DNA of 50,269 bases. It comes from a bacterium. Lineage in GTDB: Bacteria; UBP14; UBA6098. This document shows, piece after piece, positions 1 through 50,269 of the stretch (its first letter is position 1; every line of letters starts with the position of its first letter). Position numbers and translations under genes: made by a program. The stretch lies in NCBI GenBank assembly GCA_023145965.1, contig JAGLDC010000080.1, forward strand, positions 1 to 50,269, given 5' to 3'. A model generated the notes under the pieces. That model made no database searches. It saw only the letters and a program-made list of their open reading frames with translations, and was not told the DNA's origin.

Positions 1-49
1 TCACGCTAATCGAAATGTCTCTTAGATTGTTGTATAATCTGACTGCAAA

Positions 50-862
50 TTATGGAGTCCGCTCAACAAACACCCTTATAAACCGATTGTAAAATTCTGA
101 CGAAATCATAATTAATACTTCACCATCTATGTTTGTGGTCCTCGTCTTTTTGATCCTTACTTTTTTTGATTTCCCGGGTTCGATTGAGATTGTGGATTTA
201 TCCAACTCTATTGCTGATAATAATTCAGGTCTAAAATTCCACCCGGGCGTGGATTCTATAGTGAGTCCATCTTTACTGATTGGCACAAAAACAAATAACT
301 CTAGCTCGAGTGAATTTCCGCTGTTGTTATAAACCCGAAATTCAGCTTTTGGGGAATCGCTGCTTAGAGAAATAGAGGATGGTGCAACTGCTAATTCCCC
401 AGATGGGCTATGCCTTTTTCGCATAGGACTTGATGGCGTTTCGATAAAATAGCGCGTTGTCACAGCAGTCCTGAATGTGCTGTTTCCGCTGGAAACACGA
501 ACGTTTGCTTCCCATGCTTGATTATAATAGCTTACGCCACAAGGAATGCTTAAAAACATCTCTCTCGATAATTTAGATCTTGGGGGAATAATAAAAGTCC
601 CTTCGCCCTCGACACTTAAGAAATCCCCACTGGGTAAAGGCAAGTAGCCTTCGAGTATCACTTTATCTAGCGTAATACCGGAAACATCTATTTTGTATTC
701 GACGCTATCGTTGCTTTCGTTGAAAATGATCAGTTCTTTTTTTATGGGGTAATTTTCTCCAAGGCGAACATCTAGCAAGGTGAAAAAAGCAGGGGAAACT
801 TGTATCGATTGAGCTACTTGAGATAAGACAATCATTAAAATAAGCGCTTTTACTTTGAACAT
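50..862 (-). CDS. Secreted protein with two beta-sandwich-like domains (hypothetical)
   Basis: A predicted periplasmic or surface protein of 270 residues with no function I can name. The start at 862 was chosen because an AGAAAGG ribosome binding site lies six bases upstream; a longer frame to 910 adds 16 polar residues before the signal peptide. A signal peptide covers about residues 1-21 and is followed by V-S-P-A-F-F. The rest is beta-rich with two repeats of an 'I-x-P-x-S/G-K' type edge (I-I-P-P-R-S-K and I-E-P-G-K-S-K), as in PapD-like or DUF916-like Ig folds that bind other surface proteins. That resemblance is an inference. It is divergent from the next gene, with 110 bases between the starts. 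Confidence 0.6.
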   Translation of the reverse strand: MFKVKALILMIVLSQVAQSIQVSPAFFTLLDVRLGENYPIKKELIIFNESNDSVEYKIDVSGITLDKVILEGYLPLPSGDFLSVEGEGTFIIPPRSKLSREMFLSIPCGVSYYNQAWEANVRVSSGNSTFRTAVTTRYFIETPSSPMRKRHSPSGELAVAPSSISLSSDSPKAEFRVYNNSGNSLELELFVFVPISKDGLTIESTPGWNFRPELLSAIELDKSTISIEPGKSKKVRIKKTRTTNIDGEVLIMISSEFYNRFIRVFVERTP

Positions 863-972
863 AAAAAACCTTTCTTTCATAGAGTATATTATCGGATTGT
901 CGTTGTTCAATTGTTTTTTCTAACAGTAAATTTTTTAAATTATATTGCGAACTTACATCATAGCTTTATCTT

Positions 973-1593
973 ATGTCTATGAATTTCAAAACTTTATATA
1001 AAATATTAGCCCTATTATTATTTCTGTTTATTGCTGAAATAGGCGCTACCCAAATCGAGATCATGCCCACGCTCGGTTACTTAACTATGATAAACGTTAC
1101 CGAACCTTCCGGTGGTTCTCCCCTTTTTATCGATGAGGGCATTCTATACGATGAGTTTTCACCATCACTCTCGCTTTTGGTGCGAACGCATGGTTTTTCA
1201 CTCGGAGCAAATATTGCTTATTCACACTCCTCAGACCTGTTTGGCGATTTTCAAATGACTGATATCGAGAGCAGATCGCTCGGTTTAGTCACAATCTATA
1301 ACTACGAGATGTCGGATTCGGGGAAATGGTTATTTCCAATGAAATTGTCGGCTTCATATCGTTGGATGACATTAGAACATAACGGCCTCAAAATAACTGG
1401 AACCGCTTATGAAGTAGCATTCAAGATGGGACTTGAAAGAGCATTATCAAAAAGAGCTAGTTTCGCTTTTTTGATTGGAAGAGGTTTCGTATGGGATGAA
1501 TTATCCAACGATGATTTTATGGTTCATCCTGATCTAGAATTTGATTGTTGGAGATTTGAATTCTATTCGCGAATATTCATGTTTAAATTTTAA
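973..1593 (+). CDS. Outer-membrane beta-barrel-like protein (hypothetical)
   Basis: A 206-residue exported protein. An N-terminal signal peptide (about residues 1-26) precedes a chain of alternating hydrophobic and polar segments rich in Tyr, Phe and Gly. The protein ends in Phe (R-I-F-M-F-K-F), the usual C-terminal signal of proteins inserted by the BAM machinery. These points suggest a small 8- to 10-stranded outer-membrane barrel; no family is recognised. No clear ribosome binding site precedes the ATG at 973, and ATG 979 is an equally good start. The AT-rich gap 911-972 could carry promoters for both divergent genes, but I see no convincing pair of boxes. Confidence 0.6.
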   Translation: MSMNFKTLYKILALLLFLFIAEIGATQIEIMPTLGYLTMINVTEPSGGSPLFIDEGILYDEFSPSLSLLVRTHGFSLGANIAYSHSSDLFGDFQMTDIESRSLGLVTIYNYEMSDSGKWLFPMKLSASYRWMTLEHNGLKITGTAYEVAFKMGLERALSKRASFAFLIGRGFVWDELSNDDFMVHPDLEFDCWRFEFYSRIFMFKF

Positions 1594-1657
1594 TCGCTTG
1601 CCTAACACACATTGAACGATTATTTTGCGAAATAATTAACACTTAGCAGGATTTAGT

Positions 1658-3046
1658 TTGATTTTCGATAACCTATTAGCTTTAATCGAAAAACTATCTG
1701 TGATTATAGTAGTAGCCTATCTTGCCACTCGAACAAGATTTTTTATAGATGCCATCGAAAGACGGTATTATTTTAAAAACCGGCTTTTTTTAATAATCGT
1801 TTTCGGCCTTTTCTCAATCTATGGTTCTTTAACCGACATTAAGATAGGAGAAGCTATAGTTAATGTGCGTGACTTAGGGCCTATCGTTGCCGGACTTGCT
1901 GGTGGCCCTATCGTAGGTCTTTTTACAGGTCTCATCGGTGGCGCACATAGGTGTTTTTTTATGCCCGGTTTCACCCGTGTAGCCTGCGGTCTTTCGACTG
2001 TTCTTGCAGGTGTTATAGCCGGTTTCTATGCAAAACACAAAGGCTTGCGCCGCGTGGAGATATGGGAGGGCCTTCTTTTAGTGCTGTTTATCGAGTTGGT
2101 GCACGATGGAATGGTTTTACTTATCGCTAAACCTTTCTCAGCGGCTCTTACGGCTGCCAAGATGGTGACTATTCCCATGATAGGAGCCAATCTTGTCGGT
2201 ATGGCGATATTTATTTTCATTGTTCATAATTTACGACGCGAACGCGAAACAGAAAGAGAACGCGACCGTTACTACAAAGAACTTGCCGAAAATGAACGAA
2301 TGAAGCGCGAACTTGAAATTGCACATGAGCTTCAAATGAGCATGGTTTCCAAGCATTTCCCGGCATTTCCCGACCGGGATGATTTCGATATATACGCTAC
2401 GATGAAACCGGCAAAAGAGGTAGGTGGTGACCTCTATGATTTCTTCCCTATCGACAAAAACCGAATTTGCTTTGTTATTGGAGATGTTGCCGGAAAGGGT
2501 GTTCCCGCAGCCTTGATGATGGCTATTACAAAAACACTTATTAAATTCGTCGCGAAAAATGATTTGCCTCCCGAGCAAATCCTCTCGATAGTCAACGAAG
2601 AGCTTAGCAGAGAAAACAGTTCATGTATGTTTGTTACCGCTTTTTGCGGAATCCTCGATACTCGAACCGGAATGCTTGTTTACAGTAATGGAGGACACAA
2701 CAACCCCTATATTATCAGAAAAAATGGTGCAATTGAAACACTTGATTCTGAAAATAGACTCGCTTTGGGCGTTATCGAAGGATTCATTTATATCGACCTC
2801 ACAACTGCCCTTGGTGAAGGCGATAGTATTTTCCTTTATACAGATGGCGTGACCGAGGCGATAAACAAAAATAATATCTTTTTTACTGAGCAACGACTTG
2901 AAGATGCACTTAAAACCCATTTCAATAATTCGATTAAGGATATCGTATGTGCCATTGTTTCAGAGGTTGACCATTTCTCTGAAGGTATTGAACAGACTGA
3001 CGATATTACAGTCCTCGGTCTGAAGTTCATGAAAAAACAGGTTTAA
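1658..3046 (+). CDS. LytS-type 5TM sensor fused to PP2C/SpoIIE-family serine phosphatase
   Basis: A 462-residue membrane phosphatase, likely an RsbU-like input that dephosphorylates a STAS-domain protein. Residues 1-190 form five or six membrane helices with the Gly-rich signature of 5TM receptors of the LytS/YhcK type (G-G-P-I-V-G-L-F-T-G-L-I-G-G). A charged coiled linker covers 192-225, and a PP2C domain covers about 230-460. The metal-binding acidic residues are present: G-G-D258-L-Y-D, G-D276-V-A-G-K-G, Y-T-D-G-V-T-E-A and T-D-D-I-T. The start is TTG with AGCAGGA six bases upstream. No STAS partner is adjacent; the nearest is at 8352. Domain assignments are firm, the partner is inferred. 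Confidence 0.88.
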   Translation: MIFDNLLALIEKLSVIIVVAYLATRTRFFIDAIERRYYFKNRLFLIIVFGLFSIYGSLTDIKIGEAIVNVRDLGPIVAGLAGGPIVGLFTGLIGGAHRCFFMPGFTRVACGLSTVLAGVIAGFYAKHKGLRRVEIWEGLLLVLFIELVHDGMVLLIAKPFSAALTAAKMVTIPMIGANLVGMAIFIFIVHNLRRERETERERDRYYKELAENERMKRELEIAHELQMSMVSKHFPAFPDRDDFDIYATMKPAKEVGGDLYDFFPIDKNRICFVIGDVAGKGVPAALMMAITKTLIKFVAKNDLPPEQILSIVNEELSRENSSCMFVTAFCGILDTRTGMLVYSNGGHNNPYIIRKNGAIETLDSENRLALGVIEGFIYIDLTTALGEGDSIFLYTDGVTEAINKNNIFFTEQRLEDALKTHFNNSIKDIVCAIVSEVDHFSEGIEQTDDITVLGLKFMKKQV

Positions 3047-3113
3047 AATATACGATTCCCTGCTTATTATTCTATTAATTTGAGGTATGTAAATTTTAGA
3101 ATTGGAGGCTATT

Positions 3114-3824
3114 TTGAAACCAGCTATTTTTCTTTTATTGGTAATAATTGCCACGACTATATCCTTTGCACAAACACACGATTCAATTCAGCCCTGCCCG
3201 GGATGTGATTTGCCACTTAAAGGTATTACTTTGGGTGGTTTTTTCGGCGGAAGCACGTTTTCTGTCGATTCCGATTCTCCGACCGTTGCCGAAGCAATAG
3301 ACATCGATGCCCTGCCTTCGATTGCCTTTAGGGCCGGAGGAGGATTATATTTATATCCCGGAGGTAGGTATCGTATTGGCCTAATCGGAGGTTATAACTG
3401 GGCAAGCAGCGGCAACGATGATGTTTATATCAAAACTAATGCTTTATGGACAACACTGCTTGTTGACCTCATTAGAACGACCAGTGCGGTTCATATCATG
3501 GGAGGAATCGGTGCCGGTGGTGGTTTAGCAACTGTTAAAGGTAGTGAACTTGGGAAAACTGGCGAAGTAAGCGAAAATGTCCCGGTATTTGCTCTTCTCC
3601 CTAGATTCGGAGTGGAAATTCCAATTGCTGAAATAGGTGCTATATCCCTCGAGTTTTCATATTTATGGTTTTTTGGAGAAGAAAAAACACTCACATGGGA
3701 AACTCAATCGATCGAGGGAAGCCCCAATGAAAGACAGCTCGATTTCTCGCCTATCGAAATAGGAGGTCCCTCTTTTACACTGGGTCTTCAATTCGGCAAG
3801 GTGAAGAAACTCGAATATGATTAA
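3114..3824 (+). CDS. Secreted, probably outer-membrane beta-barrel protein (hypothetical)
   Basis: A 236-residue exported protein of unknown function. The TTG at 3114 is chosen because GGAGG (3104-3108) lies five bases before it; a TTG at 3102 in the same frame overlaps that site and is unlikely. Residues 1-20 are a signal peptide ending S-F-A-Q. A short Cys pair follows (C-P-G-C), then Gly-rich amphipathic strands (G-G-F-F-G-G, A-G-G-G-L-Y-L-Y-P-G-G) typical of small outer-membrane barrels. The strand-turn pattern continues to F-T-L-G-L-Q-F-G near the end. The reading frame stops 27 bases before the next lipoprotein gene in the same frame. Confidence 0.65.
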   Translation: MKPAIFLLLVIIATTISFAQTHDSIQPCPGCDLPLKGITLGGFFGGSTFSVDSDSPTVAEAIDIDALPSIAFRAGGGLYLYPGGRYRIGLIGGYNWASSGNDDVYIKTNALWTTLLVDLIRTTSAVHIMGGIGAGGGLATVKGSELGKTGEVSENVPVFALLPRFGVEIPIAEIGAISLEFSYLWFFGEEKTLTWETQSIEGSPNERQLDFSPIEIGGPSFTLGLQFGKVKKLEYD

Positions 3825-3851
3825 ATTCATAATTTAGAATACCATTTTGCT

Positions 3852-4544
3852 TTGGTTTTTAGTCTTTTCGTCATTCTTTCTTGTTCAAGACCTTCAGTTG
3901 TAGAACCTGATTATGATCCCGAAGATATAGATGAGGTGAGCTATATCGCAATCGATCCAGATGGTAATCTAAAATGCATCTCAATCAAAGATAGTATTTC
4001 TCTAGGATCTGAGACTCTACTGGTATATCAGGAAAGAGGGATATCCTTCGATTGGAATCTTCGAGCTGTTTTTACCCGGATTCCGTGGCAAGCTAGGGAA
4101 TTTTATCTTGATTCGGAGGAAAAAACTGCCTATCTAGAATGGAATGGTAACCATTTAACGGGTTCATGCTGGTATGAGGGTTCAAGCACTGAATATATAG
4201 ACCAAGACGTCGACGATTTCTCGTTGCATGCCTGGTTTGTGTGGGCAGCGTTTTGGGGTCTTCCATGGCATAAGGATAATTGGGCCGTCGAATTCGACAT
4301 AGTTACCCCTGATTTAGATGTTTATGGGTATGAGGGGATCTTCGATGGAGCCGCAATGATTACCAACTCGACTGGTGAAGATACAATCGAATGCTATAAA
4401 CTCGACATTGACGGACGAGGCCTTATAGGTCTTTTTGCACCGGATATTAAGCTTTATGTCCGAAAAATGGCACCTCATATCCCCATGTATTGCACAGTCG
4501 AATCTGAGGGCACTGTTCTTCTATATTATGCTGATTCCCTTTAA
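3852..4544 (+). CDS. Putative lipoprotein (hypothetical)
   Basis: About 230 residues with a hydrophobic N-terminus and a lipobox, I-L-S-C, with Cys at residue 11, so probably an outer-membrane-anchored lipoprotein. The rest is acidic and rich in Trp and Tyr, with no family I recognise. The start is uncertain: TTG 3852 gives a signal with no basic residues, and no ATG or GTG exists in this frame between the preceding stop (3822-3824) and 3852. An ATT at 3825 would give a longer signal. The TAA stop overlaps the stop of the convergent DUF1858 gene by three bases. Confidence 0.55.
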   Translation: MVFSLFVILSCSRPSVVEPDYDPEDIDEVSYIAIDPDGNLKCISIKDSISLGSETLLVYQERGISFDWNLRAVFTRIPWQAREFYLDSEEKTAYLEWNGNHLTGSCWYEGSSTEYIDQDVDDFSLHAWFVWAAFWGLPWHKDNWAVEFDIVTPDLDVYGYEGIFDGAAMITNSTGEDTIECYKLDIDGRGLIGLFAPDIKLYVRKMAPHIPMYCTVESEGTVLLYYADSL

Positions 4545-4753
4545 ACAATCGGGTTTTGTTTTTCGAGGAATTCATTCAATTCGGTTAAGATCGCCTGTGG
4601 GTCCATACCTTTTGAAACTATCAATTCCTCGATTGTGCCCCAGACAGGTTCTCCACATTGAGTGCAATGTAGTCTTTTCTCAAGAAGCCAGACATGCGAC
4701 TCGGGATACTTGTCCAAAAGAATCTCAACAGGCATATTCGGTTCGATTAACAT
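4541..4753 (-). CDS. DUF1858-domain small protein
   Basis: A 70-residue protein that is essentially one DUF1858 domain. The signature is P-V-E-I-L-L-D-K-Y-P-E, then C30-T-Q-C33, then G-T-I-E-E-L and a closing L-N-E-F-L helix. DUF1858 is related to the N-terminal ScdA domain and is usually a small cytosolic module found alone or attached to hemerythrin or PAS proteins; its role is unknown. The Cys pair could bind metal or be redox active (inference). AAAAGGA lies six bases before the ATG. The gene points against the lipoprotein gene and shares its stop region. Confidence 0.8.
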   Translation of the reverse strand: MLIEPNMPVEILLDKYPESHVWLLEKRLHCTQCGEPVWGTIEELIVSKGMDPQAILTELNEFLEKQNPIV

Positions 4754-4827
4754 AATTTATCCTTTTAAAAAATGGAGGTTCGACGGCGACCACAGATATA
4801 AAAGGCTCCCGCGATTATTGATCTCGA

Positions 4828-5130
4828 ATGAACAAGAGAATTTTCGCCGAGTGTTTTGCTCCAATAAACCGTTTTTCCCGTCTTATAGTTTGGCATATGA
4901 AGCCGGTGCTAGAATCTAAAGCTAAAGAACTAATGGGTCTGGCAGTTAGCACAGCACTCCGTTGCGATGAGTGTATTCTTTACCATCTCGATCGTTCGGT
5001 AGCCGAGGGGGCAACCCGTAAAGAGATCATAGAAACCCTCAATATTGCGCTCGTCATCGGTGGAAGCATCGTGATTCCTCATTTGCGGACAGCATTCGAT
5101 GCTATGGACGCGATATTCGGTAACATTTAG
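4828..5130 (+). CDS. AhpD-like / carboxymuconolactone decarboxylase family protein
   Basis: A 100-residue all-helical protein with the AhpD-type active site: C46-D-E-C49 followed by H53 (R-C-D-E-C-I-L-Y-H), then the family's G-A-T-R-K-E-I-I-E-T. The sequence K-A-K-E-L-M-G-L-A-V before the Cys pair is also typical. Members are small thiol peroxidases or reductases; with both Cys present a thiol-redox role is likely, but the substrate is not visible. ATG 4828 directly follows an in-frame TGA, so no earlier start is possible. No ribosome binding site is obvious. The stop abuts the stop of the convergent DUF3467 gene. Confidence 0.82.
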   Translation: MNKRIFAECFAPINRFSRLIVWHMKPVLESKAKELMGLAVSTALRCDECILYHLDRSVAEGATRKEIIETLNIALVIGGSIVIPHLRTAFDAMDAIFGNI

Positions 5131-5442
5131 TTATTGTTCGTTGCCAAAACCTATAGCACCCTTTGCATCGGGATTCTTATCCGGTGTCTTTATCTCACCA
5201 AACTGTTTCTCGAACTTCTCGATATTATCTCCGAGAGCTTTGAGAAGCATTTTCGCATTCATCGGTGTCATAATTATTCGGCCCTGGACTTTGGCTTTTG
5301 GTGCTCCGGGAACCATTCTTGCAAAATCGATAACGAACTCGCTTGGCGAATGAGTAATTACCGCGAAATTAGCATAAATACCTTCTGCGACATCCGGAGG
5401 AAGTTCGATTTGTATTTGCCTCGGTGATTTTTCTCTTTGCAT
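5131..5442 (-). CDS. DUF3467 family protein
   Basis: A 103-residue protein of the DUF3467 family, recognised by G-I-Y-A-N-F-A-V-I-T-H-S-P-S-E-F-V-I-D-F, then P-G-A-P-K-A-K-V and the helix M-L-L-K-A-L-G-D-N-I-E-K-F-E. The function is unknown; members are small cytosolic proteins found across many bacteria. ATG 5442 is preferred over the upstream ATG at 5493 because AAAGGA lies at the right distance and the family begins near this point. It is convergent with the AhpD-like gene with no spacer. Confidence 0.85.
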   Translation of the reverse strand: MQREKSPRQIQIELPPDVAEGIYANFAVITHSPSEFVIDFARMVPGAPKAKVQGRIIMTPMNAKMLLKALGDNIEKFEKQFGEIKTPDKNPDAKGAIGFGNEQ

Positions 5443-5663
5443 CTTCTTCCTTTCTTTTTTTGCAAGTATATACAGGAATGAGTGGTTTCGCAATTATTAA
5501 TAAGAAAACAGGATTCTGGATCGGTAACTAAATTTGAATTAGAGCTGAAATTCCAGTAAGTAGTAAATCAAATTCCCCAACTTCATTCCAGCACAGAGCT
5601 TTTCGGAAAGTTATGTTTATTCCAATTTCTAAGATAAACGACCTTCATAATGGCGCACAAAAC

Positions 5664-5691
5664 TTGACGTTGAGAAAAAATTGTTTAAAAT
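5664..5691 (+). promoter_or_regulatory. Sigma70-like promoter of trpS
   Basis: TTGACG (5664-5669), a 16-base spacer, then TAAAAT (5686-5691). Transcription would begin near 5698, which leaves ATG 5726 as the first usable trpS start and rules out the in-frame TTG 5681 and ATG 5690, which lie inside the promoter. Confidence 0.55.
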
Positions 5692-5725
5692 GGGTTCATT
5701 GAAGAATTTAGATAGAGTGGGGAGA

Positions 5726-6733
5726 ATGTCAGAGAAGAAAAAAAAGGTTCTATTATCAGGGATGCAACCCTCGGGAGCATTGCATTTAGGCAACTATGAA
5801 GGTGCGCTTCGCAATTGGGTTGAACTGCAGAACAGCGGTAATTATGAGATGTTCAATTGCATTGTCGATTGGCATGCGCTAACCAGTTCCTATGAGAATA
5901 CAGAGTTACTGATCCCGCGTATCTATGAGATGGCTGCGGATTACATAGCCGCCGGCCTCGATCCTAAGAAGACAGCGATTTTCGTGCAGTCGCATGTTAA
6001 AGAACACGCCGAGCTTCACCTTTTGCTTTCGATGATCATTCCCATTCCATGGCTCGAGAGAGTTCCGAGTTATAAGGAAAAATTGGAATCTCTCGGTCTC
6101 GATTCTTACGGTTTTCTTGGCTATCCCTTGCTTCAATCGGCAGATATATTAATTTACCGCGCCAATGTTGTGCCCGTCGGGAAGGATCAGCTTCCGCATC
6201 TTGAGCTTACACGCGAAGTCGTGAGGCGTTTCCATTATCTATTCGAGGATGTTTTTCCTGAACCCGAGGCGTTGGTTACCAAATTCCAGGTACTTCCTGG
6301 AACAGATGGTCAGAAAATGTCAAAGTCCTACGGCAATTTTATTGCATTGGGAGATAGCCCGGATATCACCAAAAAGAAGGTCATGTCGATGTTTACCGAT
6401 CCGGCGAAGATTCACAAAACAGATCGCGGTCATCCCGAAAATTGCCCTGTTTACATATACCGCACGATTTACGATCCCGATCTTCCAGAGGATCTCAAGG
6501 AAAAATGCAGTGCTGGTGATCCCTCGGCAGGATGCGTAGGATGCAAAAGGGCACTTCTTGGAGCAATAATAGAATTTTTTAAGGATTTTAGGGCTAAACG
6601 CGAGGAATTACTTGCTGATAAAGCCTTATTGGACGAATATCTTGCAGAAGGCGCCCAGCGCGCACGTGAAAGAGCGAACGAAACCATGCTTCTTGTTCGC
6701 AAGGCGATAAAGATGTATAAACCGGAGGTTTAA
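5726..6733 (+). CDS. trpS: Tryptophanyl-tRNA synthetase with probable 4Fe-4S site
   Basis: Charges tRNA-Trp with tryptophan in the cytosol. The protein has 335 residues, the usual class Ic length. The HIGH-type motif is P-S-G-A-L-H20-L-G-N and the KMSKS motif is K197-M-S-K-S201. The anticodon-side region carries four Cys at about 240, 261, 270 and 273, spaced C-x20-C-x8-C-x2-C. This resembles the C-x22-C-x6-C-x2-C set that binds a 4Fe-4S cluster in Thermotoga maritima TrpRS, with the same first-to-third distance. The start at 5726 follows GGGGAGA closely and lies downstream of a good promoter. Its last codons carry the GGAGG used by the next gene. Confidence 0.95.
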   Translation: MSEKKKKVLLSGMQPSGALHLGNYEGALRNWVELQNSGNYEMFNCIVDWHALTSSYENTELLIPRIYEMAADYIAAGLDPKKTAIFVQSHVKEHAELHLLLSMIIPIPWLERVPSYKEKLESLGLDSYGFLGYPLLQSADILIYRANVVPVGKDQLPHLELTREVVRRFHYLFEDVFPEPEALVTKFQVLPGTDGQKMSKSYGNFIALGDSPDITKKKVMSMFTDPAKIHKTDRGHPENCPVYIYRTIYDPDLPEDLKEKCSAGDPSAGCVGCKRALLGAIIEFFKDFRAKREELLADKALLDEYLAEGAQRARERANETMLLVRKAIKMYKPEV

Positions 6734-6735
6734 AA

Positions 6736-6960
6736 TTGGGTGTAATCGTCAGTTACGATTTCTGTTGTTGGAAAGACGATGGTTGCAAAACAAAATGTTC
6801 TTGCACCTCCGTTCCTGAGAATGCTGAATGCCAGAATTGTGCTGTTATTTGCCCCGAAGGCGCTATTTCCCGCTCTGATCGAGTGGAAATCGACGATGAG
6901 TTATGCACGGACTGTAGCATCTGCATCGAATCCTACCCTAACGGAGCGTTATCCCGATAA
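6736..6960 (+). CDS. Dicluster-type ferredoxin with one degenerate cluster
   Basis: A 74-residue small electron-transfer-type protein. It starts at TTG 6736 with GGAGG (6724-6728) inside the end of trpS, so the two genes are probably co-translated. In the usual dicluster pattern, cluster II would use C57, C60, C63 and C39, and all are present. Cluster I would need residues 29, 32, 35 and 67; 32 and 35 are Cys but 29 is Asn and 67 is Tyr, so both missing ligands fall in the same cluster. Five extra Cys lie at 10, 11, 17, 21 and 23 and might form another metal site. Its partner is unknown. Confidence 0.75.
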   Translation: MGVIVSYDFCCWKDDGCKTKCSCTSVPENAECQNCAVICPEGAISRSDRVEIDDELCTDCSICIESYPNGALSR

Positions 6961-6963
6961 ATA

Positions 6964-7779
6964 ATGTTTTTTAAAGGCAAAATCGCTGGTGTTTACACTC
7001 TCCTAGCAATCGGAGTTACATTTATTTTTTGCTTATCCTGTTCCGAAGGTATTGGTCCATCTGCTACGGAAAATTTACTCGCTGGTTCGGTCAATCTAGG
7101 CGAACTTAGCGGTGTTTCAGCATCAGATATTAAAGTCTATTTAGTTGAGTTCCAGACAACTGGAATGGCCCGGGTAGATTCAGTAACACCGGATTATACT
7201 GGCGAATATGAATTTGAGGGCTTCGATTTCGGAAATTATGGGATCGAATCCTCTACTGCATATGGAATTTATCCGAATTACTATGGTTTTCACGATGGCA
7301 ATCGCAACGGCTCTTTTGGTTCAGGCGATGCAGTAGTTTTTTCAAGTTATGGACATGTAAGTTATTACAATGTGCCGCTTTATGGTGATTTCCCAGATAC
7401 TATCGTATATGAACTCGAACCCAATAATGATGCTTTTCTCTCGCAAGAACTGGGAATTATTCACTGTAAAAATATTCGTGGAGATTTAACCTCTGGGGGT
7501 TTTTCCCCACCAGACCAATATACTGGAGATTTGGACCTATATCACTTCGAAGCGGTTTGGACAGGATATTTAGTCGCCGAGCTCAGTTGGTCTTCCAGTT
7601 ACGACCTTGATTTATTTCTTTATGACGGTAGTGCGCTCACTGTCATTCAAAGCGCTGCAACCGAAGGTTATGGCCCTGAACGACTCTATAATTCATTATA
7701 TCGAGGCGACGATTTCATCCTTCTTGTTGCATCCATAGATGGTCCCAGCAGTTATGAATTATCGATTAACATTGAGTAG
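6964..7779 (+). CDS. Lipoprotein with C-terminal PPC (pre-peptidase C-terminal) domain
   Basis: A 271-residue probable surface lipoprotein. A signal peptide ends in L-S-C26. Residues about 38-130 look like a beta-rich domain related to the carboxypeptidase-regulatory fold (a 'tropical calyx' of Y-E-F-E-G-F). The linker E-L-E-P-N-N-D-A is the standard lead-in of the PPC domain, which follows with G-D-L-D-L-Y-H-F and Y-D-L-D-L-F-L-Y-D-G and runs to the end. PPC domains usually accompany secreted peptidases, but no catalytic domain is present, so this may be a binding or anchoring protein. It starts three bases after the ferredoxin stop. Confidence 0.7.
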   Translation: MFFKGKIAGVYTLLAIGVTFIFCLSCSEGIGPSATENLLAGSVNLGELSGVSASDIKVYLVEFQTTGMARVDSVTPDYTGEYEFEGFDFGNYGIESSTAYGIYPNYYGFHDGNRNGSFGSGDAVVFSSYGHVSYYNVPLYGDFPDTIVYELEPNNDAFLSQELGIIHCKNIRGDLTSGGFSPPDQYTGDLDLYHFEAVWTGYLVAELSWSSSYDLDLFLYDGSALTVIQSAATEGYGPERLYNSLYRGDDFILLVASIDGPSSYELSINIE

Positions 7780-7786
7780 GAGCAAC

Positions 7787-8293
7787 ATGGAATTCAATGA
7801 ACTTATTAAGAAACGAAAATCTATAAGGAAGTATAAAAGCGAAGCTCTCCCACCTGGCTCCCTAGATAAGATACTATCTGCTGGCAGATTTGCTAATTCT
7901 GCACGAAATAGACAAAAATGGGCTTTCATTGTCGTAACAAATAAAGAGATGTTACAAGCATTAGTTCCAGCTTGCCGCAATCAAGCCTTCGTGGGCGAAG
8001 CTGCCGCTCTTATCGCAGTCTGTTCTACAGAGGAATATACCATGTCCTCGGGAAATCCTGCGCATTTTATCGACTGCTCGATAGCCCTCGATCATATGCA
8101 ACTCGCGGCAACAAGCTTAGAATTAGGCACATGCTGGTTGGGTGCTTTTAATAATGACAAAGTAGGAAAGCTTCTCTCTGTCCCAGATGAGATATGGGTT
8201 GTGGGTTTATTGACTATCGGTATCCCTAATGAAGAAGGCAGGGAAAAGAACCGTATTTCACTCGAAGATTTAGTGCATTACAATAAGTGGTAG
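7787..8293 (+). CDS. Nitroreductase family protein
   Basis: A 168-residue FMN-dependent oxidoreductase of the nitroreductase fold. It opens with F-N-E-L-I-K-K-R-K-S-I-R-K-Y, the FMN-phosphate Arg/Ser motif of the family, then A-R-N-R-Q-K-W-A-F, and has the late Gly-rich G-T-C-W-L-G-A-F segment that closes over FMN. It is at the short end of the family. ATG 7787 is used because TAGGAG lies six bases upstream and it follows the previous stop; a longer frame runs back into the lipoprotein gene. The natural substrate cannot be told. Confidence 0.88.
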   Translation: MEFNELIKKRKSIRKYKSEALPPGSLDKILSAGRFANSARNRQKWAFIVVTNKEMLQALVPACRNQAFVGEAAALIAVCSTEEYTMSSGNPAHFIDCSIALDHMQLAATSLELGTCWLGAFNNDKVGKLLSVPDEIWVVGLLTIGIPNEEGREKNRISLEDLVHYNKW

Positions 8294-8313
8294 GTTATCA
8301 GGAAAAAATCCAT

Positions 8314-8319
8314 TATAAT
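8314..8319 (+). promoter_or_regulatory. Possible -10 box (TATAAT) for the STAS/sensor operon
   Basis: A perfect TATAAT sits 33 bases before the ATG of the STAS gene, in the 58-base gap after the nitroreductase gene. The -35 position (TAGGTT at 8291-8296, 17-base spacer) matches poorly, so this is weak. Confidence 0.3.
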
Positions 8320-8351
8320 TATTAGACAACAAATCATTTTTGGGAGGTTTC

Positions 8352-8675
8352 ATGAACATCGATTTCAAGAATTCAGGAAAGTGGGTAATCGCGGGGTTTT
8401 CCGGTAGAATCGACGGCCACACTTCGCCCGACTGCGAGCAGGCTCTTAAAGATAAGATAGGCGAAGGCAATCACCTGATTGCCATCGATCTTTCGGATGT
8501 AGATTATATGAGCAGTGCCGGCTTGAGAGTTCTTCTGGCCACATATAAAAACCTTAAAGCCAACACCGGCGATATGGCCCTCATCTCGCCGCAGGAAAGC
8601 GTCGCCGAGGTTCTCGATATATCCGGTTTTTCGAGTATATTCAAGATCGTTAATAAGATAGAGGAACTTGGTTGA
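8352..8675 (+). CDS. STAS-domain anti-sigma factor antagonist
   Basis: A 107-residue single STAS domain of the SpoIIAA/RsbV type. Such proteins bind and sequester a kinase or anti-sigma protein when unphosphorylated. The phosphorylation loop is D-L-S-D-V-D-Y-M-S-S55-A-G-L-R, and Ser55 aligns with the Ser phosphorylated in RsbV. ATG 8352 has GGGAGG five bases upstream. Its TGA stop overlaps the TTG start of the sensor/phosphatase/kinase gene (8672-8675), so the two are translationally coupled and are very likely enzyme and substrate. The final target (sigma factor or effector) is not in this window. Confidence 0.9.
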   Translation: MNIDFKNSGKWVIAGFSGRIDGHTSPDCEQALKDKIGEGNHLIAIDLSDVDYMSSAGLRVLLATYKNLKANTGDMALISPQESVAEVLDISGFSSIFKIVNKIEELG

Positions 8676-11044
8676 TAACCAACATTAAATCGCGCTTACT
8701 CTTAACTCTCGTTCCAATACTTGTTATACTCTTCGGACTTCTTGTTTATATTAGCTTCAAAGAAAGCAAGGAAACAGTCCTAAAACAAATTACGCGAGAG
8801 TCGTATGAGCTTGCGCGGTCGCACGCAAAGGAATTCGATGTCCTTTTCGAATCGGCTCGTATGTCTGCGGAAGGACTTGCGCTTTCTCTTTCGGATTCTA
8901 AAGGATGCTCCAAAGAGAATGTCTTGAGGAAGTTAAGACATAACCTCAAAAAGGACCAATTCATTTATGGTTCGACAGCATCGTTCATTCCTTCGGCAAC
9001 ACGAATGGGAAGTTTCGCGCCCTACTTCTATAGAATAGGCGATAGCCTTATCTATAATGACCTCGATACCGACGATTATAATTATACATCTTGGGAATGG
9101 TTTACTAGACCGATAGCTGACGGACACGGTTCATGGAGCGAACCATATTTCGATGAAGGTGGCGGTTCCATTTTGATGACAACATATTCTGAGATCATCA
9201 AATGCAACGGAAAGACCGTAGGAGTGGCTACTATCGACATCGCGCTTGACGAGCTCGTTAGTAGAATAAAGAAATTGCATATTGGGCAAACGGGTTATGC
9301 CTTCATTATTAGCAAAGATGGTCATTTTATTGCCTACCCGGGAGAGGACATCCTTTCCAGCTTGACTATATGGGAGATGATCGAAAACTCAGAGACTCCC
9401 GCTATGCGCGATTTTGCCAAATTGATTAAGCCTAATGTTGCAAATTATATCGAGATGCCGGACCCATTCTTCGGGAAGAAATCGTGGATAATCACAACTG
9501 AAATACAATCTACCGGTTGGACTTTCACTATAGTTTATCCAAGTGATGAAATACTTAAGCCGCTTATTACGCTTAGGAACAAGGCTTTTTTCTTTGCTGG
9601 ATTAATAGTGATAATATTGATTGCGGTTGTAATATTGATTTCATCGACCGTTACTTCTCCTCTTAAACGGCTCGTTAGGCAAATAAAGGAATACACCGAC
9701 GGCAACTATGAGCAAAGATTATCGGATCAGAATGGGCCGAAAGAAATTCGCGATCTGTCCCGCGCTTTTAATACTATGGGTGCAGCAATATCGGAACATA
9801 TAGAAAATATTCGCAAGACGACTGCTCAAAAAGAGCGCTATCGCCATGAACTTACTATTGCCGCAGAAATTCAGAGGAGTATTCTACCTCATGAATTTCC
9901 ACCATTCCCGGAACTGGCTGACTTAATAGATATATATGGTTTTAACAGGCCGGCACTCGAAATTGGGGGTGATTATTTTGACTTCTTTAGATTGCATGGA
10001 GGTAAAATAGCGCTCATTATAGCCGATGTCTCGGACAAAGGCGCACCGGCTTCATTTTTCATGGCAATGACAAGGATTTTAATCCGCGAGGTCGCTTCAC
10101 AGGGCCACTCCCCCGCCGAAATACTCAGGCGTGTCAATCACAGATTGGCCCAGGGGAATCTTTCCTCGATGTTCGTAACACTATTATATTGCGAATATAA
10201 ATTGGACACCGGGGATATACGCTTAGCTTGTGCTGGACATAATGCACCTATTTGTATATACTCCGATGGCCGAGTCGAGCAGATACCAATGAATGTTGGT
10301 CTTCCTCTTGGAGCTTTACCCACAACTCATTACCAAACTACAGAATTCCAACTTCCAACATCTAGCACTATGTTTCTTTACACAGACGGCATCACCGAAG
10401 CCATGGATAAAAGTGGCAAAGAGTTCGGGCTGGAAAAACTTGCCTTCAATCTTAAAGGAGCCAATGAACGCGAATGTAAGGAAATAGCTCATGAAATATT
10501 GGATAAGATAGATAATTTTGCCGATGGTGCTCCGCAATGCGACGATATAACAATGCTTATCCTAAATCGGAAATACAACAAAGAGCCAATCAAGTATCCT
10601 ACGCAACTGCAGATGGAAAAATCAACCCTTCTCAGATTACCGGCACATACTAATGTGCTCGATAAAATCGCTACACTTGCCGAACAAATTGCCAATGATT
10701 GCGGATTTGACAATAAGGCTACATACCAAATCAAATTGGCTCTCGATGAGATAGTTAATAATGTAATAATGCATGCATATAGCGGGAATCCCTCTGAAAC
10801 CTTTCAGATAAAATTCATCCCATTCGATGGTGGTTTAAAGATAGAGATTATTGATTATGGTATTCCATTCGATTTTAAGGAAAAACTAGATCGCTACGAT
10901 GGCAAAGCCACCGCCGATCAAGCCATTGGCGGAATAGGGCTCTATCTCGTTAAACAGTTCGTCGATGAAGTTCATTATGAACCGGAAACCGTGGATGGCA
11001 ATAAAGTTACAATTATAAAACTAAAAGCACCTAAAGGTGAATAA
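8672..11044 (+). CDS. Membrane sensor with Cache, HAMP, PP2C phosphatase and HATPase kinase domains
   Basis: A 790-residue signalling protein that should both phosphorylate and dephosphorylate the STAS protein upstream. Layout: TM helix 8-28; extracytoplasmic Cache-type sensor about 32-300; TM helix 305-325; HAMP 326-380; coiled linker; PP2C domain 400-635 with acidic residues at G-G-D434-Y-F-D, A-D452-V-S-D, T-D572-G-I-T-E and D-D625-I-T; GHKL ATPase 650-788 with L-D-E693-I-V-N-N, I-I-D728-Y-G and G-G-I-G-L-Y-L. The last domain is RsbW-like. It starts at TTG overlapping the STAS stop. The ligand sensed is unknown. Confidence 0.92.
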   Translation: MITNIKSRLLLTLVPILVILFGLLVYISFKESKETVLKQITRESYELARSHAKEFDVLFESARMSAEGLALSLSDSKGCSKENVLRKLRHNLKKDQFIYGSTASFIPSATRMGSFAPYFYRIGDSLIYNDLDTDDYNYTSWEWFTRPIADGHGSWSEPYFDEGGGSILMTTYSEIIKCNGKTVGVATIDIALDELVSRIKKLHIGQTGYAFIISKDGHFIAYPGEDILSSLTIWEMIENSETPAMRDFAKLIKPNVANYIEMPDPFFGKKSWIITTEIQSTGWTFTIVYPSDEILKPLITLRNKAFFFAGLIVIILIAVVILISSTVTSPLKRLVRQIKEYTDGNYEQRLSDQNGPKEIRDLSRAFNTMGAAISEHIENIRKTTAQKERYRHELTIAAEIQRSILPHEFPPFPELADLIDIYGFNRPALEIGGDYFDFFRLHGGKIALIIADVSDKGAPASFFMAMTRILIREVASQGHSPAEILRRVNHRLAQGNLSSMFVTLLYCEYKLDTGDIRLACAGHNAPICIYSDGRVEQIPMNVGLPLGALPTTHYQTTEFQLPTSSTMFLYTDGITEAMDKSGKEFGLEKLAFNLKGANERECKEIAHEILDKIDNFADGAPQCDDITMLILNRKYNKEPIKYPTQLQMEKSTLLRLPAHTNVLDKIATLAEQIANDCGFDNKATYQIKLALDEIVNNVIMHAYSGNPSETFQIKFIPFDGGLKIEIIDYGIPFDFKEKLDRYDGKATADQAIGGIGLYLVKQFVDEVHYEPETVDGNKVTIIKLKAPKGE

Positions 11045-11058
11045 CTTATTAGCCTTCC

Positions 11059-11964
11059 ATGTTAATGAATCAATATCTCGGTGAAATAGCTGCTTTAGGC
11101 GCGGCCGTGTGCTGGACTTTTACTTCTGCGTTTTTTACCGAAAGTGGTCGGCGGGTTGGTTCGGTAGTTGTCAATAGGCTGAGGCTTTTGGCCGCTGGTT
11201 TATATCTTTCTATTTTCCATGTGCTTATTTATGGTTCGTTCTATCCTATTGATGCGGCACCAGAAAGATTTTTATGGCTGGGTCTATCGGGTATAATTGG
11301 TTTCGCTCTAGGTGATTCATGCTTGTTAGAATCTTTTATTCGAATTGGCATACATTTATCGATGCTATTAATGTCTTTAGTTCCGATAATCAGTGCAATA
11401 ATCGCCTGGGTATTTCTCGGAGAGAATCTCGATTATATGGCTGTGCTTGCTATAGTCCTTACAGTTAGTGGTGTTATGATAGTTATCATCGACCGCAGAA
11501 GATCACTGCCATCTAATGGTCAAAAGCACTATCTTACTGGCATTCTTTTCGGTTTAGGTGGTGCTGTGGGACAGGCGGTTGGTCTTGCTATGTCTAAAAA
11601 AGGGCTTTTTGGTGATTTTTCTGGGCTATCAGCAACGCTTATTAGAGTGAGCTTCGCGATACCTTTAGTATGGTTAATTGCGGTTTTACAAAAAAAGATC
11701 GGAACAACTATCCATTCTTCTAAGAAAACTGGTGCTATTAAGTATATTGCTCTTGGTGCCTTTACTGGACCATTCCTCGGGGTGTGGCTTTCGATGATCG
11801 CGGTTCAAAATACTTTTGTGGGTATAGCATCGACATTAATGGCTTTACCTCCAGTATTCCTTTTACCAATCGCCCATTATTATTTCAAAGAAAAGGTTAC
11901 TATGGTCTCTATCCTCGGCACATTGATTGCAGTTACAGGAACAGCATTAGTGTTTTTGGGATAG
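11059..11964 (+). CDS. EamA/DMT-family transporter
   Basis: A 301-residue inner-membrane protein with about ten helices made of two homologous EamA halves. The first half starts at G-E-I-A-A-L-G-A-A-V-C-W-T and ends near V-M-I-V-I-I-D. The second begins at about residue 160 (L-T-G-I-L-F-G-L-G-G-A-V-G-Q) and ends T-G-T-A-L-V-F-L-G. Family members export amino acids, sugars or metabolites; the substrate is not visible. ATG 11059 and ATG 11065 are both possible starts and no strong ribosome binding site is seen. The FAH-family gene follows after 11 bases, with its AGGAGG touching this stop. Confidence 0.88.
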   Translation: MLMNQYLGEIAALGAAVCWTFTSAFFTESGRRVGSVVVNRLRLLAAGLYLSIFHVLIYGSFYPIDAAPERFLWLGLSGIIGFALGDSCLLESFIRIGIHLSMLLMSLVPIISAIIAWVFLGENLDYMAVLAIVLTVSGVMIVIIDRRRSLPSNGQKHYLTGILFGLGGAVGQAVGLAMSKKGLFGDFSGLSATLIRVSFAIPLVWLIAVLQKKIGTTIHSSKKTGAIKYIALGAFTGPFLGVWLSMIAVQNTFVGIASTLMALPPVFLLPIAHYYFKEKVTMVSILGTLIAVTGTALVFLG

Positions 11965-11975
11965 GAGGTAATTCG

Positions 11976-12884
11976 GTGAAACTCGCTACAATTAAAATTT
12001 CCGATGGAACAGTAATAGCTCTTAAAACAGGTAATAGGCTGCTTCTAATCGATAGAGCTTATGGAGCCCTTTACAACGAGACCTCCCCCCCATTTCTATG
12101 GGACATGCGCACTCTTCTCGAGGTTGGCGTTATGGCTTTCGATGAGATACATAGGTTAGCTGAGCGCGTCGAAACTGATCAAATTGAAGATAGTCATTTT
12201 TATATCGGAGAAGACGAGGCTGATTTCGCACCGCCGATTGTCAACCCAAATAAGATAATTTGTATAGGCCAGAATTATCGGGATCATTGCATCGAGCAAA
12301 ACAAGCCTTTTCCAAAAAGGCCAATTCTTTTCTCTAAATTTGCATTCGCTTTAACGGGCCATAAATGTGAAATTATAAAACCGGGTTTAACTGAAAAACT
12401 CGATTTCGAGGGAGAGCTCGCCTTTGTTATAGGCAAACACTGCCATAGGATTTCGCAAGAGAATGCAATGGATTATATTGTGGGATATTCTATCTTCCAC
12501 GATGTAAGCGCAAGGGATATTCAATTCACTGATAAGCAATGGCTTAGAGGAAAAACCTTCCCGACCTTTGCGCCAATGGGGCCCTATCTGGTTACCGCAG
12601 ATGAGATAATAGACCCGAGCGATCTTCATATCACAACAGAACTTAATGATAGCATCATGCAAGATTCGCGCACAAGTAATATGATATTCGATGTGTCTTA
12701 TCTGGTTTCTTTCATAAGCCAGGCTATCCCCCTTCAACCTGGGGATATCGTGGCAACAGGCACACCTAACGGGGTTGGGTTTTTTAGGAAAGAACCGATT
12801 TTTTTACACGATGGAGATAGAGTCGATATTAACATCGATCTTTTAGGGAAGCTATCTAATACAGTTATTGACGAAGCATTATAA
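11976..12884 (+). CDS. Fumarylacetoacetate hydrolase (FAH) family protein
   Basis: A 302-residue metal-dependent enzyme of the FAH superfamily, which cleaves C-C bonds or isomerises/decarboxylates oxo-acids. The family core is clear: D-F-E145-G-E147-L-A-F-V, then I-F-H-D176-V-S-A-R-D, where E145, E147 and D176 should bind Mg/Mn, and near the end G-D-I-V-A-T-G-T-P-N-G-V-G. GTG 11976 is chosen because AGGAGG (11963-11968) precedes it; the open frame upstream runs back into the transporter gene and is meaningless. No other aromatic-degradation gene lies nearby, so the substrate remains open; an acylpyruvase or oxaloacetate role is as likely. Confidence 0.87.
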   Translation: MKLATIKISDGTVIALKTGNRLLLIDRAYGALYNETSPPFLWDMRTLLEVGVMAFDEIHRLAERVETDQIEDSHFYIGEDEADFAPPIVNPNKIICIGQNYRDHCIEQNKPFPKRPILFSKFAFALTGHKCEIIKPGLTEKLDFEGELAFVIGKHCHRISQENAMDYIVGYSIFHDVSARDIQFTDKQWLRGKTFPTFAPMGPYLVTADEIIDPSDLHITTELNDSIMQDSRTSNMIFDVSYLVSFISQAIPLQPGDIVATGTPNGVGFFRKEPIFLHDGDRVDINIDLLGKLSNTVIDEAL

Positions 12885-12930
12885 ATTTTGTAAACTATCA
12901 GTGAATTGGCAAAAATTAATAAGGAGAAAA

Positions 12931-13584
12931 ATGAAAAAAAATATCCTTTGTTTAAGCGTTATCCTAGCCCTATTGATCATTGGGTGTTCGGATAAAACGA
13001 AAGCTCTCGAAGAGAGTATCATAACGAGTGGCAAAATCGTTACTCTTTCTACTATTACTCAGGATGGTATGACAGGTCAATTAAAAACAGAAACTGTATT
13101 TTCTGGAGATAAAAGCCGTTCCATAACCACCGTAACATCTGAGATGGGCCAACAAGAAGTTATACAGTTATGGATTGGAAAGAAAATATATAACTTCGCG
13201 CAGAACCAGCCAACAGGCCAGACAATGAGCGCGCCTGAGAACTGGAAAGAAACCATGAGTGCTTTTGGCAAGAACCCTCAACTGCTTCAGAGTGCTGATA
13301 GCCTTGGCATCGAAGATGTAGCTGGTATGAGGTGCAAGGTTTATCAAGTCGATAGCCCTCAGGAAAAAGCCAAGCTCTGGATTTTTGATAATCCGGATTT
13401 TCCGGTTTTGCTGAGATCTGAAACCTTATTACCCTTCGAATCAAAAACTATAACTACAGAGATTGCTTTCAACATCGAAATTCCTGAGGAATCATTCGCT
13501 ATTCCTCAAGGTGTCGAGTTTCAAGATGTTAACTGGAATCAGATGATGGGCCAACAGCCTCCTCAAGAACAGGTAGAAAAATAG
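12931..13584 (+). CDS. Lipoprotein with LolA/DUF4412-like fold (hypothetical)
   Basis: A 217-residue lipoprotein. AAGGAG precedes ATG 12931, and the signal peptide ends L-I-I-G-C19. The mature part has the order seen in LolA-like and DUF4412-like periplasmic proteins: an early strand pair (S-G-K-I-V-T-L-S-T-I), a middle 'W-I-G-K-K-I-Y' strand, then V-A-G-M-R-C-K-V-Y and a closing strand set with L-W-I-F-D-N-P-D-F-P. The similarity is from pattern only. The function could be lipid or lipoprotein handling. The coaD gene follows after eight bases. Confidence 0.65.
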   Translation: MKKNILCLSVILALLIIGCSDKTKALEESIITSGKIVTLSTITQDGMTGQLKTETVFSGDKSRSITTVTSEMGQQEVIQLWIGKKIYNFAQNQPTGQTMSAPENWKETMSAFGKNPQLLQSADSLGIEDVAGMRCKVYQVDSPQEKAKLWIFDNPDFPVLLRSETLLPFESKTITTEIAFNIEIPEESFAIPQGVEFQDVNWNQMMGQQPPQEQVEK

Positions 13585-13592
13585 GAATAATA

Positions 13593-14078
13593 TTGAAAAC
13601 AGCCCTATATCCAGGAAGTTTCGACCCAATAACTAACGGTCATTTAGACATTATCTCTAGAGGCTTAGAGCTTTTTGATAAAGTTATCGTTGGAGTTGGG
13701 GTCAACCTTGCAAAAGAAACCCTTTTTACCGTTGATGAGAGAATCGAAATGATTAAAAAGGTAGTGAGTAAATATGATCATATCGAGGTTGTCGGGTATA
13801 GCATCTTAACTGCTCAATTTGCCGCTCAACTGGGTGTTTCAGCCATCCTCAGAGGCCTTAGAGCTATATCGGATTTCGAGTATGAATTTCAAATGACTTT
13901 AGCTAATAGAAAGTTGTTCCCTGAGGCTGAAACAGTATTCTTGATGCCTTGTTTGGATAATGTATTTTTAAACTCGACCATGGTGAAGACTATTGCGCAA
14001 CACGGCGGCGATATTCGACATTTCGTTCCCGAATTGGTAGCAGTGAACCTAGAAAAAAGGTTTAAGGATTTATGCTAG
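13593..14078 (+). CDS. coaD: Phosphopantetheine adenylyltransferase
   Basis: Transfers AMP from ATP to 4'-phosphopantetheine, the fourth step of coenzyme A synthesis. The 161-residue length is normal. The nucleotide-binding motif is P-G-S-F-D-P-I-T14-N-G-H17, followed by A-I-L-R-G-L-R-A-I-S-D-F-E-Y-E and F-L-N-S-T-M-V-K, all diagnostic. The start is TTG with AGGAA in the short gap. The stop codon overlaps the start of the PAS gene (ATG 14072). Confidence 0.96.
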   Translation: MKTALYPGSFDPITNGHLDIISRGLELFDKVIVGVGVNLAKETLFTVDERIEMIKKVVSKYDHIEVVGYSILTAQFAAQLGVSAILRGLRAISDFEYEFQMTLANRKLFPEAETVFLMPCLDNVFLNSTMVKTIAQHGGDIRHFVPELVAVNLEKRFKDLC

Positions 14079-14455
14079 AAAATATTGATATTAAAACAAT
14101 AGAACGGATTTTTGCAGCTCTTCCAGTGGAGATATCCTTCGTTGATTCTGAAGATAGAATCGCTTTTTTCAATGAAGGCGATAATAAGATATTTCCGAGG
14201 CGATTAGAGTCTATTGGTAAGGATGTTTATTCAAGTCATCCAGAGAGATGTCTTCCAGAGGTTATCCAGATAATTGACGAGATGCGAAAAGACACACGAG
14301 AATCCGCAGAATACTGGATTAATAAAAGGGAAAGATTCTTACACATCCGCTATTTCGCGGTTCGAGATAAAAACAGGAAATACCTCGGTGTTGTGGAGGT
14401 TGTTCAGGATATTACCGAAATCAAGAGACTCGAAGGTGAAAAACGAATTCCGTGA
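14072..14455 (+). CDS. Stand-alone PAS domain protein (DUF438-associated type)
   Basis: A 127-residue cytosolic protein that is one PAS domain. It closely resembles the PAS domain found at the C-terminus of DUF438/hemerythrin proteins: A-L-P-V-E-I-S-F-V-D, then I-F-P-R-R, S-S-H-P-E-R-C-L-P, E-Y-W-I-N and F-L-H-I-R-Y-F-A-V-R-D, ending V-V-Q-D-I-T-E-I-K-R-L-E-G-E-K. Here the partner domains are missing. The ligand is unknown; the conserved H-P motif is a candidate contact. ATG 14072 overlaps the coaD stop by seven bases, and its own stop overlaps the GTG of the next gene by four. Confidence 0.85.
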   Translation: MLENIDIKTIERIFAALPVEISFVDSEDRIAFFNEGDNKIFPRRLESIGKDVYSSHPERCLPEVIQIIDEMRKDTRESAEYWINKRERFLHIRYFAVRDKNRKYLGVVEVVQDITEIKRLEGEKRIP

Positions 14456-15138
14456 GATTTCTAGTAAATAACGCGTGGCTTATTGTTTTTCTGATCGTCC
14501 CCTGCGGTCTTTTTGCTGGTTGGAGTCCAAAAGAAATACCCCCATGCGTTTTTTGCGACGATGATAGCGATTGTTTCAAATATCCTTCAGGACCTATTAT
14601 AGAACAAGTCCCTGTTCTTATCTATCTTTCCTGTAATGGTGCAAAGCCGAGCGATCTCGATTCAATATCGTTTGTTCATGACAAACTAGGCTGGGTTATA
14701 GCTACCTGCGGGAAAACCCGTAACCATAGAAGCTCACAGTTAAACGAGAAAGATATTATCCATATTGCTGAGAAGCTTTTGGTAAATCCCAAGGTCGATC
14801 CTACTAGGATAATTCTATTCGGTTTTAGTGGTCAGGGAGCGCAGGCTCTTGGAGTGGCGCTTAAGTATCCTCGGTTATTCGCTGGAGCGATTTCCGACTG
14901 CGCGCATTTGGGTGCAGTTACAAGATTCGATCCAAAAGCCTCAAATAAACAGTTATTCTATATTATCACTCGCGAATTCGACTGGAATCGAGACTATAAC
15001 GAGATATTCCATACAGCCTGTATTGAAAATGGGATTGGCGATACACTTCTAGTCGAACCGGGGAAACATGAGATCGGGCCTACAGAAGAGATATTCTCTG
15101 CTTGCCGATGGTTCGAGCGAAGATGGAGAAGCGAATAA
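14452..15138 (+). CDS. Secreted alpha/beta-hydrolase (esterase/peptidase-like)
   Basis: A 228-residue exported protein. Residues 1-23 form a signal peptide (hydrophobic 8-22). The alpha/beta-hydrolase nucleophile elbow is G-F-S126-G-Q-G, followed by A-L-G-V-A-L-K-Y-P-R-L-F-A-G-A-I, as in carboxylesterase/dienelactone-type enzymes. The likely catalytic His is H206 in E-P-G-K-H; the acid is not certain. A Cys/Asp-rich stretch (C-x2-C-D-D-D-x2-D-C) near residues 32-41 may hold a disulfide or metal. The GTG start overlaps the PAS stop (GTGA), so it sits in the coaD-PAS operon. Confidence 0.75.
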   Translation: MRFLVNNAWLIVFLIVPCGLFAGWSPKEIPPCVFCDDDSDCFKYPSGPIIEQVPVLIYLSCNGAKPSDLDSISFVHDKLGWVIATCGKTRNHRSSQLNEKDIIHIAEKLLVNPKVDPTRIILFGFSGQGAQALGVALKYPRLFAGAISDCAHLGAVTRFDPKASNKQLFYIITREFDWNRDYNEIFHTACIENGIGDTLLVEPGKHEIGPTEEIFSACRWFERRWRSE

Positions 15139-15160
15139 GCGAGGATAATAAATTACATAT

Positions 15161-15520
15161 ATGAAATACCGAATGCGGTATCTAAGACATTTAAATATTC
15201 GGGTGGTTCTTTTTAATTATCGGCACACTCAGCTTCGTAGTGCTTATCGCGTTTTCAGTGTATTCGAGTATTTCAAACTACTCTGAAGAGTTTTTGTTGT
15301 TTCCCTGATAGTTATATTTGCTAGTTTTGTAGGCGTTTTAGCATCGGTTGGACTTGGTTTTGCATACCTTAAAGTCACCCGAAGAATCACCCATCTGGAA
15401 GAATGGGCTCCGGTAGCCTCCGTCATTTTATCGATTGTAACGCTTCTTTTTATCCCTATCGGCACTGTGATCGGGATTTTTCTATTATTGGCTATTTTAA
15501 ATAGACGTTACCCAAAATAA
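15161..15520 (+). pseudogene. Small multi-pass membrane protein gene broken by two opposite frameshifts
   Basis: Only 41 codons are open from ATG 15161 (stop 15284-15286). The hydrophobic sequence jumps to the +1 frame inside a run of five T (15210-15214), giving L-I-I-G-T-L-S-F-V-V-L up to E-E-F-L-L-F-P, stop 15306-15308. It then returns to the first frame inside a second T run (15291-15295) and reads S-L-I-V-I-F-A-S-F-V-G to N-R-R-Y-P-K and TAA 15518-15520. Removing one T from the first run and adding one to the second would give about 119 residues with four membrane segments and the G-T-V-I-G-I-F turn common in small four-helix membrane proteins. Real decay or homopolymer error cannot be told apart here. 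Confidence 0.7.
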
Positions 15521-15544
15521 ATTTAATCCCCTCATCGAAAAGCC

Positions 15545-15573
15545 TTGCCAAAAGGATTTATCCCATTTATCTT
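15545..15573 (+). promoter_or_regulatory. Possible promoter of the giant surface-protein operon
   Basis: TTGCCA (15545-15550), a 17-base spacer and TATCTT (15568-15573), about 80 bases before the first ATG of the operon. The -35 box differs from consensus at one base, the -10 box at two. Nothing else is visible in 15521-15652. Confidence 0.3.
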
Positions 15574-15652
15574 CATATTGTGAGGAATTAAGGTCGAGTG
15601 GAATATTTTTCATTCGATAGGGTTTTCATAACAATAATCTCGAGGTGGGGCT

Positions 15653-18600
15653 ATGAATAATTTGAGAATGCTTTTTTACTTCGCTTTACTTGCAATCACA
15701 AGCACTATTTTCGCTGTTCCATGGACTATTAATTATCAAGGCAAAGTAACAAACCCCGATAGTGTGGCAATAGACTCAACCTGCGAGATACATTTCACTA
15801 TTTATAACATGGCTTCAGATGGTGATGGTCTGTGGTCGGAAGATCACCCTTCCGTTTCGGTAAACAAAGGTTTATTCGATATTGCACTTGGTTCGATAAC
15901 TCCCTTCCCTGATTCACTCGATTTCGGAGAGGATTATTGGCTTGAGATTCGGATCGGATCGGAGACTCTCATACCACGACAACCTTTAAACACTGTGCCT
16001 TATGCCTTCAGGGCTGCGTGGGCAGATTCTGTCGAAGGGATTTCTTATGTCCATTTTATCGATAGTGTTACTCATATCGATTCCATCTCATTCATCGATT
16101 CAATTTCATTTATCGATTCTATAACATATATCGATTCCATCTCATTCATCGATTCAATTTCATTTATCGACTCTATAACATATATCGATTCCATCTCATT
16201 CATCGATTCAATTTCATTTATCGATTCCATCGGGTGGGTAGGGCATGTCTCCGCCGCTGATTCAGTAATACGAAGACACATTGCAGGAGACGGCCTTTTG
16301 GGGTCGGATTATAACGGCTTTAATCCTGTAACCTGGTCAGCCGATGTAGATAATATATCCTTGCATATCGATGGTTCGGGAAAAATCGCTATTAAAAACC
16401 TCGGCGTAATTAATAATCATATTACCGATGAGACTATTCGAAATAACAAGCTTAGTCCTACCGGAGGAACCGAAGGCCAAGTATTGAAGATTGCCGGAGG
16501 GGTTGTTCAATGGAGTAATGAGGAAAGTGTCGAGGACCAATACGTCCGAGCGGATGCACTCGATCCATGGCCTGGTTATCTTTTCGATAAAGTGGACCAT
16601 ATGACACTAACAGTCGATGCTATAATGCATAAACTAAAGGTCAGGGACGGTGGAATTACAACTACTCAGATACTCAACGGCACTATCACGAGAACGGATA
16701 TGGATCTATCTGATTTTACTGCATGGGATATCTTTGAATTGGATGATATCAACGAAGGCGATGTCGCTGGTGGAGATCTTTATGGTAGTTATCCTGCGCC
16801 GAGAGTCGGTGCTATTCGCAGTATGCCGATTTCTACGACTATACCAACAACTGATCAGGTGCTGAAATGGACCGGCACGAGTTGGGAGCCCAACGATGAT
16901 GAATCAACCGATGCTGGAGATATCAACCATAACGATCTTCTGGCACTTCAAGGTGGAACTACGGCACAGTATTATCATCTTACTTTCTCAGAATACAATA
17001 ATCTAACCACCAATGATGGAGATGTTGATGAAGCCTCTAGCCTTCATCAACACGATAATAGATATTTCACGAAAACAGAACTACAAACCGGCGACGGAAC
17101 ACCACCTAACGCAGGGTCTAATCTCATCCATTGGGAAAATCTTCTCGGCGTGCCTATCGATTTCGCCGATGGCACCGACGACGGCAATTCATACCATGCC
17201 GGCCAGGGCCTAACCGAATCGCCGGCACTTACTTTAAATGTTGGTGATGGTGATGGTATTACGGTTCTCTCCGATGCTATTCGTGTCAATGTGGATGACG
17301 CTACTATCGAAATTTCGCCGGGTGATCTTGTCCGAGTTAAAGATCTTGGGATTTCTACAACTCAGCTTTCGAATGGCGCTGTCACCGGAGTTAAGATTGC
17401 TGATAATGCTATAACAACAACCAAAATTCTGGATTATCAGGTCACAGCTGCTAAGATCAATGCCGGAGGAACCACCGGCCAAGTTCTGAAAAACATAGGT
17501 GGTATCGCGACGTGGGCCGATGATGCTGGAATCGGCGATAATTGGGGAGGACAAGTTGTAATACCCGATCCACCTATTTATGGCCAGGGGATAATAGCAG
17601 ATCATCTTAGAATAAACAGAGCTAATTCCTCAAATGATGGCTATCTGGCTAGTTCCGATTGGAACATTTTCAACAACCATATGACAAACGACGCAGATCT
17701 GAACTCTTCAAACGAACTTATTACCTCTGCGAGTTTTGCCTCAGGGACTTCGATTTTGACAATAGTCGATGCCGGTGCAACCCGGAATATCGACCTGTCA
17801 TCACTCGATGATTCTGGCTCTGACAATCAACTCGATTTGGAAGTTCCAATCACAAGCCTCGGTCATTTTCACTATATTTTCTCACCTTCGGATGACGTTC
17901 ACGATGCTCTCGACGCACTCGATCAACAGATTTATGATAATGCAGATGCAATAAGCTCTCACACAACTTCCGATAACGACTTTATAATAGGTAATGAGAT
18001 CGTAACGGGCTTATCCTTTAATACAGGAACACGCAACCTCACAATTTCGCAAAACGCAGGAACATCCTCTTTTATGGTGAATATTCCCGGCGGCGAGGTT
18101 ACAGATAACTATGCCGACGCTGTAAGTGTCACTGGCACATCGACGAAAACACTTACTATAGGCCGATCGGGCACGCTTTCCGATTTAGTAACTACATTCT
18201 CTGATAATAATAGCGGAGGAACGATAACGAACATTGCTACAACCTCCCCTATTACCGGCGGACCGATTAGCACAACCGGAACAATTTCTCTGATTCAAAA
18301 TGGAGATATACTTTCCGGAGCGGGAATTTCAGTTTCTGGAGGATCAAATGTCCTTCCCGGCTCAGCTAGCGCAACAATCGCACATAGCGATCTTTCTGAC
18401 CAAACAAGCGTCAACAACAGCGATGGAAACGTTATTCAAGATATAACACTCGATTTTTCCGGCCATGTTACTGGATTAGCTTCCTATAATCTCGATAATA
18501 GATATTACACTGAGAGTGAGGTCAGCGGCGCTTTTCTGCGCCTTAACGGCACTAATTCCCCCACAAATACGATAAGTTGGAATGGTCAGAACCTGATTAA

Positions 18601-19045
18601 TGTCAATAAAATATATTGCCAGGAAGTTGACCCGGTTATTTTGATTGGCGATAAGCAGTATTCTACTTGGATGGCGGAAAATATTGGTGTTCGGGTCGAG
18701 GTTGTCGGCGAAAATAATATGATCAATGGACATTTCGAGATCGACCTATCAGCCCAAGCAGAAGGTAGCGATCTATGGTTGTTCTATAACGCTGTCGCAG
18801 AGAATTCAATTATACCATTTGCTGTTCCACAGGATGAGGTTTACTTGCTTTGCAGAATGGAAGGACCGAGATTCATTGTTAAAGCTATTCACGGCGACCT
18901 CGAGGGGCGGTTCAGCTATCGACTGAGCGGTAAACGCATAGATAAAGCGGCAATTCCATATGAAAAACTTAACCGCCTTCAAGATTTCGAATCTCAAATT
19001 TACATAGACGCTAACAAATATGATAAAAATGGAAATCCGGAGTAA
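15653..19045 (+). CDS. Giant secreted repeat protein with tail-fibre-like modules
   Basis: An exported protein of 1130 residues. A signal peptide (1-22, ending F-A-V-P) is followed by a beta-domain of the kind widespread in FCB surface proteins: I-N-Y-Q-G-K-V-T, then G-L-W-S-E, G-L-F-D-I-A-L-G, and P-L-N-T-V-P-Y-A-F-R-A. Residues 135-193 are ten hexads of [FYH]-I-D-S-[IV]-[ST]. Then come modules such as G-G-D-L-Y-G-S-Y-P-A-P, D-Q-V-L-K-W-T-G-T-S-W and I-A-D-N-A-I-T-T-T-K-I, as in tail-fibre or trimeric adhesin stalks. The C-terminal domain has V-D-P-V-I-L-I-G-D-K-Q-Y. There is no sorting-type end. GAGGTGG precedes the ATG. It may form a fibre on the cell (inference). Confidence 0.75.
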   Translation: MNNLRMLFYFALLAITSTIFAVPWTINYQGKVTNPDSVAIDSTCEIHFTIYNMASDGDGLWSEDHPSVSVNKGLFDIALGSITPFPDSLDFGEDYWLEIRIGSETLIPRQPLNTVPYAFRAAWADSVEGISYVHFIDSVTHIDSISFIDSISFIDSITYIDSISFIDSISFIDSITYIDSISFIDSISFIDSIGWVGHVSAADSVIRRHIAGDGLLGSDYNGFNPVTWSADVDNISLHIDGSGKIAIKNLGVINNHITDETIRNNKLSPTGGTEGQVLKIAGGVVQWSNEESVEDQYVRADALDPWPGYLFDKVDHMTLTVDAIMHKLKVRDGGITTTQILNGTITRTDMDLSDFTAWDIFELDDINEGDVAGGDLYGSYPAPRVGAIRSMPISTTIPTTDQVLKWTGTSWEPNDDESTDAGDINHNDLLALQGGTTAQYYHLTFSEYNNLTTNDGDVDEASSLHQHDNRYFTKTELQTGDGTPPNAGSNLIHWENLLGVPIDFADGTDDGNSYHAGQGLTESPALTLNVGDGDGITVLSDAIRVNVDDATIEISPGDLVRVKDLGISTTQLSNGAVTGVKIADNAITTTKILDYQVTAAKINAGGTTGQVLKNIGGIATWADDAGIGDNWGGQVVIPDPPIYGQGIIADHLRINRANSSNDGYLASSDWNIFNNHMTNDADLNSSNELITSASFASGTSILTIVDAGATRNIDLSSLDDSGSDNQLDLEVPITSLGHFHYIFSPSDDVHDALDALDQQIYDNADAISSHTTSDNDFIIGNEIVTGLSFNTGTRNLTISQNAGTSSFMVNIPGGEVTDNYADAVSVTGTSTKTLTIGRSGTLSDLVTTFSDNNSGGTITNIATTSPITGGPISTTGTISLIQNGDILSGAGISVSGGSNVLPGSASATIAHSDLSDQTSVNNSDGNVIQDITLDFSGHVTGLASYNLDNRYYTESEVSGAFLRLNGTNSPTNTISWNGQNLINVNKIYCQEVDPVILIGDKQYSTWMAENIGVRVEVVGENNMINGHFEIDLSAQAEGSDLWLFYNAVAENSIIPFAVPQDEVYLLCRMEGPRFIVKAIHGDLEGRFSYRLSGKRIDKAAIPYEKLNRLQDFESQIYIDANKYDKNGNPE
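16055..16231 (+). repeat. In-frame tandem repeat coding ten [FYH]-I-D-S-[IV]-[ST] hexads
   Basis: The 18-base unit encodes six residues and contains ATCGAT each time in most copies. A higher-order 54-base unit (three hexads) is repeated: 16076-16129 and 16130-16183 differ at one base (GAT to GAC, both Asp), and a third copy from 16184 matches for about 44 bases. The near identity points to recent duplication. Confidence 0.95.
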
Positions 19046-19078
19046 AACAAACACTTAAAAAAATAGAAAGAAATATTG

Positions 19079-22000
19079 ATGAAATCAACCAACAAATTTC
19101 TCCTTATCTTTGTGGTTTTAGCTACAATTTGTGGAACTGTGCTTCCGTTAACTTATTTTCGCGTTTTGGTTGACGGAACAGAATCTGACACTCAAACTCA
19201 AGGACAATCGCAGGTTTTCGAGATGGACTGTGATGCCTACGGAAAGGTCATGCTTTCGGTTTATTATGATGTTTCGGGTGATGCTTCAATATCACCGGAA
19301 GATTATTGTGCTTTTCTTTTTGGATTCAACGACAATGAAAGCGGATTTCCTTCCGATAGCGACCCTACGGTCGGCGCAATAGAAATGTCCTGGCCTGTTA
19401 ATTTCCCCCCGGGAGATTTTATAATTATCGCTTATGAGGATGCTGACACGATTATATATCCATATTCAGTCTATGAACCGATCATTATAGATTACTCTTT
19501 ATCAGGGAAAATAACACTGGAGGGCATTACCCCACCGGATGAATTGCTTCGTCAGGTCTCGGTTGTCGCTTTAGATCTTACAACATTCGAAGCGACAGCT
19601 GGCAAATGCGATTCTCTTGGTGATTATACATGTAATTGGTTTGGCGATACTGGCTCGGTAACGATTATGTTTTTCGAGTTACCTTTCGATCGTTGGAATA
19701 CCGAAGGTCTGATGCCATCGGTTGAAATCTATGGCCATGAAACAGGAGTGGACATTACAATTCCAAGGTATATTCCAGATACAGGTTATTTTAGAGGAAA
19801 TATTTCCTCGACTTTTTCTGATATAGATTCGCTTATAGTCCTTTACTTATCTTATGATGATAGTTGTGGTGAATCTGATACACTATATATCGATTTAGTA
19901 GGAGGGTCTTTCGAGGTTCCTATTTCCACCGGTATGTGTGACAATGTTATTTGCCGATTCGAATATTATAAACTCCCTGATGGAATACTGTGGCCCTGCT
20001 CTGATACATGGGAATTTAACCTTTCTGAAGGTTCTTTAGAATACGAATACTACGACACTCTTATACAATCAGACGACACAATATGGTTACAATTCGATTA
20101 TTACAGTGGCACTCCATCCTTTCCCGCAGAACTTCCACTTAAAATTGACAGTTACGAATTAATGGCGTATTCGCGGGTGACTCTTGAACCGGGAATTCTG
20201 ACTCCCATTCCAGTTAGAAGCGAAGGGCGTGATGTCGAATACAGAATCTTCAGCAATTGTGAGGATTGTATTCCAGACACTCACGGTATCTGGTTTGTTC
20301 CGGATTCTATGGGGCGATATATAAGAATTCTAGCTGGTGATACAGCTCAAACATACATCCGTGCAATGCGCTCGACTTGTGTGGGCACCCTTTTCACTGC
20401 TGATGGAGGTATTCTGGATGATCCAGCTCACATAGACCACTATGTTTATCTGGGTTACAATGAAGACAAAGTAATCGATGCGGGAATAGTTAACATACCG
20501 GTTTTCAGTGATGCCCTTTATTCTATTCGTCCATGGGCTGAAGGCTACATGACCCAGAATTATATACAAAGATGGATTTCACCGGGGGTAAATAGTATCA
20601 ATTTCACTATGGCTGAACTCGACAGCTCTTTCGAGATATTCCTGGCCGGAGATTCACTTTTCGCTGGAGACGAAGAATTTCAAGTAAAGGTTATGCATCA
20701 AGCTACGGGAAATTTCGTTGATACGCTGGTTTCTGCAGGGACATGGTTTAGCTATCCAATAAGCTCATCACTCGAGGGCGCTTACAGCATTACTATCGGC
20801 AACCGCCATTTTATGGGAATTTTCGATTATTATGTAGAAAATAATGGTTCCATTCCAGTTAGAGCAGGAGATAGCCTTACAATAAACATCATCTCGCCTA
20901 TATCTCATTTTTGTATCGATTGGACAAGAGACATGGATGATATGTGGGAGACCGATGTCTGGATAGCAACACATCACTATGTTGTGAATTATTATCGCGG
21001 TTCAGATACAATCCCTGCCTATTTTACGCCAGATGTAATACTTGGAGATATGTCTATTCCGAATATCCGTTGTGGATTCCCTATTTTTTCCGAGGATTTG
21101 AATGTGAAAATCGAGCCTGCCTTTGGATATGTTGAAGAGCATGGTTTTATAGCTAACCCAAGGGGATATATACTCGGCCCTTCCATGCTGGCAGACACTA
21201 TCGATGCTTACTTCAATTATGCTTGCTATCATCTCTGGATAGCGCTTGATGGTTATCCGGCATATTTCCTCGATGATGACTATCTGAGAATAGAAGTAGA
21301 AGGCAACGAGATGCCTTCTACTTTGGGCCATCTCTTCCAATGCGAATACAGGCTATTCGATGCCGGCGAGGGTAACCTGTTTGGCTATCATCAGCTTTGT
21401 GATGCAGACTGGACAATAAGACTCCCGAGCTCGCTTCCGGGAGGATTCACTCCGGAGATCACAGAAACACTTTTGCATATCACTGACCCGGACACCTTCG
21501 ATTGGCCGAAAGACACACTACGCATTGCTGTAACGCCCCCTCCCTGTATCCACGGAAGCATTATTATTGAACCCGATCCGTTATATCCAATAGCCACGAG
21601 GGAATTATCCATCGGCCTGAAAAACCCTGTTGACGACAGCCTGCTTTATTCGACTAAGGCTTATCGAAATCTCGACGAAATAGAATATATCCTTCTCGAT
21701 GTGGAACGCGGTGATTACAACGTTGTTGCTGAATATCCATCACCATATTCCTATTTTATATACCCTCAAGAGTTCAATCTTGCCTATTTAAGCGGCGATA
21801 CCGTATTGAGAGACATATATATAGGTAATGCTTTTGGGGAAATAACTATCAGTTTCGACATAGAACCAAGTGAAATTGAAGGAAGAACACTCATCGCGGA
21901 TATGCTTCCGCCAGATGACTGGTTCGATATTGTCGCTGAATACTCGATAGAAGATACATCAATGTTTATTAATCTTCCCGATGGTTCGTGGGCGTTCACT

Positions 22001-22972
22001 GCGCCTATAATTCCCGGTTGGACAGTCTCTCCAGAGGAAACAACTATCGAGATACTCGATAGCCCAACTGCGTTTAACATCTATTTCGATTACATCCCAG
22101 ATATTTCTACCGGTTATATCTACGGCTTGATGTATCAGGATGAAACAGATCCTTCACCATTCGATCTTAGTGATTTGGTAATAGACCTTTATGACCTTTG
22201 GGACACTCCGATCATGGAGACTACAGTCGCACCAACTACAGGGCTCTTTAGCTTCACAGGTGTTCCGACCGGCGACTATTATATCACTATACGTAATACT
22301 GGAAGCGCCGAGGCTTTTATTTATCCAGATTTCATCTCGTTATCAGTAGATGCGGAGGAAACGACTTCTGTTACTAGTTATATAGACGAGGCCAATGCCG
22401 ACCTGATAGTCTCCTTCGAGGGTGTTTTGGCAAGCGAGGTTAGTATCAGTGAAATCGCTTTCAGCACCGATATCCCATATCTCCCATCGAATTTCACTTT
22501 ACCTTATAACACACATAGAATTGCAGATACCTTTGCAATTTGCGATGGCGCTTGGAGTATCTATGCGCCTTCTATAGATACATTCACTATATCACCAAGC
22601 GATACGACTATCGTTATAGATGAATCATATTGCACTCATAATGTGTTTTTCCGCAACACAACCGGAATATTCGATGGTATTGCGAAGCCAGAAGATTTCG
22701 ATGTGCGAGTCTATCCAAATCCATTCAATTCGAGCTTGTCTATTGAAATCCGTTCTGAAAAATATCGTGCTGAAAATATCGAGATATTCGACATCACCGG
22801 CCAGCTTATCGATGTGATACAAATTGGCGAAATCGACCCTAAGAGGATAGATTCACCCAACGGTTGTTCGGTAATCTGGGAACCTTCCGAGGGAACCGGC
22901 ACGGGGATATATTTTATCAAGGTCTCGAGCGATGGAAGATCGGCGACTTTGAAAGGGCTATATATAAAATAA
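19079..22972 (+). CDS. Giant secreted multi-domain protein with C-terminal sorting-type domain
   Basis: About 1297 residues. A signal peptide (hydrophobic 8-24) is followed by a long series of beta-sandwich repeats with carboxypeptidase-regulatory/Fn3-like strand patterns, for example L-S-G-K-I-T-L-E-G and G-Y-I-Y-G-L-M-Y-Q-D-E-T. Residues about 1210-1297 form an Ig-like C-terminal domain: V-Y-P-N-P-F-N-S-S-L-S-I-E-I, I-E-I-F-D-I-T-G-Q-L-I-D, G-I-Y-F-I-K-V and the end G-L-Y-I-K. Such ends direct proteins to the type IX secretion route in Bacteroidetes relatives. ATG 19079 follows an in-frame TTG 19076; either could be used. No enzyme motif was seen. It lies 33 bases after the tail-fibre-like gene and 12 before the next. 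Confidence 0.75.
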   Translation: MKSTNKFLLIFVVLATICGTVLPLTYFRVLVDGTESDTQTQGQSQVFEMDCDAYGKVMLSVYYDVSGDASISPEDYCAFLFGFNDNESGFPSDSDPTVGAIEMSWPVNFPPGDFIIIAYEDADTIIYPYSVYEPIIIDYSLSGKITLEGITPPDELLRQVSVVALDLTTFEATAGKCDSLGDYTCNWFGDTGSVTIMFFELPFDRWNTEGLMPSVEIYGHETGVDITIPRYIPDTGYFRGNISSTFSDIDSLIVLYLSYDDSCGESDTLYIDLVGGSFEVPISTGMCDNVICRFEYYKLPDGILWPCSDTWEFNLSEGSLEYEYYDTLIQSDDTIWLQFDYYSGTPSFPAELPLKIDSYELMAYSRVTLEPGILTPIPVRSEGRDVEYRIFSNCEDCIPDTHGIWFVPDSMGRYIRILAGDTAQTYIRAMRSTCVGTLFTADGGILDDPAHIDHYVYLGYNEDKVIDAGIVNIPVFSDALYSIRPWAEGYMTQNYIQRWISPGVNSINFTMAELDSSFEIFLAGDSLFAGDEEFQVKVMHQATGNFVDTLVSAGTWFSYPISSSLEGAYSITIGNRHFMGIFDYYVENNGSIPVRAGDSLTINIISPISHFCIDWTRDMDDMWETDVWIATHHYVVNYYRGSDTIPAYFTPDVILGDMSIPNIRCGFPIFSEDLNVKIEPAFGYVEEHGFIANPRGYILGPSMLADTIDAYFNYACYHLWIALDGYPAYFLDDDYLRIEVEGNEMPSTLGHLFQCEYRLFDAGEGNLFGYHQLCDADWTIRLPSSLPGGFTPEITETLLHITDPDTFDWPKDTLRIAVTPPPCIHGSIIIEPDPLYPIATRELSIGLKNPVDDSLLYSTKAYRNLDEIEYILLDVERGDYNVVAEYPSPYSYFIYPQEFNLAYLSGDTVLRDIYIGNAFGEITISFDIEPSEIEGRTLIADMLPPDDWFDIVAEYSIEDTSMFINLPDGSWAFTAPIIPGWTVSPEETTIEILDSPTAFNIYFDYIPDISTGYIYGLMYQDETDPSPFDLSDLVIDLYDLWDTPIMETTVAPTTGLFSFTGVPTGDYYITIRNTGSAEAFIYPDFISLSVDAEETTSVTSYIDEANADLIVSFEGVLASEVSISEIAFSTDIPYLPSNFTLPYNTHRIADTFAICDGAWSIYAPSIDTFTISPSDTTIVIDESYCTHNVFFRNTTGIFDGIAKPEDFDVRVYPNPFNSSLSIEIRSEKYRAENIEIFDITGQLIDVIQIGEIDPKRIDSPNGCSVIWEPSEGTGTGIYFIKVSSDGRSATLKGLYIK

Positions 22973-22984
22973 TTGGAGGGTTCG

Positions 22985-25849
22985 ATGTTCGGCGAGAAAT
23001 ATTTCAAATATGTGCTTATAGCCTGTTTAATGGCTATATCGATAAGCCTCTCTAGCGACATTGCCGAGGAATTTTTGGAGATGGATCCTTACAGCGAGGC
23101 TATGGGGCTGCGAGATAGATTCTCCAAGCACTATGCCCTCCCCGACGGCAGTTTCCGTGCGTTGATCTTTGGTGGTTCGATTCATTACTTTTCAGAAAAC
23201 GGCGACTGGCGGGAAATATTAACAGACCTCGCCCCTTCCACAAAAGAGGGATACGCATTCGAGAACACGACGAATAATATAAAAAGCTATTTTCCAAAGG
23301 TTTTAAATAGACCCATTATTATTTACAATAATGACTATCAAATAGAGATAATGAAAAAAACAGAGCTGATCGTGCGTGGGCCAGATGGGATTGTTATTTC
23401 AAAAAGGGATATCCAAACTGTGAGTTCCAAGGTCGATGGAAACAAAATTCTATACAAAGAAGCACTCGAAGGAATCGATCTTGAATTTTCTATTTGTAAT
23501 GACTTAGTTAAAAAATCCTATATTCTTAACAATTGTCCGACTATCCCCGAAAACGGAGAATTGGTTTTTAAAGAAACTGTTAGGCTTCTAGATGGATGTT
23601 TTCTAGGAAGTCGGGGCCAGCGCATAGATGGCAGCGAGACTCTTCACTCCCAAATAGAAGTTTATAATCGGGACTCCGAACCTGTTTTTGTATTCCCTAT
23701 AGCAGAGATTTTCGAGAAGGATGACCCATCGGATTGCCTTTTTCCCGATGGCGCTGATTATGGATATAGAGTTAACATTGCAGATAGCGGAAGATATATT
23801 ATCTCGATTTCCGTGCCTTCGGAATGGCTTAATGCGACCGAAAGGGAGTATCCAGTCGTTATAGATCCATCGGTAACACTCTATGGCGATTGGGGTGGCT
23901 GGATGACCTCGGCTGGAGGGTATCTTGAGAACAATCCTATGTATTATGTTTATACGAATTCAACAGGCAGTTATAGAGCTTGGAGTAAGTTCACAACCAC
24001 CTCTATTCCAGATGCCTCAATAGTTACAGATGTTGACCTTCGCTTATATTGCAATGGTGGAGGAACCGCATCGGCGGCCACCATATCGATTTATGACGTA
24101 ACTGGCTCCGCAGGACCTTATGGAGGTTATAATTCGACGGCCTATAGCGATTTTGCTACGGGCTATTATACTGCATTTACTTGTACAGATTCTTTCAGGT
24201 ATTATGGTTATTATGATCTTGGCACATCAGCTGATTCAAACCTACAATCGAGGCTTAGCTCAAATTGGTTCCAGATAGCTCTTATTAACAGCACTTCTAC
24301 TTGGAAGCGATTTACCTCCAATCTCTCATCGATTTATGTTACCTATACTACTGCTTCGACAACGGTTCGGAGTGTTCCGGTGGGATGGAATTTTTCATCG
24401 AGCGCCTGGGGCGGAGCCGCTAACGATTGGGATTACGAATATGAAGCCAGCGATGATTGTGCAGATATTTATAACGGTTGTTCATCGCCGGTCGGATGCA
24501 CCCCTTCAGGGGGAAGCGGAACTTTTTATCTTTGCAGGGATATATGGGACCGAGATGTTCATTCTACCATGCCTCAAGCTTACGGTTGCTATCATCCCGA
24601 TTGCGCTCTTGATACACCTACCGGCCATGGAGTGCCGTGGAACCAGGAATATCATTTCTGGATAACAGATGCCAGCCCAAATTCCGGTAGTTATGATCTT
24701 CATACTGCTGGTTCCGATATGTGTTATGTTAAACCGGATAATAATTGCGACACCGACGATGTGTATCGCTATATTCAACTTCTGAACGGTTCTACAATAG
24801 TGAAAGTTCAGATACCTCTTAATGGAACCTATTATTTCATTATGAGTCACTGCGGAGAGTTGGGACCTTTAGACAGATGTTATGTTCAATACAATTCGGG
24901 AACAGGTTGGGTCAATCTGGTTCCAAGTCCATATTATTATAGCACTCTTCCGACGGATTGGACATATACTGAGCTTCAACTTCCAGGTTCACTAAACGGC
25001 AAACAGGTATCTTTCAGATTAGTCCACAGCTCACATTACGCAGAAGGTTCCACGCAGAGGTTACAATTTGCAGGTTGGTGGATTGACGATGCCGGTGTTA
25101 CAACTCATTATAATCCTGGCGCCCTATCTATAGATACTCTTTACGCTTGCGAAGATGGAACCGTGCGAATTAACGTGGCTACCGCGCCATCGGACGGTTA
25201 TTCCGGATCAGCCACCTATAAATGGCATGAAGACGGCGCTGCCGTTACCGGTTGGTCATCGACAACCTACTATGACGCTTCTCCCGGACACCTTTATACC
25301 TGCCTTTCGCGCAAGGGCCCTAACTGGAATCAAATGAGTGGATGGATTAGGGTGCTTAATGTAAATAACACAGTCTCAGCCGGTTATTGGGTTGGAGACA
25401 CGGACAATAATTGGGACAACTGCCTCAATTGGGGGCAGGGCAAGATACCCGATGCAACTGTTGATGTAATCATTCCATCTTCTGCAACTAACTGGCCCCA
25501 AAAAACAGGCGATCTTACTATTGGCACAAATGGAAGAAGTATAACCATGATAGGTTTTTCTCAATTATCAGTAACCGGCAATTGGGTAAATAATGGAACC
25601 TTCTCGGCGGCAAACAGCACGGTCAAGTTCGAGGGCACATCTGACACTTACATCCGCGGAACGAGTATGACGACATTCAATGAGGTTGTCATTCCCACTG
25701 GAAAAACAGTATATGTGGATAATATTATATCTTCGGGTTACGACTGCGAAGTAAAACATATCGATTTCGGTTCGAGTAGCGGAAGATTGCGGCCCGCCGA
25801 TGCTCCCTCGATGGAAAACCGCGCGCGGATACACTTCACGGGTTCATAA
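22985..25849 (+). CDS. Giant secreted protein with DNRLRE-like and beta-sandwich domains
   Basis: 954 residues. ATG 22985 is five bases after GGAGG (22975-22979); a TTG at 22973 overlaps that site and is rejected. Signal peptide about 1-25. The N-terminal third has the E-Y-P-V-V-I-D-P-S-V lead-in of DNRLRE-type surface domains, followed by A-W-S-K-F-T-T-T-S-I-P and the V-D-L-R-L-Y strand. Later come Cys-rich and jelly-roll regions, then G-Y-W-V-G-D-T-D-N-N-W-D-N-C-L-N-W-G-Q-G-K-I-P, common in Bacteroidetes surface proteins. The chain ends in the middle of a strand series without the P-N-P-F-N sorting end, so it could be 3' truncated. It faces the GGDEF gene, five bases away. Confidence 0.72.
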   Translation: MFGEKYFKYVLIACLMAISISLSSDIAEEFLEMDPYSEAMGLRDRFSKHYALPDGSFRALIFGGSIHYFSENGDWREILTDLAPSTKEGYAFENTTNNIKSYFPKVLNRPIIIYNNDYQIEIMKKTELIVRGPDGIVISKRDIQTVSSKVDGNKILYKEALEGIDLEFSICNDLVKKSYILNNCPTIPENGELVFKETVRLLDGCFLGSRGQRIDGSETLHSQIEVYNRDSEPVFVFPIAEIFEKDDPSDCLFPDGADYGYRVNIADSGRYIISISVPSEWLNATEREYPVVIDPSVTLYGDWGGWMTSAGGYLENNPMYYVYTNSTGSYRAWSKFTTTSIPDASIVTDVDLRLYCNGGGTASAATISIYDVTGSAGPYGGYNSTAYSDFATGYYTAFTCTDSFRYYGYYDLGTSADSNLQSRLSSNWFQIALINSTSTWKRFTSNLSSIYVTYTTASTTVRSVPVGWNFSSSAWGGAANDWDYEYEASDDCADIYNGCSSPVGCTPSGGSGTFYLCRDIWDRDVHSTMPQAYGCYHPDCALDTPTGHGVPWNQEYHFWITDASPNSGSYDLHTAGSDMCYVKPDNNCDTDDVYRYIQLLNGSTIVKVQIPLNGTYYFIMSHCGELGPLDRCYVQYNSGTGWVNLVPSPYYYSTLPTDWTYTELQLPGSLNGKQVSFRLVHSSHYAEGSTQRLQFAGWWIDDAGVTTHYNPGALSIDTLYACEDGTVRINVATAPSDGYSGSATYKWHEDGAAVTGWSSTTYYDASPGHLYTCLSRKGPNWNQMSGWIRVLNVNNTVSAGYWVGDTDNNWDNCLNWGQGKIPDATVDVIIPSSATNWPQKTGDLTIGTNGRSITMIGFSQLSVTGNWVNNGTFSAANSTVKFEGTSDTYIRGTSMTTFNEVVIPTGKTVYVDNIISSGYDCEVKHIDFGSSSGRLRPADAPSMENRARIHFTGS

Positions 25850-25854
25850 ACAAG

Positions 25855-26688
25855 TCATGAAGCGCAAATAACCAGATTTCTACCAGATTCTTTGGCTTTA
25901 TATAAGGCATCATCCGCGCATTTAATAAGACCTTCGAATGAATCACTAGTCCTAGGTGATATCGATGCAACTCCGAGGCTAATCGTTACAAATTTGCTCG
26001 CTGGATTCTGTTCGTGCACAATCCCAACATTTTCGACACCGAATCTAATATTCTCGGCTATTTCGAGCGCTGTCTCAATAGCAGTTTCTGGGAGAACAAT
26101 AACAAACTCCTCACCACCGTAACGCGCAGCAAGATCACCCGGACGAAGAGCAACCTTGTCGAATACCCTTGCAACAGCCTTAAGACACTCGTCACCCATC
26201 TGATGGCCGTAGGTATCGTTATATTTTTTGAAGCAATCGACATCGGACATTATGATCGCTACCGGTGTATCGGTTTCTATAGAATTTGCCCATTCTCTCT
26301 CGATATATTCGTTAAAAAAGCGTCTATTAGCAATCCTAGTTAAGCCATCGAGATTAGCTAGTTTCTGGAGTTCTTTATTTGCTATACGAAGTTCTTTTGT
26401 TCTTTCGGCTACCATATCCTCGAGATGATGCGCGTAATCCTCGATCTTCACCTTAGCCTCTTTAAGTTCGGCAATTATCTGTTCTAAGTGGAACTCTCTG
26501 GCCTCCACCTTCATCATCATCATACCAAAATTTTCGGCAAGGTCGGTAAATTTAACCGGAACGTCCTCGCTGGCTGTCATTTTGAACAATTCCTGAGCAT
26601 CGACATTATCGTAATCACCATAGGCGATTTGTTTTGATAGGGAATTAAGCCTATTTATTAATAAGTCGATTCTTTCTTTGTCAGTCAT
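25855..26688 (-). CDS. Diguanylate cyclase (GGDEF domain)
   Basis: Makes cyclic di-GMP from two GTP. The 277 residues comprise an N-terminal helical region with a long coiled coil (about 75-110) and a C-terminal GGDEF domain from about 112. The active-site loop is R-Y-G191-G-E-E-F195, an intact GGEEF, and an inhibitory I-site R182-P-G-D185 lies five residues before it, so product feedback is likely. The D-L-D-equivalent D-V-D-C-F-K-K-Y-N-D-T-Y-G-H is intact. No membrane helix or sensor domain is present. AAAGGAAG precedes the ATG. It is the last gene of the operon starting at 27766. Confidence 0.93.
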   Translation of the reverse strand: MTDKERIDLLINRLNSLSKQIAYGDYDNVDAQELFKMTASEDVPVKFTDLAENFGMMMMKVEAREFHLEQIIAELKEAKVKIEDYAHHLEDMVAERTKELRIANKELQKLANLDGLTRIANRRFFNEYIEREWANSIETDTPVAIIMSDVDCFKKYNDTYGHQMGDECLKAVARVFDKVALRPGDLAARYGGEEFVIVLPETAIETALEIAENIRFGVENVGIVHEQNPASKFVTISLGVASISPRTSDSFEGLIKCADDALYKAKESGRNLVICAS

Positions 26689-26711
26689 GCGCTTCCTTTG
26701 ATAAGTAAATT

Positions 26712-27113
26712 CTATGTTTCGGTTTTTTCAAGTGTAGCGTTGATTTTACCCTCAGCATGCCGCTTTTCTTGCGTTGCTATATATTTAGTAACTAATTCAA
26801 TATGAGAATTCGAAACGCTAACTATACCGTATCCTTTTGCCCATTCGAGTTTTTCATCTCGCCCCAAACCTGAAATAAGCTCTGTGGTGCGTTCCTTTAT
26901 CTCGGAAACGATGTCATCAGGTGCAGCAATCGGCGGCATTGCCACTAAAAGATGCACATGATCTTCGAGAGATTTAGCTGCGATTTGCTTTCCGCCTATA
27001 CTCGATATAACTTCCTCGATTTTCGTGTCAATCAATTTGATAGTCACGGGATGCAGCTTTTCCCCGGTTTCTATTTTAATGATTATGTGATAGAATAATT
27101 CACTGAACGGCAT
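26712..27113 (-). CDS. IS200/Y1-type HUH transposase-like protein, operon-embedded
   Basis: A 133-residue protein of the Y1 (IS200/IS605, REP-associated) transposase family. It opens F-Y-H-I-I-I-K-I-E, has the metal-binding D-H52-V-H54-L-L-V, then W-A-K-G-Y-G-I-V-S-V-S, and ends with the catalytic Tyr helix T-K-Y111-I-A-T-Q115-E-K-R-H. All catalytic residues are therefore present. Yet AAGGAGGAG for this gene lies inside the end of the upstream TPR gene, whose stop is two bases away, and the diguanylate cyclase follows after 23 bases. Neither a TnpB gene nor IS-end hairpins were seen in these short gaps. It is more likely a domesticated gene than a mobile element (inference). Confidence 0.82.
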   Translation of the reverse strand: MPFSELFYHIIIKIETGEKLHPVTIKLIDTKIEEVISSIGGKQIAAKSLEDHVHLLVAMPPIAAPDDIVSEIKERTTELISGLGRDEKLEWAKGYGIVSVSNSHIELVTKYIATQEKRHAEGKINATLEKTET

Positions 27114-27115
27114 TC

Positions 27116-27766
27116 TTATACTCCTCCTTTAGAAAGTCTTTCTTTAGCTATCTTAGAGGCAAAAGAGCCTGGCATTTTATCCAATACCCATTTGCATAAG
27201 TTAAGGAATTCAGGCGAATCTGGCAAGTGATGTCTATATATTTCCATAATTTTGGTAATAGCTTCCTCTCTCGATTGCCCCACGACAACCGGTTTTTGGG
27301 CTATCTTATAAAGAGTCTCTATAGCTTTTTTATATTCACCTAGTTTCAACCAATATATATCCGCTATTCTAAAAAGCGGTATTACTTCCTCTTTATTATC
27401 TTCGAACCTTTTTTGATATTCTTCGATAGCTTTCAAGAATTCCTTTTTAAAAACGAAAACCTCGATATCTTCGTAATCGAGTGCATTTTCAGTTTCAACA
27501 CTATTATTACTAAAAACGAAATCACCAATATCGACAAATGAAAGCATTATTCTCATTCCAATTCCAAAAACGATTAGGGCAATCAAAGCCATGAAAGCTA
27601 CCCAACAAAAAGGCACCCTAGCGCCTTTCGCCTTGGCAAACGAATAACCGAATCCTATTGCTAGAATAAGAACTAACAATCCCGCCGCATAAATATATAG
27701 CATATAGCGTTCTTGATCCGGGCTTTTTCCAAAAAGGAGTTCCTTGATTTTTAGTAAAACACTCAT
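27116..27766 (-). CDS. Membrane protein with TPR-like cytosolic domain (hypothetical)
   Basis: 216 residues from ATG 27766; a longer frame to 27874 overlaps the divergent hydrolase gene and its promoter region, so it is rejected. Two membrane helices lie at about 20-45 and 52-78. They are followed by a helical domain with TPR-like pairs (F-L-K-A-I-E-E-Y-Q-K-R-F, L-G-E-Y-K-K-A-I-E-T-L-Y-K-I), suggesting a protein-interaction scaffold at the membrane. No catalytic motif is seen. It heads the operon with the Y1 transposase-like gene and the diguanylate cyclase, and its last codons (K-G-G-V) contain the ribosome binding site of the next gene. Confidence 0.7.
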   Translation of the reverse strand: MSVLLKIKELLFGKSPDQERYMLYIYAAGLLVLILAIGFGYSFAKAKGARVPFCWVAFMALIALIVFGIGMRIMLSFVDIGDFVFSNNSVETENALDYEDIEVFVFKKEFLKAIEEYQKRFEDNKEEVIPLFRIADIYWLKLGEYKKAIETLYKIAQKPVVVGQSREEAITKIMEIYRHHLPDSPEFLNLCKWVLDKMPGSFASKIAKERLSKGGV

Positions 27767-27814
27767 TATTATTCTTATGTATGTTCTTACTACAATAAAT
27801 ACAAGGAGGATCAC

Positions 27815-28501
27815 TTGGTCAAGGTAAAATGGTTGGGACACTCGGCTTTTTTCATCTCCAATAATAAATTCCAAATCCTGATCGATCCTTTTATTTCAGG
27901 AAATCCCAGCTCTCCGGTTAAGGCGGAAGATATCGAGGCACAATACATATTAGTCACTCATGGCCATAGCGATCATATCGGCGATGCAATTCCCATCGCA
28001 AAAAGGTGCAATTCTTTGATAATAGCTCCAAACGAACTTGGATACTACACCGAAAAAATGGGCACGCGAACTCATCGAATGCACATAGGAGGTAAAGCGA
28101 ATTTCGACTTTGGCAGCATCAAGCTAACCCAGGCCTTTCATGGAAGTGCTATTATCGAAGATGGCAACATACTCTATACTGGTATGCCTTGTGGTTTTAT
28201 CATCTCAATTGATGGGAAAAATATATACCACGCCGGTGACACGGGTCTTTTTGGCGATATGAAACTCATCGGAGAAAGAACCCCCATTGATCTAGCTTTA
28301 TTACCCATAGGGGATAATTTTACTATGGGACCGGAGGACGCATCGTATGCTGTCGATCTTTTAAAACCCAGAATTGCTATACCGATGCACTATGGCACGT
28401 GGCCAATTATAGACAAAGACCCTTATCTTTTTCGCGAAGGCGTAAGGAATGGAACAAGCGAGATCGTTATTTTGAAACCGGGACAGGAAATCGAGATTTA
28501 A
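27815..28501 (+). CDS. UPF0173 metal-dependent hydrolase (metallo-beta-lactamase fold)
   Basis: A 228-residue cytosolic protein of the UPF0173/YtkL family. The metal site is T-H49-G-H51-S-D53-H54, and the family's V-K-W-L-G-H-S-A-F-F start and the later I-Y-H-A-G-D-T-G and P-M-H-Y-G-T-W segments are present. Physiological substrates of this family are not settled. TTG 27815 has AAGGAGG (27803-27809) five bases upstream. It is divergent from the TPR gene and ends before a strong hairpin terminator. Confidence 0.92.
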   Translation: MVKVKWLGHSAFFISNNKFQILIDPFISGNPSSPVKAEDIEAQYILVTHGHSDHIGDAIPIAKRCNSLIIAPNELGYYTEKMGTRTHRMHIGGKANFDFGSIKLTQAFHGSAIIEDGNILYTGMPCGFIISIDGKNIYHAGDTGLFGDMKLIGERTPIDLALLPIGDNFTMGPEDASYAVDLLKPRIAIPMHYGTWPIIDKDPYLFREGVRNGTSEIVILKPGQEIEI

Positions 28502-28568
28502 TCCATCAATAGCAATCCTTTGGTTTTCCTTAAGGATAAACTTCTATTTGGATTTCTGTTTGTTAAAA

Positions 28569-28604
28569 AAGGCCGAGGCCAAAAAGCCTCGACCTTCTTT
28601 TTTT
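28569..28604. terminator. Bidirectional hairpin terminator
   Basis: Arms 28569-28579 and 28586-28596 pair over 11 positions with one mismatch around a CAAAAA loop, followed by seven T (28598-28604). Six A (28565-28570) precede it, giving a T run on the other strand. It serves both convergent genes, ending at 28501 and 28621. Confidence 0.75.
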
Positions 28605-28620
28605 GAGACAACAGAAAAGA

Positions 28621-31600
28621 TTATTTTATAAGTATGGCCTTTTTTGTTTTTTCACTTCGGTCGTTTGCTACTTTAATCAGATAAACACCACCTGAAACAA
28701 CCTCCCCCAAGTGATCCTTGCCATCCCATATAATGCATCCTTGCTTTGGTGCAAGGTCAAAAGACCTTACCGATCTACCGGAAATATCGAAAATCTCAAG
28801 TCTCGATGGCTCGGCATTTCCCTGGATTTCAATACTGAGTGAAGCATTGAATGGATTAGGCGCGAAATTGAGGCTAAGTTTTTCGGGTTGTTCGACATAT
28901 TCGTCGATGTCAGAAATATTGGTTACCAATTCGATATCATCTATATACCAGCCTCCAGCAGTGACATGCGCGTCTGAACCAAAGCGAAAACGCACTCTGG
29001 CTCTAGGAGCATAAAGAGACAAGTCGAGTGAATCTTTGCGCCATGCAAATGAAGATGAATAACATGGCGTTCCGGCCTCGAAGGGGCTGTCTGGATTATC
29101 TCTGATATACCTATTGTAACCGGGCTGAGGTTCGACCTGATGCCACAGCTCTCCCCCATCGATAGAGACCTCGACAATGCCACCATCCCAAGCTTGATAA
29201 CTTCCTTCATCCTCCGCATCCATGGTATGCCAAAATTTTAGATAAGCGACAGTCCCTAGGTTTAGGTCGGGCGTCGAAAGCGCGCCATCGGCCTGATCGG
29301 AGTATTCGCTCCCACTTCCGAAATAGAAACAATAATCACCATCTGTCCAAGGATTGTTCTGGCTAACTCTTGTCCATTCGTTGGTATATCCAACACTTAC
29401 GATCTTCGACGAGTATCCTCTGCCAGGAACCTCAAAATCCTCAAGATAGCCGGGGTAAATATAAACCTTGAATGACCCCGAAGGTGGAAAAGATGCTACA
29501 TGGTGCGCGACGGAATTGTCAAAGGCTACTGCCCAATAATCGACAGTATCGCCTCCGGAGGGCATTCCCGGTAACACGCCTGACCATACATCCCAAACAT
29601 CGGTCTCAGTCAGTGGCTGGGGAGCGAGATCGACAGTTCCAATCCTGCCATAGATACTCGCCAAAGATATTCCTTGATCATCTGAAATATTAACTATCCA
29701 ACTAGGTGGCCACGCATATTCGAACCAAGGGCCTATAGGCAACGCGCTTATTGTGGGCACTGTGCTGTCTATAATTACATGAAAGGTATGCCACGAATCG
29801 GGAGCATCATGCGGCGATGAGAGTGGATTTCCACCGTTGTCTTCGGCTATAATGTAGTAATCGATTGTGCTTCCGCGCCGTTGTGCCGGGACATAGGCTT
29901 TAAAAACTCCAAATACATCGGCCATCGATAGGTACGACCAAGGGCCAGAATCCACACGCCAGAAAACGCCAATTGAGTCGGCAGCCACGCCAAGAGTAGC
30001 ATTAAAAGTCGCCTCGACGCGGTATGTCCCCGTCGTATCCTCAGTATTATTTAATGCCCTATGGTTCACCTCGATATTGAAGCCCGGCCCGATTCCATGG
30101 GCGTAATAGCTTTCATAAATAAGTCTGCCATTGGGCGTGCCGTTATAGATATTACCGTCATCATCATCGATATTAACAGTAGCCCAGAAAAATTCCTCAA
30201 AATCTTCGGGATACAAAAATCTTGAAAGATGAACAAGCGAATCGGTGAAATATCTGCCTAATTCCTCTCGAATTGGCCACCAGCATGCGCTAATGATCTC
30301 GCCATCGGCGTGAACCTCACCATAAAAATCGCCCGGAAAGACCTTAGGGCCGTTAACCCTCCTCATAAACGCTGTCCCCGAGCGATATAAACCACCATCA
30401 CCCATAAGGGGATTTTCAGTTTTGCTGCAGGCAAAATAATCGCTAAGGGCTTCGTCGATTGCCCCGCTTTGACCTGAATAAGGCAGTGCGCTAGATGGAT
30501 AAATATTGTGTGTAACACCGTGTGTATATTCGTGGTAAATTACATCGCAGAAAAGCACCATATCGTAAAAAATCGTAGCTCCTCCACCAAAATTTATCCC
30601 ATAGCCATCCCAGTTGGCATTATCATCCATTCCGGAATAATTCACTGTAACAGGCATCGAATAATCCATACTAGAAAAGCCGAGTGTATCCTTAACATAA
30701 TTGTGTATTACATTAACGTGGTAATAGGCATTCATCTCATCATCAGGAGAGCTTGAAGTAGTCCAAGAGTGGTTAAATGGCGAGGTGAAGCTTGCAACAT
30801 TATATAATGCTTCAGAGCCAGCATCGTTATCAACGTGAGCGTATCTACCATAATGAGATGTCGAATATGTAGGCGTGGCAGCGGAAATATCTGTCGCCCA
30901 ATTACCGGAAATATCGGTATAGATTGGAATGGTATTTAAAGTAACACGCGCAAATTCCCAAGCACTGGTTTCTAGAGGATCATCCTTAAATTCGGAATGA
31001 TATTTACCATAAACATTTCCAGAATGCTCGGCAGTTCTAAGTTCATTTGAGATCGAAATAATGCTTCCGCTTTGACCATCGACGATAACGCGCCACAACC
31101 CCACGGGGTCTTTGGTGAGAATATCGAAAGCCCAGACTCCGACAAGAGAATAAACTTCGACGCCCCAAATTGGGAATAGATATTCGCCCAACATGTCGAT
31201 GCGAATCGGTTCATCTGTCGGCGCTATCGTGGCAATGGCTTTATTAAGTGCGTATTCCTCGGAAAGGGCGTTCTTATTGGAATATTCTAAAGAGGGAATT
31301 AACTTATTCGATAAGAAACTTATGCCACCCGTGGCTGTTATCATCGTAGTTAGATGACAACCCCAAACAGGTATTCCATTTTTGTATTGCTGTAAAGCAA
31401 CAATAGCGCGATTCCTTGTCCATTTAACAGAGATGATTCCAAGGTCTTCTGTCAGAACACCAAAGAGTCTTTCATTTGAATCGACGAAGTTCAAAAGGGC
31501 CGAAGCGGCGTTTTGTTCGTTAACCGAGGAATAACCCTCGATTTGTATTGGATAACCTGTGATCATCCTGAACGTGCCGGTTAGCGGATCGATTCTATAA

Positions 31601-31779
31601 TAACAGGGCGAGGCTGGAAGATTTTCGCCATTGGGAATAGCATTCATTGGCCCAAAAGCAGCAGGCTCAGCTTCAGGCCGCGCGAGTTTAGAATTTTCAA
31701 AACTGTAGCTATCGGTTGGCACAAAAGCCAAAGCCGATAAACAAATAACAGATATTATTATGACTCTATAAAGCGACAT
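28621..31779 (-). CDS. Secreted M4/M36-type zinc metalloprotease with C-terminal sorting-type domain
   Basis: A 1052-residue exported peptidase. Signal peptide (about 1-28), an FTP/PepSY-type propeptide region (about 50-250), then the catalytic domain: H416-E-Y-T-H420 zinc motif, E443 in G-A-I-D-E-A-L-S-D-Y-F as third ligand, and a later E-V-H-A-D-G-E-I. The H-E-x-x-H and G-A-I-D-E parts resemble thermolysin (M4), while V-H-A-D-G-E resembles fungalysin (M36). After it come Fn3/Ig-like repeats, a jelly-roll domain of the immune-inhibitor-A kind ending G-W-Y-I-D-D-I-E-L, and the sorting-type end (A-P-N-P-F-N-A-S, F-D-I-S-G-R, A-I-L-I-K). GGAGG lies five bases before the ATG. Probably acts outside the cell on proteins. 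Confidence 0.9.
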   Translation of the reverse strand: MSLYRVIIISVICLSALAFVPTDSYSFENSKLARPEAEPAAFGPMNAIPNGENLPASPCYYRIDPLTGTFRMITGYPIQIEGYSSVNEQNAASALLNFVDSNERLFGVLTEDLGIISVKWTRNRAIVALQQYKNGIPVWGCHLTTMITATGGISFLSNKLIPSLEYSNKNALSEEYALNKAIATIAPTDEPIRIDMLGEYLFPIWGVEVYSLVGVWAFDILTKDPVGLWRVIVDGQSGSIISISNELRTAEHSGNVYGKYHSEFKDDPLETSAWEFARVTLNTIPIYTDISGNWATDISAATPTYSTSHYGRYAHVDNDAGSEALYNVASFTSPFNHSWTTSSSPDDEMNAYYHVNVIHNYVKDTLGFSSMDYSMPVTVNYSGMDDNANWDGYGINFGGGATIFYDMVLFCDVIYHEYTHGVTHNIYPSSALPYSGQSGAIDEALSDYFACSKTENPLMGDGGLYRSGTAFMRRVNGPKVFPGDFYGEVHADGEIISACWWPIREELGRYFTDSLVHLSRFLYPEDFEEFFWATVNIDDDDGNIYNGTPNGRLIYESYYAHGIGPGFNIEVNHRALNNTEDTTGTYRVEATFNATLGVAADSIGVFWRVDSGPWSYLSMADVFGVFKAYVPAQRRGSTIDYYIIAEDNGGNPLSSPHDAPDSWHTFHVIIDSTVPTISALPIGPWFEYAWPPSWIVNISDDQGISLASIYGRIGTVDLAPQPLTETDVWDVWSGVLPGMPSGGDTVDYWAVAFDNSVAHHVASFPPSGSFKVYIYPGYLEDFEVPGRGYSSKIVSVGYTNEWTRVSQNNPWTDGDYCFYFGSGSEYSDQADGALSTPDLNLGTVAYLKFWHTMDAEDEGSYQAWDGGIVEVSIDGGELWHQVEPQPGYNRYIRDNPDSPFEAGTPCYSSSFAWRKDSLDLSLYAPRARVRFRFGSDAHVTAGGWYIDDIELVTNISDIDEYVEQPEKLSLNFAPNPFNASLSIEIQGNAEPSRLEIFDISGRSVRSFDLAPKQGCIIWDGKDHLGEVVSGGVYLIKVANDRSEKTKKAILIK

Positions 31780-32001
31780 ATCAACCTCCGGATAGTTAAT
31801 AATTAAATCATCAAAAATAAATCAAACAAATCCGAAGCAAAGTATTCTATCGAGCTACCTTTATTTTATTCTAATAAATCTTGTTATGCTAAGGATATTA
31901 TGTTTTATTGCAACCCACAAAATTAAAACCTAAAAGATGTCAATTGAATCTCTCGAATGCATTATTTTACAGTGGTATCATAACTGCAATTAACAAAAGG
32001 C

Positions 32002-32029
32002 TTGAAAAACATAGCTTTGATGTTATCAT
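32002..32029 (+). promoter_or_regulatory. Possible promoter of the PBP1A gene
   Basis: TTGAAA (32002-32007), a 16-base spacer and TATCAT (32024-32029). It is only nine bases before the ATG at 32039, so the transcript would be nearly leaderless. The rest of the 259-base gap (31780-32038) shows nothing else clear. Confidence 0.35.
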
Positions 32030-32038
32030 TAAGATATA

Positions 32039-34249
32039 ATGCATAGAGAAATAAATAGACATTATAGGAAATTAGGCTCTGATAAAAAGGGTTTTAAACT
32101 TCCTAAATTATTATTTTACCTCTTCGGAGGAGCAGTCTTAGGTTTCCTATTGCCAGCTTTGCTCATCTTTATTGTCTATATACTTTATCAGCCCCAACTA
32201 CCAGACCCTCAAGTCTTAGAGGATTATCAACCAGCTGTTGTTACTCGCATCTATTCAATAGACGGCGAAGTTCTCGCCGAATTTGCTGGAGAAAAAAGGA
32301 TTTGGGTACCTATTTCAGAAGTATCCGAAAATATCATTAATGCCATACTTGCGGCGGAGGACAAGAGGTTTTATGAACACTGGGGTATTAACGCGAGCGC
32401 CATATTTCGAGCAATTTATGTCGATATAAAGCAAGGCAGAAGAGCACAGGGCGCCTCTACAATTACCCAACAACTTACTCGCGAACTTTTCCTGTCTAGA
32501 GAAAAACTGCTTACCCGCAAAATACGTGAAGCCTTGACAGCTCTCAAGATAGAGCGGATGTATTCCAAGTCCGAGATACTCGAGCTTTTTATCAATCAGC
32601 AATATCTCGGTAAAGGATGCTACGGTGTTGAAGCGGCAAGCAAATACTATTTTAGAAAAGAAGCGAAAGACGTCGATGAACGGGAAGCCGCTACAATAGC
32701 GGGTCTTCTTCAGAGACCGAGCCATTATAGCAATAACCTCAAATTGCTCAAAAGCCGTAGAAACACAGTGCTTTCCCTAATGCTCGACAACGAGATGTTC
32801 GATCGAACGACCTATGACAGCCTTTCGGCTCTCGATATAGGTATAGAAGAGGATCAAGAAGCCATTTCGTGGAAAGCACCATATTTCGTCGAGAATATAA
32901 GGCAATACATCGAACGCGAATACGGCGAAAGCTATCTCTATGAACGAGGAATAACTATTTACTCGACACTCGATTGGGAACTTCAACAACTTGCGGACAC
33001 TGTGTTCGCAAAAAAAATCGATGCCCTTGAAAAATGGCAAAGAAAAATACATCACAACGATGACACTGTCTATACGGAGATGGCTTATGACAGCATCTCC
33101 GGTGATTCTATTAGGCAATGGAAAGAACTCCAGGGAGCGTTACTAGCTCTTGTTCCGGCCACTGGCGAAATACGCGCGATGATCGGTGGAAGGGATTTCC
33201 TTGAAAGCCAATATAACCGTTCTATTCAGGGAGGACGACAAGCTGGAAGCGCCTTTAAACCCTTTGTTTATACAGCAGCTATCGACAATGGATGGACACC
33301 GGTAGATACCCTACTCGACACACCCGAAGTATATCCGATGGGAAACGGCGAACTTTGGGCACCCAAAAATTATGACCATGAATATAAAGGCACTATCACT
33401 TTAAGAGAGGCGCTTCGAGCTAGCAGAAACGCGGCTACCGTCAAGCTGTGTAATGCTGTCGGTCCTAAAAGAGTAGTTTGGTATGCCAAGCGTATGGGTA
33501 TTTCGACCGAATTGGAACCGTATCTATCCATTTCTATGGGCACCAGCGATGTTAAGCTAATCGATCTCGTCGAAGCATATGCAGTCTTCCCAAATATGGG
33601 AGTTAGGGTTAAACCTACGTCCATTCTTAGAATAATCGATAGAAATGGCAAAATCATCGAAAACCGCACTCCAGTGAAAGAAGAAGTCCTTTCACCTGCC
33701 ACGGCTTATGTTATGACCAGCATGCTACAGACAGTAGTGGATCATGGAACCGGTTACGCCGCACGACTTATGGGTTTCGATCGACCTGCCGGCGGAAAAA
33801 CAGGAACAACTGATGATTACTCTGACGCATGGTTTATAGGTTTTACTCCCCAATTATGTTGTGGAGTTCAGGTGGGTTATGACGATTATTCTACTCCTAT
33901 TGGTAATGGTATGACTGGTTCGCGCGCGGCCTTGCCTATTTGGGCGCAGTTTATGTTATATGCCCATGTCCCCGATAGATATCCGCTTGAAGATTTTCAA
34001 ATCCCAGCTGGGAAGGTTTCTTTTGTCGATGTCTGTAGCGAAAGCCATAAATTAGCCACAAGTCAATGCCCAAAAGTCATTCATGAAGTATTTGTTATGG
34101 GAAAACAACCCACGGATTACTGTCCTCCGGGATTCCACAATAAAGATAACCGCCCGGTATTCGACAGAAGACAACCTCAGAATCAAGATCAAATTGTCCC
34201 AAATATGCAGGGAGGAAAAAGAACCTCACCGCAAAAAGGGCGTTTTTAA
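32039..34249 (+). CDS. Class A penicillin-binding protein (PBP1A type)
   Basis: Polymerises and cross-links peptidoglycan in the periplasm. Its 736 residues contain a short cytosolic tail, one membrane helix (about 25-50), a GT51 transglycosylase domain (catalytic E107 in A-E-D-K-R-F-Y-E-H; T-I-T-Q-Q-L-T-R; G-V-E-A-A-S-K-Y-Y-F) and a transpeptidase domain with S404-A-F-K407, S462-R-N464 and K587-T-G589. Family members include MrcA and PonA. The tail after about 700 is basic and Gln/Pro-rich. No ribosome binding site is visible before the ATG, which fits the nearly leaderless promoter. It is divergent from the metalloprotease gene. Confidence 0.95.
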   Translation: MHREINRHYRKLGSDKKGFKLPKLLFYLFGGAVLGFLLPALLIFIVYILYQPQLPDPQVLEDYQPAVVTRIYSIDGEVLAEFAGEKRIWVPISEVSENIINAILAAEDKRFYEHWGINASAIFRAIYVDIKQGRRAQGASTITQQLTRELFLSREKLLTRKIREALTALKIERMYSKSEILELFINQQYLGKGCYGVEAASKYYFRKEAKDVDEREAATIAGLLQRPSHYSNNLKLLKSRRNTVLSLMLDNEMFDRTTYDSLSALDIGIEEDQEAISWKAPYFVENIRQYIEREYGESYLYERGITIYSTLDWELQQLADTVFAKKIDALEKWQRKIHHNDDTVYTEMAYDSISGDSIRQWKELQGALLALVPATGEIRAMIGGRDFLESQYNRSIQGGRQAGSAFKPFVYTAAIDNGWTPVDTLLDTPEVYPMGNGELWAPKNYDHEYKGTITLREALRASRNAATVKLCNAVGPKRVVWYAKRMGISTELEPYLSISMGTSDVKLIDLVEAYAVFPNMGVRVKPTSILRIIDRNGKIIENRTPVKEEVLSPATAYVMTSMLQTVVDHGTGYAARLMGFDRPAGGKTGTTDDYSDAWFIGFTPQLCCGVQVGYDDYSTPIGNGMTGSRAALPIWAQFMLYAHVPDRYPLEDFQIPAGKVSFVDVCSESHKLATSQCPKVIHEVFVMGKQPTDYCPPGFHNKDNRPVFDRRQPQNQDQIVPNMQGGKRTSPQKGRF

Positions 34250-34290
34250 GAAAATCTATTCTATATATTAAACATATATTCTTGAAATCT

Positions 34291-34305
34291 GTATTTTGAA
34301 AATAC
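34291..34305. other. 15-base palindrome GTATTTTGAAAATAC
   Basis: Perfect 7-base inverted repeat around one central G, in the AT-rich 232-base gap between the PBP gene and the XRE regulator. It could be an operator, but no second copy was seen in the window. Confidence 0.3.
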
Positions 34306-34343
34306 GAAGAGATATAAATTCTGCTTAAAATTGCTCAATAGGA

Positions 34344-34370
34344 TTGACATCGCAAGCAATATACTATTCA
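34344..34370 (+). promoter_or_regulatory. Possible promoter of the XRE regulator
   Basis: A perfect TTGACA (34344-34349), a 15-base spacer and TATTCA (34365-34370), 112 bases before the ATG. The short spacer and weak -10 box lower confidence. Confidence 0.3.
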
Positions 34371-34481
34371 TTCCCTCTCATTACCTTCAATAATTATTGT
34401 AAAACTTCACATCATTATTACTTGAATATAAAATGAATTTCGATATATTTCTCTAGTTAAAAAATGTTCCCAGGAGATATA

Positions 34482-34886
34482 ATGGAGAATATAGGCGATA
34501 GAATTAGAAGACTCCGGTTGCAAAAAAATATATCGCAAAGGCAATTTGCCAAATTAGTGGGCTCCAGCCCCGGGTTGATCTCTTTTATCGAGAGAAACCA
34601 AAATAAACCGAACTATTTAATTATCGGCAGAATTGCAAAAATTTTGGGAACAAGCTGCGATTACCTTATCTACGGCGGAGAGGCATCTGGAGAATCGACC
34701 GAGGAGCTTCTGAAGAGACTCAAACGTGAATTGAATATTAATTCCACAAATTCAAAGGGATACGAATTCAACACACGAGAAAGAGAACTTATCGATAAAT
34801 ACAATATTCTTTCCCGATTATCCAGGCTTTCACGAACTAATCTAGAGATTGTTCTGGATATTATAAAAAGAGTGGAAAATCTTTAG
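34482..34886 (+). CDS. XRE-family (Cro/CI type) transcriptional regulator
   Basis: A 134-residue DNA-binding protein. Residues about 5-62 are a Cro/CI helix-turn-helix: R-I-R-R-L-R, N-I-S-Q-R-Q-F-A-K-L-V-G, S-S-P-G-L-I-S-F-I-E-R. The C-terminal half is helical and has no recognised domain, likely for dimerisation. ATG 34482 is chosen because AGGAG is seven bases upstream; an in-frame ATG at 34464 lies before that site. The target is unknown; it may control itself through the upstream palindrome. Its stop overlaps the stop of the convergent gene by two bases. Confidence 0.85.
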   Translation: MENIGDRIRRLRLQKNISQRQFAKLVGSSPGLISFIERNQNKPNYLIIGRIAKILGTSCDYLIYGGEASGESTEELLKRLKRELNINSTNSKGYEFNTRERELIDKYNILSRLSRLSRTNLEIVLDIIKRVENL

Positions 34887-35548
34887 TCTATTGAAACACC
34901 GACGAAAATTGACCAACCGTTTGTCTCGATTGTCCCTCCGGGGAATAATTCAATCCCATCGATGGTAATTGCATCATAATCGACGGCTCTGCCCTTCATA
35001 TAGTCACCTTCAATGAAAATCCCAATTCCAATGACTCTAACCTCGAGGCCGGCGGATAGCGAAGCCATATATGCCCAATGTCGCTCCTGTTGGACCTTGT
35101 AAATTGTAGCCGAAGTATCGCCATCCATGTAATACTCAATCCTCTGACTAATCAGAGGAGAAATAAGACCGATATCTGCCGAGATATAAGGAAACAATCC
35201 AGTTCCCCCATTTCCCAACTCGAAACCCAGGCCAATACCACCATAAATTCCTATGGCATCCAGTCTATGCTTATATGCGCCGAGTGTTAAAGGCGCAGAA
35301 ATACTTGGATCGGTAATAATTGGAATAGAAGCATTATGAACATTGATCAGTTTAGTTCCGGCTTGAATAAAAATAGGTTCATGGAAACTGAACCTTCCCT
35401 CGAATAGATATGAATTCGCATAAGTGTCTTCAAAAGTGCTGTCCAGCGGGACAAATTGGCCGATACCAGCACGAAGCCCAATAAACCCCCAACATAAACT
35501 GGAAAATAAAATAAGGCAAAGAAGCCGAATTTTCAGTTTATTCTTCAA
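34883..35548 (-). CDS. Outer-membrane beta-barrel-like protein (hypothetical)
   Basis: A 221-residue exported protein. TTG 35548 is preferred, giving a signal peptide K-N-K-L-K-I-R then a hydrophobic stretch to C-W-G; the longer frame from 35614 adds basic residues and overlaps the upstream gene by 77 bases instead of 11. The mature part shows alternating strands rich in Gly and aromatics (G-I-Y-G-G-I-G-L-G-F, F-P-Y-I-S-A-D-I-G-L) and ends V-G-V-S-I-D. This fits a small barrel; no family is recognised. Likely co-transcribed with the membrane protein gene upstream. Confidence 0.6.
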   Translation of the reverse strand: MKNKLKIRLLCLILFSSLCWGFIGLRAGIGQFVPLDSTFEDTYANSYLFEGRFSFHEPIFIQAGTKLINVHNASIPIITDPSISAPLTLGAYKHRLDAIGIYGGIGLGFELGNGGTGLFPYISADIGLISPLISQRIEYYMDGDTSATIYKVQQERHWAYMASLSAGLEVRVIGIGIFIEGDYMKGRAVDYDAITIDGIELFPGGTIETNGWSIFVGVSID

Positions 35549-36050
35549 TTTCGCTTTCTTTAGTTTCACTCTCGGAAGACAATGAAGACTTCTTTTTTCT
35601 GAAGATAGCCGCACCTATAAGACCTCCAAAGAGGGCAAATACGGAATATATCATTATACCTCCAATTAGCGACCCTGCAATCATAAGCCATTGATTGGTA
35701 ATAACTTCAGCCATCATCTCCTGAGTTGCTATATCGAATTCCGCAGAACTAACTATTTCGTAGAGGTTCGACAGGTAATTTTCGTGAAAGAAATACCATA
35801 ACACTCCAACACCGATTGCCTGAACAAAAGCACCCACTATACCGGCAATAAGACCGGTTATTGCACCTTGGCCGGGGGTGATGTCGCCGAACTCCTGTTT
35901 AAATATCAAGCTGGAAAGCACTCCACCGGCGATAACCCATAAACAACAAATCAAATTAACATAATTAACAATTGGAATAACAGATAAAATACCAAGGACA
36001 ATCCCTGGCCAAAGCGCCGATGAAAAATAGGGTTTTTTTTGTTTATTCAT
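35538..36050 (-). CDS. Four-helix integral membrane protein (hypothetical)
   Basis: A 170-residue inner-membrane protein with four predicted helices at about 11-30, 34-52, 62-90 and 120-148, and a charged, Ser/Glu-rich cytosolic tail (K-K-S-S-L-S-S-E-S-E-T-K-E). Gly-rich helices (G-A-I-T-G-L-I-A-G-I-V-G-A) recall DUF4199-like proteins of FCB bacteria, but I cannot assign it firmly. AGGAG lies six bases before the ATG. It lies 18 bases downstream of the branching-enzyme gene in the same direction. Confidence 0.6.
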   Translation of the reverse strand: MNKQKKPYFSSALWPGIVLGILSVIPIVNYVNLICCLWVIAGGVLSSLIFKQEFGDITPGQGAITGLIAGIVGAFVQAIGVGVLWYFFHENYLSNLYEIVSSAEFDIATQEMMAEVITNQWLMIAGSLIGGIMIYSVFALFGGLIGAAIFRKKKSSLSSESETKESEIEE

Positions 36051-36068
36051 TTATAACTCCTGAAATTT

Positions 36069-37754
36069 CTATTTCTTAGCCCAAAACTGCAAATCGATAT
36101 CCTCAAATAGATTATCTTGTTCTTCCAAAAGATGGTATCTTGTTCGTTCCTCCTGAGTAACCGAGCCTCCATTCAAGATACTCTCTATTCCCTCGGCCAA
36201 TTTCACGAATGCGTTGTGGTGAAAGATAATCCTGTTTTCCGCATAATCTCTAGCTGACCATGTGCTAATCAAAAATTGCCAATCGCTAGATTCTAAAAGC
36301 AGCAGTTCCCTTGCCGCTTGTTTAAGTGGTTCAATCAATTCTTTGGGATTACCCGCTAAATTCCATTTCATAACAAGTTCGGTCATTTTCTTTTCGGTTT
36401 CATAGATATGTTTCCATGTCCATTCTGTCCATTCATTAAACCAAATATAATGAAATCCACCCTGTCCCCATGATCCTTCAGGAATATTGATAACTTCGTC
36501 GAGTTCAGATTGTTCGAGTGCCTTTGAACCGGAAATCATTTCTATGCCTGGCGTTTCTGCAATCTTTTCAGCCACTTTTGCAAGCCATTTAGGGCCTTCA
36601 AACCACCAATGGCCAAAAAGTTCAGCATCGAATGGAGCAGTTAAAATACCTCCGTCCTCGAGCTTTTCATGAACTGCTTTAACAAAATGTTCAGCCTGTT
36701 CTTCGAGCGCACCCTCTATCCAATCTGGATTATATATCTTTTTATCTGCGAGATCGGCCTTTACGTCTGTAATACGCCAATATCTGTGGCCACCAGGATA
36801 ATGTTTTTTATGAAAATCGAGATAGGCAGGATTTCCGGGATATCCCCATTCTGCTGACCAAACTTGAAGACATGTTTCAGGATCGCGGAAAAAAAACGCT
36901 GTTCCTTCCGGTTTGCCTGTTGACGAAACTAAATAAGGTTTAAGAGTAGTTCTTTCGCCCTTCGATATTTTTGGTGTGTAGTTCTTCTCAAACCTGGTCC
37001 ATAGAGCCTTTAAGCTATCAAAGCGGTCGATATAAACTCCTTGTGATTCACCACCCACGAGAAGATGTGAATCGGCAACAGTCCAATCGATACCCGCGGA
37101 ATTAAGAATTTCCTCTACGCCGAGCCTATCAAAAGAAGCATCATCGCCAATAGGTGGTTTCCAATTATATGAAGGCCTGTAGGCGCATTCCGGCATCCAT
37201 ATTCCTCTAGGAGGTCTTCCGAAATGCCGTTCGTAAGATTTCACTCCAGTGAAAACTTGTCCCTTAACAGCCTCGTCTGTGCCTAGAAGAGGCAAGTATC
37301 CATGGGTTGCGGCACAGGTTATAATTTCAAGCTTGCCTCTATCCTGAAGTGATCTAAAGGCACCGATAATATCACACTTTATCTCTTTATCAAAAAACTC
37401 TTTGATCTTCGAATACTCATTCTCCCACATCTCCGCTAGTGAAGCAAGTTGCTTATCTCCGGTGGCATAAAAAACCTCGCGATTTTGCCTAGCGCTGGTA
37501 ATTTTATTTTCCAAATAGGCTTCAAGCGCCCCTGCAAACTGCCTATGAGATAATTGCTCACATAAAACAGGTGTCAAACCTATGCTCATCTCAAAGGGAA
37601 GGGCTTTTTCTTCAAGCTCTTTAAATGCTATAAGCAAGGGTATATAAGTCTCCGCAGATGCCTCGAAAAGCCAATCCGTACCGTGGGGCCAAGTGCCATG
37701 ACCCATAACATAAGGTAAATGAGAATGAAGCACTAAATGTAATTTTCCACTCAT
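36069..37754 (-). CDS. GH57 1,4-alpha-glucan branching enzyme (DUF1957 type)
   Basis: Forms alpha-1,6 branches in glycogen in the cytosol. The 561-residue protein has the GH57 order: H-S-H-L-P-Y-V at residue 10, the nucleophile E189 in G-I-W-M-P-E-C-A-Y, and the acid D376 in A-P-F-D-A-E-L-F-G-H-W-W, matching the archaeal TK1436-type branching enzymes. The DUF1957-like C-terminal part contains E-S-S-D-W-Q-F-L-I. It follows galT by seven bases on the same strand, so the pair is an operon for storage-sugar metabolism. GGATT lies a few bases before the ATG. Confidence 0.9.
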   Translation of the reverse strand: MSGKLHLVLHSHLPYVMGHGTWPHGTDWLFEASAETYIPLLIAFKELEEKALPFEMSIGLTPVLCEQLSHRQFAGALEAYLENKITSARQNREVFYATGDKQLASLAEMWENEYSKIKEFFDKEIKCDIIGAFRSLQDRGKLEIITCAATHGYLPLLGTDEAVKGQVFTGVKSYERHFGRPPRGIWMPECAYRPSYNWKPPIGDDASFDRLGVEEILNSAGIDWTVADSHLLVGGESQGVYIDRFDSLKALWTRFEKNYTPKISKGERTTLKPYLVSSTGKPEGTAFFFRDPETCLQVWSAEWGYPGNPAYLDFHKKHYPGGHRYWRITDVKADLADKKIYNPDWIEGALEEQAEHFVKAVHEKLEDGGILTAPFDAELFGHWWFEGPKWLAKVAEKIAETPGIEMISGSKALEQSELDEVINIPEGSWGQGGFHYIWFNEWTEWTWKHIYETEKKMTELVMKWNLAGNPKELIEPLKQAARELLLLESSDWQFLISTWSARDYAENRIIFHHNAFVKLAEGIESILNGGSVTQEERTRYHLLEEQDNLFEDIDLQFWAKK

Positions 37755-37761
37755 GATAATC

Positions 37762-38796
37762 CTATTTTTTTTGAAGTGAACGAAGATACTCTGCAGCTAC
37801 CTCTGGTGGAGTGGGATTAATATAGAATCCCGTCCCCCACTCGAATCCCGCAACCTTTGTAAGTCTTGGAATTATCTCGAGGTGCCAATGCCAATCATAC
37901 GGCAGAGTTTTCCAATAATGTTCTTTGCCCGGCCTAAGAACTGAATTAGGTGAAGTGTGAAGAACGAAGTTATAAGGAGGATCGTCCAAGGCTACTTTGA
38001 TTCTTCGGAGGGTTTCGCCTAAAACCGTTGCGAAGTCCATAAGGACCTCATCTGTAGTTTGAGTATAATCATGCGAATGAATACGCGGCATAATCCACGT
38101 CTCAAAGGGGAACCTGCTCGCATATGGTTCTAACACAACGAACTGGTCCGTAGTTAAGACTATACGCTCTTGCATAGCGAGTTCTTGATTCATTATATCG
38201 CAGAACAAACAACGCTCTTTATTGAGATAATGCTCGCGAGCGCTATCTAGCTCAGCGGCTATAGTTCTCGGTGTAATCGGGGTGGCTATCAATTGAGTAT
38301 GTGGATGGGCAAGACTCGCTCCAGCCGTTTTACCGTGGTTTTTGAAGATAAGAACATAACGAAGTCTGTTATCTTTATGAAGATCAGATATCCTGTCACG
38401 ATATATCTTGCATATCTTAAAAAGGTGCTCTATCGGCATATCACCCATATGAAGTGTATGATCGGGTGATTCGATGATAACCTCATGAGCGCCGACACCA
38501 TTCATAACATCGAATATCCCAAGGCCACGACGCCCAAGGTCACCTTCGACAGCTAAAGCCGGGAATTTATTTGGAATTACACGAATTTTCCAACCGGGGG
38601 AATTTGCTTCTGTTCCAGAGGGCCTAATTGCAGTTATTTCCGGAGGGGTTTTATCTTCGTTACCTTCGCAAAATGGACAAACGGAAGGCACGTGCCCATT
38701 ACTTGGGTCTTTCTTAAAATCGGTAGGGCGTCTTGCTCTTTCAATAGCTACGATTACCCATCTTTTCTGCACCGGATCGTGTCTTAACTCACTCAT
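37762..38796 (-). CDS. galT: Galactose-1-phosphate uridylyltransferase
   Basis: Exchanges the hexose between UDP-glucose and galactose-1-phosphate (Leloir pathway). The 344 residues match the family, with zinc ligands C40-P-F-C43 and H104, and the active-site H164-P-H166-T-Q, where H166 is the nucleophile; this numbering equals that of the E. coli enzyme. A second C-L-F-C pair lies near residue 196. Some homologues use ADP-glucose or other hexoses, which the branching enzyme next door would make plausible here (inference). A weak AAAGG lies 11-13 bases before the ATG. Confidence 0.92.
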   Translation of the reverse strand: MSELRHDPVQKRWVIVAIERARRPTDFKKDPSNGHVPSVCPFCEGNEDKTPPEITAIRPSGTEANSPGWKIRVIPNKFPALAVEGDLGRRGLGIFDVMNGVGAHEVIIESPDHTLHMGDMPIEHLFKICKIYRDRISDLHKDNRLRYVLIFKNHGKTAGASLAHPHTQLIATPITPRTIAAELDSAREHYLNKERCLFCDIMNQELAMQERIVLTTDQFVVLEPYASRFPFETWIMPRIHSHDYTQTTDEVLMDFATVLGETLRRIKVALDDPPYNFVLHTSPNSVLRPGKEHYWKTLPYDWHWHLEIIPRLTKVAGFEWGTGFYINPTPPEVAAEYLRSLQKK

Positions 38797-38920
38797 ATAG
38801 AACTTAACCTTTCATTTCAAACTCAATTCGATTTATAGTTGAGGAATTAAGATAAATATTATATACAATTATCGCAACCACCATTTTAACATCTATCTAA
38901 ACTCTTGCAAATGATAAACC

Positions 38921-38948
38921 TTGCGAGAACGAATTCATTGATTATATT
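38921..38948 (+). promoter_or_regulatory. Possible promoter of ricT
   Basis: TTGCGA (38921-38926), a 16-base spacer and TATATT (38943-38948), 41 bases before the ATG. It lies in the 193-base gap between divergent galT and ricT. Confidence 0.33.
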
Positions 38949-38989
38949 AATTAGATATTGAATCTATAGACTTATTAAGAAAAAAACTT

Positions 38990-39895
38990 ATGAATAATGA
39001 ACAAAAACCTATACAAAAAAACGAAACTGAATTGAGCCATCGGCCTGACTGTTACATTGTCCAGTTCAAGAAGGACCGCCTCGACTATTATATAGATAGA
39101 AATCACCTAAATCTACAAAGCGGTGAATGGGTTCTTGTGCAGGCAGAGAGGGGTCGAGACCTCGGATTGATACGCAATAAAATACCACAAAAACAAGTCG
39201 ATAAATCACAACGCAAATACCCTCTTGAAATACTCCATAGAGCCCGCCAGGACGAGTTAGATCAGCTTGCTATCAATCGAAGCGATGAAGACGAAGCTAT
39301 AGCAACATGTCGCGAGTTGATTAATTTTCGTGGTTTAGATATGAAACTCATCGATGTCGAGTTACAATTTGACAGCAATAAAATTACATTTTATTTCACC
39401 GCTGATCATAGAGTCGATTTCCGTGAGCTAGTTAAAGACCTGGCTTCCTCCTACAGAACAAGAATAGAGCTAAGACAAATCGGCGTGCGTGACGAAACCA
39501 AAAAAATGGGTGGCATAGGTCCATGTGGAATAGAGTTATGTTGTATGAAATGGCTTAAAGAATTCAGTCCTATATCTACTCAATATGCACGGGATCAAAA
39601 CCTCGCAGTCAATCCGAGTAAGCTTTCCGGCCCATGTGGCAGGCTTTTTTGTTGTCTTGATTATGAAGAATCCTTCTATTGCGAAATGGCTAATAAATTC
39701 CCAAAAGTGGGCGATAAGATTTTCGTTGAGAAAGAAAAATATATTATCGACAAGATAGATCCTTTTAAAATGACTGTAACTGTCAGAAATTTAGACAAAG
39801 AGAATATTGAAATAATGAAATTGAACGAATTTAATCGAAGATTTCGCCACACCAATAAAGATTGGTTGAATAAATGGCTTCCAAAAAAACAATAA
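38990..39895 (+). CDS. ricT: PSP1-domain iron-sulfur protein (RicT/YaaT family)
   Basis: A 301-residue cytosolic protein of the PSP1 family. In Bacillus, RicT is part of an Fe-S complex that controls RNase Y and phosphorelay function. The Cys pattern is intact: G-P-C179-G-I-E-L-C184-C185 and G-P-C216-G-R-L-F-C221-C222-L-D-Y-E, which bind 4Fe-4S. The PSP1 core (R-G-R-D-L-G, then F-Y-F-T-A-D-H-R-V-D-F-R-E-L-V) precedes it. In FCB bacteria the same family is found next to gliding or cell-division genes, not seen here. The last 22 bases overlap the start of the next gene. Confidence 0.9.
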   Translation: MNNEQKPIQKNETELSHRPDCYIVQFKKDRLDYYIDRNHLNLQSGEWVLVQAERGRDLGLIRNKIPQKQVDKSQRKYPLEILHRARQDELDQLAINRSDEDEAIATCRELINFRGLDMKLIDVELQFDSNKITFYFTADHRVDFRELVKDLASSYRTRIELRQIGVRDETKKMGGIGPCGIELCCMKWLKEFSPISTQYARDQNLAVNPSKLSGPCGRLFCCLDYEESFYCEMANKFPKVGDKIFVEKEKYIIDKIDPFKMTVTVRNLDKENIEIMKLNEFNRRFRHTNKDWLNKWLPKKQ

Positions 39896-41166
39896 AAGTA
39901 AAAAAAATAAGGCTTGTCGTTCTGTTTGCATCGTTATTAGTTATCGCCTTTCCCCTATTTTCACAGAAGATTTTGATACCAATGGACTTGACGCAAAACG
40001 ATCACCTTAAGGCATATGGTGTGACTTTCAATTCTCTGAGAGAAGGATTCAATATCGAATGGTTGCTTAACTATCGTGGCGGAAGTTTTCTTGCTCCACC
40101 AGAACAAAAGATTATGGATTTGTGTCGTTTAAACGGAGTGGATTACGACCTTGTTGATGGTGCAAAGATCGCCGATATCTATGCCGAAATCGAAGAAAGC
40201 AACATGGAGGTAGTGCTATTAGAGAAGGCACCAAAAATAGCAATATACACTCCTCCCAATAAAGAACCATGGGATGATGCTGTTACCCTTGCACTCACAT
40301 ATGCAGAGGTGCCATATGAGACTATTTGGGATGCTGATGTTTTAGCAGGAAAAACCTCCGAGTTCGATTGGATTCATCTACACCACGAGGATTTTACCGG
40401 CCAATTTGGCAAGTTTTATTCAAGTTATAGAAACACGCTATGGTATAAACAAGATGTAGCTACCAATCAAGAGATGGCGAGAAAGCTCGGTTTCTCGAAG
40501 GTTAGTGATTTGAAACTCGCCGTAGCTCTGAAGCTTAGGGATTTCATCTCCGGTGGAGGTTTTTTATTCGCGATGTGCAGTGCAACTGACACTTGGGATA
40601 TTGCCCTTGCCGCTCGCGAAATTGACATCGTTTCCGCAGAGTTCGATGGAGACCCTATGGATATCGATGCGCAATCGAAACTTAATTTCGATGAATGCTT
40701 AGCTTTCGAGAATTTCGAAATAGTTACTAATCCCCTTGTTTATGAGCATTCCAATATTGATGTTAAGCCTGAGGCATCTTCGAGAGCATTTTCATCTGAA
40801 GCAAGTTATTTTACACTTTTCGATTTCTCGGCAAAATACGACCCTGTTCCTACTATGCTCGTTCAGAATCATGTGAATATAGTTCAGGATTTCCTCGGGC
40901 AAAATTCGGCTTATAACAAGGATGTTCTTAAACCCCACGGCATTATTCTCGGTAGCTATGAGAATAAGAATGCGGTTAAGTATATCCATGGCAATCTCGG
41001 GAAAGGATCCTGGACTTTTTTAGGTGGGCATGACCCTGAAGACTATGCTCATTATATAGGTGATCCACCAACGGATCTCAATCTTCATAAGCAATCACCT
41101 GGTTACAGGTTAATTCTCAATAATATTCTTTTCCCCGCTGCTCAAAAGAAGGAACATAAGACTTGA
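39874..41166 (+). CDS. Secreted protein of the family annotated 'asparagine synthetase B' in Bacteroidetes
   Basis: A 430-residue exported protein. A basic N-terminus and signal peptide (about 13-30, ending L-F-S-Q-K) precede I-L-I-P-M-D-L-T-Q-N-D-H-L-K-A-Y-G and W-L-L-N-Y-R-G-G-S-F, typical of a Bacteroidetes family often labelled asparagine synthetase B. That label looks wrong: no nucleotide or N-terminal Cys amidase motif is present. The central part (R-D-F-I-S-G-G-G-F-L-F-A-M-C-S-A) looks like a glutamine-amidotransferase or ThuA-like fold with a Cys at the elbow. Its role is unknown. ATG 39874 overlaps ricT by 22 bases, and its stop overlaps the next start by four. Confidence 0.72.
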   Translation: MASKKTIKVKKIRLVVLFASLLVIAFPLFSQKILIPMDLTQNDHLKAYGVTFNSLREGFNIEWLLNYRGGSFLAPPEQKIMDLCRLNGVDYDLVDGAKIADIYAEIEESNMEVVLLEKAPKIAIYTPPNKEPWDDAVTLALTYAEVPYETIWDADVLAGKTSEFDWIHLHHEDFTGQFGKFYSSYRNTLWYKQDVATNQEMARKLGFSKVSDLKLAVALKLRDFISGGGFLFAMCSATDTWDIALAAREIDIVSAEFDGDPMDIDAQSKLNFDECLAFENFEIVTNPLVYEHSNIDVKPEASSRAFSSEASYFTLFDFSAKYDPVPTMLVQNHVNIVQDFLGQNSAYNKDVLKPHGIILGSYENKNAVKYIHGNLGKGSWTFLGGHDPEDYAHYIGDPPTDLNLHKQSPGYRLILNNILFPAAQKKEHKT

Positions 41167-41726
41167 TATTTTTCTATCAAAAAGTAACACGCGTTTCAAG
41201 TTTTCTTGCGCTTATTTTATCACTTATCTTAACGACAGCGTGTTCCGGCAAAGAAGGCGATTTTTCTTCAAAAAAAATATCCGAGAACATAGAAAATATC
41301 GATGTCTGTTTTTCGGCTGTTGAGGATTGCAGGGCCTTAATTTTGAAGAAAATTTTATCTGCCAACAATACAATAGATGTTGCAGTTTACTCGCTAACCA
41401 ATATCGAACTATCCAGAGCATTGATTGAGGCACACAGTAAAGGCATTATTACCCGCGTCATTTCCGACGATAAACAAAGCTCCGGCAAGTATAGCAAAAC
41501 TCAATATTTAGCTGATAACGGAATACCAGTCCGATATGACGGTTCGACAGGATATATGCACCACAAATTCACCGTTATTGATAACGCTGTTATTTTAACA
41601 GGAAGCTATAATTGGTCTAATTCAGCAGAGAATAAAAACGACGAAAACTTGCTTTTGATTAGAGATAAAAAACTCGCGCGGAAATATACAAATGAATTCG
41701 AGCGTTTATGGGAGAAATGCAAATAA
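41163..41726 (+). CDS. Lipoprotein PLD-superfamily nuclease-like protein
   Basis: A 187-residue lipoprotein (lipobox T-T-A-C27) with a single HKD motif, H133-H-K135-F-T-V-I-D140, preceded by the I-D-V-A-V-Y-S-L-T-N strand. One motif per chain is usual for the Nuc/Zucchini-type branch of the phospholipase D superfamily, which acts as a dimer on nucleic acid or phospholipid. Anchored outside the cytosol it could degrade DNA or lipid (inference). The TTG start overlaps the previous stop (TTGA). GGGAG within its last codons serves the next gene. Confidence 0.85.
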   Translation: MIFFYQKVTRVSSFLALILSLILTTACSGKEGDFSSKKISENIENIDVCFSAVEDCRALILKKILSANNTIDVAVYSLTNIELSRALIEAHSKGIITRVISDDKQSSGKYSKTQYLADNGIPVRYDGSTGYMHHKFTVIDNAVILTGSYNWSNSAENKNDENLLLIRDKKLARKYTNEFERLWEKCK

Positions 41727-42577
41727 TGGCCATAGGCGCACATAAAACCCCCGCTTTTAAATGGAAACCTACACATTGGAGTATGGGACCGTTTATTTTA
41801 TGGGCTATGGGTATTGCTATTCTTCTTCTCGTTAGAGTATTAGTTCAATCACCACAAGAGTATGCAAGCACCGTCGGTTTCGTTATTCCATTGATAGATT
41901 TATCTTACATTATCTGGGCAGTTTTCGCCACCTTTCAATCCGGTGGCCGGCTTTCCGACCTCGGCATAACTCGCAAATATGGCCTCCTGGCCTTATGTTT
42001 AGGCCTTCTTGCAGGATTTGCTATAATGGGCATACGCTCTTTGGATCCACGATTTGCCGGTTATCTTCAATTCACTATGGAGCCATTGCCATTGACTGTA
42101 TTAATAATAGGCGGCGCTTTTCATGCCTTTGCCGAAGAGGTCCTTTTTCGGGGCTACTTCGTGGGCCGACTATCAAAAGATTTCGGTTGGGTTCCCGCTG
42201 TGATTATTTCAGGCTTGGTCTATGGATTAGCTCCATTCGCCTTTCTTGGAGCGGATCCATTATCGACGAACCAAATAGCCGAAATCGGTAAGTTCTTTAT
42301 TTCTGTTTTCCCTGCAGTTACCCTACTGGGTGTCTTCTTGGCTTTGGTATATCGTATAATCGGTTCAATAATAACAACTTGGTTTGCTGTAACATTATCT
42401 ATATGGGCCTTGGGTTTCATTAAAGGGGGCATGGGTGCAAATTTGTCTTATCCTGTTTTTTCTCTTGTGGGATATATTTTACTTGCATTATCGGCAATCA
42501 TTATAGTAACTTTGTTAATGAAACATTATGGTCATAAATTGTTAAAACTCAATGAATTGAAAAACATTATCGAATAA
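41726..42577 (+). CDS. CPBP-family intramembrane protein, partly degenerate active site
   Basis: About 283 residues with seven or eight membrane helices. The first CPBP (Abi) motif is intact: E-E-V-L-F-R-G-Y. The second motif normally ends in His but reads G-L-V-Y-G-L-A-P-F, and the third (H-x3-N) reads W-F-A-V-T-L. With both His absent, peptidase activity is doubtful and the protein may be a scaffold. ATG 41726 overlaps the preceding TAA by one base (TAATG); ATG 41717 and 41708 in the same frame are alternatives, with GGGAG lying just before 41717. It is the last of the tightly overlapping set from ricT on. Confidence 0.75.
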   Translation: MAIGAHKTPAFKWKPTHWSMGPFILWAMGIAILLLVRVLVQSPQEYASTVGFVIPLIDLSYIIWAVFATFQSGGRLSDLGITRKYGLLALCLGLLAGFAIMGIRSLDPRFAGYLQFTMEPLPLTVLIIGGAFHAFAEEVLFRGYFVGRLSKDFGWVPAVIISGLVYGLAPFAFLGADPLSTNQIAEIGKFFISVFPAVTLLGVFLALVYRIIGSIITTWFAVTLSIWALGFIKGGMGANLSYPVFSLVGYILLALSAIIIVTLLMKHYGHKLLKLNELKNIIE

Positions 42578-42588
42578 CGGAGGAGCAA

Positions 42589-44949
42589 ATGTCTATTTTC
42601 TATAGGTTTATCGTTTTAATGTTGGTTATAGGTTTAGCATTCTCAGTAAATCCGAACACATCTTGTAAACCTCAGAGAGTCACTTTCGAAGCCGAATGCA
42701 CCGGGTTAATGATGAGAGCCGCAAATCCCTTTGACTATTCCGAACCGTTCGATTATGAATACGACGATGGTTTTGCAACGCTTTCTCTTTCTGCTCCGGT
42801 CGAAAACATGTGCGAGGCTCTGCGAATCCAAGCCGAACACGCGTGTAGCCTCGAATCCGTGGAATTCTACGTTTTCAATGGAGGTTCGCTCGAAGTGCAT
42901 ATATGGGATGTAGATTCGCTTCGTAAACCGAGCACACATGAGCTCATTCCTTCTTTCTTGGAAGTTTTAGATTCCGCAGGTTTCGGTGGATGGGAGGAAA
43001 TATTATTACCAACGAAAATATATCTTCCACCTCTCGGTGAGTGTTTCGTCGGCAGGAAAATAATTACGCCTCTCATGCCAACACTTTATCTCAGTCGTAT
43101 GGTCGATACCGAGAATCGAAGTTATCTTTATATACCATCGTCGCGTCAATGGTTACCACCAAGTTATACTGATTCGACCGGAAGCTGGTATGTTACATAT
43201 CTTATTCGCGCGCACGGCTGGTATTATAACATTCCAGATGAAACACTCTTCGATTTCGATACTAGTTTCATTACTTCGACTAATTTAGGCGTAGCGCTTT
43301 GTGACTGCGATGCAGACTCCGATCCCGACCTTGCAACTGGAAGCCAAATTTACCGCAACGATTCCGGCACATTTAGGATTGTAGCCGGAACTGGCATTTC
43401 CGGTATTGGTTATCCTTTTTGGGGCGATTTCGACCTCGACGGAGAACCAGATATTTTCTTCTGCAGTGGAATAGGAACCGACAAGCTGTATGCCAACGGT
43501 GGAACCGGGTATTTATATCACGATGTAACTTCGCCTGCGGGAGACATCGCAAATGACTACATCACCGAGGCTGCCGCCTGGCTGGATTACGACAAAGACG
43601 GTGATCTCGATATCTATGTTACCAATTCGGCCTCATTTGATTCCACAGATTCTATATGGACATTTTATCCAGACCTTTTCTATCGCAACGAAGGCGCATA
43701 TTTCACCAACGTTACAGATGCCGCTGGAATTGGCCTTGCTACTAGCACTGCCCAATATGGCGCGGGAATCGCTCTGGGCGATTGGAATAATGATAGCTGG
43801 ACAGATATCTATGTTGCCAATGGCCACAATTTTTCCAATTATCTTTGGCAAAACAATGGCGATGGCACCTTTGGCGAGGTAGCTTTCTTCTATGGAGTAG
43901 ATGGATATAATGAAGGTGGGGGCATATATGGAAATTCAATGGGGGCTTGCTTCGGAGACATAGACAACGATGGAGACATGGATCTTTTTGTTGCCAATGA
44001 ATCACCAGCATTTGGTTATTCAACCGCAGACAGGTCTTTCCTCTATATTAACGAAGGACCACCCTATTTCTATATGACCGATCAGCGTGCAATGCGTGGT
44101 ATATCCAACCACAATGACCTCAGTGTCCCTTGCTTTATCGATTATAATAATGATGGTTGGCTCGACATTTTTGCCACAGCAATGGCACCCGGAAACTACG
44201 CAGTTTTATATAAAAACAATGCTGACGGCACCTTTACCGATGTCACCGAAGAATCCGGACTTATACTCAACGGTGCCTCGGCCGCAGGTTGGGGCGATAT
44301 CGATATGGATGGCTATCTCGATCTGGTTGTGGAGTTAGGTAGAGAAAAATTGGTTTATAAGAATAAAACCGCTACAATAACCTCCGAATCCAATAATTGG
44401 GCGAGATTCAAACTCGATGGCGCCGATGGAAATAAGCTGGGTATCGGCACAAGGATTTATCTTTTCGCCGGAGGTATCAGTCAGCTTCGCGAGATAGGCG
44501 CTCAATACGGAGGCCTGCATTCCCAATCTGAACCCATTGCTCATTTCGGTATCGGCGAAGAGGTATCCATAGATTCGGTTGTAATCCAATGGAATTCTGG
44601 CGCTATCGAACGAGTTTATGATGTTTTACCAAACTTCAATTATCACTGGCTAGAAGGCACTCACGGCATCGAGGACAAAAACTTGCTTCCGGCAAAGCTG
44701 AGCGTTTCTTCGCACCCAAATCCATTTAATGGCGCCTGTAAAATCGATATTTCAAACACCACTGGGCCAATTGAACTTGAAATATTCGATATACTTGGGA
44801 AAAAGGTGCATTCCGAGAATATCGTCCATCCCGCAAAGAATACCACTATAATCTGGACTCCCAACAATTCCCTCTCAGGAGGAGTTTATTTTGCGCGCAT
44901 TGCAACCTTAGGTAGGTCATTAGAACAAAAACTTTTATATATTAAGTAA
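42589..44949 (+). CDS. Secreted VCBS/FG-GAP repeat protein with ASPIC/UnbV and sorting-type domains
   Basis: A 786-residue surface protein. Signal peptide about 1-22. Calcium-binding repeats of the FG-GAP/VCBS type recur from about residue 220: D-C-D-A-D-S-D-P-D-L, D-F-D-L-D-G-E-P-D-I, D-I-D-N-D-G-D-M-D-L, D-Y-N-N-D-G-W-L-D-I, D-I-D-M-D-G-Y-L-D-L. The ASPIC/UnbV domain follows (R-F-K-L-D-G-A-D-G-N-K-L-G-I-G-T-R-I, then S-E-P-I-A-H-F-G-I-G), and the C-terminal sorting-type domain ends the chain (H-P-N-P-F-N-G, E-I-F-D-I-L-G-K-K-V, G-V-Y-F-A-R-I, L-L-Y-I-K). A ligand-binding or adhesion role is likely. GGAGGAG precedes the ATG. Confidence 0.9.
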   Translation: MSIFYRFIVLMLVIGLAFSVNPNTSCKPQRVTFEAECTGLMMRAANPFDYSEPFDYEYDDGFATLSLSAPVENMCEALRIQAEHACSLESVEFYVFNGGSLEVHIWDVDSLRKPSTHELIPSFLEVLDSAGFGGWEEILLPTKIYLPPLGECFVGRKIITPLMPTLYLSRMVDTENRSYLYIPSSRQWLPPSYTDSTGSWYVTYLIRAHGWYYNIPDETLFDFDTSFITSTNLGVALCDCDADSDPDLATGSQIYRNDSGTFRIVAGTGISGIGYPFWGDFDLDGEPDIFFCSGIGTDKLYANGGTGYLYHDVTSPAGDIANDYITEAAAWLDYDKDGDLDIYVTNSASFDSTDSIWTFYPDLFYRNEGAYFTNVTDAAGIGLATSTAQYGAGIALGDWNNDSWTDIYVANGHNFSNYLWQNNGDGTFGEVAFFYGVDGYNEGGGIYGNSMGACFGDIDNDGDMDLFVANESPAFGYSTADRSFLYINEGPPYFYMTDQRAMRGISNHNDLSVPCFIDYNNDGWLDIFATAMAPGNYAVLYKNNADGTFTDVTEESGLILNGASAAGWGDIDMDGYLDLVVELGREKLVYKNKTATITSESNNWARFKLDGADGNKLGIGTRIYLFAGGISQLREIGAQYGGLHSQSEPIAHFGIGEEVSIDSVVIQWNSGAIERVYDVLPNFNYHWLEGTHGIEDKNLLPAKLSVSSHPNPFNGACKIDISNTTGPIELEIFDILGKKVHSENIVHPAKNTTIIWTPNNSLSGGVYFARIATLGRSLEQKLLYIK

Positions 44950-44956
44950 AATAGCT

Positions 44957-45655
44957 ATGAGACCTATATTAGGTGTTTTTATCCTCACTCTTGGATTGCT
45001 CTTTACAGCGTCTCCATGTGCTCGCGCTGAATCGCTTGATGACTTTGTTACACGGATTATAGCTTCAGATACTCTTGGAACACCTGAGCAGTATATGTTT
45101 ACTGCTGAGGAAACAGTTATTTCATATCAAGACAAAAAGAGGACTGAAAAAAAAGGCGCAGTGTTTTCTCAAAAAAGATACACAATTTACGGAGAGGATA
45201 GCGTCGAAGTGGAGGTTCTTAGCACCACAGTCGAAGGTGATTCATTGCCAGATAATGGCAAGGGAAACAGTGAAGAGAGAGAAACCCTCGCCGACGAGGA
45301 TATGCCTTTCAACACAAACACTCTCCCAGATTACATTTACGAGGATCTCGGTGTTGTTACACTAAACAGCGAATCCACAAGAAAAATCAGATTTCGCTCT
45401 AAAAAACGAAGTAAAAACAAAATCGATGGGATAGCCTGGTTCGATCCGACAACCGCCTATTTAGAACGCATGGATTTCGAATATGCTAGAAAACCATTCG
45501 CAATAAAAGACTTCAGTGCTGTGTTGAAATTAACTTATCGAGACGGTTATAAATTCCTATCCTACTTCGAGATGGAGCTCCGTGTCAAAGTCCCCATAAT
45601 CATGGAAATGAATTTGTCTGTTAAACAGGTCATCACCAAAATAGATGTTTTATGA
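44957..45655 (+). CDS. Secreted periplasmic protein (hypothetical)
   Basis: A 232-residue exported protein (signal peptide about 1-24, cut near A-R-A-E) that starts eight bases after the surface protein stop. The beta-rich mature part, with D-G-I-A-W-F-D-P-T-T-A-Y-L-E-R-M-D-F-E-Y, recalls LolA/LppX-like outer-membrane lipoprotein carriers, in which a long antiparallel sheet forms a groove. That similarity is from pattern only. A middle stretch (G-N-S-E-E-R-E-T) is polar and may be a loop. The gene ends eight bases before the convergent SDR gene, with a likely terminator between and into it. Confidence 0.62.
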   Translation: MRPILGVFILTLGLLFTASPCARAESLDDFVTRIIASDTLGTPEQYMFTAEETVISYQDKKRTEKKGAVFSQKRYTIYGEDSVEVEVLSTTVEGDSLPDNGKGNSEERETLADEDMPFNTNTLPDYIYEDLGVVTLNSESTRKIRFRSKKRSKNKIDGIAWFDPTTAYLERMDFEYARKPFAIKDFSAVLKLTYRDGYKFLSYFEMELRVKVPIIMEMNLSVKQVITKIDVL

Positions 45656-45684
45656 GGCTCTGGTTATAACCAGCCGTTTTTTTT
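45655..45684 (+). terminator. Likely terminator of the 44957 gene, lying in the end of the opposite gene
   Basis: The palindrome CTGGTTATAACCAG (45660-45673), extended by GGC/GCC pairing with a two-base bulge, is followed by eight T (45677-45684). These T encode the Lys codons just before the end of the minus-strand SDR gene. It is a plausible intrinsic terminator for the plus-strand gene. Confidence 0.45.
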
Positions 45685-46635
45685 ATACCATTCGATTGTT
45701 TCGGCTATACCGTGTTTAACATTATAATGTGGTTCCCAATTGGCTTGATATCTGAAAAGTGAACCATCACAAACCCAGTTTTTAGAAAGCTCATACGCCT
45801 TTTCCAGAGAGAGAAGTGGTGGCTTTCGATTTATTAGAGAAAGCCCTCTAGCCAGTCCCGAAACCGTAATCAAGGAGAATTTAGGCAGTCTAATACTGAG
45901 TGTTCGTTTACCCAATTCTCTGGCAATAGCACTCGTAAATTTACGCCAAGTATAAGTTTGGCCATCTTCGATGAAGTAAACCGAAAAATCATTTTTAAAA
46001 TCCAATGAAACGGAAACTGCTTCTGCCAAGTCTTTGACATAAATAGCCGAGAACTGCCGCTCAGGATCTCCCGGAAATAAAATGATACCCTTAGAAATCA
46101 TCTTAAAAAAGGTGTAAACATCCTTATCGCGTGGGCCGTACACCATCGGTGGCCTTATAATGGTTACTGGAAACAACGAAGAAAAAGATCGAAGTGCTCT
46201 CTCGGCTTCGAGTTTGCTGCAGCCATAACTCGATACCGGACACTCCATGGTTGTTTCATTAATTACTTCGCAATCTCGACCGGGTTTTCCTGCAGCCTGA
46301 CTAGATATGAAAACGAACCTCTTAAGGCCACTAGCATACTGCGAACATAATTCGGCTAACTTAACAGTCGCCAGAAGGTTTGTCTTAAAAAAATCGCTTT
46401 TCCGTTTAGCTCTGACAGCACCAGCACAATGCACAACAGCATCCATCTTGGGAAGCACGGTTTTCAGGGCATCGAGCCTTTCCATTGGTGCGATGATCCT
46501 CTCTGCATCTTTATTCAACCAACGTAAATTTGAGCTTTCCCTAATCGCGACAACCACACGATGCCCTTCTTCGCAAAGTCTATCGACTATATGCGAGCCC
46601 ACAAAACCGGTACCGCCTGTTACGAGTATCCTCAT
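45664..46635 (-). CDS. NAD(P)-dependent epimerase/dehydratase (extended SDR)
   Basis: A 323-residue sugar-nucleotide-type oxidoreductase. The Rossmann motif is T-G7-G8-T-G10-F-V-G13, and the catalytic set is S111/S112, Y137-G-C-S-K141 (Y-x3-K). Extended SDR enzymes of this kind act on nucleotide sugars or on 3-beta-hydroxysteroid-like and dihydroflavonol-like substrates; the substrate is not told by the sequence. The gene follows the acetyltransferase-like gene by eight bases on the same strand. Confidence 0.9.
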   Translation of the reverse strand: MRILVTGGTGFVGSHIVDRLCEEGHRVVVAIRESSNLRWLNKDAERIIAPMERLDALKTVLPKMDAVVHCAGAVRAKRKSDFFKTNLLATVKLAELCSQYASGLKRFVFISSQAAGKPGRDCEVINETTMECPVSSYGCSKLEAERALRSFSSLFPVTIIRPPMVYGPRDKDVYTFFKMISKGIILFPGDPERQFSAIYVKDLAEAVSVSLDFKNDFSVYFIEDGQTYTWRKFTSAIARELGKRTLSIRLPKFSLITVSGLARGLSLINRKPPLLSLEKAYELSKNWVCDGSLFRYQANWEPHYNVKHGIAETIEWYKKNGWL

Positions 46636-46643
46636 TATCCAGC

Positions 46644-47753
46644 CTATAGCTTATATTCATAAATACGATAAGTTTTATATTTTTTTGCTGCGAGTTTTAT
46701 AGCAGTGTTATTCATAGGATGATTATCCTCGTCCACCCATGATAGTTCGGCGCTTGTGAATCCCTTTTTTAAACCGTTTATATATGTTTTATAATAAAAA
46801 ACAAGGTCTATTCCGCGATTGCGGAAACCCTCCATCACACCCATAGTTATAACTCTGGCGCGAGTTATTCTCTTTTTTGCTTGTAATATTTTGAATATAC
46901 CTATCGGGAAAAGCCTTCCGTGGGCCGTTTTAAGAGCTGCATTGAAATCCGGAATGGTAATCGACAGCCCCACAGGTTTACCATCGATCTCGGCAAAAAA
47001 GACAAGGTCGGGATCGACTATCATTTTTAGGTCTTTTCCAAGTAGCTTAAACTCAGCTTCAGTCATGGGAGTATATATATTATTTACCTGCTCAAAATCG
47101 TTATAAATAATTCTGGCACGCTCTATCTCATTGTCCCAATCCTTCATATTGATGTTTCTTATAGTGAAACGTCCTCTCTCGATAAGCCGAGGAATAATCT
47201 TTTCAAGCCTTTCCGGCATCTCGGGTTTATCGATTAGCCACGCATAGAGGTCTTTCCATTTTTTATGACCGTATCTCTCGACAAGGTCTATATAATGTGG
47301 GGGGTTATAGGCCATCATCAAGACAGGCGAGGAATCGAAGCCATCGATTAGCAGACCTGCGATATCGTTTGCAGATGGACTGAGAGGACCAATGATTCGA
47401 GAAACTCCCTGCTTTTGCGCCCACTCTATCGCCGAATCGAAAAGGGCATTGGACATAGCTTTATCGTTCTCGGATTCGAACCATCCCCAATATGCAACTT
47501 TCTCTCGATGATATTCTTCGAAAAGCCTATCGACTATCGCTGCGATTCGTCCAACCGATCTTCTCCCCTTTCTCGCAACAAAAAACTCGGCTTCGGCATG
47601 TTCGAAAAACGGATTTTTCTCTCTATCTAGTTTTTTAAACTCATCCATTTTAAGAGGTGCAACCCATTTTTCATCATGCTTATAGATATGATATGGTGCC
47701 CGGATAAAATCACCGAGATCGTTTTTATTCATAACTGGTCGAATTGTTATCAT
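46644..47753 (-). CDS. GNAT-like N-acetyltransferase family protein (function unknown)
   Basis: A 369-residue cytosolic protein. The N-terminus I-R-P-V-M-N-K-N-D-L and N-P-F-F-E-H-A-E-A-E-F-F-V-A-R-K-G, then I-G-P-L-S-P-S-A-N-D and L-L-I-D-G-F-D-S-S-P-V, belong to a conserved family usually labelled GNAT-like or, wrongly, dATP pyrophosphohydrolase. The CoA-binding part is likely the last 120 residues, where M-G-V-M-E-G-F-R-N-R-G-I-D matches the R-x2-G loop. ATG 47753 is used: AAGG lies five bases before it, while the longer frame overlaps the upstream gene. It is between a surface protein and the SDR gene, in one likely operon. Confidence 0.78.
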   Translation of the reverse strand: MITIRPVMNKNDLGDFIRAPYHIYKHDEKWVAPLKMDEFKKLDREKNPFFEHAEAEFFVARKGRRSVGRIAAIVDRLFEEYHREKVAYWGWFESENDKAMSNALFDSAIEWAQKQGVSRIIGPLSPSANDIAGLLIDGFDSSPVLMMAYNPPHYIDLVERYGHKKWKDLYAWLIDKPEMPERLEKIIPRLIERGRFTIRNINMKDWDNEIERARIIYNDFEQVNNIYTPMTEAEFKLLGKDLKMIVDPDLVFFAEIDGKPVGLSITIPDFNAALKTAHGRLFPIGIFKILQAKKRITRARVITMGVMEGFRNRGIDLVFYYKTYINGLKKGFTSAELSWVDEDNHPMNNTAIKLAAKKYKTYRIYEYKL

Positions 47754-47760
47754 CAGAACC

Positions 47761-50269
47761 TTACTTAACGAGAAGAATTTTTGCGGTTTCTGTCGATTCA
47801 CCGATAGAGATACTGAGATTATAGACGCCGGTCGGAAGCGGCTTCCCAGCTTCGTCTGTTCCATCCCAAACCGTCCCATATTTCCCTGCCGACACATCAC
47901 CGGAAAATAGTTCTCTTATCCGTCTTCCAGCAATATCGAAAACCTTGATCTCAACATATCCTTCTGGCGTCGAAAACTCGAAACGACATGCGGAATTGAA
48001 CGGATTTGGAAAAGGTTTTCCAAGAGAAAGAGTAAGCGGTTTATCGATCTCGCTAATTCCTACTGGAACAATCCGGCAATACACTGGAATCACCTTGCTG
48101 GGATTAGCTCTATCATTTGTTGTTATTCCAAGCCAAGCCCTGTATTCGCCTATCGAAATAGAGGGAACATCTACATGAAGATTCACACTCTGCGGTGCTT
48201 CGGAAGAAACTACACTGCTAATTGGCGATTCATCCAGCCACCAAGCATCCGATAGAAGATACAAGATAGGGGAACTCCCGGGATTCGGAGCCTGATCTTC
48301 GAACACCGGGACCCCTGTGAATTCGGTAATAATTGCAGCGTAAATATATATCGACGACGGGTCTTCTATCTGTGCCTTAGTGAAACCAACGCCAGCGGAA
48401 TCACCGTTAGCCATTATCCAATGTGGTGTTCCTGCCAGATCCCAACCATAAGAACTCGAAGGCGCATATTTAAGAATCACTCCAGGAGTAGGAAGCGGAA
48501 TTGCGCCCACGGCAACAAGATATTCAACTCCCATGAAGTCAGGGCTTCCGGTACTGGGATCCATATCGATATCTATCCCGAAACCAGCGGCAAAATCCTC
48601 CTCGGGATCGCCCATATAGCTCCACGAATCAAACTTAAACCATACATTAGCACCGTCATGTTGACCCCAAATATCACGAATATCTTTATCTGTCGAAGGC
48701 TCGTCTGGATCGCGTAACAAAAATCTCCAATCGTCTGGTGAAGGCGAAGTCATAGCATCGACAATCAAGTCGTCGAAGGCACTGCCTTCATTCATATGTC
48801 TCAGGACATCCATAATGCGCCTACCAAAATCGGACGACACAGAGCCGCATTCCCTTGTCTCCGGTTCAGAATTAAATTCGGATATTTCGAATTCTAAACC
48901 TCCACTTCCAATATTAGCTATCGATAGATGAGTATCGAATGGCTCTGAGCCATATGTTAGAACGAGGGCAACACTGTCCGGTTCTATCGAGGCGATGGCA
49001 TTGAATGGCATTGCCTCGGCTATGGCTGTTGGAAGACTTTCCTCATCATGATAGAGCGCAGTAACCCGATAATAATATGGGATTTCATTTGCAACATCTG
49101 TATCCGTGTAAAATGTGTCAATAATCGGGTGAGGATTAATTGGAGTCATTGTAAAATCATCGGGGCTTAACGCTCGATAAATATTATATCCATCAAAACT
49201 CGCTGGCCTAAAGCGAATTGTAGTGCCAGATGAAGGATCAGGTGACGCCCAGTTTAAAGGAATATGAATATTGTAGCCCGATTCAGCAATTAAATTACCG
49301 GGCGACAAAACAATTTGTTTTTCAAGAAGGGCCAAATCGTCGATATACCAACCCGGACCGTTGGCGCCATCATCAGATTTGAAGATAAATTCGAAACTAA
49401 TTAGATCGAAACCACCGGACATGAAAGGCGTTAGATCGAAAATAACCTTCTCCCAACTATCGCTATATCCGCTGAAACCAGCATGACCACTCGCAGCAAC
49501 CATCGATGATGGATAGCCTCCGATAGGCTCGATATCATACCATCGAACACCACCATCGGAGCTTATACGAAGATGTCCTCCATCGAATGGCCTTTCAGCA
49601 GCCCAGAATGACCACATCTCCATAGTCCCTGAATTCCATCCGATCACATCGAAATCATCCGTTTTCAATATATAATCAGCGTTATTACTGTAATCGCCCG
49701 TAAGCATCGTGCCCCAACATTTACTACCCGAATAGGCACCAACATCTTCACGCGGGATACCCCATTGCCAACCGCGTGGCGAAATAAATTCGCCATCATC
49801 GCTCTCAAAATCAACCCAAATAGAGCGGACAATCGAAAAACTAAAATTCCCAACAACAGGCAAAAGCGTGATGTTCGATATTATCGCTCCATCGATTGCT
49901 TCAATACGGTATTCGATGTTATCACCCGTATCGATGAATTCGGGTTCTAGATAGGTCAAGCACTCCCCAATGCTATCTGGAATAGTGACAAGGGTTTCCG
50001 GCGACCCATGGTTGAATGACCATATAACAAGGCATTTATCTACCCCAAGATTATCCTCGACGACAAATTTAACCTCATATGGTGCCGCCTCTGGTGCGGC
50101 ATCCTTCAAAGGTCTGTGGTGAATTACTGGAGCTATCGTATCTGTCCCAACATAAAAACCGAAAAACTCGAGCGGCCAACTCTCAGGGAGAGTGGAGCAT
50201 ATACCTAAAGTATCACAAGCAGAAATATAGTAATGGACTTCATATTCGAAGCCGGCACCCAAGATATCG
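47761..50269 (-). CDS. Secreted surface protein with sorting-type C-terminus (N-terminus outside window)
   Basis: At least 833 residues; the frame is open to the window edge, so the true start is beyond 50269. Parts seen: Ig/Fn3-like strands, an immune-inhibitor-A-type jelly roll (P-R-G-W-Q-W-G, then G-W-Y-I-D-D-L-A-L), a region with D-P-S-S-G-T-T-I-R-F-R-P and an Fn3-like domain (Y-Y-Y-R-V-T-A-L-Y), a following unclassified domain, and the C-terminal sorting-type domain (F-P-N-P-F-N-S, K-V-F-D-I-A-G-R-R-I, G-V-Y-N-L, I-L-L-V-K). The presence of the jelly roll suggests a peptidase or adhesin whose catalytic part, if any, lies outside the window. Confidence 0.8.
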   Translation of the reverse strand, partial: DILGAGFEYEVHYYISACDTLGICSTLPESWPLEFFGFYVGTDTIAPVIHHRPLKDAAPEAAPYEVKFVVEDNLGVDKCLVIWSFNHGSPETLVTIPDSIGECLTYLEPEFIDTGDNIEYRIEAIDGAIISNITLLPVVGNFSFSIVRSIWVDFESDDGEFISPRGWQWGIPREDVGAYSGSKCWGTMLTGDYSNNADYILKTDDFDVIGWNSGTMEMWSFWAAERPFDGGHLRISSDGGVRWYDIEPIGGYPSSMVAASGHAGFSGYSDSWEKVIFDLTPFMSGGFDLISFEFIFKSDDGANGPGWYIDDLALLEKQIVLSPGNLIAESGYNIHIPLNWASPDPSSGTTIRFRPASFDGYNIYRALSPDDFTMTPINPHPIIDTFYTDTDVANEIPYYYRVTALYHDEESLPTAIAEAMPFNAIASIEPDSVALVLTYGSEPFDTHLSIANIGSGGLEFEISEFNSEPETRECGSVSSDFGRRIMDVLRHMNEGSAFDDLIVDAMTSPSPDDWRFLLRDPDEPSTDKDIRDIWGQHDGANVWFKFDSWSYMGDPEEDFAAGFGIDIDMDPSTGSPDFMGVEYLVAVGAIPLPTPGVILKYAPSSSYGWDLAGTPHWIMANGDSAGVGFTKAQIEDPSSIYIYAAIITEFTGVPVFEDQAPNPGSSPILYLLSDAWWLDESPISSVVSSEAPQSVNLHVDVPSISIGEYRAWLGITTNDRANPSKVIPVYCRIVPVGISEIDKPLTLSLGKPFPNPFNSACRFEFSTPEGYVEIKVFDIAGRRIRELFSGDVSAGKYGTVWDGTDEAGKPLPTGVYNLSISIGESTETAKILLVK

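Follow-up and report, generated by a model that had tools for sequence, protein, structure and literature searches.

A single-copy class 1 Y1 (HUH) protein of the candidate phylum UBP14, probably adopted by the host, with an incidental diguanylate cyclase neighbor

Does a gene for a 133-residue Y1 (HUH) transposase-like protein, lying between a TPR-like gene and a diguanylate cyclase gene, belong to a mobile element, to a signaling unit, or to the host? We examined this locus in a 50,269-nt stretch of DNA (the window, meaning the whole stretch analyzed), which corresponds to contig C80 in a 2.5-Mb assembly with 96% completeness (G000). All genomes compared are MAGs. The features of the locus, by window coordinates, are the following.

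25855-26688, minus strand: GGDEF diguanylate cyclase (GGDEF, 172.5 bits), a neighbor in this species only
26689-26711, minus strand: 23-nt gap between the Y1 gene and the cyclase gene, with a lineage-specific breakpoint here
26692-26699, minus strand: ribosome binding site of the cyclase, AAAGGAAG, inside the 23-nt gap
26712-27113, minus strand: Y1 (HUH) TnpA_Y1-like gene, 133 aa, with H52-V-H54, Y111, Q115, and H119 (profile and fold); the alignment places the lineage tail RHAEGKINATLEK at the C-terminal end of its protein
27116-27766, minus strand: membrane TPR-like protein, upstream of the Y1 gene
27123-27130, minus strand: ribosome binding site of the Y1 gene, AAAGGAGG, inside the last codons of the TPR-like gene
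27815-28501, plus strand: metal-dependent hydrolase of the MBL fold, oriented divergently to the TPR and Y1 genes and used as the landmark of the locus

The window protein was identified as Pfam Y1_Tnp (51.9 bits, cut-off 23) and scored below the cut-off of the NCBIfam IS200 model (46.9 against 55). H52, H54, Y111, and Q115, which the earlier note had read from the 133 residues, are all present, along with H119. The predicted fold (pLDDT 85.4) matches the TnpA structures of IS200, ISDra2, and IS608 with E about 1e-7, and because IS200/IS605 TnpA proteins are its best structural matches, the modeled protein has the catalytic architecture of a Y1 nuclease.

Orthologs of the Y1 gene were identified in all 5 genomes of the window's family (f1) and in 7 of the 8 genomes of family f4 of this candidate phylum UBP14 class, with 1 ortholog per genome and with identities to the window protein of 48-71% in the other four f1 genomes and about 35-41% in f4. 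Two copies suspected in the sister species of the same genus (G002) were rejected, as two contig ends overlap there by 2,954 bp at 100% identity, leaving one copy. The ortholog was not found in family f3, including a genome with 97% completeness (G006), and the gene is therefore dispensable within the class; f2 genomes harbor Y1 proteins of other types instead. We analyzed 11 full-length orthologs, with one more (G014, f4) cut at a contig end. F3, H52, H54, W91, Y111, Q115, R118, H119, N125, and T127-L128-E129 are invariant in all 11, which bears out across orthologs the Tyr and HUH set (H52, H54, Y111, Q115) on which the earlier note had relied. The tail RHx5NxTLE is common to the UBP14 orthologs and was not seen in any further Y1 protein that we examined. 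Phylogenetically, the UBP14 Y1 proteins form one clade (100/99) apart from the IS transposases (100/99), and within it f1 (94/94) and f4 (100/99) separate, as expected from vertical descent; deeper in the tree, the UBP14 clade, the IS clade, and two matches meet at an open fork with long branches, which is compatible with a position either within subclass 1.2 or next to the IS clade. Synonymous sites of the orthologs are near saturation (pS 0.57-0.83) and pN is 0.13-0.27. Between the sister species, dN is 0.231 for the Y1 gene, 0.235 for the adjacent hydrolase gene, and 0.240 for the cyclase gene. The Y1 orthologs are under purifying selection.

We searched the locus and its relatives for signs of mobility. 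Structure in the 120-nt flanks of 11 loci was no greater than in shuffles (z between -1.5 and 2.1), with no IS-end hairpins at any of these loci, and no gene for TnpB (PF07282) was found in the window's genome; both absences had been read from the short gaps around the gene in the earlier note, and they extend to the genome and to the orthologous loci. TnpB, which is a frequent but not an obligatory partner of IS200/IS605, was present in 1 of 17 genomes of the class, on a different contig from that genome's Y1 gene. Instead of several near-identical copies or variable sites, we found a single copy at a kept locus. The window protein gave only two weak matches among 72,556 plasmids, compared with 2,480 plasmid records matched by an IS-type TnpA query, and none among phages. 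A comparison for an empty site in a genome lacking the Y1 gene (G013) located only the last 65 residues of the ThiC neighbor. The Y1_Tnp fold and a Y---Q motif like that of IS200 TnpA would fit a recent or decaying IS200/IS605 insertion (a solo tnpA), but a single copy at the same locus in several genera, with no ends, no TnpB, and no decay, and with a dN similar to that of neighboring genes, leaves that explanation with hardly any probability. The Y1 gene is not an insertion sequence.

The earlier note had also called the gene lone. This needs correcting, as the same genome encodes a second Y1 protein, of REP type (RAYT-like; G000:C5:11694-12254, L086). It was found with NF047646; a PF01797 scan had wrongly indicated that the window's Y1 gene was the only one in the genome. 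This RAYT-like gene carries a REP-like coding insert, and at its flanks the ribosome binding site and first codons of the adjoining gene are imperfectly duplicated; that adjoining gene reads like a V-type ATPase subunit. Elsewhere in the class, type IIG restriction-modification enzymes (Eco57I methylase) contain in-frame Y1 domains (TnpA_REP-like, HUH, Y---N) at a single position shortly ahead of the NPPY/NPPW motif (L076:605-4318 in G011:C114, minus strand; L074:6477-8726 in G007:C15; L073:2-2032 in G007:C31; L075 in G015:C236). Outside the class, the match in a 1041-aa frame (L253, G250:C152) spans the Y1 domain and the NPPY end. A 1648-aa type IIG/ISP restriction ORF in G003:C60 (L077:2350-7293) contains an in-frame RAYT (Y1, YILQNP) and many translated REP-like repeats (VGQTFLS...EQAGMPVLP), with no stop codon.

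We compared the UBP14 proteins with known Y1 systems. With IS200/IS605 TnpA (subclass 1.1; 2f4f, ISDra2 2xm3, IS608 2a6o) they share the fold, the HUH motif, the catalytic Tyr, and the metal-binding Gln, but the window gene lacks hairpin ends and TnpB, is present in one copy, is inherited vertically, and falls in a separate clade. Like RAYT or TnpA_REP (class 2; E. coli RayT, 4er8), the window protein is a single-copy domesticated Y1 protein; the RAYT kinship suggested earlier nevertheless fails, since the Y motif is YIATQ, of type Y---Q and not the Y---NP of RAYTs, no REPs flank the gene in the window, and the score with the NCBIfam RAYT model is 16.7 bits, where the cut-off is 80. Judged by motif and profile, the UBP14 Y1 proteins are not RAYTs. 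Quentin et al. 2018 (PMC6006769) divided the superfamily by motif, with class 1 being Y---Q and its subclass 1.1 comprising the IS. Their subclass 1.2, from Cyanobacteria and Bacteroidetes, is defined by Y---Q--HH, WQ, and its own C-terminal domain of about 30 aa, and its members are low in copy number and have neither IS ends nor REPs, with the role given as unknown (PMC6006769). The UBP14 proteins resemble subclass 1.2 in being short class 1 Y---Q proteins of low copy number, not adjacent to TnpB and lacking IS ends and REPs, and the two share the core W-x2-GYG-x2-SVS...V-x2-YI-x2-Q. They differ in having, in the spacing of that study, Y---Q--RH (R118, H119) in all 11 orthologs in place of Y---Q--HH, A, K, or D after the W in place of WQ, and the short tail RHx5NxTLE in place of the C-terminal F-x-E-E-Y...Y-D-E-R-Y, and in forming a separate clade hosted by UBP14 and not by Cyanobacteria or Bacteroidetes. 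As they behave like subclass 1.2 yet depart from it in three sequence features, the UBP14 proteins are best called a sister variant of it.

The upstream neighbor is the older association. As described in the earlier note, the ribosome binding site of the Y1 gene falls within the upstream TPR gene, in its final codons, and the TPR stop codon (TAA) ends 2 nt ahead of the Y1 ATG; the TPR matches of this upstream protein are below the Pfam cut-offs. The TPR gene is the only recurrent neighbor of the Y1 gene and was identified in 3 of 5 f1 members (the window, G003, and G004), its stop codon lying 2, 1, and 9 nt ahead of the Y1 gene in three genera, and the hydrolase landmark is present at the Y1 locus in 4 of 5. 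The order is hydrolase, TPR, Y1, and cyclase in the window; hydrolase, two TPR genes, Y1, and lyase in G004; hydrolase, TPR, Y1, and contig end in G003; and hydrolase, Y1, and lyase, with no TPR gene, in G002. In G001, the Y1 gene is at another site, after an uncharacterized 187-aa gene and ahead of a NUMOD4-HNH gene. The f4 loci have other adjacent genes (NfeD, CMD, DHDPS, ThiC) and no TPR neighbor, and no conserved functional partner of the Y1 gene was found outside f1. Thus, of the gene order to be compared among relatives, the hydrolase-TPR-Y1 part is kept across genera, but the cyclase is part of it in the window species only, and TPR-Y1 coupling is older than the cyclase pairing. Translational coupling to the TPR gene in three genera, together with a new conserved tail that could be an interaction surface, would suit a noncatalytic role in which the ferredoxin-like fold persists as a scaffold for binding nucleic acids or as a partner of the upstream TPR protein. 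We regard such a role as unlikely, given that a scaffold would have no need for the observed invariance of H52, H54, Y111, and Q115, and that the TPR neighbor is missing from two f1 genomes and from every f4 genome.

The cyclase pairing raises the question of a shared function. The earlier note had the Y1 gene locked into an operon with the cyclase gene, 23 bases apart, and the Y1 stop codon does lie 23 nt ahead of the GGDEF ATG. A functional unit that processes DNA in response to c-di-GMP would be in keeping with genes on the same strand separated by 23 nt, with a cyclase that has its own ribosome binding site, and with the intact GGEEF and RxxD I-site read from its sequence. Synteny led us to reject this unit as very improbable. 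The cyclase gene adjoins the Y1 gene in 1 of 5 f1 genomes, the window's own; the cyclase ortholog of the sister species G002 (71% identity) is encoded on C11 beside a sigma-54 (NtrC-type) response regulator of a two-component system; and other genomes of the class gave no cyclase match at E<=1e-40. After the Y1 gene, G002 and G004 instead encode a lyase of the histidine-ammonia-lyase type (PF00221 in G002), which was not found in the window's assembly. Relative to a conserved PBP, XRE, GH57-like, and galT-like block, the Y1, hydrolase, and peptidase block is inverted between the window and G002, and the point just after the Y1 gene is therefore a breakpoint. The point where the Y1 and cyclase genes meet is a derived breakpoint of this inversion, and the cyclase neighbor is incidental, derived, and species-specific. 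We found no paper linking Y1 proteins with diguanylate cyclases.

We searched for a candidate substrate among dispersed repeats. Scanning k-mers over 670 kb of the window's genome, we identified a dispersed intergenic element, ATTTTTGC-N38-GCAAAAATCGTGACAGCG with the 3' tag CGTGACAGCG (also written 5' GGGATTTTTGC-N38-AGCAAAAATCGTGACAGCG), and a shorter form, GCGCTGGCGCG-AAATTTGC...CGTGACAGCGC. Copies lie between genes in both orientations (examples in G000 are L117 [C36] near 7511 and L121 [C40] near 10032). Over the whole genome, the 18-base core with one mismatch gave 50 copies and a reversed control pattern 0. With a covariance model (E<=0.001), the five f1 genomes had 56, 7, 21, 64, and 6 copies (about 56 in G000); the ten f3 and f4 genomes had none, and in f2 genomes there were one to three matches, all weak. 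Stem covariation was strong in G003, with double changes in 5 of 14 pairs (score 0.308 versus 0.150 shuffled, 0/500). Rfam annotated only a tRNA in the window and three G000 stretches carrying the repeat, and the 3' tag is unlike the GTAG or CGTC tags of REPs. The statistics on repeats derive from sequence samples of G000 (670 kb), G010 (216 kb), and G006 (343 kb), and the 50 kb of E. coli scanned for k-mers as a positive control did not suffice to reveal REPs. Among other repeats of the G000 sample, a 14-mer able to encode a PNPFN tail, CCGAATCCGTTCAA, is one of the commonest, and 2 large secreted-type proteins of the window (19076-22972 and 28621-31779) end in a PNPFN...-type sorting tail. 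Immediately after the Y1 stop codon, G004 alone (L035, G004:C298) has the REP-like palindromes GGGAGCACCTATGTGTGCTCCC and GTCGGCACCGGCCGAC, and GTAG-type REP arrays (GTTGAGTAGCCCGAAGGGCGTATCGAAACG) are abundant in G002 (e.g., L134, L128, and L139), where no RAYT was found.

The proposed search for REP-like palindromes has thus yielded a covarying hairpin repeat in f1 genomes but none beside the window's Y1 gene; no copy lies in the window or next to that gene, and the locus is therefore no REPtron. The Y1 protein could be the processing enzyme of this f1-specific repeat, RAYT/REP-like though outside the RAYT clade, since all 5 f1 genomes harbor both the repeat and the Y1 gene, G002 and G004 have the repeat and no class 2 RAYT was found in them, and the hairpin covaries and is intergenic in both orientations. 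The chance of this is small. The eight f4 genomes, seven of them with the Y1 gene, have no repeats, and G010, with the Y1 gene and no RAYT, has no dispersed repeats in 216 kb, so that the repeat follows family f1 rather than the Y1 gene, its distribution being confounded with ancestry; the other-class RAYT in three f1 genomes could also be the cause, and the RAYT-like gene of G000 is another possible partner of the repeat. There is a slim chance that a previously undescribed class 1 Y1 clade has been domesticated in UBP14 and acts in f1 on a new dispersed, covarying hairpin repeat. If true, a REP-like system would have arisen a second time, independently and on the IS200 side of the superfamily.

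Taken together, the Y1 gene is probably a host-adopted (domesticated) member of class 1 (Y---Q) TnpA_Y1, closest in its properties to subclass 1.2, which is single-copy and vertically inherited, most likely still processes single-stranded DNA (ssDNA), and has the cyclase as an incidental neighbor. The domesticated look and intact catalytic set pointed out in the earlier note are upheld by a single, vertically inherited copy with neither IS ends nor TnpB. From the invariant residues and the matching fold, we infer Tyr-dependent processing of ssDNA, and the protein is presumably an ssDNA nickase/ligase. Tyr111 would nick and rejoin hairpin-containing ssDNA while H52, H54, and Q115 hold a metal, and the protein may serve as a housekeeping DNA-processing factor; catalysis, substrate, and housekeeping role are all putative, and the invariant HUH and Y residues could serve binding. 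A rearrangement in the window's lineage would then have placed the cyclase gene beside the Y1 gene.

The cyclase partner, as a species-specific breakpoint, illustrates that neighborhood reasoning from a single genome can mislead. To our knowledge, arguments for domestication have until now concerned mainly the RAYT side of the superfamily. The UBP14 gene would add an example, clean and vertically inherited, of a class 1 (IS200-side) Y1 transposase becoming a host gene, and because its nuclease residues are strictly retained, a specific role in ssDNA processing can be tested.
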